This document shows, piece by piece, positions 1-41,195 of a DNA stretch of 41,195 nt. Position 1 is the first letter of the stretch; each line of letters starts with the position of its first letter. Under the pieces are notes generated by a model. The model searched no databases. It saw only the letters and a program-made list of their open reading frames with translations, and was not told where the DNA came from. Location: assembly GCA_025352005.1 (NCBI GenBank), contig JANXUE010000101.1:1-41195 (forward strand). The letters run 5' to 3'. This DNA is from Frankiales bacterium. GTDB taxonomy: Bacteria; Actinomycetota; Actinomycetes; Mycobacteriales; SCTD01. The translations under genes and the position numbers were made by a program.

Positions 1-698
1 CCCCACACCGCGCTCACGCGTGGGACCGCCGCGTCGCAGTCGTCGACCAGCGACCGGGCCAGCGCCGCGTGGCCCGGGTGGCTCAGCACCAGGCACGCCA
101 CACCCCGCACGACGACGACAGCTCCCCCGTCCCACAGGTCCCGGGTCGTGGAATGGCCTGAGGTGGCGAAGTCGTCGTCGGACCCGACGTACCAACGGGT
201 GCCGCGCCGGACGAAGGTCAGCGCCTGCGGCTGCACCGTTGGCCGCTGGTCGAAGCTCTCCAGGGCATACCGCAAGGTCACGTCCGGCGCCCACCAGGTG
301 CCCCAATGCGCGTCGAGAGCCGCCGTGTGCGCCCGGTCGTGGGTTGCGTCGAGCTCGTAGGACCAGCTCGCCAGCGGTACGTCGTGAAGGGCGTCCACCA
401 GCTTGGCTTGACGCCCGCGAAAGGCCGCCGACAGCGGGTCGACCGTGGCGAGGAAGCCCAGCCGATCCTTGCGCAGCACCGCCGTGGCCCTGGCGTGCAG
501 CAGCGCCCGAACCGAAGCTGTGCGGGCCTGTACGTCGGCGCGGCCGTTGACGACCTGCACCGCCACCGGCCGGCTCGCCGCCTTCGAGCTGGGCCCAGGT
601 TGCAGCTCCACGGCGGCCACGCCGGCGACCAGCAGCTGGGCTGACAGCCCGACGGCCAGGACCCGCTCCACACGGCGGCGGGAGGCGGTGGGCGGCAC
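1..698 (-). CDS. Conserved hypothetical secreted/membrane-anchored protein (partial, runs off the left edge)
   Basis: Open minus-strand frame from GTG at 698 to the window edge: VPPTASRRRVERVLAVGLSAQLLVAGVAAVELQPG... (N-terminal hydrophobic segment) ...ARSLVDDCDAAVPRVSAVW. The ORF-track entries here are in other frames. Confidence 0.6.
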   Translation of the reverse strand, partial: MPPTASRRRVERVLAVGLSAQLLVAGVAAVELQPGPSSKAASRPVAVQVVNGRADVQARTASVRALLHARATAVLRKDRLGFLATVDPLSAAFRGRQAKLVDALHDVPLASWSYELDATHDRAHTAALDAHWGTWWAPDVTLRYALESFDQRPTVQPQALTFVRRGTRWYVGSDDDFATSGHSTTRDLWDGGAVVVVRGVACLVLSHPGHAALARSLVDDCDAAVPRVSAVW

Positions 699-787
699 GC
701 CTCGCAGCCTACGGCGCGGGAGCCGTCCCGCTCGGCGGCGTCACCCGCTGTGCTGGGCCGGCCGTATGCGCGCGGCCGTCCTACCCC

Positions 788-1909
788 TCAGTGGTCGTCC
801 ACCTTCGGAGCGGTCGGGTTGGTCCCCAGCAGGACGTCGGCCCAGCCGGGAACCGCGGCGCGGGTCTTCGCGCCCTGCCGCCCGGCGGGACCGATCCGCT
901 TGCCCGCCGCCGGGGCCTGACGCTCGCGCGCCGTCGGCCTTTGCGTCAGAGGCTCCGGATCCGGCACCACGGTCAGCGTCCGTGGTGCTCGTGCACGCGG
1001 GCCCGGCTTCGTGGTCTTCGAGCCAGCCTTCGAGCCAGCCTTCGGGGCTGCCTTGTCCACCGCTGCCTTGTCCACCGCTGCCCTCGCCACCGACGACTTC
1101 TTCACAGCCGCTTTCGCCGGAGCCACCTTCGCAGGCGTGGCTTTGGCGGCGCCGCGCCTGGTAGCCGGCTTCGCCGCTGCCTTTGCTGCGGCTGCCTTCG
1201 CTGCGGCTGCCTTTGCCGGTGCTGCGCTCTTCGCAGGCACCTTCTTGCGGGCCGGCGCGCTCCTGGCTGGCGTGCTGGTGACGGCCACGCCGGTCGCCGC
1301 TGGCCGACGGGGAGCTGCCGCGGCCTCGCTGCCGGCGTAGCCCATCGTGGCCGAGACCGGGTCCAGCGCGGTGACGGTTTGCAAGGACGGCGCGTAGCGC
1401 CAGCTGGCCCGGCGGCTGCGCCCCCGCGCGTACCAGGTCACGGTGACGAGCCAGCTGCCGCTCTCCTCGCGCAGCGTCGACCACTCGGCGCTGTCAGGAC
1501 GCAGCGAGGGCGCCGCCTGGATCGCGGCGTCGACGGTGTGGCCGAGGGGGGCGGCCGAGCGGCCGAGGCGGCCCCGGACGAGGAAGGCGGCGCGGGCGGC
1601 GTCGATCATCCGGGCCATCTCGCCCTCGACGGGGCCGGCGAACCGCTCGACCCGGGCCACCGGGACCCCCGCCGACGCGGCGATCGACTCAGCCGGCTCA
1701 CCGGTCCGCAAGCGGGCCTGGATCTGCTTGGGGGTGAGTTCGGAGACATGCGGTGCGACCTCGCCGGGTCGGGGCAGGTCGCCGCGAAGCGCCGACGCGA
1801 GCCGGTCGTCGAGGGCTACCCGAAAGCCGCCACTGGTGGCTCCCCGGGTGCCGGCGAGGAGGACGTGGCGTCCGTCCTCGCTGACCGCGACGACGTGCAG
1901 CTCGCGCAC
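788..1909 (-). CDS. sepH: Septation protein SepH (DUF3071 family) with long Ala/Lys-rich C-terminal tail
   Basis: N-terminus MRELHVVAVSEDGRHVLLAG..., HTH-like PKQIQARLRTGEPAESIAASAGVPVARVERFAGPV, then SWLVTVTWYARGRSRRASWRYAPSLQTVTALD are typical of actinobacterial SepH. The tail is PAK/AAAK-rich. Confidence 0.9.
   Translation of the reverse strand: MRELHVVAVSEDGRHVLLAGTRGATSGGFRVALDDRLASALRGDLPRPGEVAPHVSELTPKQIQARLRTGEPAESIAASAGVPVARVERFAGPVEGEMARMIDAARAAFLVRGRLGRSAAPLGHTVDAAIQAAPSLRPDSAEWSTLREESGSWLVTVTWYARGRSRRASWRYAPSLQTVTALDPVSATMGYAGSEAAAAPRRPAATGVAVTSTPARSAPARKKVPAKSAAPAKAAAAKAAAAKAAAKPATRRGAAKATPAKVAPAKAAVKKSSVARAAVDKAAVDKAAPKAGSKAGSKTTKPGPRARAPRTLTVVPDPEPLTQRPTARERQAPAAGKRIGPAGRQGAKTRAAVPGWADVLLGTNPTAPKVDDH
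1047..1089. repeat. 15-bp tandem repeat (gctgccttgtccacc) within the sepH tail coding region
   Basis: Two perfect copies at 1047-1061 and 1062-1076, then a degenerate third copy. Confidence 0.8.
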
Positions 1910-2054
1910 CTTTTGCCCCGTCCATGTCCGCCGACGCCCCGCACTCGCGGGCCTGGAACAGCAGTCTCTCGGCCCTCTGCTTCACGCACAAGCATGCTGA
2001 CCAGGACGCGCCCGTGCACCGCCGGACCGGCGGAGCTCTGAGCTCTTGAAGGCC

Positions 2055-2306
2055 TCACGAGGCGGCACTGCTGGCCCGGCCAGGGTCGTCGGGACGGCCC
2101 AGCGGGACCAGTCGCAGGTGGGGAACCAGGCCGCTGTCGGCCAAGGCCTCGAGGGCCAGCGCCTCCTGCGGGTCGACGTCGTAGACCCCGGGACGGTCCG
2201 GGTCGGCCCACGCAGTCGGGCCGAGCAGGACGGTCATCACGCAGTCGCCGCACTGCAGGTCGCGCACGGCGCACGCGTCGCAGTCGATGAGCACTGGACT
2301 CTCCAC
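2055..2306 (-). CDS. Conserved hypothetical actinobacterial protein with Cys cluster
   Basis: GTG start gives VESPVLIDCDACAVRDLQCGDCVMTVLLGP... The CxxC...CxxC pattern and small size match a conserved type found near sepH. Confidence 0.65.
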   Translation of the reverse strand: MESPVLIDCDACAVRDLQCGDCVMTVLLGPTAWADPDRPGVYDVDPQEALALEALADSGLVPHLRLVPLGRPDDPGRASSAAS

Positions 2307-2379
2307 TTCTCCGACGGCACCCTCGGCCGTGTCCCCGAACCTAGGCAGACCCACCGACAGAACCTCGCGCGGCGACGGG

Positions 2380-3669
2380 TCAGCGGTCCAGCAGCCGGAC
2401 CAAGCCCCTCGACGGCACGGCCCGCCCCCCCGCCCGGACCACCCCGTCGACGACCTCCCTGTCACTGGACACCACCACGACAGGTCGCCCTACCGGCTCG
2501 TGTCGCACCAGCCGTCGGATCACCTCGTCGGCCGTCTCCCCGGTCCGGCTGAACAGCATCCGCACCCCGCGCGGCGCCGGCAGAGCTACCGGCACGGCTG
2601 CGTCCGAGCCGTCGAAGACGACGGTCACCTCCGCGCCGGTGCGCGCCGACAGCCCACCCAGGCCGCTCAGCAGCCGGCCGCGCTGGGCCTCGAGGGCAAG
2701 CGCGCCGTAGCCGGTCTTGGTGACGTTGTAGCCGTCGATGACCAGATGCGTCGTGGGGACGCCGAGCAGTGCCTCCAGCAGCGCCGGGTCGTCCGCCGCG
2801 CGCCCCTGCAGCGACGGCGCCGCCACCCCCGAGCCGTAGTCCGCCGCCAGGGCATCGGCCGGGCGTCCCACGGCCGGCGGCAGGGCCAGCTCGCGACGCA
2901 GACCCTGGGCCGCCCCGACGAGGGCGTCGAGCAGCAGCCGCAGTCGCAGTTGGTCGTCCTGCCGGCCCTCCCGCGCGGCTGACCTGGCCTGGGCCACTTG
3001 CCGTTCGGCGTCGGCCACCCGGTCCTGTAGGGCACGGAGCTCCTCGTCCCGGGAGGCCTGCACCGCCTCCAGCTCGCCCCGGGCCACCTGGAACGCCGCC
3101 TCCGCTGAGCGCTGCGCCTGCTCGGCGCGGCCGGCCCGGTCCCCCATCTCGCGGACCTTGCGTCGTACGGCGGTGAGCTCCAGTGCTGCCGCCTCGGCCT
3201 GCGCCCGGGCGGCGGCGAGCTCGCTGCGGCCCGTCTCCCGGACGGCGGCAAGCTGCTCGGTGAGCCGTTGGACGGCATCGACCTTGGCGCTGCCCGCGAC
3301 CGCCTGGGACCGTGCGCGAAGCTCCGCCGCTGCCGCCTCGACCAGGCTCTGCCAACCGGGCGCCCGGACCACGTAGGCGACGGCGGCCACCTCCTCGACA
3401 GGTGCTGTCGGCAGCGGCGTACCGGCCAACAGGGCCGTCACCAGCTCGGGCCGGGCCACCTTGGCGAGGTCGGCGACCCCCTGCCGGAACACCGGGTCGC
3501 TCTCGAGCGCGGCGGCGAGCGCTGCCGCGCCGAGGCGAGCACGCTTGGCAGGCGTGAATCGGGCAACGGCCTTGAGCGACGCGGGAACGAGCTCGGGGGT
3601 GAGGGCACCGAGCCGCTCGCTGGCCAGCGCGAGGACGCGCGTGCGCACCGGTCCGGGCAGCACGTCCAT
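2380..3669 (-). CDS. NYN-domain (YacP-like PIN-fold) predicted RNA-binding/nuclease protein with coiled coil
   Basis: C-terminus THLVIDGYNVTKTGYGAL...VTVVFDGSDA...VRMLFSRTGETADEVIRRLV...PVVVVSSDREVVDGV. Central coiled coil. Start likely at MDVLPGPVRTRVLALAS. Confidence 0.88.
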   Translation of the reverse strand: MDVLPGPVRTRVLALASERLGALTPELVPASLKAVARFTPAKRARLGAAALAAALESDPVFRQGVADLAKVARPELVTALLAGTPLPTAPVEEVAAVAYVVRAPGWQSLVEAAAAELRARSQAVAGSAKVDAVQRLTEQLAAVRETGRSELAAARAQAEAAALELTAVRRKVREMGDRAGRAEQAQRSAEAAFQVARGELEAVQASRDEELRALQDRVADAERQVAQARSAAREGRQDDQLRLRLLLDALVGAAQGLRRELALPPAVGRPADALAADYGSGVAAPSLQGRAADDPALLEALLGVPTTHLVIDGYNVTKTGYGALALEAQRGRLLSGLGGLSARTGAEVTVVFDGSDAAVPVALPAPRGVRMLFSRTGETADEVIRRLVRHEPVGRPVVVVSSDREVVDGVVRAGGRAVPSRGLVRLLDR

Positions 3670-3674
3670 CGGTG

Positions 3675-3935
3675 CTAGGGCGCAGCCTGGGAAGTGACCG
3701 ACGAAGCGGAAGGTCTGGCGATGACCTCGACAGCGTCGACGGCCGAGCACCATCGGCACGACACGTGCTCGACCACGTCCTCGGTGACCTCCCTCTCCTC
3801 GACGGCCTGCTCGCCGGCGAGGTCAACGTGCACGTACTCCCGCGCGTGGGTCGTGCGTGTCACGTCAAAGCGCGTCAGGTTGCCGCATTGGCGGCAGCGC
3901 CAGCGGGTGTCAGGTCCGGGGAGAGGCACAGGCAC
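3675..3935 (-). CDS. Small zinc-ribbon-like hypothetical protein
   Basis: 86 aa with two CxxC pairs (WRCRQCGNLTRFDV...HVSCRWCSAVDAVEVI). Confidence 0.65.
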   Translation of the reverse strand: MPVPLPGPDTRWRCRQCGNLTRFDVTRTTHAREYVHVDLAGEQAVEEREVTEDVVEHVSCRWCSAVDAVEVIARPSASSVTSQAAP

Positions 3936-3990
3936 CTGCGCACCCTAGGACCTCGACCTGACACCTCGCTGGCACCGCGCCTGTCAGGCG

Positions 3991-4794
3991 TCAGCTCAGG
4001 ATGTCCTTGCGGCTGAAGTTCCAGAACGCCAGAGCAAGGGGTACGGCGACCCAGGGGACCATGGCGAGCAGTCCGGTCGTCATGTGGGAGGCGTTGACCG
4101 GGTCGACGAGCAGGTCGAGCCAGGACAGCCAGTAGTGCGTCGGGAGGCCGTTGCGGATCGTGCCGAGAGCCGAGACCTGGTCCAGGATTTCCGACACGAC
4201 GACCAGCACGACCGCTCCCCCGACGGCCGTCAGCGGGGCGTCGGTCATCGTCGAGAACAAGAACGCCAGCGCGACGACGACGGCCATCGTCGCGACGACA
4301 TAGCCGGTGCCGAGCGCCAGCCGTGACAGGCCGGTGTTGATGCCGAGGGCGCCGGCCAGGGGCGTCTGCACCGCTGACCAGCCGAAGGCGACGGCCCCCA
4401 TCGCCAGGGAGGCCAGGGGAACCAGGACGACGGCGACGGCGGCGTACAGGGACGCGACCACGAGCTTGGTCCGCAGCAGGCGGGCGCGCGGGATCGGCCT
4501 GGTCAGCAGATACCGCAGCGACCCCCACTGGCCCTCGCTCGCAACGGCGTCGCCGGCGAACAGCGACACGACCACCACGAGCAGGAACTGTGAGGTCGCC
4601 AGCAGCATGAACAGGGCGAAGTTCAGGCCGCTGGCGGAGGCAACGTCGACCAGCTGCGGCTGGCCGCCGCGGTCCTGCGGCCCGCCGTTGACAAGAAGGG
4701 CTGTCATGACGATGAGCGGGATAGCGAGCAGGGCCAGGAACGCGTAGATCGTCCGGCGGCGCTTGGCTTGGCGCAACACCTCGACCTTGATCAC
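3991..4794 (-). CDS. ABC-2 type transporter permease
   Basis: Multi-TM 267 aa: MIKVEVLRQAKRRRTIYAFLALLAIPLIVMTALL...VASEGQWGSLRYLLTRPIPRARLLRTKLV. Start codon overlaps the stop of the upstream ATPase gene. Confidence 0.88.
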   Translation of the reverse strand: MIKVEVLRQAKRRRTIYAFLALLAIPLIVMTALLVNGGPQDRGGQPQLVDVASASGLNFALFMLLATSQFLLVVVVSLFAGDAVASEGQWGSLRYLLTRPIPRARLLRTKLVVASLYAAVAVVLVPLASLAMGAVAFGWSAVQTPLAGALGINTGLSRLALGTGYVVATMAVVVALAFLFSTMTDAPLTAVGGAVVLVVVSEILDQVSALGTIRNGLPTHYWLSWLDLLVDPVNASHMTTGLLAMVPWVAVPLALAFWNFSRKDILS

Positions 4795-7409
4795 CGGCCG
4801 GTCCCGGTGAGCTCGAGGAACACGTCTTCCAAGCGGCGCCGCGAGGCCACCCCGAGCACGTCGACGTCGGCTCGGACCAGAGCGGCGACGATGTCGGCGC
4901 GGGACACGTCCCCGAGCTCGATGACGACCGCGTGTCCGTCGACGTGCACCGACAGCACGCCCGGCAGGTCCGTGGCCACCTCGATCGCCCGGTTCCGCTC
5001 CTTGTCCGGCACCTCGACGTGCACCGTGCCGCTGTCGGCGAGCAGGTCGTCGACCGAGCCTTGGGCGACGATCTTGCCCCGGCTCATCACGACGACATGG
5101 GAGCAGGTCTGCTCGACCTCCGACAGCAGGTGGCTGCTGACGAGCACGGTCCGGCCGGTGGCGGCGATGGCCTGCAACACCTCGCGCACCTCCTTGATCT
5201 GCGGCGGGTCCAGGCCGTTGGTGGGTTCGTCGAGGACGAGCAGGTCGGGCTTGCCCAGCATTGCCTGCGCGATCGCGAGCCGCTGTCGCATGCCCTGGCT
5301 GTAGGTCCGCACCGGTCGGTCGACGGCGTCGCCGAGCCCGGCGATCTCGAGCGCCTCCTCGATGAAGGAGCCTTCCATCGACGGGGCGGTCGACGTCCAG
5401 TACAGCCGCAGGTTCTCGGTGCCCGTCAGGTGCGGCAGCAGCCCGGGGCCCTCGATGAACAACCCGACCCTCGACAGCACCGGCGCGCCCGAGACGACCT
5501 CGCGACCGAACAGCTGCACGGAGCCCTCAGACGGCTTGATGAGGCCGGCGAGCATCCGGAGCGTCGTCGTCTTGCCCGCGCCGTTGGGACCGAGCAGCCC
5601 CAGGACCTGGCCGCGCTCCACGACCAGGTCGACCCCGTCGACGGCCCGGAAGCCGTCGGCGTAGCTCTTGGCCAGCCCACGGATGACGACAGGGGGTACG
5701 TCGTCGTCTCCGAGGTCCGGTGGCCGGCGCCTTCGGCGCACCAGGACGTAGGCGGCGACGACGAGCAGCAGCCCGAGCAGCAGGCCGCTCACCAACGCGA
5801 GGTTGCCGTAGCCCTTGGCTCCCGACAGGGCCACCAGCGGCAAGGTCAGTGCCGACGTGGTCACCAACGACACGTCGTACGACGCGGGGGCCAGAGGTCC
5901 GGCGTAGGCCAGGTCGGTCGAGGCGACTGAGACCCGGATCCGGTTGCCCGCAGGGAAAACGTGAGCCAGGGTCGGCAGGTCGAGGGTCACGTCCCGGCCG
6001 GGGCCGCCGACGTCGGTGAGGCGGATCGGGGCGACCTGCCCATTGGGCAGGCGCGCGCTGCCGTCGGGGGCGACATCGAAGACCTTCGCGAACAGCACGG
6101 CCTGGCCGGTGGTGGAGGCGACGTGCACCTTGAGCTGGCCGGCGCCGAGCAGCTCCCGGGTCTGGGCCAGCGGAGCGGTCTGCCAGCGGGCCTCCTGGCC
6201 GGGGATGTCGAAGCCCAGCCCCGAGGCGAGCCCCCCGAGGGAGCCGGCTCCGGGGACGCTGCTGATGGAGGAGGGTCGGCCGCCGGCCGGGTTGGTGACC
6301 GTGACGGAGGAGGCGCCTTCGACAGGGACGGTGCCGACCGGCCGGATCGGCGGCAACGAGGCCGACCTACCAGGGTCGCCGCCACTGCGGTCCCAGCCGA
6401 ACACCGGTCCGGTGCGGACACGGGGGTCCCGACGCAGCCAACGATCAAACCAGGTGGCCGTCATGGCCCGGATGCGGGACTCGCCGGCGGCTCCGAACGG
6501 CACGTCGTGGCCACCCTTCATCCAGACCAGGTGGACCTCGGTTCCCTTGGCCTTCAGCGCACGTGCAGTCGCGAGCGACTCCGACAGGGGGAACAGCGTG
6601 TCGTCCTCGCCCTGGATGAGCAGGGTCGGCGCGGTGATCCGATCCGCAATCGGGCCGGGGCTCGAGGCCCGCAGCAGCGCCTGGTCGGCCGGGGTCGCGA
6701 GGCCGGTCTGCGCGATGCGGGTGTAGGTCTGGCAGACCCGCGCAGCGAACAACCGGCAGCCACCGCCCGACGCGCCAGCGAAAAAGACCGCGGCGTACTG
6801 CGCCTTGAAGACGCCCCCCGGCAGCAGCGAGGACTCGAGACTGTTCCAGGTGATGACGGGGACGACCGCGTCGACCCGCTTGTCGAGGGCGGCACCCATC
6901 AACGAGACGCCGCCGCCGTAGGAGCCACCGACCAGGCCGACCCGCGGGTCGTTGGCGCTGTCGTGCAGGACGTCCGGTCGCTGGGCCAGGTGGTCGATGA
7001 GGCGGCTGAGGTCCGCGACCTCCGCGTCAGGGGCGTCCAGCGCGATCTTGCCGCCGTCCACCGCGAAGTTGAACCCGCGCATCGTCCACGCCAGGACGAC
7101 GTAGCCGCGGTCGGCAAGCGCCCGGGCGTCAGCCGCCACCGAGCCCTTGTTCTGGCCGAAACCGGGCGACACGATGACCGCCGGCGCCGGATGCGCGGCC
7201 GACGCGCCGACCGGCAGGTAGAGCGTCGTCGTCAGCCGCACGGTGCCGGGGAACGTCGGGCCTCCCGGGACGCTCACGTCCTCGTCGATGGTCCGGACGG
7301 TCGACGCGACCGCCGTACCGCCGCGTTGGGTGACCAGCAGGGACCCGAGCGCGAGCATGGCGACCACCGCCGTCGCGAGCCAACGCCCGCGATCGCCTCC
7401 TGCCGCCAT
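4791..7409 (-). CDS. Fusion protein: N-terminal TM + CocE/X-Pro-peptidase-like alpha/beta hydrolase + TM + ABC transporter ATP-binding domain
   Basis: Start MAAGGDRGRWLATAVVAMLALGSLLVTQ. Hydrolase: VIVSPGFGQNKGSVAADARALADRGYVV, GLVGGSYGGGVSLM, TLLIQGEDDTLFP, GGHDVPFG. TM: NLALVSGLLLGLLLVVAAYVLVRRRRR. ATPase: GLLGPNGAGKTTTLRML, YSQGMRQRLAIAQAML, LLVLDEPTNGLDP. The 1129-aa ORF extension upstream of 7409 is spurious. Confidence 0.88.
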   Translation of the reverse strand: MAAGGDRGRWLATAVVAMLALGSLLVTQRGGTAVASTVRTIDEDVSVPGGPTFPGTVRLTTTLYLPVGASAAHPAPAVIVSPGFGQNKGSVAADARALADRGYVVLAWTMRGFNFAVDGGKIALDAPDAEVADLSRLIDHLAQRPDVLHDSANDPRVGLVGGSYGGGVSLMGAALDKRVDAVVPVITWNSLESSLLPGGVFKAQYAAVFFAGASGGGCRLFAARVCQTYTRIAQTGLATPADQALLRASSPGPIADRITAPTLLIQGEDDTLFPLSESLATARALKAKGTEVHLVWMKGGHDVPFGAAGESRIRAMTATWFDRWLRRDPRVRTGPVFGWDRSGGDPGRSASLPPIRPVGTVPVEGASSVTVTNPAGGRPSSISSVPGAGSLGGLASGLGFDIPGQEARWQTAPLAQTRELLGAGQLKVHVASTTGQAVLFAKVFDVAPDGSARLPNGQVAPIRLTDVGGPGRDVTLDLPTLAHVFPAGNRIRVSVASTDLAYAGPLAPASYDVSLVTTSALTLPLVALSGAKGYGNLALVSGLLLGLLLVVAAYVLVRRRRRPPDLGDDDVPPVVIRGLAKSYADGFRAVDGVDLVVERGQVLGLLGPNGAGKTTTLRMLAGLIKPSEGSVQLFGREVVSGAPVLSRVGLFIEGPGLLPHLTGTENLRLYWTSTAPSMEGSFIEEALEIAGLGDAVDRPVRTYSQGMRQRLAIAQAMLGKPDLLVLDEPTNGLDPPQIKEVREVLQAIAATGRTVLVSSHLLSEVEQTCSHVVVMSRGKIVAQGSVDDLLADSGTVHVEVPDKERNRAIEVATDLPGVLSVHVDGHAVVIELGDVSRADIVAALVRADVDVLGVASRRRLEDVFLELTGTGR

Positions 7410-7493
7410 CCGCACCTCCTGTCCAAATCCTAGGCGGCGCGTCGCCGCCGTGCTTGCCAGGGCCTGTCGGACCCCGCACCTACCGTCCGGAGG

Positions 7494-9254
7494 GTGCCGC
7501 TGCAGATGACGCTCGACGAACTCGGGACACCCCTGAGGGACACGGTGTTCGTGGTCGTCGACCTCGAGACCACAGGCGGCTCGCACCTCGACTGCGCCAT
7601 CACCGAGATCGGCGCGGTCAAGGTCTGCGGCGGCGAGGTCCTCGGCGAGTTCCAGACGTTGGTCAACCCCGCGCGGGCCATCCCGCCCTTCATCGCGGTT
7701 CTGACCGGCATCACCGACAGCATGGTCGCCGGTGCCCCGCGCCTTTCGGAGGCCTTGCCGAGCTTCCTCGAGTTCGCCCGCGGGGCGGTCCTGGTCGCGC
7801 ACAACGCCCCGTTCGACCTGGGCTTCCTCAAGGCCGGCTGCGGTCAGCTCGACCTCGAGTGGCCCGGCTTTGACTCCCTCGACACTGCCCGGCTGGCCCG
7901 TCGCGTGCTGACCCGCGACGAGGCCCCCGACTGCAAGCTCTCCTCGCTGAGTCGACTGTTCCGCACGCGCATCACTCCCGACCACCGGGCACTGCACGAC
8001 GCACAGGCCACCGTCGACGTGCTGCACGGCCTCATCGGGCGCCTGGGCAACCTCGGCGTCCACTCGCTCGAGGAGCTGCGCACCTTCTCCTCCCAGGTCA
8101 CCCCGCAGCAGCGCCGCAAGCGGCACCTCGCCGACAGCCTCCCGCACGCCCCCGGAGTCTACCTGTTCCGCGACGTCCAAGGCCGGGTCCTATACGTCGG
8201 GAAGTCCCGCGACCTCCGCTCCCGGGTCCGGACCTATTTCACCGCCTCCGAGATGCGCACCCGGATGGCGGAGATGGTCGGCCTCGCCGACCGCGTCGAC
8301 CCGGTGGTCTGCGCGACCGACCTCGAGGCTGAGATCCGCGAGCTGCGGCTGATCGCCGAGCACCGTCCGCGCTACAACCGGCGCTCGAAGTTCCCTGAGA
8401 AGGCCACGTGGGTCAAGCTGACCGTCGAGGCCTTCCCGCGGCTGTCACTGGTCCGCAAGGTCACCGGCGACGGAGCCGTCTACCTCGGGCCGTTCTCGAG
8501 CGCCCGCACGGCGGAGCTGGTCGTCGCGGCCGTGCACGAGGCCATCCCGCTGCGGCAGTGCACCCGCAAGCTGTCGGTGCGGGTGGCCTCGCCGGCCTGC
8601 GTGCTGGCCGAGATGGGCCGCTGCGGCGCGCCCTGCCTGCTCGGGGAGGGCGAGAGCGTCGAGGCCTACTCGGTTCACGCCCACGCGTTCCGCACCCTGG
8701 TGTCGGCCGACCCGACCGGCGTCGTCGACGCGCTGCAGAGCAAGATTGCCGCGCTGGCCGAGGCGGAGCGCTTCGAGGATGCCGCCTTCCAGCGCGACCG
8801 CCTGGCCGCGCTGGTCAGGTCGGTGGCCTCCCTACAGCGGATGACGGCCCTCACCTCGGTGCCCGAGCTGGTCGCGGCCCGGCCGACGGCCGACCTAGGG
8901 TGGGAGCTGGCCGTCCTGCGCCGCGGACGGCTCGTCGGTTCGGGCGTCCTGCCGCGCGGGCAGGCACCCGGCCCCTTCGTCGACGCGCTGCTCGCCACCG
9001 CCGAGACCGTCCTACCCGAAGCGGGGCCGCTGCCCGCCGCGACCGCGGAGGAGGTGCGCTGCGTGCTGCGCTGGCTCGAGGCTGATGGCGTGCGGCTGGT
9101 CCGGCTCGACGGCGTCCTGGCCTCCCCCGCCCAGGGCGCCGGGCGCCTGCGGTCCTGGCTCGGCGAGCTGCAGTCCGGGCGGGACAGCGTGCGGCCCTTC
9201 GACGACCGCCGGCACCTGCGCCCCCTCGAACGACCGGCCCGCGCCACCGCCTGA
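7494..9254 (+). CDS. DEDDh 3'-5' exonuclease domain fused to GIY-YIG (UvrC/Cho-like) nuclease
   Basis: FVVVDLETTGGSHLDCAITEIGAVKV and LVAHNAPFDLGFL (DnaQ-like), then HAPGVYLFRDVQGRVLYVGKSRDLRSRVRTYF (GIY-YIG). Confidence 0.92.
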   Translation: MPLQMTLDELGTPLRDTVFVVVDLETTGGSHLDCAITEIGAVKVCGGEVLGEFQTLVNPARAIPPFIAVLTGITDSMVAGAPRLSEALPSFLEFARGAVLVAHNAPFDLGFLKAGCGQLDLEWPGFDSLDTARLARRVLTRDEAPDCKLSSLSRLFRTRITPDHRALHDAQATVDVLHGLIGRLGNLGVHSLEELRTFSSQVTPQQRRKRHLADSLPHAPGVYLFRDVQGRVLYVGKSRDLRSRVRTYFTASEMRTRMAEMVGLADRVDPVVCATDLEAEIRELRLIAEHRPRYNRRSKFPEKATWVKLTVEAFPRLSLVRKVTGDGAVYLGPFSSARTAELVVAAVHEAIPLRQCTRKLSVRVASPACVLAEMGRCGAPCLLGEGESVEAYSVHAHAFRTLVSADPTGVVDALQSKIAALAEAERFEDAAFQRDRLAALVRSVASLQRMTALTSVPELVAARPTADLGWELAVLRRGRLVGSGVLPRGQAPGPFVDALLATAETVLPEAGPLPAATAEEVRCVLRWLEADGVRLVRLDGVLASPAQGAGRLRSWLGELQSGRDSVRPFDDRRHLRPLERPARATA

Positions 9255-9261
9255 CAGCGAC

Positions 9262-9286
9262 GCCCGCCGTCACACTGACGGCGGGC
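9262..9286. terminator. Perfect 11-bp hairpin downstream of the exonuclease gene
   Basis: GCCCGCCGTCA-CAC-TGACGGCGGGC directly after the stop codon. No clear U-tract. Confidence 0.6.
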
Positions 9287-9321
9287 TGTAGAACGACGGC
9301 GCTGCTGTCGATGTCCACGAG

Positions 9322-9864
9322 GTGATGCGCTCCCCCGGCCCTGGCGCAGACGCGGTGCGGCGTCGTGACCGCACCGTGCGGGTCGTCCACAGTCTGACCT
9401 TCCTGACGGGGGTCGCTGCCGTTTCCGGCACGGCCGGCCTGGCCTGGGCTGTCGCGCCGCACCCGCCCGCACCGCACCCGCCCGCACCGGGGGCCGTCGC
9501 CCGGAGTCGCGCAGGCTCGCACGTCCCCGCCACGGTCGTCCCTACTCTCGCAGCGCCCCACCGTGGCGTCGGTCCCCCGCCGGCGTCCCTCAGGACCCAC
9601 CGCAGCGGGACCGGCCACCGCCTGACGGCGCCCGGTCGACCTGTTCACGTCGCCTCGGTCCTTCGGACGACAGGGGCTCCCGAAGCCGCCGTCGGTACGC
9701 CCACCGGCCGAGTCGCACCGGTTCCTCCCGCCGTGCCCCTGCGCTCTGTCGCCCCGAGGCCGAGGACCAGACCGCCGGCCACCCCGACCGCCACCCCGAC
9801 GGTCACTCCGACCGCCACCGCGACGGCCACCCCCTCGCCCGTCGCCAGCTCAGGTGCCAGCTGA
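9322..9864 (+). CDS. Putative secreted/anchored Pro/Thr-rich hypothetical protein
   Basis: One TM-like segment (VVHSLTFLTGVAAVSGTAGLAWAV) followed by low-complexity PHPPAPHPPAP and PTATPTVTPTATATATP. Located between supported genes, but coding status is uncertain. Confidence 0.45.
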   Translation: MMRSPGPGADAVRRRDRTVRVVHSLTFLTGVAAVSGTAGLAWAVAPHPPAPHPPAPGAVARSRAGSHVPATVVPTLAAPHRGVGPPPASLRTHRSGTGHRLTAPGRPVHVASVLRTTGAPEAAVGTPTGRVAPVPPAVPLRSVAPRPRTRPPATPTATPTVTPTATATATPSPVASSGAS

Positions 9865-9872
9865 CCTGATCG

Positions 9873-11018
9873 TCAGGGTGTGCCGAACTCGGCGCGCAGG
9901 GACGGACCGTCCTCGTCCAGCAGCGGGGCCGCCGCGCGCCACCCCGCGTCAGGCCACGCCGACAGCTTCACCGGGTTGCCAGGGACGGGGACGCCCCCGG
10001 CGTCGACCACCATCTGCCGCACCGCCGACTGCTCCGAGCCGACCGCCTCCGCCACCCCGCTGATGGGTCCGCAGGGCACGCCCGCGGCCTCCAGGACGGT
10101 CAGCCAGTGCGCAGCCGGAGCGGTCCGCAGCGCACCCTCCAGCAGCCCCTTGAGCACCTCCCGGTCGCCATGGCGACCCACGTTCGTGGCAAACCGTGCG
10201 TCACGCAGGACCGCGGGCAGGCCGAGCGTCGTGCACAGGGCGCCGAACAGCAGGTCGTTGGCGGCGCAGATCGTGATGTCGCGGTCGGCGCAGGCGAAGG
10301 TGTCGAACGGCGCGATCGCGAAGTGGGCGTTGCCTATCCGGCCCGGGTCCACCCCTGTCGCGAGCCACGCGAGGGCAGCGCCTTCCAGAAGGGACACCGT
10401 CGCGTCGTACATCGCGACGTCCAGGTGGGTGCCACGGCCACTGCGCAGCGCGGCGCAGATCCCACCGAACGCATAGAGGCCGGCGGACAGGTCCGCGACG
10501 GGCGAGCCCGGCTTGATCGGCGGGCCGTCGGCCGAGCCGGTGATCGCCATGATGCCGCTCATCCCCTGTACGACGGCGTCGTAGGCGGGTCGCTGCGACC
10601 AGGGACCGGTATGCCCGAAGCCGCTGATCGAGCAGTAGACCAGCGACGGGTGCGCAGCGAGGACGGCGTCGGGGCCGAGACCGAGGCGTTGCATCACACC
10701 CGGTCGGAAGTTCTCCACCAGGACGTCAGCGCGCGCGATCAGCGCTCGGGCAACGGCGAGGTCGGCGGGCAAGCCCAGGTCGAGGGCGATCGACTCCTTC
10801 CCGTGGTTGACGCGCGCGAAGTACATCGAACGCTCGCCCAGGAAAGGCCCGTAGGCGCGCGAATCGTCCCCAATGTCTGGTTTCTCGACCTTGATCACGC
10901 GGGCCCCGAGGTCGGCGAGCATCACCGTCGCGAAGGGGCCGGCGAGGACCCGGGAGAAGTCGACGACGAGCAAACCCTCCAGCGGCCCGCGAACACTGTG
11001 TTTCGACACGCCGCACAT
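9873..11018 (-). CDS. CaiB/BaiF family CoA-transferase
   Basis: GPLEGLLVVDFSRVLAGPFATVMLADLGARVIKVEKPDIGDDSRAYGPF...NHGKESIALDLG...VLVENFRPGVMQRLGLGPD. Confidence 0.93.
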   Translation of the reverse strand: MCGVSKHSVRGPLEGLLVVDFSRVLAGPFATVMLADLGARVIKVEKPDIGDDSRAYGPFLGERSMYFARVNHGKESIALDLGLPADLAVARALIARADVLVENFRPGVMQRLGLGPDAVLAAHPSLVYCSISGFGHTGPWSQRPAYDAVVQGMSGIMAITGSADGPPIKPGSPVADLSAGLYAFGGICAALRSGRGTHLDVAMYDATVSLLEGAALAWLATGVDPGRIGNAHFAIAPFDTFACADRDITICAANDLLFGALCTTLGLPAVLRDARFATNVGRHGDREVLKGLLEGALRTAPAAHWLTVLEAAGVPCGPISGVAEAVGSEQSAVRQMVVDAGGVPVPGNPVKLSAWPDAGWRAAAPLLDEDGPSLRAEFGTP

Positions 11019-11066
11019 CCTGCCCCCAGTGGGAACGCGGGCCCGAAGTGTGGTGTTGTGTTGAGC

Positions 11067-11270
11067 GTGACCGGAACAGTGACACCCCTTGCCCCCGCCA
11101 CTTTGACCCCTGCCGACCGCTGCGATCGATGCGGCGCCCAAGCGCGTGTGCGCGTCGTCCTGGCCTCGGGTGACCTTGTCTTCTGTGCTCACCACGCCAA
11201 GGCCTACGAGGCCAAGCTCCGCGACACTGCCGTCGAGTGGGTCGACGAGCGCGCCCTCGTCCAGCCCTGA
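11067..11270 (+). CDS. DUF7455-type small Cys/His protein
   Basis: VTGTVTPLAPATLTPADRCDRCGAQARVRVVLASGDLVFCAHHAKAYEAKLRDTAVEWVDER. Confidence 0.8.
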   Translation: MTGTVTPLAPATLTPADRCDRCGAQARVRVVLASGDLVFCAHHAKAYEAKLRDTAVEWVDERALVQP

Positions 11271-11287
11271 CGGTCTCGCCCGTCAGG
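11266..11287. terminator. Hairpin between convergent genes
   Basis: CCTGACGG-TCTCGC-CCGTCAGG between the DUF7455-type gene (+) and the ABC ATPase (-). Confidence 0.45.
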
Positions 11288-12068
11288 CGGGTGTCGCCCG
11301 CGCCATCCAACGACCCCCAGATGTCGCGACCTGCAGCGGGATGCCGAAGGCCTGACTGAGCAGCCGCGCGGTGAGGACGTCGTCGATGGGCCCGGCGGCG
11401 ACCACCCGGCCGCGGGACAGCAGCATCGCGTGGGTGGTGCCGACCGGGATCTCCTCGACGTGGTGAGTGACGAGGACCGCCGGTGGGGCGTCAGGGGCGA
11501 TCCACAACCGGGAGAGCATCCGGAGCAGGGCTTCGCGCGCACCGAGGTCGAGGCCGGCGGCCGGCTCGTCGAGCAGGAGCAGCTCTGGGTCGGTCATCAG
11601 GGCCCTGGCGAGCAGCACCCGCTTGCGCTCACCTTCGGACAGCGACCCGAAGCGCCGCTGACTGAACGCACGCAGTCCCACCCGCGCCAGGAGCTCGACG
11701 GCGCGGTCGACGTCGGTGTCGTCGTACTCCTCCTTCCAGCGGCCGAGGACGCCGTGAGCAGCCGTGACCACCACGTCGACGGCCTTCTCCTGCGGAGGGA
11801 CGCGGTCGTTCAGCGCGGACGAGGTCAGGCCCACCCGGGTCCGCAACTCCCCGAGGTTGACCTCACCGAAGCGCTCGCCGAGCAGCGTGACCGAGCCGGA
11901 GGAGGGAAACAGCGACGCGCTCGCGACCGCCAGCAGTGTGGTCTTACCGGCCCCATTCGGGCCGAGCAGCACCCAGCGCTGCCGCTCCTCGACGGTCCAG
12001 TCGATGCCACTGAGCAGCGTGGCCCCGTCACGGACGACAGTGACACCGGACAGGGCGAGGACACTCAC
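11283..12068 (-). CDS. ABC transporter ATP-binding protein
   Basis: VLLGPNGAGKTTLLAVASASLFPSSGSVTLLGERFGEVN...SEGERKRVLLARALMTDPELLLLDEPAAGLD...VLVTHHVEEIP. Confidence 0.92.
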   Translation of the reverse strand: MSVLALSGVTVVRDGATLLSGIDWTVEERQRWVLLGPNGAGKTTLLAVASASLFPSSGSVTLLGERFGEVNLGELRTRVGLTSSALNDRVPPQEKAVDVVVTAAHGVLGRWKEEYDDTDVDRAVELLARVGLRAFSQRRFGSLSEGERKRVLLARALMTDPELLLLDEPAAGLDLGAREALLRMLSRLWIAPDAPPAVLVTHHVEEIPVGTTHAMLLSRGRVVAAGPIDDVLTARLLSQAFGIPLQVATSGGRWMARATPA

Positions 12069-12106
12069 TTCACCGACGCTACCCAGGCGTGGTGCAGGAT
12101 CGTGGG

Positions 12107-12946
12107 ATGGCCTACCGCTGCTTCGACGTCGACATCACCGACGGGGTCGCGCACGTGCGACTGTCCCGCCCGGACGAGCTCAACACGATGGTGCCCGCGT
12201 TCTGGTCCGAGCTCCCCGAGATCGTGACCGGCATCAGCGACTCCGGCAGCGCCCGGGTGGTCGTGATCTCCAGCACCGGCAAGCACTTCAGTGCCGGCAT
12301 GGACCTGTCGGTCTTCGGGGGCACCCACGACGCCGATGCCGAGGCCGGTCGGCGGCAGGCAAAAGTGCGCTCCACGGCCCGCCGGCTGCAGTGGTCGTTC
12401 ACGGCGCTGGAGAAGGCCCGCATGCCGGTGCTCGCAGCCGTGCAGGGCGGGTGCATCGGTGGCGCGGTCGACCTCGTGACGGCCGCGGACTGCCGCTACG
12501 CCAGCGCAGACGCGTTCTTCACCGTGATGGAGATCAACATCGGGATGACCGCCGACGTCGGCACCCTGCAGCGGCTCGGCAAGGTCATCCCCGAGGGGGT
12601 GGCCCGCGAGCTGGCCTACACCGGCCGGCGGATGAGTGCGGCCCGCGCGTTCCAGGTCGGCCTGGTGCAGGAGGTGTACGCCGACCACGAGTCCCTGCTC
12701 GCGGGCGTCCTCGGCACGGCCCGGGAGATCGCCTCGAAGTCGCCGCTCGCGATCTGGGGCACGAAGGTGGCGATGAACTTCGCCCGGGACCACCCGGTCG
12801 ACGCCGGGCTGGACCAGATCGCGACCTGGCAGGCCGGCATGTTCCAACCGGGCGACATGGTCGAGTCGTTCTCGGCGAAGGCCGAGAAGCGCGACCCGGT
12901 CTACCCGGACCTGCTTCCCGAGCCGACGGACGGTGCTGGTCTCTGA
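12107..12946 (+). CDS. Crotonase/enoyl-CoA hydratase family protein
   Basis: VAHVRLSRPDELNTMVPAFWSEL...GKHFSAGMDLSVF...AAVQGGCIGGAVDLVTAADCRYAS. Confidence 0.92.
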   Translation: MAYRCFDVDITDGVAHVRLSRPDELNTMVPAFWSELPEIVTGISDSGSARVVVISSTGKHFSAGMDLSVFGGTHDADAEAGRRQAKVRSTARRLQWSFTALEKARMPVLAAVQGGCIGGAVDLVTAADCRYASADAFFTVMEINIGMTADVGTLQRLGKVIPEGVARELAYTGRRMSAARAFQVGLVQEVYADHESLLAGVLGTAREIASKSPLAIWGTKVAMNFARDHPVDAGLDQIATWQAGMFQPGDMVESFSAKAEKRDPVYPDLLPEPTDGAGL

Positions 12947-12957
12947 GACGCCGGCCG

Positions 12958-14436
12958 CTAGCCTCGGCCGTGAAGGAGCTTCATCGCCTTGACGAGCAGG
13001 GCGTCGGTCCGACCGGTGCGCTGGAAGCTCATGAGCGCGACCGGCAGCGCGAACCGCTGCCGGGTAATGGCCTTCGCCCGGGTGAACTCGCGCAGCCCGT
13101 CATCGCCGTGGATGCGTCCGAAGCCGCTGTCGCCTGACCCACCGAACGGCAGCCCCGGCACCCCGGCGAAGGCCAGCACGCTGTTGACGCTGGTCATCCC
13201 CGAGCGCAGCTGCGTGGCGATCTCGACGCCGCGCCGCTTGCTGAAGACCGCCCCCGCCAGCCCGTACGACGTGGCGTTGGTGAGCGTGATCGCCTCCTCG
13301 ACGGAGGACACCTTCGTGACCGTCAGCGTCGGGCCGAACGTCTCCTCCTGGACGGCCAGGGAGTCCTCCGGCACGCCCGTCAGGATCGTCGGCTGGACAA
13401 GTGTGCCGTCGATCCCGCCGCCAGTGACGACGGTGCCGCCCCTGGCGACGGCGTCGGCGATGTGGGTGCGGATGACGTCGACCTGCGACGGCATCGTGAT
13501 GTTGCCGTAGGACCGTCCCGCCTCGATGGTCCTGGCCTTCTCGGTGAGGGCGGCCAGGAAGCCGTCGTACGCCTTCTCGGTGGCGTAGACGCGCTCGATA
13601 CCGATGCAGGTCTGACCGGCGTTGGCCATGCCGCCCCACAGCGCGGCGTCCGCGGCGGCCCGCAGGTCGGCGTCGTCGTCGACAATCATGCTGTCCTTGC
13701 CCCCGCACTCCATGAGGACCGGAACCAGGTTCTCGGCACAGGCGGCCATGACCTTCTTGCCGGTCCTGGCGCTGCCGGTGAACGCGATCTTGTCAACGCC
13801 GGCGCGGCACAGCGCCGACCCGGTCTCACCGAAGCCGGTGACGAGCTGGAGCACGTCGTGGCCCTCGGCGACCTCCGCGAAGGAGTCGACGAGCCACCTG
13901 CCGACAGCCGGGGTGTATTCGCTCGGCTTGAACACGACGGTGTTGCCGGCTGCCAGGGCGTAGGCGATCGAGCCCATCGGGGTGAAGACCGGGTAGTTCC
14001 ACGGGCCGATGACGCCGACCACCCCGAGCGGCTGGTACTCGAGCGAGGCGGCCTGGTTGGCCATCATCATTCCACTGGAGACCTTGCGGGCACCGAGCAC
14101 ACGGCGGGCGTTCTTCCCGGCCCAGGCAATGTGGTCGATGGCAAGGACCAGCTCGAGCTGCGCGTCCCCGATGGGCTTGCCGTTCTCCTTGTGCATGACC
14201 TCGGCGAGCTCCGGCAGCCGGGTGGCGAGGATGGCCTTCCAGGCGTCGAGCTTGTCCTTGCGGCCGGAGAAGCCGAGCCCCTGCCACCAGGCGCCGGCCG
14301 ACCGGGCGCGCGTCACGGCGGCTTCGACCTCGGCGGCGTCCTGCTCCGGGAAGCTGGCGTACACCGCTCCGGTGGCCGGCTCGAAGGAGTCGAAGGTGGG
14401 CGTGGCTGCGGCGACGCGCTCGACAGCTTGGGTCAC
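12958..14436 (-). CDS. Aldehyde dehydrogenase, succinate-semialdehyde dehydrogenase type
   Basis: GVIGPWNYPVFTPMGSIAYALAAGNTVVFKPSEYTP...KIAFTGSARTGKKVMAACAENLVPVLMECGGKDSMIVDDDAD...NAGQTCIGIERVY. Confidence 0.9.
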   Translation of the reverse strand: MTQAVERVAAATPTFDSFEPATGAVYASFPEQDAAEVEAAVTRARSAGAWWQGLGFSGRKDKLDAWKAILATRLPELAEVMHKENGKPIGDAQLELVLAIDHIAWAGKNARRVLGARKVSSGMMMANQAASLEYQPLGVVGVIGPWNYPVFTPMGSIAYALAAGNTVVFKPSEYTPAVGRWLVDSFAEVAEGHDVLQLVTGFGETGSALCRAGVDKIAFTGSARTGKKVMAACAENLVPVLMECGGKDSMIVDDDADLRAAADAALWGGMANAGQTCIGIERVYATEKAYDGFLAALTEKARTIEAGRSYGNITMPSQVDVIRTHIADAVARGGTVVTGGGIDGTLVQPTILTGVPEDSLAVQEETFGPTLTVTKVSSVEEAITLTNATSYGLAGAVFSKRRGVEIATQLRSGMTSVNSVLAFAGVPGLPFGGSGDSGFGRIHGDDGLREFTRAKAITRQRFALPVALMSFQRTGRTDALLVKAMKLLHGRG

Positions 14437-14517
14437 GGTGGCTCCTCGTAGGTCGTCTGTGACTTCACGGTACGCGTTGCGGAGGCGTCTTCGGTGCAGA
14501 GGCCTCACACTAAGAGG

Positions 14518-14832
14518 GTGACCGTCGACAAGCACACCGTCGTGACGACGGCCCGGCTTTCCGGGACTCAGGACCGTCAGCTGCGCCAGCGTCGCTACCT
14601 GATGACCCAGCTCGCCCGGGTGTCCTGCTTCGTTCTCGCCGTGGCGCTACCGGTGCCGCTGTGGGCCAAGCTGATCTTCATCGTCGGCGCCTTCACCCTG
14701 CCGTGGCTCGGCGTCGTCGCGGCCAACGCCGGACCAACGGTGCAGCGCGACCGCAGCAACGCCATCGTCGACCGTCCCGATGAACCACTGCGGATCGCCC
14801 TCGAGCCCGGCCGGACGATCGACCAGGACTGA
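14518..14832 (+). CDS. DUF3099 domain-containing membrane protein
   Basis: RQLRQRRYLMTQLARVSCFVLAVALPVPLWAKLIFIVGAFTLPWLGVVAANAGP. GTG start at 14518. Confidence 0.82.
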   Translation: MTVDKHTVVTTARLSGTQDRQLRQRRYLMTQLARVSCFVLAVALPVPLWAKLIFIVGAFTLPWLGVVAANAGPTVQRDRSNAIVDRPDEPLRIALEPGRTIDQD

Positions 14833-15543
14833 CTGTTCGCGCGCCTTCCAGAAGGCGTCGGCCCAGACCCGATGCCCCCTGTCGTTGGGGTGGAACCAGT
14901 CCGCGGCGAACTGCGTGAGCATCGCCGTCCAGCCCTGCGCGCGTTGCGCCTCGTGCACGGGTACGACGACCAGCCCGTGGCTGGCCGCTTCCCGGGCGAG
15001 GACCGCCGACGCCTCCCGGGCGTGTGCCTCCCAGCGTCCGTGCATGAAGTAGGGCACGTCGGCAAGGAGCGTCCCCGCGGGCAGCGCCGACGTCAGTGCG
15101 GCGGCCTCCCGCGCAAAGCGGGACGCGTCGTACCCGCCCATGTCGTTGGCTCCGACGTCGACGGTCACCAGGTCGGGCCGCAGCGCGGCGAGCGCCGGGA
15201 TCTGGGTGGCGAGGACGTCGCGCACGCGGGCGCCTGACACGCTGAGGTTGACGACCTGCACCGGCCGCCCCGTCGAGACCTCCAGGCGCGCGGCCAGCAG
15301 GCCTACGTAGCCGCTCTCGGGAGAGCTCGCACCGATCCCCTGCGCGAGCGAGTCACCCAGGGCCACATAGAGCAGGCCACCGGGCTGGCCATGGGGGTGG
15401 GACCAGAAGGCGCGATGGCTCTCGACCGAGGCCTTCAGTCTGGACGCTCTGACAACCCACACCGCCGCGAGCACCAACGCGGTGGCGGTGACGGCGCTGC
15501 TGAGGATCAGGACGTTGCGGTTCACTCGCCGGAAGACACCCAC
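14647..15543 (-). CDS. SGNH/GDSL-type hydrolase, membrane anchored
   Basis: N-terminal TM; VALGDSLAQGIGAS (block I), VDVGANDMGG, DWFHPNDRGH (DxxH). The C-terminal ~60 codons lie antisense to the DUF3099 gene. Confidence 0.85.
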   Translation of the reverse strand: MGVFRRVNRNVLILSSAVTATALVLAAVWVVRASRLKASVESHRAFWSHPHGQPGGLLYVALGDSLAQGIGASSPESGYVGLLAARLEVSTGRPVQVVNLSVSGARVRDVLATQIPALAALRPDLVTVDVGANDMGGYDASRFAREAAALTSALPAGTLLADVPYFMHGRWEAHAREASAVLAREAASHGLVVVPVHEAQRAQGWTAMLTQFAADWFHPNDRGHRVWADAFWKAREQSVLVDRPAGLEGDPQWFIGTVDDGVAAVALHRWSGVGRDDAEPRQGEGADDEDQLGPQRHR

Positions 15544-15642
15544 TTCGTCGCAGAAACCGCCGTCGTGGCGAACTGGTCACCCATCACGATCGTTCAGCCT
15601 CCCGAGGTTCGGGCTGCATCGGCGACAACCCCTTGTGAGGGA

Positions 15643-15662
15643 CAGCCTGTCGAAACAGGCTG
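15643..15662. other. Perfect 8-bp stem, 4-nt loop hairpin in a divergent intergenic region
   Basis: CAGCCTGT-CGAA-ACAGGCTG between the SGNH hydrolase (-) and HhH-GPD (+) genes. Confidence 0.55.
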
Positions 15663-15771
15663 CGGTCCGGTAGGGCTGAAGGTCCCGGAAGGGCAATCCT
15701 CCTGCCTGCCCTGACGGCCCGACGCGCTGACGAGAAGGCAGGCCTTGGCCGGGAAGTGACAGGCTGACCAC

Positions 15772-16368
15772 ATGGCTGACCACGACCTCCACCTGGCGCA
15801 GGATCCCGACGCCGATGCGCTGCTGAGCCGCGACCCCCTCGCCCTGCTGACAGGGATGCTGCTGGACCAGCAGATCCCCATGGAGAAGGCCTTTCGAGGA
15901 CCGTATGACCTCCGGACGCGGCTCGGGCACGACCTGGACGCGGCCGAGATCGCCGAGCTCGACACCCTCGGGGAGCTGTTCGCGACGCCGCCGGCGATCC
16001 ACCGCTTCCCGGGGTCGATGGCCGGCCGGGTGCAGCAGCTGTGCCGCTACCTGGTCGAGCACTACGACGGCAAGGCGCAGAACGTCTGGGCGGACGTCAC
16101 GACCGGTGGCGAGCTGCTGGAGCGCCTCAAGGAGTTGCCCGGGTTCGGCGACCAAAAAGCCCGGATCTTTCTGGCACTGCTCGGCAAGCAGCGCGGCGTA
16201 CAGCCCGAGGGGTGGCGCGAGGCCGCCGGTGCCTACGGCGACGAGGGCGCCCTGCGCAGCGTTGCGGACGTGGTCAGCAAGCAGACACTGCTGGAGGTGC
16301 GCGCGTACAAGCAGCAGGTCAAGGCCGCTGCCAAGCAGGCCGCGCCGAAGGTCCCAGGCACGTCCTGA
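15772..16368 (+). CDS. HhH-GPD-type base excision DNA repair family protein
   Basis: LLTGMLLDQQIPMEKAFRGPYDLRTRLG...LERLKELPGFGDQKARIFLALLGKQRGVQPEGWREAAGAYG (HhH motif). Confidence 0.88.
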   Translation: MADHDLHLAQDPDADALLSRDPLALLTGMLLDQQIPMEKAFRGPYDLRTRLGHDLDAAEIAELDTLGELFATPPAIHRFPGSMAGRVQQLCRYLVEHYDGKAQNVWADVTTGGELLERLKELPGFGDQKARIFLALLGKQRGVQPEGWREAAGAYGDEGALRSVADVVSKQTLLEVRAYKQQVKAAAKQAAPKVPGTS

Positions 16369-16419
16369 GGCAGATCCTGACCAGCAGGGGTAGGGCAGCC
16401 GCTCTGCGAGAATGGCTGC

Positions 16420-18165
16420 ATGGATCCGGCGAACGACCCTGAGGACAGCGGCACCTTCGCTGACCTCGCACTGCGACCTGAGCTGGTGGCGGTACTCAGC
16501 GACCTCGGTTACGAGGAGCCCACCCCGATCCAGCGCGCGGCCATCCCGCCGCTGCTCGAAGGCCGTGACCTCGTCGGCCAGGCCGCCACCGGCACCGGCA
16601 AGACGGCCGCCTTCGCCCTCCCGATGCTCCACCAGCTTCCGACAGGCGACCGCGGCCGCTCTCCCTCCGGGCTGGTCCTGGCGCCGACCCGCGAGCTCGC
16701 CGTGCAGGTTGCCGAAGCCGTCTCGCGCTACGGCACGACGCTCGGAGCGCGCGTCCTGGCGGTGTACGGCGGACAGCCCATCACCCCGCAGCTCAAGGTC
16801 CTCCAGCGCGGCGTCGACGTCGTCGTCGGCACCCCGGGCCGGGTGCTCGACCACCTCCACCGCGGGTCGCTGAAGCTCGACCAGCTCAAGGTCGTCGTGC
16901 TCGACGAGGCCGACGAGATGTTCGACATGGGCTTTGCCGAAGAGCTCGACGCGATCCTCGCTGCCCTACCGGACAAGCGGCAGACGGTGCTGTTCTCGGC
17001 CACGATGCCGCCCAAGATCGCCAAGATGGCGCGCAAGCACCAGACCGATCCCGTGCAGATCGCCGTCAAGGGCGAGAAGGCGCCCGCGGGTGAGGCGCCG
17101 AAGGTCAGCCAGACCGGCCACATCGTGATGCGCGTCGACAAGCCTGCGGCGCTGGCCCGGGTGCTGGACATCCACCAGCCCTCGTCCGCGCTCGTCTTCT
17201 GCCGGACCCGCGAGGAGGTCGACAGCCTGACGGAGGCGCTGAAGACCCGCGGCTACCGGGCGGAGCCGCTGCACGGCGGGATGAGCCAGGAGCAGCGTGA
17301 CCGTGTCATGAACCGGCTCCGCAACCAGACCGCCGACCTGCTGGTCGCGACCGACGTCGCCGCCCGCGGCCTCGACGTCGACCACCTGACGCACGTCGTC
17401 AACTACAACGTCCCCGCAGCCCCCGAGTCCTACGTCCACCGCATCGGCCGCGTTGGCCGGGCCGGCCGCGAGGGGGTGGCCATCACCCTGGCCGAGCCGC
17501 GGGAACGCCGGATGCTCGAGGCCATCGAGCACCTCACGGGCACCAAGATCACCTTCAGCAAGGTGCCGAGCCTCGCCGACCTGATGGCGTCCCGCCTGGC
17601 CGTGACCAGGGCCGCCCTGGTCGAGGTCCTCGAGGGCGGCGACATCACCGGCGTGCAGCCGATGGTGACCGACCTGCTCGCCAGTTACTCCCCCGAGCAG
17701 CTGGCCCTCGCAGCTGCGGCCCTGGCCCACCGGGCACAGGCCCCGGCCGACGACGGCGACATCCCCGACGCCTCCCATCGCCCCCCGCGGGCCCTTCGCG
17801 ACGATGCCCCCCGCACCAGCACCCCCGGGACGACGAAGCACACCGGCCCCGCGGGGATCGGTTCGGGTTCGCGAGGCGGCGCCCACCAACGCACCGGGCC
17901 GCCCGAGCGCAAGCCGGCCAAGGAAGGCATGGCCAAGCTCTACATCGGCGCTGGCCGGGCGGCGAGCGTGCGCCCGCAGGACCTGGTCGGGGCGATCGCC
18001 GGGGAGAGCCACCTGACCGGCAAGCAGATCGGCAGCATCGAGATCACCGAGCGGTTCTCCCTCGTCGAGGTCCCAGAGTCAGAGATCGACGCGGTCATCA
18101 AGGCGCTGCGCTCCAGCGTCATCAAGGGCCGCAAGGCGATCATCCGGCGCGACCGCGACACCTGA
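16420..18165 (+). CDS. DEAD/DEAH-box RNA helicase with DbpA-like C-terminal RNA-binding domain
   Basis: Q motif, AATGTGKTAAF, VLDEADEMFDMGF, SAT, HRIGRVGRAGR. C-terminus KLYIGAGRAASVRPQDLVGAIAGESHLTGKQIGSIEITERFSLVEVP. Confidence 0.93.
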   Translation: MDPANDPEDSGTFADLALRPELVAVLSDLGYEEPTPIQRAAIPPLLEGRDLVGQAATGTGKTAAFALPMLHQLPTGDRGRSPSGLVLAPTRELAVQVAEAVSRYGTTLGARVLAVYGGQPITPQLKVLQRGVDVVVGTPGRVLDHLHRGSLKLDQLKVVVLDEADEMFDMGFAEELDAILAALPDKRQTVLFSATMPPKIAKMARKHQTDPVQIAVKGEKAPAGEAPKVSQTGHIVMRVDKPAALARVLDIHQPSSALVFCRTREEVDSLTEALKTRGYRAEPLHGGMSQEQRDRVMNRLRNQTADLLVATDVAARGLDVDHLTHVVNYNVPAAPESYVHRIGRVGRAGREGVAITLAEPRERRMLEAIEHLTGTKITFSKVPSLADLMASRLAVTRAALVEVLEGGDITGVQPMVTDLLASYSPEQLALAAAALAHRAQAPADDGDIPDASHRPPRALRDDAPRTSTPGTTKHTGPAGIGSGSRGGAHQRTGPPERKPAKEGMAKLYIGAGRAASVRPQDLVGAIAGESHLTGKQIGSIEITERFSLVEVPESEIDAVIKALRSSVIKGRKAIIRRDRDT

Positions 18166-18173
18166 CTCATCAC

Positions 18174-18203
18174 TTGCAAGACGGACGTACGGTTTGCTAC
18201 TGT
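18174..18203 (+). promoter_or_regulatory. Candidate sigma70-type promoter for the acnR-acnA operon
   Basis: TTGCAA (18174-18179) - N18 - TACTGT (18198-18203). Predicted TSS falls on or near the ATG at 18210. Confidence 0.45.
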
Positions 18204-18209
18204 CTGCTC

Positions 18210-18802
18210 ATGCCCAAGGTCTCCGACGAGCAGCTCGCCACCAAACGCGCTGAGATCCTCCAGGCGGCCCGGCGAGCCTTCGCGCGGCACGGTTACGAGG
18301 GCGCCACCGTCAAGGTCCTCGAGGCCGAGACGGGCCTGAGTCGCGGCGCGATCTTCCACCACTTCAAGGACAAGGACGCGCTGTTCCTCGCGCTCGCCGA
18401 GGACGACGCGGTCGAGATGGCCAAGACGGTCGCCCAGCACGGCCTCGTCCAGGTCATGCGCGACCTGCAGGACAAGGACGCCGGTTGGCTCGGCGTTCAG
18501 CTCGAGGTCCGCCGCCGGCTGCGCACCGACCCTGCCTTCGCCCAGAAGTGGGCCGAGCACCAGAGTGCCGTTCTCGGCGCCACCACCGCCCGGCTGCTGC
18601 GCCAGCGCAAAGCCGGGGTCGTCCGGGACGATGTACCGCTGCCGATCCTCGTGGACTTCTTGCGCCTGGCCCTCGACGGCCTCGTCTCCGGACTCGCCTC
18701 GGGCATGCCCACCGGCCACCTCCACGGAGTACTCGACCTCGTGGAGGACGCCGTCCGGCGGCGCGTTAACGTCGCTGAAGACCGTCAACAAGGAGCAGCC
18801 AG

Positions 18803-18806
<4 letters not shown>
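18210..18806 (+). CDS. acnR: TetR/AcrR family regulator, AcnR-like
   Basis: [67 protein letters not shown]. Overlaps the aconitase start (ATGA). Confidence 0.85.
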
Positions 18807-21595
<2,789 letters not shown>

Positions 21596-21614
21596 ATCGA
21601 CTTTGGGTGGTTTC

Positions 21615-21641
21615 GGGAACGCACGTGTGTGCCCAACGGTT
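21615..21641 (+). promoter_or_regulatory. Candidate ECF-type (SigE/SigH-like) promoter upstream of the first sigma factor gene
   Basis: GGGAAC (21615-21620) - N16 - CGGTT (21637-21641), 48 bp before the ATG at 21690. Confidence 0.35.
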
Positions 21642-21689
21642 GTAAGGGCACAAGGGCAACATGCACCACGAGCACCACCGGAGGTCCCC

Positions 21690-22706
21690 ATGAGCACAGC
21701 AACGGTCGAGACAGTCGACAGCCTCGACGAGGAGGTCGAGCCGGTCGTCGGCGAGGTCGAGGAGCAGGACGAGAAGGACGCGCCGCTCGACTCGGGCGGC
21801 ATCTCGACCGACCTGGTCCGGGCGTACCTCAAAGAGATCGGCAAGACGCCGTTGCTGACCGCCGCCCAGGAGGTCGAGCTCTCGCAGCGGATCGAGGCGG
21901 GGTTGTTCGCGACGCACAAGCTCACACAGCAAAAGCTGTCGATCGCGCTTCAAAAAGACCTGACGTGGCTGGTGCGCGACGGGGAGAAGGCCAAGCAGCA
22001 CCTGCTCGAAGCCAATCTGCGCCTGGTCGTGAGCATCGCCAAGCGCTACCTCGGTCGCGGCATGCTGTTCCTGGACCTGATCCAGGAGGGTAACCTCGGG
22101 CTGATCCGGGCCGTGGAGAAGTTCGACTACACCAAGGGCTTCAAGTTCTCGACGTACGCCACGTGGTGGATCCGCCAGGCGATCACCCGCGCGATGGCCG
22201 ACCAGGCACGCACCATCAGGATCCCGGTGCACATGGTGGAGCAGATCAACAAGCTGACGCGGCTGCAGCGCGAGGTGCTTCAGACCCTCGGCCGCGAGGC
22301 GACACCCGAGGAGCTGGCCGCCGAGCTCGACCTCAGCGTCGACAAGGTCCTCGAAATCCAGCGGTACGCCCGCGAGCCGGTGTCACTTCAGTCGGTTATC
22401 GGCGACGAGAACAACAGCAGTCTGGGCGACTTCATCGAGGACACCGACGCGCCGGTGGCTGTCGACGTCGTGTCGTACGCGATGATGCAAGAGCAGCTCC
22501 ACGAGGTCCTGACGACCCTGTCCGAGCGTGAGTCAGCGGTGGTGAAGATGCGCTTCGGACTGACCGACGGCGAGCCGAAGACCCTGGACGAGATCGGCCG
22601 CGAGTTCGGGCTCACGCGGGAACGGATCCGCCAGATCGAGTCCAAGACGCTGTCCAAGCTGCGACACCCGAGCCGGTCACAGGCCTTGCGCGACTACCTG
22701 GACTAA
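21690..22706 (+). CDS. RpoD-family (group 1/2) RNA polymerase sigma factor, short N-terminus, HrdB/SigA-like C-terminus
   Basis: [74 protein letters not shown]...[32 protein letters not shown]. Confidence 0.94.
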
Positions 22707-22984
22707 CGGCCACAGGGCAAAATGGCGCCGTAGCGCAGCCGGATCGGCCGCACCCTGTGAGAGAGTTCACCGACGACTGACTTTCGGAATACCCAGAAGC
22801 CTGGGATCATTGAGCCCTCACGGGCGCGAGCATGCTGTTGCGCGGTCCTACCCGGGGCGGCTGCTGAAGAGCGTACTCGTAGCGACGGCGAGCACGGTTC
22901 GCCGCGAAAGACACGAGTCCGACCCGGTCCACCGCCCAGCGTCCAGTTCGTCCCCAGAGTTACCCACGTCCAAGGAGAAGCACC

Positions 22985-24622
22985 ATGTCCACCGCCGCCC
23001 GCCCCGCCGACACTGCTGTCGTGGTGGAGGCGTTGGTCGCGCGTGCCCAGGCCGAGGGACAGCTGTCCCTTGCCCAGCTGCGCAGCACGTTCGAGCAAGC
23101 CGGCATCGGCCCTGACGACGCCCGCGTGGTCCTGCGTCGCCTCACCGAAGGCGGCACGGTCATCGTGACCGGCGACGGCGCCGGTGAGCCCAAGGCCCCG
23201 TCGCGCCGTACTCCGGCTGCGCGGCCGGCCGCCCGGCCCGCGGCAAAGCAGGCCAACCGTCCGGTCGGCCGGACCATCGCCGAGCCAGCGGCCCGCAGTT
23301 CTCACCCGAGCGACACGTCCACCACCCCCACCAGCACCCGGACCATTTCCGGCACCGCTGCCACCGGCATCACCGCCACCCTCACCAGCGAGGAGGTCAC
23401 CCCCACCGTGACCGACAGCACCGCGACCCTCACGACCGCCGACGCGACCGAGCCGGTGGTTGTCACCGACACAGTCACCGACACAGTCACCGACACAGCC
23501 ACCGACACAGCCACCGACACAGCCACCGACACAGTCAGCAAGGCCCCCGCACCTCGCGTCCGCGCCAGCCGCGCTGCGGCAAAGAAGGTCCTCCCCGCGG
23601 CAGCGCCGGCCGCGGCAGACGACGAGGACGACGAGGATGAGGACGGCACGCCGGCACCCGTCGTTGCCGAGGAGGACAAGCCCCTCGCTCTGGACGAGCC
23701 ACCGCCCGGCATCGACCTGGTCAAGGCCTACCTCCGCGAGATCGGCCGCGTCCCGCTGCTGACCGCCGTCGAGGAGGTCGACCTCGCCAAGCGCATCGAG
23801 GCGGGCCTGTTCGCGACCGAGAAGCTGCGCCAGAACGCCGAGGAGGGGCTCAAGCTGACTCCGACCACCAAGCGCGACATGACATGGATCATCCGCGACG
23901 GCGACAAGGCCAAGCGGCACCTGCTCGAGGCCAACCTGCGCCTCGTGGTTTCCCTGGCCAAGCGCTACCAGGGACGCGGGCTGGACCTGCTCGACCTGGT
24001 CCAGGAGGGCAACCTCGGTCTGGTGCGTGCCGTGGAGAAGTTCGACTACGCCAAGGGCTACAAGTTCTCGACGTACGCGACGTGGTGGATCCGGCAGGCC
24101 CTACAGCGTGCGCTGGCCGACCAGGGACGCACGATCCGCGTGCCCGTGCACATGGCAGAGCTGATCACCAAGGTGACCCGGGTCCGCCGCGAGCTCACCC
24201 AGTCGCTCGGCCGCGACCCCTCCTCGGAGGAGATCGGCCTCCCGCTGGAGATGACCGCCGCCAAGGTCGAGGAGATCATCGCGTTCGGTCGCGACACGCT
24301 CTCCCTGCAGAGCCCCGTCGGTGACGACGAGGCCACCCTCGGCGACTTCATCACCGACACCGAGTCGGTCGACCCGGTCGCGGCGATCGAGACCCAGATG
24401 CTCCAGACGCAGCTGTCGGAGGTCCTCGGCTCGCTGCCCGAGCGCTCCGCGATCGTCGTCCGGATGCGCTTCGGCCTCGACGACGGCCGCCCCCGCACCC
24501 TCGACGAGGTGGGCCGGCACCTGGGCCTGACCCGTGAGCGGATCCGCCAGATCGAGCGTGACACGCTGGCCGAGCTCCGCCTCGGCGGTCGGGCCGACGG
24601 GCTGCGCGAGTACGTCGCCTAG
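22985..24622 (+). CDS. RpoD-family RNA polymerase sigma factor with long N-terminal extension (region 1.1-like, low-complexity, acidic)
   Basis: N-terminus [49 protein letters not shown], repeat [23 protein letters not shown], acidic [10 protein letters not shown], then sigma 1.2-4 core ending [29 protein letters not shown]. Confidence 0.94.
23462..23533. repeat. 12-bp tandem repeat (G[T/C]CACCGACACA) x6 in the sigma factor coding region
   Basis: Three copies of GTCACCGACACA then three of GCCACCGACACA, encoding VTDT/ATDT repeats in frame. Confidence 0.95.
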
Positions 24623-25271
24623 GTCCGCCCTCGAGCACCCGGAGCGGATCCGCAGCTACAAGGTCCGCGCCGGCCGGCTCGGCCCCGTGTCCCAGCAGGC
24701 GCTCTCCCGGCTCTGGCCCGTGTACGGCGTCGACGCGCCGTACGCGGGTGTGGTCGGTGAAGGGGGCCTCATCGTCGAGATCGGTTCCGGGATGGGAGAG
24801 GCGACCGCAGCGATGGCGGCCGCGACACCCGGGGTCGACCTGCTCGCGGTGGAGGTGCACCCCGCCGGTGTCGCTGCCCTGCTGCGCCGGCTCGAGGAGC
24901 AGGACCTCACCAACGTCTGCGTTGCCCGCGACGACGCGGTCGTGGTCCTGGAGGCGCTGCCGCCGTCGTCGCTGGCTGAGGTACGACTGTTCTTCCCCGA
25001 CCCCTGGCCCAAGGAAAAGCACACCAAGCGACGGCTGGTCCGGCCCGACTTTACCGCCCTGGTCGCGTCACGGCTCGCACCTGGTGGCCGGCTGCACCTG
25101 GCCACCGATGTGAGCGCCTATGCCGAGCGCGCCCTCGAGGTGCTCGCCGACGGCTGGACCGCCTCGGTCGTGCGCCGCCCGGCGCACCGGCCGGTGACCC
25201 GCTTCGAGCAGCAGGGCCTGGACGCCGGCCGGAGCGTCACGGACATCTTCGCCTACTCCGTCCCAGGCTGA
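24558..25271 (+). CDS. trmB: tRNA (guanosine(46)-N7)-methyltransferase
   Basis: [28 protein letters not shown]...[38 protein letters not shown]...[24 protein letters not shown]...LHLATDV. The start lies inside the sigma gene (GTG 24558 or 24534). Confidence 0.9.
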
Positions 25272-25329
25272 AGATGCCGGCCGAGCTCGGCAACGTGCAC
25301 GCTCTCGCCCGACCGGGTAGGACTAAGGC

Positions 25330-26031
25330 ATGACTCGCGACGAGAACCCCCGCCAAAATGTCACCTTCCCGAGCAACGGCAACACCGCCCACGGCTACCT
25401 CGCCGTGCCCGCTGGCGGCTCCGGCCCCGGCGTCATTGTGATCCAGGAGTGGTGGGGCCTGACCGACCACATTGCCTCGATCGCCGACCGGCTCGCCTCG
25501 GAGGGCTTTGTCGCCCTCGCCCCCGACCTGTACGGCGGCAAGACCGCCCATGATGCCGACGAGGCCGGCGCCCTGATGACGGCACTGCCGGTCGACGGAG
25601 CCGCGCGCGACCTGTCCGGCGCCGTCGACTTCCTGCTCGCCGACGACCGCGTGACGTCGGCGACCGTGGGAGCCATCGGCTTCTGCATGGGTGGCGGCTT
25701 CGTGCTGTCGCTGGCCGCCCAGCAGGGCGCGCGGGTGAGCGCCGCCGTCCCGTTCTACGGCGTCGGCCCCGGCACCCCGTCATCGTTCACGGGGCTCACG
25801 GCGGCGGTGCAGGGGCACTACGCCGAGCAGGACGGCTTCTACCCGGTGGACCAGGCGAAGGCGCAGGAGGAGCAGATCCGCAGCGAGTCCGGGGCTCAGG
25901 TGGAGTTCCACTACTACGCCGCCGGGCATGCCTTCCACAACGACGAGAACCCGATGGGGACCTACTCCCCCGACGACGCCGCCCTCGCGTGGAACCGCGC
26001 GGTCGACTTCCTCAAAAAGAACGTCAGCTGA
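25330..26031 (+). CDS. Dienelactone hydrolase family protein
   Basis: GVIVIQEWWGLTDHIASIADRLASEGFVALAPDLYGG...VGAIGFCMGGGFVLSLAAQ...YYAAGHAFHND. Confidence 0.93.
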   Translation: MTRDENPRQNVTFPSNGNTAHGYLAVPAGGSGPGVIVIQEWWGLTDHIASIADRLASEGFVALAPDLYGGKTAHDADEAGALMTALPVDGAARDLSGAVDFLLADDRVTSATVGAIGFCMGGGFVLSLAAQQGARVSAAVPFYGVGPGTPSSFTGLTAAVQGHYAEQDGFYPVDQAKAQEEQIRSESGAQVEFHYYAAGHAFHNDENPMGTYSPDDAALAWNRAVDFLKKNVS

Positions 26032-26047
26032 CCTACCCCCCGGTCAG
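26028..26047. terminator. Short inverted repeat spanning both stop codons of convergent genes
   Basis: CTGACC-N8-GGTCAG. Contains the dienelactone hydrolase TGA and the DUF349 stop (TCA on +). Confidence 0.35.
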
Positions 26048-27306
26048 GAGTCGGCGCGCACCCAGGCGGTCGTCGGCTTCTTGACCGGGGTAGGAGTCGC
26101 CACCGGGGCGACCACCGGGGCGGACGGCGAGGCGGTGACGCCAGCCTGCGAGAGCCACTGGCGCTGGGTCTCCAGCTGCGCGTCGAGGTCGCCCGTCGGA
26201 CGGCCGGCCTCGCGGGCCTTGACGAGCTTGCCCTCCAGGTCCGCGACCTTCTCCTTCAGCCGAACCACAAAGGGCGAGTCGGTTGTCTTGACGTGCGAGA
26301 CGTCCGGGGTACCCCGGAACTTCTCCTCGACCTTGGCCATCCGGTCCTCGAGGGACTTCATCACGTCCCGGGGGACCTTGCCGGCCTCGTCCCACTTCTC
26401 CTGGAGCTGGCGTAACCGGCTCTTGCCGCCGGGCATCTCGAGCGCCTCGGCCTCGGCCAGGATCTGCTCCTTGACCTTCTGGTTGCCGGCGAACTCCTGG
26501 TCCTTCTCGGCGAAGGAACCGCTGCGGGCCTGGAAGAACACGTCCTGAGCGCCCTTGAAGGCGTTCCACAGGGTGTCCTCGACCTCACGGGGGGCGCGAC
26601 CGGCCGCCTTCCAGTCCGCCATGAGCGACTTGTACGCCTCGGCGGTCGCCTTCCAGTCGGTGGACGTCGACAGCTTCTCGGCGTCCTTGACCAGCTTCTC
26701 CTTGCGCTCCTGCGAGACACCGCGTTGTTGCTCGAGGGCCCCGAAGTGCGCCGTACGGCGCTCGCCGAACCTCGCCCGGGCGGCGGCAACGCGCTCCCAG
26801 AGGACGTCGGCGGTCTTCTTGTCGACACCGGTGACGCGCTTCCAGTCCTGCCCGAGGGTCCTCAACCGCTCTCCGGAGTCCTTCCAGCTCGAAGAGGCGG
26901 CGAGCTTCTCGGCCTCGTCAGCGAGCGCGGCGAGCTTCGCGGCGTTCTCCTGCTTGGCCGCGGCGCGGGCGGCGTTGTGCTCCTCGACGGCACTGGCGGT
27001 CTTCTCCAGCAGCCCGTCGACGCGACGACCCAGAGCCTCGAGGTCACCGACGGCTGGGGCGGTCGGCAGGCCCTCACGCAGGCGCTCCGCACTGGTCGCG
27101 ACCTGACGGGGGTCGCCCGCCCCGCTGCGCAGGCGCTGCTCGAGCAGCGTGACCTCGGTAGCGAGTTGCTCGTAGCGCCGCACGAAGTGTGCCAGTCCTT
27201 GCTCCGGCGTCCCGGCATGCCAGGACCCCACGGCCCGCTCTCCGTCGGTGGTCCTCACGAAGACCGTCCCGTCGTCGGTGACCCGACCCCACTCGCTCAT
27301 GCTCAT
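26044..27306 (-). CDS. DUF349 domain-containing protein
   Basis: 420 aa with repeated WK..G.....DxLWxRF/AAR.RF units (LGQDWKRVTGVDKKTADVLWERVAAARARFGERRTAHF; LMADWKAAGRAPREVEDTLWNAFKGAQDVFFQAR). Confidence 0.88.
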   Translation of the reverse strand: MSMSEWGRVTDDGTVFVRTTDGERAVGSWHAGTPEQGLAHFVRRYEQLATEVTLLEQRLRSGAGDPRQVATSAERLREGLPTAPAVGDLEALGRRVDGLLEKTASAVEEHNAARAAAKQENAAKLAALADEAEKLAASSSWKDSGERLRTLGQDWKRVTGVDKKTADVLWERVAAARARFGERRTAHFGALEQQRGVSQERKEKLVKDAEKLSTSTDWKATAEAYKSLMADWKAAGRAPREVEDTLWNAFKGAQDVFFQARSGSFAEKDQEFAGNQKVKEQILAEAEALEMPGGKSRLRQLQEKWDEAGKVPRDVMKSLEDRMAKVEEKFRGTPDVSHVKTTDSPFVVRLKEKVADLEGKLVKAREAGRPTGDLDAQLETQRQWLSQAGVTASPSAPVVAPVATPTPVKKPTTAWVRADS

Positions 27307-27327
27307 CCTTCGTTAGCCCGGGTTGCT

Positions 27328-27353
27328 GTGTGCGACACCAGTCTGACGCACAC
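27328..27353. promoter_or_regulatory. Perfect inverted repeat in a divergent promoter region
   Basis: GTGTGCG-N12-CGCACAC between the DUF349 gene start (27306, -) and the acetoacetate-decarboxylase-like gene start (27361, +). Confidence 0.45.
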
Positions 27354-27360
27354 TGGGTTG

Positions 27361-28038
27361 GTGCTGCTTGCGGATCTGCCAGGTGTGCCGGAGTCCTGCC
27401 TTCCCGACAGCATGACCGGGCAGCTCCCGGCCAGCACGCCAGGCCCACCGTGGGACTGTCTGGTCGAGGCCACCGTGTGGTGGCACCGGGCAACCCCCGC
27501 GGCCCGGGCCCTGCTCCCTCAGGGGTTACCGGCAGGCCCGAAGGTGACCGTCTGCGCCTTTGTCACCTACCTCGACACCCCCGTGGGGCCGTACTCGGAG
27601 ATCCTCGCCAGCCCGCACCTGCTGGCCGGTGCCCTGCGCCGGGGCGTTCTGGCCAGGGTGCATGTTCCCTTCATCGCCGTGGACAGCCTGCCCTCCATCC
27701 AGGGCGGCCGCTCGCACTGGTCGTTGCCCAAGACGTTGGCGACCTTCAGCGGTGGAGCCCTCGACCGGGAGGTCCGGGGCGACGGTTGGCGCGTGCGGGC
27801 CTCGGCCCGGCCGGCGGGGCCGTGGCTGCCGTCGGTCGTTCGGCTCGGCTCGACCCAGGTCGACGGCACCGGTGCGGTCAGCAGCTCCGTCACCCGGTCG
27901 GTGTCCCGATCGCGCCTGGCGAGGGTCGTCGTCGAGACCGAGAGCATCGGCGACCTGGCACGCTGGCTGCTCCCCGGGACGCACCGCGGCCTGGTGCTGC
28001 GCGGTCGCATGACCGTCGGCCTTGCCTCGCCCGGGTGA
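27361..28038 (+). CDS. Acetoacetate decarboxylase family protein
   Basis: GPKVTVCAFVTYLDTPVGPYSEILASPHLLAG...VHVPFIAVDSLPSIQGGRSHWSLPKTLATFSG. GTG start. Confidence 0.75.
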   Translation: MLLADLPGVPESCLPDSMTGQLPASTPGPPWDCLVEATVWWHRATPAARALLPQGLPAGPKVTVCAFVTYLDTPVGPYSEILASPHLLAGALRRGVLARVHVPFIAVDSLPSIQGGRSHWSLPKTLATFSGGALDREVRGDGWRVRASARPAGPWLPSVVRLGSTQVDGTGAVSSSVTRSVSRSRLARVVVETESIGDLARWLLPGTHRGLVLRGRMTVGLASPG

Positions 28039-28189
28039 TCGCTACTCGACTGACCCTGTCCGCTTGCAAACAATCACCATAAAGTGACCTGGCTAACATG
28101 CAACTTTCCTTCGGCGCCGCGCGTCGTGAAGGAAGATGACACATCCGAGGCCGGTCGTTGACCCACCTGGCCGGCGAGGGGACCCCAGC

Positions 28190-29413
28190 ATGACCACCGC
28201 ACCAGCGACACCAGGGACAGCTCCTCGGGGTGGACGCGTCCGGCTTCGGGTTCTGGTCTGCACGCTTGCCGGTGCCATCGCGCTCGGCGGCGGGGTCGGC
28301 TTTGCCACGAGCCACAAGGGTGGGGCCGGGTCCGTGGCGCCGGTTCAGGTCGCAGCCACAAGGCCCATCCCGGTCCCTGTCGTGAGGGCCGTCGGCCAGC
28401 GGGCCGGCACGGTCCCGTGGGACCGCCCTTTGTCGGTCACCGTCACCGACGGGACCTTGACGAGCGTGACGGCTGTCGGCTCCAACGACACCGCCGTCGA
28501 CGGCGAGCTCACCGACACCGGCTGGACCTCGGCGTCGACCCTGTTGCCGGCCTCGACGTACACCGTCACGGCCACGGTGCTCGACAGGGCGGGCAAGGCG
28601 CGCACGCTGGCCGTGTCGACGCGCACGACGCCACCGTCGAAGACACTGCACGCCGTTCTCAGCCCCGGTGACGGCAACGTCGTGGGCGTCGGGATGCCGG
28701 TCATCCTGACGCTGGACCGAGCCGTAACCGACGCAGCCGACCGGGCGGCCGTCGAGCAGCGACTGGACGTCACCGCGTCCCCGTCCGTCTCCGGCTCGTG
28801 GCGCTGGATGTCGCCGACCGAGCTGCACTACCGCGGTCCGTCGTACTGGGCTGCGCACTCGACGATCAAGGTCCGCGTCGACTTCCGGGCGCTCCACCTG
28901 GCTGGCGGGACATGGGGCGAGGGCCTGCGCACCACGTCGTACCGCATCGGGTCGAGGGTGGTCAGCACGGTCGACGTGACCGGGCATGTCATGCGGGTCG
29001 TTGTCGACGGGACGCTCGCGCGGACCGTGAAGGTCAGCACCGGCCGCGAGAAGTACCCCACGCAGGGCGGCGTGCACCTGGTGCTCGAGAAGACCAAGCT
29101 CAAGATCATGGACTCGGCGACGGTGGGCATCCCCCGCAACAGCCCGGACGGCTACTTCGAGAAAGTCCCGAACAGCGTCCGGATCTCCTACAGCGGCGAG
29201 TTTGTGCACTCGGCGGGGTGGAGCGTCAAGGACCAGGGCATCCGCAACGTGAGCCACGGCTGTGTCAACGTCTCACCCACCGACTCCGCCTGGTTCTTCG
29301 ACCGGGCCAAGCGCGGGGACGTCGTGGACATCATCCACGCGTCGGCGGCGCCGAGGCTGTCCGACCCGGGCATGTCCGACTGGAACATCCCCTTCGCGAG
29401 CTGGGGCAACTAG
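28190..29413 (+). CDS. L,D-transpeptidase with Ig-like domain, membrane anchored
   Basis: N-terminal TM; RVVVDGTLARTVKVSTGREKYPTQGGVHLVLEK; catalytic EFVHSAGWSVKDQGIRNVSHGCVNVSPTDSAWFF. Confidence 0.92.
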   Translation: MTTAPATPGTAPRGGRVRLRVLVCTLAGAIALGGGVGFATSHKGGAGSVAPVQVAATRPIPVPVVRAVGQRAGTVPWDRPLSVTVTDGTLTSVTAVGSNDTAVDGELTDTGWTSASTLLPASTYTVTATVLDRAGKARTLAVSTRTTPPSKTLHAVLSPGDGNVVGVGMPVILTLDRAVTDAADRAAVEQRLDVTASPSVSGSWRWMSPTELHYRGPSYWAAHSTIKVRVDFRALHLAGGTWGEGLRTTSYRIGSRVVSTVDVTGHVMRVVVDGTLARTVKVSTGREKYPTQGGVHLVLEKTKLKIMDSATVGIPRNSPDGYFEKVPNSVRISYSGEFVHSAGWSVKDQGIRNVSHGCVNVSPTDSAWFFDRAKRGDVVDIIHASAAPRLSDPGMSDWNIPFASWGN

Positions 29414-29444
29414 TCCCGCTGGTCAGGCTGGCAGACTTGTCGGC

Positions 29445-30554
29445 GTGGATGTCGTCGGTGCCGTGCTCGGTGTGCTTGTCGTCGTCCTGACCTGGGCGAG
29501 CGTCATCACCACCCTGGTCGTGCCGCGCCGCTCCCGTGATCGGATCACCCTAGTTGTCGACCGCGCCGTCAACGCCAGCTACCGGATGGCGACGCACAAG
29601 GTCCGCGACTACCAGAGCCGCGACCGACGCCTTGCCAGCCAGGCGTCGACCACGATCTTGCTGCAGCTCGCGAGCTGGCTGGTGCTGTTCTACCTGGGCT
29701 TCGCGCTGGTACTGCAGGGGTTCGACGAGCAGGGTTTCGGGCACGCGTTCGCGCAGGCTGGCTCCTCGCTGTTCACCCTGGGCTACGTGGCGCCCAGCCA
29801 CGCGACCGTCACCCTGATCGACTACCTCGCGGCCTCGACCGGCCTCGTGGTGGTGGCGCTCCAGATCGGCTACCTGCCGACGCTCTACTCGGCGTTCAAC
29901 CGCCGTGAGACGGAGGTGACGCTGCTGGCCAGCAGGGCCGGGACGCCGGCCTGGGGACCGGAGATCTTGGCGCGGACCCGCTTCGGATTCGGCGTCGACG
30001 ACGACGGGGCCGTCATGGACGCCTTCTACCTCGGCTGGGAGCGGTGGGCCGCGGACCTGTCGGAGAGCCACACCAACTACCGGGTGCTGACCCGGTTCCG
30101 TTCGCCTGCGCACCTGAGCTCGTGGCTCGTTGCGCAGGTCGCGGTGCTCGACTCGGCCGCCCTCTGGATGGCCCTGTCCCCGGGTCGAGCTCCCATCGTC
30201 GAGGCCCGCCTGTGCCTGCGGATGGGCTTCATGGCGCTGCGGTCCCTGGCCGACACCCTGGGCCTGGAGGTCGACCACGACCCCGACCCGGACACGGACC
30301 TGCAGCTGACCTATGACGACTACCTCGCCGGCATCGCCCGGATCGCCTCGACAAGCTTCCCGATGGAGCGCACGCCCGAGCAGGCCTGGCCGGACTTCCG
30401 CGGCTGGCGGATCAACTACGAGGCGGTCGCGTACGCCCTCATGGACAGTCTCGACGCGGTCCCCGGTCCGTGGACGGGTCCGCGTGGGACCGGGGACGCC
30501 CCGATTTCACCGGTGCGGCCGGCCAACCGGACGCCGACGCCGTACCAGCCCTGA
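29445..30554 (+). CDS. 2TM ion-channel-like membrane protein (degenerate K+-channel filter)
   Basis: Hydrophobic helices flanking a pore-loop-like SSLFTLGYVAPSHA, then YLAASTGLVVVALQIGYLPTLYSAFNRRETEVTLL; large cytosolic C-terminus. GTG start. Confidence 0.7.
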   Translation: MDVVGAVLGVLVVVLTWASVITTLVVPRRSRDRITLVVDRAVNASYRMATHKVRDYQSRDRRLASQASTTILLQLASWLVLFYLGFALVLQGFDEQGFGHAFAQAGSSLFTLGYVAPSHATVTLIDYLAASTGLVVVALQIGYLPTLYSAFNRRETEVTLLASRAGTPAWGPEILARTRFGFGVDDDGAVMDAFYLGWERWAADLSESHTNYRVLTRFRSPAHLSSWLVAQVAVLDSAALWMALSPGRAPIVEARLCLRMGFMALRSLADTLGLEVDHDPDPDTDLQLTYDDYLAGIARIASTSFPMERTPEQAWPDFRGWRINYEAVAYALMDSLDAVPGPWTGPRGTGDAPISPVRPANRTPTPYQP

Positions 30555-30575
30555 ACCCGCTCAAGAGGCCATGGC

Positions 30576-31823
30576 CTAGAAGCCACGGAGCGGCATGCCC
30601 GAGTCACCGTCGACTGACTTGACCGCGAGCACCTGGTGCAGCTGGATCTGGCCGGTCTCGAAGGCGAGCCGCGACCCGGCCAGGTAGAGCGCCCACACCC
30701 TCGCGGTACCGAACCCGACCTCCACCACGGCTTCGTCCCAGTGCGCTTCGAGGTTGTCGCCCCAGGCCTGGCAGGTCAGCGCGTAGTGCTCACGCAGATT
30801 CTCCTCGTGACGCACCTCGAGCCCGGAACGCTGCAGCTCGCGCACGATGCGCCCGACACCGGGCAGCTCGCCGTCGGGAAAGACGTAACGCGGAATGAAG
30901 CCGCGCTTGCTGATGGGCGGGGAGTGGTCGTCGGGCCGGGTGATGCAGTGGTTCAGCAGCCGACCGCGCGGCACCAGCTTCTCGGCCAGGAAGTCCGTGT
31001 ACGACGCAAGCTGGGCGATCCCGATGTGCTCGGTGAGGCCGATGGAGCTGATGGCGTCGAAACCGGTGTCCAGGACGTCGCGGTAGTCGGCGAAGCGGAC
31101 GTCGACCCGGTCGGCGAGGCCCCGCACGGCGGCCTGCTCGCGACCCCACTCGGCCTGCTGCCGGCTCAGGGTTGCCGCGACGACCTCGACGCCGTAGTGC
31201 TCGGCAGCATGCATGGCCATGCCGCCCCAGCCGCAACCGACGTCGAGCAGCCGCATCCCGGGCTGCAGGCCAAGCTTCTGACAGACCAGGTCGAACTTGG
31301 CGTACTGCGCCTGCTCGAGGGTCGTCGTCTCCGTGGGGTAGACCGCGCAGGTATAGGCCATCGACGGCCCGAGGACCCAGCGGTAGAAGGCGTTGGACAC
31401 GTCGTAGTGGTGGGAGATAGCCAGGGCGTCACGGCCCTTGGTGTGCCGACGGAGTCCAGCGAGGTAACGCTTGGCACCCACCTCCTGCGGCGGCGGCTCG
31501 ACCCAGTGCAGCGCCTCGAGACCGAGCGACCGCAGTACGTGCATCCGCTCCGACCAGGACAGGTCGCCCATGTTGGTGCGGGTCATCGCCCGCAGCAGCG
31601 TGTAGTGGTCAGGGGCATCCACATCGAGCTCGCCGGACACGTAGGCCCGAGCCATCCCCAGCTGTCCCGGGGCGGACACCAGGTGGGACAGCGCCCTCGG
31701 CGACTGGATCCGCAAGGTGATCCCAGAGTCCGACGAACCGGCGCTCGAACCGTCGTAGGCCTCGAATCTGGCACGGCCGGGCAGGACCGAGGCCAGCGCG
31801 TCGGCGACGGGCAGTCGGGTCAT
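30576..31823 (-). CDS. tmsB: Cyclopropane-fatty-acyl-phospholipid synthase family methyltransferase (TmsB/BfaB/UfaA1-like)
   Basis: LAISHHYDVSNAFYRWVLGPSMAYTCAVYPTETTTLEQAQYAKFDLVCQKLGLQPGMRLLDVGCGWGGMAMHAAEHYGVEVVAATLS...SSIGLTEHIG. Adjacent to a TmsA-type oxidoreductase. Confidence 0.85.
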   Translation of the reverse strand: MTRLPVADALASVLPGRARFEAYDGSSAGSSDSGITLRIQSPRALSHLVSAPGQLGMARAYVSGELDVDAPDHYTLLRAMTRTNMGDLSWSERMHVLRSLGLEALHWVEPPPQEVGAKRYLAGLRRHTKGRDALAISHHYDVSNAFYRWVLGPSMAYTCAVYPTETTTLEQAQYAKFDLVCQKLGLQPGMRLLDVGCGWGGMAMHAAEHYGVEVVAATLSRQQAEWGREQAAVRGLADRVDVRFADYRDVLDTGFDAISSIGLTEHIGIAQLASYTDFLAEKLVPRGRLLNHCITRPDDHSPPISKRGFIPRYVFPDGELPGVGRIVRELQRSGLEVRHEENLREHYALTCQAWGDNLEAHWDEAVVEVGFGTARVWALYLAGSRLAFETGQIQLHQVLAVKSVDGDSGMPLRGF

Positions 31824-31850
31824 GCGTTCCTCCAGGATTGAGCCGCCTTC

Positions 31851-33203
31851 TCAGCGACGTTGGACGCACTTCGCGTAGAGGTCGAGCAGGCGGCTATCGG
31901 GGTCGTACGTCTTTTTCAGGACGTCGTACGTCGGGCCGTTGTAGAGCCGCCAGAAGTGGTTGGGCTCGTAGTAGCTGGTGCTGTAAAGCGACTTGCGGCC
32001 GCCGAGAACGTCGACGAGCGTCTCGATGATCCGGTTGTGGGTAGACGGGTCCTCGCCCGGCTCGAGCGTCACCGAGGACCAGAAGCCCACATTGACGTAG
32101 AGCGTGTCCGGGTCCATCCGGTAGAGCTCCCAGACGTCCTCGGCGCAGCGCTGCCGCAGCGGGCAGAACCAGACCGGCTCGATCTCGAGCTCGCGCGCGA
32201 AAACGTCCATGAACGCCGGCAGGTTGTCGATCGGGACCTCGATGTCCTGCACGACCTCCTCGCGTTCCGGCCGACCTTTGCGCCGGTCGTAGCGGGTCTT
32301 CCAGCGGTGCTTCTGCTCGAAGGCCACGAGCTTCCACCAGATGTCGCTACGCAGGTACCGGCGCGGGATCCACCGGCGTACAGCGGGGTTCTGGACACCG
32401 AAGGCGCGGCTGCACCAGAACCAGTCGGTGTCCCAGCGCCAGAGGTAGTCGCGGACCGTCAGCCAGTCCTCGCGGCGCTCCTGGACCGATCGGTAGTACA
32501 CGGCCATGCCCGTGTAGTCGCTGAGCAGCGGAGCACGGTCCGCCCACCGGCCCAGAGTGACGTAGACCTCGGTCGGGCTGAACCACGTTCCGTCGACGAA
32601 GTCCGCCGTCCTTGGCCCCGTCCCGGGGGTGCAGTGCCGGCGCATGACTTCGACGGCGTCGCCCACCGAGCCGCAACGGACGTGCTCGAGGTGGACGTAC
32701 GGACTGGTCGGCTCAAGCTCGATCCGCAGCCGCAGCGCGTAGCCCAGCGTGCCGTAGCTGTTCGGGAAGCCGTGGAAAAGATCGGCGTTGTGCGTGCGGC
32801 TGCACGTGAGGACCTGACCGTCGCCGGTGAGGATGTCCATCTCGAGGACCGACTCGTGCGGTGTGCCGTTTCGAAAGCTCGAGCTCTCGATACCCAGCCC
32901 GGTGACGGCCCCGCCGAGCGTGATCGTCTTGAGCTGCGGAACCACCAGCGGCATCTGCCCCGAGGGCAGCGTCGCATCGACCAGGGCCTCGTACGTCGTC
33001 ATCCCCAGCACGTCCGCCACACCGTCCCCGACACTGAGGACTCCGCGGAAGGCGCTGACGTCGAGTCGCTGGGAGGGTCCGCTGCGGGTGCGGAACAGGT
33101 TTGAGGTCTTCTTGCCGAGTCGGATCGGCGCGCCAAGCGGCAGCGCGGCCAGCTGACCTCTCAGCTCGGCCACAGCTGCGTCATAGTCGGCGCGGGTCGG
33201 CAC
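31851..33203 (-). CDS. tmsA: FAD-binding oxidoreductase (TmsA/BfaA-like, DHCR24-like fold)
   Basis: SQRLDVSAFRGVLSVGDGVADVLGMTTYEALVDATLPSGQMPLVVPQLKTITLGGAVTGLGIESSSFRNGTPHESVLEMDILTGDGQVLTCS...; gene order FAD oxidoreductase then Cfa-type methyltransferase. Confidence 0.85.
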   Translation of the reverse strand: MPTRADYDAAVAELRGQLAALPLGAPIRLGKKTSNLFRTRSGPSQRLDVSAFRGVLSVGDGVADVLGMTTYEALVDATLPSGQMPLVVPQLKTITLGGAVTGLGIESSSFRNGTPHESVLEMDILTGDGQVLTCSRTHNADLFHGFPNSYGTLGYALRLRIELEPTSPYVHLEHVRCGSVGDAVEVMRRHCTPGTGPRTADFVDGTWFSPTEVYVTLGRWADRAPLLSDYTGMAVYYRSVQERREDWLTVRDYLWRWDTDWFWCSRAFGVQNPAVRRWIPRRYLRSDIWWKLVAFEQKHRWKTRYDRRKGRPEREEVVQDIEVPIDNLPAFMDVFARELEIEPVWFCPLRQRCAEDVWELYRMDPDTLYVNVGFWSSVTLEPGEDPSTHNRIIETLVDVLGGRKSLYSTSYYEPNHFWRLYNGPTYDVLKKTYDPDSRLLDLYAKCVQRR

Positions 33204-33313
33204 ACCGTGACCCTAGCCCGGTCGCTCGCTGCACCACACCAAGATCAACAGATGAACCTCTGACGCAACCCGGGCATGCCGAACGGGCACCTTGCCCCGC
33301 GGGATGACAGCAT

Positions 33314-33601
33314 GTGGCCGTGGAACTGTGGGGGAGCAACCTGGCCGAGCAGCTCGATCTCGAGGACATGAGCATCGAGGAAGCAGCCGTCGAGCTGGGA
33401 ATGGCCCCTGCCGCGGTGATCCACCTGCTGGAGTCCGGCCGTCTGCCGTCCCACCTTGGCTCCGACGGCCGTCGCCGCCGGGTCCTGGCGGCCGACCTCG
33501 CGATCCACCGCGAGGTGCGCTTCAACGCCCAGCAACGCCGCGTGCAGGAGCGGCGCGCGCGCGCATGGGCCGAGCCCGAAGCCGACGAGCTCGTCAGCTG
33601 A
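33314..33601 (+). CDS. Small helix-turn-helix (excisionase/MerR-like) DNA-binding protein
   Basis: DMSIEEAAVELGMAPAAVIHLLESGRLPSHLGSDGRRRRVLAADLAIHREVRF. GTG start; 7 bp upstream of the helicase start. Confidence 0.75.
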   Translation: MAVELWGSNLAEQLDLEDMSIEEAAVELGMAPAAVIHLLESGRLPSHLGSDGRRRRVLAADLAIHREVRFNAQQRRVQERRARAWAEPEADELVS

Positions 33602-33607
33602 CGCCAG

Positions 33608-35671
33608 GTGACGTCCGACCCCCGCGCTGCCGCGGAGCTGGTCCTGCAGGCACTGGCCGGGCCGTCGGCGATCCTGCGCGAGGATCAGTGGAGCGCCATC
33701 TCGGCGCTCGTCGAAGACCATCGCCGGGCCCTCGTGGTGCAGCGGACCGGATGGGGGAAGTCAGCGGTCTACTTCGTCGCGACGGCACTGCTGCGGGCTC
33801 GCGGCGCCGGGCCGACCGTGATCGTGAGCCCACTGCTCGCCCTGATGCGCAACCAGGTCGCGGCCGCTGAGCGCGCGGGCATCACGGCCGTCACGGTCAA
33901 CTCCAGCAACCTCGAGCAGTGGCAGGGCGTGTACGACGACATCGCCGCCGGTCGCGCGGACGTCTTGCTGGTCAGCCCCGAGCGGCTCAACAACCCGGGC
34001 TTTCGCGACGAGGTCCTGCCGCAGCTGGCCGCGACGGCGGGGCTGGTCGTCATCGACGAGGCGCACTGCATCAGCGACTGGGGGCACGACTTTCGTCCCG
34101 ACTACCGCCGGATCAGGACGCTGCTCAGCGAGCTCCCCGAGGGCGTGCCGGTGCTCGCCACCACTGCCACCGCCAACGCGCGCGTGGTCAAGGACGTGGC
34201 GTCCCAGCTCGGCGACGACACGCTGGTCCTGCGGGGCGGGCTCGAGCGCGAGTCGCTTCACCTGTCGGTCGCGGTCCTGCCCGATGCGGCCCACCGGCTG
34301 GCCTGGCTCGCCGATTTCCTCGGGCAGGTCCCCGGCAGCGGGATCATCTACACGCTCACCGTCGCGGCCACGGAGGAGGTAGCGAGGTTCCTGCGCTCCC
34401 AGGGGGTCTCGGCGGTCGCCTACAGCGGCAAGAGTGACGACGCGGAGCGGCGGCAGGCCGAGGACGACCTGCTCGCCAACCGGGTCAAGGCCCTGGTCGC
34501 CACCTCAGCGCTGGGGATGGGGTTCGACAAGCCCGACCTGGGGTTTGTCGTGCACCTCGGCGCGCCGGGCTCCCCCATCGCCTACTACCAACAGGTCGGC
34601 CGCGCCGGTCGCGGCGTCGAACGGGCCGAGGTGGTCCTGCTGCCCGGCCGTGAGGACGAGGCGATCTGGGCCTACTTCGCCTCTCTCGGCTTCCCGCCTG
34701 AGGAGCAGGTCCGGACGGTCCTGGGCGCCCTGACGGGGGTGACGCTGTCGACGGCGGCCCTCGAGCCACGGGTCGAGCTCCGCCGTACCCGGCTGGAGTC
34801 CATGCTCAAGGTGCTCGACGTGGACGGGGCGGTGCGCCGCGTGCAGGGCGGCTGGACAGCGACCGGCCAGCCCTGGGCCTACGACGCCGAGCGCTACGCC
34901 CAGGTGAGCGCCGACCGGGCGGCGGAGCAGCAGGCCATGCGCGACTACGTCAGCACGCCCGCGTGCCGGATGGAGTTCTTGCGCCGACAGCTCGACGACC
35001 CGGGTGCCGCGCCCTGCGGGCGGTGCGACCGGTGCCTCGGCACCGCCATCTCCCCGGGGGTCTCGGCTCATGCGCTGGACGCGGCCCAGGCTGCTCTGGG
35101 TCGTCCGGGTGTCGTCCTGGAGCCACGCGCGATGTGGCCCACCGCCATGAAGGAGCTCGGCGTCGGCGGCAAGATCGCCCTCGGCGAGCGGGCCGAGGCC
35201 GGCCGGGCGCTCGGGCGGCTGTCCGACATCGGCTGGGGCACCCGGCTGCGGACGCTGCTGTCCGCGCCCGACCAACCGGTCCCCGACGACGTCGTCGCCG
35301 CTGTCGTCACGGTCCTGGCCGGCTGGCAGTGGGCCGAGCGCCCCACCCTGGTGGCTGCGGTGCCTTCGGCCGCTCACCCGCAGCTCGTCGGCTCGCTGGC
35401 GGCCCGGCTGGCCCAGGTGGGCCGGCTCCTGCCTCTCGGGACACTGACGGGAGTGCAGACCACAGCCGGTTTCCGGTCCAACAGTGCGCAGCGGCTGCGC
35501 GCGGTGCACGGCGCCTTCGCGGTGCCCACGGACTGGGAGCTGGACGGTCAGGTGGTCCTGCTCGTCGACGACCGCAGCGACACCGGCTGGACCCTGACGG
35601 AGGCCGCACGGGTCCTGCGACGTGCCGGGGCCAGCGCCGTCCTGCCCCTGGTACTCGCCCTCGACGGATGA
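33608..35671 (+). CDS. RecQ-type ATP-dependent DNA helicase with phosphoribosyltransferase-like C-terminal domain
   Basis: VVQRTGWGKSAVYF, VIDEAHCISDWGHDFRPDYRRI, YYQQVGRAGRG, Cys cluster CRMEFLRRQL...CGRCDRC; C-terminus GQVVLLVDDRSDTGWTLTEAARVLRRAGASAV (PRTase-like). Confidence 0.9.
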   Translation: MTSDPRAAAELVLQALAGPSAILREDQWSAISALVEDHRRALVVQRTGWGKSAVYFVATALLRARGAGPTVIVSPLLALMRNQVAAAERAGITAVTVNSSNLEQWQGVYDDIAAGRADVLLVSPERLNNPGFRDEVLPQLAATAGLVVIDEAHCISDWGHDFRPDYRRIRTLLSELPEGVPVLATTATANARVVKDVASQLGDDTLVLRGGLERESLHLSVAVLPDAAHRLAWLADFLGQVPGSGIIYTLTVAATEEVARFLRSQGVSAVAYSGKSDDAERRQAEDDLLANRVKALVATSALGMGFDKPDLGFVVHLGAPGSPIAYYQQVGRAGRGVERAEVVLLPGREDEAIWAYFASLGFPPEEQVRTVLGALTGVTLSTAALEPRVELRRTRLESMLKVLDVDGAVRRVQGGWTATGQPWAYDAERYAQVSADRAAEQQAMRDYVSTPACRMEFLRRQLDDPGAAPCGRCDRCLGTAISPGVSAHALDAAQAALGRPGVVLEPRAMWPTAMKELGVGGKIALGERAEAGRALGRLSDIGWGTRLRTLLSAPDQPVPDDVVAAVVTVLAGWQWAERPTLVAAVPSAAHPQLVGSLAARLAQVGRLLPLGTLTGVQTTAGFRSNSAQRLRAVHGAFAVPTDWELDGQVVLLVDDRSDTGWTLTEAARVLRRAGASAVLPLVLALDG

Positions 35672-35687
35672 TGGGTAGATTGGGCAG

Positions 35688-35873
35688 ATGGCGAGGTCGG
35701 GGACAACCGCAGGCAAGAGCAACACCGGCGTGATCCTGGCTGCCGTTCTGGGCGTCGTGGTCTATGCGGTCGGGACCTACGTCGCGGTCGGGGCTGCCGG
35801 CGGGACGAAGATCGAGCCCAGCTACAGCAACACCCCCAACGGGGTCACCGTCGGACCCCCCGGCTTCAAGTGA
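35688..35873 (+). CDS. Small single-TM hypothetical protein
   Basis: 61 aa: MARSGTTAGKSNTGVILAAVLGVVVYAVGTYVAVGAAGGTKIEPSYSNTPNGVTVGPPGFK. Confidence 0.55.
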   Translation: MARSGTTAGKSNTGVILAAVLGVVVYAVGTYVAVGAAGGTKIEPSYSNTPNGVTVGPPGFK

Positions 35874-35900
35874 CCGGAACCTGCACGTGATCGACGTCGC

Positions 35901-36764
35901 ATGATCGACCTGCGGCCTTGGCGTGACCGCACCGTCGTCATCACCGGGGGCAACTCCGGCATCGGCCTGCAGGCCGCACTCGCCCTCAAGGCAGCCGGGG
36001 CCGACGTCGTGCTGGCCTGCCGCGACACGACCCGAGCAGCGGCCGTAGCCCAGGGCATGGCGGTCCGCGAGCTCGACCTCGCCGACCTGGACAGCGTCGA
36101 GGCCTTCGCCGACCGTACCGACCGCGTTGACGCTCTCATCTGCAATGCCGGCGTCATGGGTGGCCCGCTGCTCGGCACAGTGCAGGGTCATGAGCGGCAG
36201 ATGGGCACCAACCACCTCGGCCACGCGGCGCTGATCGCCCGGCTCTTCCCGCTGCTGGAGCAGTCCCGCGGACGGGTCGTGCTGGTAAGCAGCATCGCCG
36301 CCCGGGGTGGATCCCTCGGTCCCCAGCTGACGGTCGACGACCTGGTCAGCCCGCCGGCGTACCTGTCGCAGAAGGTCTACTCGAACACCAAGCAGGCCAA
36401 CCTGCTGTTCGCGCAGGAGCTGCACCGGCGAGTCGGCGACCGGGTCGCCAGCGTCGCCTGCCATCCCGGGGTGAGCTGGACCAACCTGTTCCTCCGGCAG
36501 CTCGAGGACGAAGGACGTGGCTGGCTGGTGCCCGTCGCGAAGGTGCTCGGCCCGATCTTCTTGCAGCCCGCGAAGGCCGGCGCCCAACCGACGTTGCGTG
36601 CCCTGCTCGAGCCGAGCGGGTCCTTCATCGGGCCGAAGCGGTTCAACCAGGTCCGGGGACCGGCCGAGGTGCTCGACGTCTACACGACCGGCTCGGACCC
36701 GGCGACAGCAGCCCGACTGTGGGACGTCACCGAACAGATCCTGCAGATCCCGCTACCCCACTGA
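35901..36764 (+). CDS. Short-chain dehydrogenase/reductase (WW-domain oxidoreductase/retinol-dehydrogenase-like SDR)
   Basis: VVITGGNSGIGLQAALALKAAGADVVLACRDTTRA...ICNAGVMG...NHLGHAALI...VYSNTKQANLLFAQEL. Confidence 0.92.
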   Translation: MIDLRPWRDRTVVITGGNSGIGLQAALALKAAGADVVLACRDTTRAAAVAQGMAVRELDLADLDSVEAFADRTDRVDALICNAGVMGGPLLGTVQGHERQMGTNHLGHAALIARLFPLLEQSRGRVVLVSSIAARGGSLGPQLTVDDLVSPPAYLSQKVYSNTKQANLLFAQELHRRVGDRVASVACHPGVSWTNLFLRQLEDEGRGWLVPVAKVLGPIFLQPAKAGAQPTLRALLEPSGSFIGPKRFNQVRGPAEVLDVYTTGSDPATAARLWDVTEQILQIPLPH

Positions 36765-36807
36765 GGATCACTCGAGACCGCTGAGAACGACTGCGGATGT
36801 CGCCTAC

Positions 36808-36862
36808 TGGGGATACAGCTGGGGACAACAGGTGGACAACCCTGTGGACATCTTGTTGACGA
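36808..36862. promoter_or_regulatory. Phased cluster of five DnaA-box-like 9-mers (speculative)
   Basis: Versus TGTGGACAA (reverse of TTGTCCACA): TGGGGATAC 36808, TGGGGACAA 36820, GGTGGACAA 36831, TGTGGACAT 36843, TGTTGACGA 36854. Three have a single mismatch; start-to-start spacing is 12, 11, 12, 11 bp. Confidence 0.45.
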
Positions 36863-37173
36863 AAAATCCCTGTCCCATAAGGCTTGACGGCTGGTGTCCA
36901 GCACGCGAGCCTCAGTCCCGTCACCAGGAACAAGGGCCGCGCGGGAGTTCGCTTTCGCACCAGTCGCACCGGGAAACCGGGTCGTCAGGCAGGACTGAGC
37001 GACCGGTGGCCGGGACGGCAGAGCAAGCCCGCCGAGCAATCGGCGGGCCCTGCGGCCGGACCGACCGGGAACGTCGCGCACGAGACCTTCGGGGATCGAG
37101 CCGACCGGCCGGGACCCGCTCTTCGAGACGCACGTCGACCGAACAATCGATCGACGATGCACCAAAGAGCGTC

Positions 37174-37206
37174 GAGGCCCCTCCATCTCATACATGGAGG
37201 GGCCTC
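37174..37206. terminator. Perfect 13-bp stem hairpin, bidirectional terminator candidate
   Basis: GAGGCCCCTCCAT-CTCATAC-ATGGAGGGGCCTC followed by GTTCCATTC, in a convergent intergenic region. Confidence 0.75.
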
Positions 37207-37258
37207 GTTCCATTCTGGGCCACGCCCGGAGGTGGACCGCAATGCGACACGCGCACCG

Positions 37259-38251
37259 TCAGATCCGGACGAGCATCTTCCCGGTGTTGGCACCGCTGAG
37301 CAGGCCGATGAACGCTGACGGGGCGTTCTCGAGCCCCTCGACGATGGTCTCGCGGGCCTGGATGCTGCCGCTGGCGAGCGCCGGGCCGACCTCGGCGAGG
37401 AACTCCGCCTGGTGCTGCGCCTGGTCACTTGCGAGGAAGCCCTCGATCCGGAGCCGCTTGCTGATCACCTGTCTGAAGTTCCTCGGTCCGGCAGGCGGCG
37501 TCGTGGCGTTGTAGCTGCTGATGAGACCGCAGACCGCGATCCGGCCATGGAGGTTGAGAACCTCTATGGCTGCCTCGAGATGCTCCCCGCCGACGTTCTC
37601 GAAGTACACGTCGATGCCGTCGGGGGCGGCCGCGCGCAGCTGGGGAAGGACACCGTCGTGGTAGTCGAAGGCGGCGGCGAAGCCGATCTCGCGCAGCCAG
37701 GCAACCTTGTCCGGCGTACCAGCCGAGCCGAGGGCACGGCCACCACGCAGGGCGGCGAGCTGACCCACGAGGCTACCGACCGCGCCCGCGGCACCGGAGA
37801 CGAACACCGTCTCCCCCGGCTGCATGGCGGCGACCTTGACCAGCCCCGACCATGCTGTCATTCCGGGCATCCCCAAGACGCCCAGGTACGCCGACGCGGC
37901 GACCTGCGACACGTCGACCGTGCGGAAGCTCTTCGCGGGACCGACGGCGTAGTCCCGCCAGCCCTGCATGTGCAGGACGTGGTCCCCGACCTGGTGCGTG
38001 GTGGCCCGCGAGAGGACGACCTCCCCGACCGCTCCGCCCTCCAGCGCAGCACCGACCTGGAACGCCGGGATGTAGGACGGGGTGTCGTTCATCCGGCCAC
38101 GCATGTAGGGGTCGACCGACATCCACAGGTTGCGGACGAGCACCTCCCCCTCGGCGAGCTCCGGCACCTCGGTGGTGGCGAGTCGGAAGGACGCTTCGGT
38201 GGGCTGCCCCACCGGCCGCGCCGCCAGCTGGATCTGTCTGCTCGTGGTCAT
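37259..38251 (-). CDS. NADP-dependent oxidoreductase, MDR family (CurA/leukotriene B4 dehydrogenase-like)
   Basis: SVDPYMRGRMND...GMPGMTAWSGLVKVAAMQPGETVFVSGAAGAVGSLVGQLAALRGGRALGSAGTPDKVAWL...DVYFENVGGEHLEAAIEVLNLHGRIAVCGLISSYN. Confidence 0.93.
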   Translation of the reverse strand: MTTSRQIQLAARPVGQPTEASFRLATTEVPELAEGEVLVRNLWMSVDPYMRGRMNDTPSYIPAFQVGAALEGGAVGEVVLSRATTHQVGDHVLHMQGWRDYAVGPAKSFRTVDVSQVAASAYLGVLGMPGMTAWSGLVKVAAMQPGETVFVSGAAGAVGSLVGQLAALRGGRALGSAGTPDKVAWLREIGFAAAFDYHDGVLPQLRAAAPDGIDVYFENVGGEHLEAAIEVLNLHGRIAVCGLISSYNATTPPAGPRNFRQVISKRLRIEGFLASDQAQHQAEFLAEVGPALASGSIQARETIVEGLENAPSAFIGLLSGANTGKMLVRI

Positions 38252-38393
38252 CACAAGGTGTCGCCTGCCCGCTATGGCCACTGTCACACGCCGTACGCGA
38301 CACTGTTCCACCACGCAGGGGTCCCGATGCGGCAAGATGGGGTCATGCACTGCCGTCGGGGCGGTGCCGCCACTGCAGATCGGGAGGTGCGCG

Positions 38394-40181
38394 GTGCCTC
38401 GTGCGCGCACATCCAAAGCCAGCCAACCCGTGGGCAACGGGCCGTCTGTTCTGATCATCTCCGCCGCCATGGGTGCCGGGCACGACGGTGTGGCCTATGA
38501 GCTCCAGCGCCGGCTGCACGCGCGTGGCGCCCAGGCCAAGGTCTTTGACTACCTCGAGATGCTCCCCGGCCGCATGGGTCCGTTTTACCGCGCCTTCTAC
38601 GCCGGGCAGCTGAAGTACGCCCCCAGCTCCTACGAGTGGCTCTACGGCAGGATCGACCGCGGCGTCCTCGCGCCGATCGCCCGTTGGCTCGGACAACAGG
38701 GCAAGTACCGCGTCCGCAAGATCGCCCGGGACTACGACGTGGTGGTCTCGACGTATCCGTTGGGGTGCCAGGCCACGGGTGCTCTGCGCAAGCAGGGCAA
38801 GCTTGCCATCCCGGCCGTGGGCTTCCTCACCGACGTCGACGTGCACGGGCTGTGGCTGCACAAGGGCATCGACAAGAACCTCACCGTCTGGCACGGCAGC
38901 GCCCTCGAGGCGACCCACCGGGTTGGCGTGCCGTCGCAAGCCGTCGGGCCGGTGCTCCCGGACGCGTTCATGACCCCCTCGACGCGCCTCGAGCGCACCG
39001 AGGGTCGCGCGCTCATGGGCGTCGGGAAGGACGAGAACGTCGTCCTGGTTGTCGCCGGTTCGTGGGGGGTCGGCAATATCGCCGCCACCGCCCGTGCGAT
39101 CCGCGATGCCGGAGCCGGCGTGCCGGTCGTGCTCTGCGGACACAACGAGAACCTGCTCCGCGAGCTCGACGAGACCGACGGTGTCATCGCGATCGGCTGG
39201 ACGAAGGAGGTCCGCCGGCTGCTGGCGGCTTCGGACGTCATCGTCCACAACGCCGGTGGCCTGTCCTGCCTGGAAGGCTTCGCGGTCGGCGTGCCCGTCA
39301 TCGGGTACGCCTGCCTGCCGGGTCACGGCCACCGCAATTCCCTTGCCATGCAACTGGCCGGGGTCGCCGCTGACGCCAACACTGTCGGTGAGCTGATCTC
39401 CCACATCCGCCGGTTGGCCCGGACGACCGAGGGCGCCGAGATGGTGCGGCGGGCCCGTGAGCTGTTCTTGGCCGACCCGACCGACGTGTTGCTCGAGCTC
39501 GCTCACGCGCCGGTCTCGATGCCGGTTCGCAGCGGCGCGCGCACCTGGACGACCCGGGTCGCGGCGATCACCGTCGCCGTCCCGGTCACCCTGGGTGGCC
39601 TGTCCTTCGGAGTCGCGCAAGCCACCCAGCACGCCAGCCTCGGCGTCGCCGAGGGCAACGCGGGCGTCTACGTCGCCGCGCTCGTGGACCACACCCAGGC
39701 CAGCACCCCCTCCGTCGTGCGCTCGCTCCGGTCGAACGGCGTGTCGGCAGCCGTCGGCGTCGGGACCGCAGCGCCGACCCCCGCCGACGTACACGCCCTC
39801 GTCCTGGCGGGTGTGACGGTCGTCGGCACCGACGAGGGGCTGCGCAGCCGCAACCCGCGCCGGCTTCGCGACACGATGACGGCCGCTGCTGCGGCCGTCG
39901 CGGCCACCAACGAGCCAGCCCCCAAGGTCGTCTGCCTGCGCACCCCCGGCCTGGTCGAGAAGATCACCGCCTGGGAGCACGGGGTCCAGCTCGCACTCCC
40001 GCAGCGGGTCCTGCTGGGAGGCCAGCTACCCACCAGCCTGCGCGAAGGCGACGAGATCGTCCTCGACGAGCGCGGCCGCACCGCGGTGCAGGTCGAGCAG
40101 GACCTCGCGTCGCTGTCGACCTTCGTCGCCGGCCACAGCCTGCCCCAGCAGCCCATGCGGGCCCTGTGGCACAGCATCTGA
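38394..40181 (+). CDS. MGDG-synthase/processive diacylglycerol glycosyltransferase-like GT + TM + degenerate NodB-like C-terminal domain
   Basis: VLIISAAMGAGHDGVAYELQRRL...DVVVSTYPLGCQATGALRK...IGWTKEVRRLLAASDVIVHNAGGLSCLEGFAVGVPVIGYACLPGHGHRNS; TM TRVAAITVAVPVTLGGLSFGVAQ; C-terminal domain aligns to the neighbouring NodB protein. Confidence 0.85.
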   Translation: MPRARTSKASQPVGNGPSVLIISAAMGAGHDGVAYELQRRLHARGAQAKVFDYLEMLPGRMGPFYRAFYAGQLKYAPSSYEWLYGRIDRGVLAPIARWLGQQGKYRVRKIARDYDVVVSTYPLGCQATGALRKQGKLAIPAVGFLTDVDVHGLWLHKGIDKNLTVWHGSALEATHRVGVPSQAVGPVLPDAFMTPSTRLERTEGRALMGVGKDENVVLVVAGSWGVGNIAATARAIRDAGAGVPVVLCGHNENLLRELDETDGVIAIGWTKEVRRLLAASDVIVHNAGGLSCLEGFAVGVPVIGYACLPGHGHRNSLAMQLAGVAADANTVGELISHIRRLARTTEGAEMVRRARELFLADPTDVLLELAHAPVSMPVRSGARTWTTRVAAITVAVPVTLGGLSFGVAQATQHASLGVAEGNAGVYVAALVDHTQASTPSVVRSLRSNGVSAAVGVGTAAPTPADVHALVLAGVTVVGTDEGLRSRNPRRLRDTMTAAAAAVAATNEPAPKVVCLRTPGLVEKITAWEHGVQLALPQRVLLGGQLPTSLREGDEIVLDERGRTAVQVEQDLASLSTFVAGHSLPQQPMRALWHSI

Positions 40182-40218
40182 CCATGTCGCAGCGTCTGAC
40201 CATGTCGCAGCGTCTGAC
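40179..40218. repeat. 18-bp tandem duplication TGACCATGTCGCAGCGTC x2
   Basis: Perfect copies at 40179-40196 and 40197-40214, then TGACC. Confidence 0.95.
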
Positions 40219-40224
40219 CGCCTG

Positions 40225-40941
40225 ATGCTGGGCAAGCTGCTGCTCTTCGGCGGGCTGGCATCGGCTGCCGTCCAGGCCGCCCCCCTGGCAACGTTCCTGC
40301 CCACCACCAAGCGGCTGTTCCCCACCCTGAACGGCAAGGGCCGCCCGGGGCATGTGGCGTTGACCTTCGACGATGGGCCCGACGAGCAGAGCACCCCGCG
40401 GTTTCTTGCGCTGCTCGAGCAGCTCGACGTGCAGGCGACCTTCTTCCTGCTCGGACAGATGTGCGAGCGCTACCCGTCGCTGGCCCGGCAGATGGTTGAT
40501 GGTGGCCATGAGGTGGCCGTCCACTCCTGGGACCACCGCAACCACCTGCGCAACCCACCCGGTCGACGCACCGCCGAGCAGCTCGAACGGACCGCGGAGA
40601 TCATTGAGGCGCAGAGCGGCGTCCGCCCGGTGTGGTTCCGTCCGCCGTACGGCGCGCTGACGACCGCCGATGTCGTCGCCGCCCGCGCCCTCGGGCTACA
40701 GACGGTCCTGTGGACTGCCTGGGGCCAGGACTGGCAACGCACCTGTACGCCCGCGTCGGTGTTGCGGGAGGTCACGGCCGGGGTGGTCGACGGCGGGACG
40801 GTGCTGCTGCACGACTCCGACTGCACGTCCGAGCCCGGCTCGTGGCGGGCCACCCTCGGAGCACTGCCGATGCTCGTGGACTGGTGCCGCGAACGTGGCC
40901 TCGATGTGGGCACCGTCGGGGCGCACGGCCTGACAGCATGA
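40225..40941 (+). CDS. Polysaccharide deacetylase (NodB homology domain)
   Basis: HVALTFDDGPDEQSTPRFLALLEQLDVQATFFLLG...GGHEVAVHSWDHRNH...VWFRPPYGALT...GGTVLLHDSD. Confidence 0.94.
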   Translation: MLGKLLLFGGLASAAVQAAPLATFLPTTKRLFPTLNGKGRPGHVALTFDDGPDEQSTPRFLALLEQLDVQATFFLLGQMCERYPSLARQMVDGGHEVAVHSWDHRNHLRNPPGRRTAEQLERTAEIIEAQSGVRPVWFRPPYGALTTADVVAARALGLQTVLWTAWGQDWQRTCTPASVLREVTAGVVDGGTVLLHDSDCTSEPGSWRATLGALPMLVDWCRERGLDVGTVGAHGLTA

Positions 40942-41195
40942 GCGGAGTTGCCAGCGCGGTCGCAGCGGCCCTCGGGGCCGCAACGCTGTTCGGGCTCGCC
41001 TCGGCGCTGCAGCACCAGCAGGCCAACGAGGTCGAGGCCTCGGTGAGCCCCGGCCTGCTCGTCACCCTCGCCAAACGGCCACTGTGGGTCCTCGGCGGGG
41101 TCGTCGACCTCGGCGCCGTCGCCCTGCAGGCCCTCGCCCTTGGCCTGGGTGCTGTCGCGCTGGTCCAGACGCTCCTGGTCTCCGGCCTGCCGCTC
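40938..41195 (+). CDS. DMT/EamA-like multi-TM membrane protein (partial, runs off the right edge)
   Basis: MSGVASAVAAALGAATLFGLASALQHQQANEVEASVSPGLLVTLAKRPLWVLGGVVDLGAVALQALALGLGAVALVQTLLVSGLPL. ATGA overlap with the deacetylase stop. Confidence 0.8.
   Translation, partial: MSGVASAVAAALGAATLFGLASALQHQQANEVEASVSPGLLVTLAKRPLWVLGGVVDLGAVALQALALGLGAVALVQTLLVSGLPL

Follow-up and report, generated by a model that had tools for sequence, protein, structure and literature searches.

The window, meaning the whole stretch of 41,195 nucleotides analysed here, is an entire contig of the fragmented 3.07-Mb genome of a Frankiales bacterium. Towards its end three genes follow one another on the forward strand, the first of which encodes a glycosyltransferase (GT) with a transmembrane (TM) helix and a C-terminal tail. 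The features of this locus are as follows.

38394..40181, + strand: GT-TM-pseudoNodB protein, 595 aa, GTG start, stop at 40181
38445..39506, + strand: GT-B catalytic part of this protein, residues about 19-372 (AlphaFold; placed on the cytoplasmic side by prediction)
39546..39632, + strand: TM helix, residues 386-414 (AlphaFold helix of low pLDDT; hydrophobicity from the sequence)
39657..40178, + strand: degenerate NodB/CE4 domain, residues 424-593, catalytic motifs lost (hhalign, AlphaFold, Foldseek)
40225..40941, + strand: intact NodB polysaccharide deacetylase, 238 aa (PF01522), with an N-terminal hydrophobic anchor or signal
40938..41195, + strand: first 86 codons of a DMT-family membrane protein, overlapping the NodB gene by 4 nt and cut by the contig end

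The GTG start of the GT gene is matched in position by an ATG in the relative L085, and in the AlphaFold model of the full-length protein the GT-B part, the TM helix and the alpha/beta tail form separate units. Two Pfam families recognize the catalytic part above cut-off, Glycos_transf_1 and MGDG_synth (31.8 bits against 25). Its nearest relatives of solved structure are plant MGD1 (4wyi, E 3e-9) and, more closely, the UgtP-type processive diacylglycerol beta-glucosyltransferase (PDB 9wde, E 9.5e-17). Its best NCBIfam model, diglucosyl diacylglycerol synthase, gives 104.8 bits, far below the equivalog cut-off of 500. By family the GT is UgtP/MGD1-like, with transfer to diacylglycerol as a prediction only. 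Since the tail follows a TM helix with two Arg immediately ahead of it, it is most likely extracytoplasmic, as had been proposed in the first-pass annotation of this DNA; the topology is read from the sequence.

The NodB protein encoded next matches PF01522 at 120.6 bits (E 5e-35) and keeps all five motifs, with TFDD, HSWDH, RPPYG and LLHD present. The third gene is complete in L085, where its product scores 96 bits on the NCBIfam model DMT_1; by analogy we regard this protein as a putative glycolipid exporter.

The first-pass annotation had aligned the tail by eye to the neighbouring NodB protein and had held that a non-NodB fold would speak against this reading. The predicted fold is that of NodB. 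Modelled alone, the tail domain (~170 residues) reached a pLDDT of 93.2 and a pTM of 0.89 in AlphaFold, and a Foldseek search of this model against the PDB returned CE4/NodB deacetylases throughout ranks 1-7; matches included 2cc0 (E 1.3e-5) and the CE4 pseudoenzyme BA3943 (7bkf/6hm9; E about 2e-4, TM 0.69). Primary sequence gave much fainter signals. A single-sequence comparison of the window tail with the window NodB found nothing above chance (P 0.45), a Pfam scan of the window protein found no NodB match in the tail, and a search of PHROGs gave no match. One of 15 tails (L042) approaches PF01522, at 18.2 bits and E 0.0025, below the gathering cut-off of 23.1, and the best match of the tail profile among PDB sequences is a CE4 deacetylase, 2c71, at a weak E of 0.0097.

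Because the single window sequences do not align above chance, the case for homology rests on relatives. In hhalign, the profile of 15 tails aligns with that of their neighbouring NodB proteins end to end over 168 columns (P 2.9e-5), while reversed and column-shuffled control profiles gave P 0.18-0.9 and a control comparison of the tail with the GT domain gave a short match of 28 columns (P 0.008). When 398 genomes of the phylum were searched with the tail profile, most matches were weak and several were ordinary NodBs, but the search yielded a bridge from another class, L190 (also recorded as L067). Its GT tail matches the tail profile and, against that of the active neighbouring NodBs, scores 40-41 bits (E 3.4e-13 at 41 bits). 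L191, 70% identical to L190, is a second case of this type, and the tail of L199, from a further family-level group, matches the tail profile as well. Homology was settled when these three were added: the 18 tails match neighbouring NodBs at P 2.5e-10 (probability 96.8%) and NodBs unlinked to GTs at P 3.1e-9. By predicted fold and profile alignment, then, the tail is a NodB/CE4 homology domain, and the by-eye reading of it was right.

The profile alignment also bears out the claim that the metal-binding and catalytic motifs are gone. Both metal His and the motif-5 His are absent from all 15 aligned tails, so that none has the Asp-His-His metal triad together with the motif-5 His. Motif 2 (HSxxH) has become TDEGL, ADTGV, AGGGT and similar, and motif 5 (LLHD) has become VLDE, VLDL or LVEC, in 15/15 tails each; motif 1 (TFDD) corresponds to AALV with an ambiguity of one residue. 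Three of the blocks matched by eye coincide with the profile alignment (VYVAALVD with VALTFDD, TDEGL with HSWDH, VLDERG with LLHDSD), the first with that same ambiguity, since TFDDGP aligns to AALVDH; the pairing of RPPYG with RTPG is absent from it. Judged by its motifs, the tail is a homologue of the CE4 domain and no CE4 enzyme. Across the 15 tails only two columns are invariant, L24 and G52 (numbering of the first sequence), too few to mark out a conserved binding surface.

The gene neighbourhood was read from about 75 loci, using a simple gene caller based on codon usage; it fails on lower-GC loci, and absences there were left uncounted. Tailed GTs were located in eight family-level groups belonging to at least two classes, 19 in all, and every one has an intact NodB gene directly 3' (19/19). 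Within the class of the window the NodB gene is directly 3' on the same strand in 16 of 16 cases and the DMT gene is third in 15, the sixteenth locus being cut by a contig end. The distant tailed cases L190, L191 and L199 likewise have NodB directly 3' (3/3); in L190 and L191 a GT-C-like membrane protein stands third in place of the DMT protein. With 3-6 NodB genes per genome of about 3-4 Mb in the genus, chance would place GT and NodB side by side with a probability below one percent per case. GT, NodB and DMT genes thus belong together as a conserved unit; the first-pass annotation had proposed looking for their co-occurrence across Actinobacteria. It had also held that homologues combining a tail-less GT with loss of linkage to the deacetylase would count against it. 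Tail-less GTs are indeed common, but the linkage persists among them, 25 of 37 close tail-less relatives adjoining a NodB gene. With so many NodB-linked GTs lacking it, the tail is inessential to the pathway.

The tail diverges faster than its neighbours. Between species of the genus, whose members include the MAG Frankiales bacterium RYN_111 (L015), it is 48-76% identical, against 77-86% for the GT domain. Its pN/pS lies at 0.32-0.91 except for one pair at 1.05, where NodB stands at 0.1-0.4 and the GT domain at 0.2-0.4; these ratios are rough, with synonymous sites partly saturated and strongly GC-biased. Overall the rate of evolution of the tail is roughly double that of GT and NodB. All 19 copies nevertheless keep an open frame, and the tail is mostly under purifying selection, less constrained than GT or NodB.

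On the GT tree, tailed GTs occur at three places among the class, which implies at least three changes. Since the tails are clearly homologous to one another, an old gain followed by losses seems likelier than repeated gains. In the Streptomyces-like loci L102 and L158 the GT has a TM segment followed by a short, partly His-rich outer tail replacing the pseudo-NodB; these short tails are possible remnants of tail loss. The comparisons give no support to the idea that the tail is a recent duplicate of the adjacent NodB gene: the tails show no preference for the neighbouring NodB family, and the 15-tail profile matches other NodBs of the same genus slightly better (P 2.1e-6) than the neighbouring ones (P 2.9e-5).

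A functional model can be drawn from HexSDF of Clostridioides difficile, where formation of aminohexosyl-hexosyl-diradylglycerol requires a GT of MGDG-synthase type together with an MprF-like flippase and a polysaccharide deacetylase; lipidomics showed that an acetylated intermediate accumulates without the deacetylase, and the authors placed deacetylation outside the cell (PMC10128005). Following this precedent, the cytoplasmic GT, of MGDG-synthase/UgtP type, would add an N-acetylhexosamine to a membrane lipid, the acceptor probably being diacylglycerol or a glycosyl-diacylglycerol; the DMT protein would turn the glycolipid over to the outer leaflet, where the membrane-anchored NodB enzyme would then deacetylate it. 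The pseudo-NodB, held outside by the TM helix of the GT, would most likely dock the NodB enzyme or hand on its substrate. The synthase would in this way retain the active NodB beside it, perhaps along with the DMT protein, and synthesis, export and deacetylation would be coupled through this tether. We give such a synthase-flippase-deacetylase line for an amino-sugar glycolipid, with the tail as docking or substrate-handing module, a probability of about 0.5. Within it, the role of the pseudo-NodB in docking the active NodB or presenting substrate to it is a guess. The pathway proposal is weakened by HexF being MprF-like and not a DMT protein, and the docking reading by the rapid evolution of the tail, with one pair at pN/pS 1.05.

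Gene fusions in the family fit a lipid-linked sugar chemistry. L090 (827 aa) and L092 (798 aa) are PAP2_3-GT-TM-pseudoNodB proteins, with a PAP2_3 phosphatase/phosphotransferase domain at the N-terminus, and in L142 a GtrA/DPMS TM domain is fused N-terminally to a tail-less GT of the family, followed by NodB. A bolder version of the model, which we find conceivable while judging the odds to be against it, is that the pseudo-deacetylase built into the synthase acts across the membrane, recruiting its catalytic paralogue and activating it; the synthase would then make up one transmembrane complex with NodB and the DMT flippase, to which PAP2 is also fused in two lineages.

Several related loci were noted in passing. 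L104 carries, at 5746-12462, genes for a DMT protein, a GT2 resembling polyprenol-phosphate sugar synthases, the GT, NodB, a multi-spanning membrane protein and a GT4; this row, named by eye, is possibly a larger lipid-glycan locus. Near the GT-NodB pairs of L098, L100 and L101 we recognized, again by eye, genes resembling response regulators and histidine kinases, an arrangement that recalls HexRK beside hexSDF. More distant GT paralogues of MGDG type, 700-940 aa long, occur in L110, L114, L116, L118-L124 and L140; that of L110 has a WS/DGAT acyltransferase domain (Pfam), and others that read alike carry HHxxxDG-type motifs. They often lie beside a DMT gene without NodB, and may be acyl-glycolipid synthases.

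Different roles for the tail can be weighed against docking. It might bind a cell-wall glycan, or the glycolipid after export, and so regulate or localize its own GT, as product sensor or anchor, without touching NodB. Its covalent attachment to the GT, the glycan-binding nature of CE4 folds and its fast divergence, such as ligand-tuned surfaces can show, are all consistent with this; the active NodB gene next door in 19/19 loci argues instead for a shared task, although weakly, with tail-less GTs often having that neighbour too. We consider a sensor or anchor somewhat unlikely. The patchy distribution, with its three or more changes on the GT tree, the fast evolution and the retention of just a TM segment and a short tail in L102 and L158 would equally suit a functionless remnant of an old GT-NodB fusion, whose fused NodB decayed while the free NodB sufficed. 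Against this, all 19 copies, spread over eight family-level groups and no fewer than two classes, have kept open frames, the fold is predicted at pLDDT 93, and nearly all pairs have pN/pS below 1; we think a remnant quite unlikely. That the tail has a catalytic activity of a different kind seems highly improbable: CE4 variants can stay active after losing a canonical residue, the precedent being SwsB, a muramic-lactam cyclase in which a catalytic residue is mutated (PMC12444981), but here neither the His ligands nor the motif-5 His survive in any of the 15 tails, and L24 and G52 as sole invariant positions do not look like an active site. For the role of the tail, docking or substrate handing therefore remains our first choice, self-regulation or anchoring comes second and a remnant third.

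A separate question is the identity of the lipid, which might be polyprenyl-phosphate and not diacylglycerol. In the Arn route a NodB-type deformylase and a DMT-class flippase serve a lipid-linked amino sugar, and ArnC is a GT2 that acts on undecaprenyl phosphate. The genes studied here could by this comparison form an ArnC-ArnD-ArnE/F-like route that delivers an amino sugar to a cell-wall polymer, the DMT-type protein and the NodB-type deacetylase resembling ArnE/F and ArnD; the GtrA/DPMS fusion in L142, the GT2 ahead of the GT in L104 and the GT-C-like gene third in L190 and L191 point the same way. The GT itself, on the other hand, is UgtP/MGD1-like and not of the GT2 type of ArnC, and the window NodB scores 19.4 bits on the ArnD equivalog NF011923 (NCBIfam), against a cut-off of 382. 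We hold a polyprenyl-phosphate carrier to be unlikely, and retain diacylglycerol or a glycosyl-diacylglycerol as the probable acceptor.

The unit offers a pseudoenzyme carried in one polypeptide with the enzyme that precedes its own active paralogue by one step. If docking is true, this would be a simple, testable case of substrate channelling across a membrane. Searches of the open-licence PMC literature found no description of a pseudo-deacetylase fused through a TM helix to a synthase or of a PAP2-GT-pseudoNodB protein, and nothing direct on fused GT-deacetylases, actinobacterial glycolipid deacetylases or glucosaminyl diacylglycerol.

Compared with systems already known, the unit shares with the Arn route its NodB-type enzyme and DMT-class flippase, and differs from it in the GT and in having a NodB that is no ArnD by NF011923. 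The GT-B domain is homologous to UgtP and MGD1 (9wde, 4wyi) over about 200-255 residues, whereas the protein here adds the C-terminal TM helix and pseudo-NodB and stays under the NCBIfam equivalog cut-off. BA3943 of Bacillus anthracis (7bkf), deposited as a CE4 pseudoenzyme, likewise has the NodB fold, but it is a stand-alone deacetylase-like protein, unfused to a glycosyltransferase; it departs from the canonical sequence at motif 1, and BA0150 at motifs 1 and 2 (PMC6115787), whereas the tail lacks motif 5 as well as motifs 1 and 2.

The suggestion that the three genes form an undescribed unit was too strong, as two characterized systems, both with lipidomics, share the plan. In Pseudomonas aeruginosa the synthase-deacetylase-flippase operon gpgSDF makes a glucosaminyl lipid (PMC12713373); it corresponds loosely, with a GT of family 4 (cd03814), a deacetylase of COG3233 and a flippase of the AglD2/YbhN type (COG0392), and with GpgS and GpgD predicted to be cytoplasmic. 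HexSDF is closer: in both, one three-gene operon holds an MGDG-type GT, a polysaccharide deacetylase and a flippase gene (a role that the DMT protein would fill), and both are proposed to synthesize the lipid first, then export it and deacetylate it outside. The likeness of HexS and HexD to the GT and NodB described here is one of shared Pfam annotations. The two systems differ in the third gene, MprF-like for HexF and DMT_1 in the actinobacterial unit, and the available portions of PMC10128005 make no mention of a NodB-like tail on HexS. Thus the three-gene plan is already known, and the fused pseudo-deacetylase is the element for which we found no description. The aminohexosyl lipid of C. 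difficile affects the response to daptomycin and bacitracin (PMC10128005), so its actinobacterial counterpart may matter for envelope charge. With the conserved unit reported here, the C. difficile plan of synthase, deacetylase and flippase for making amino-sugar membrane lipids would be shared by a wide range of Actinobacteria.
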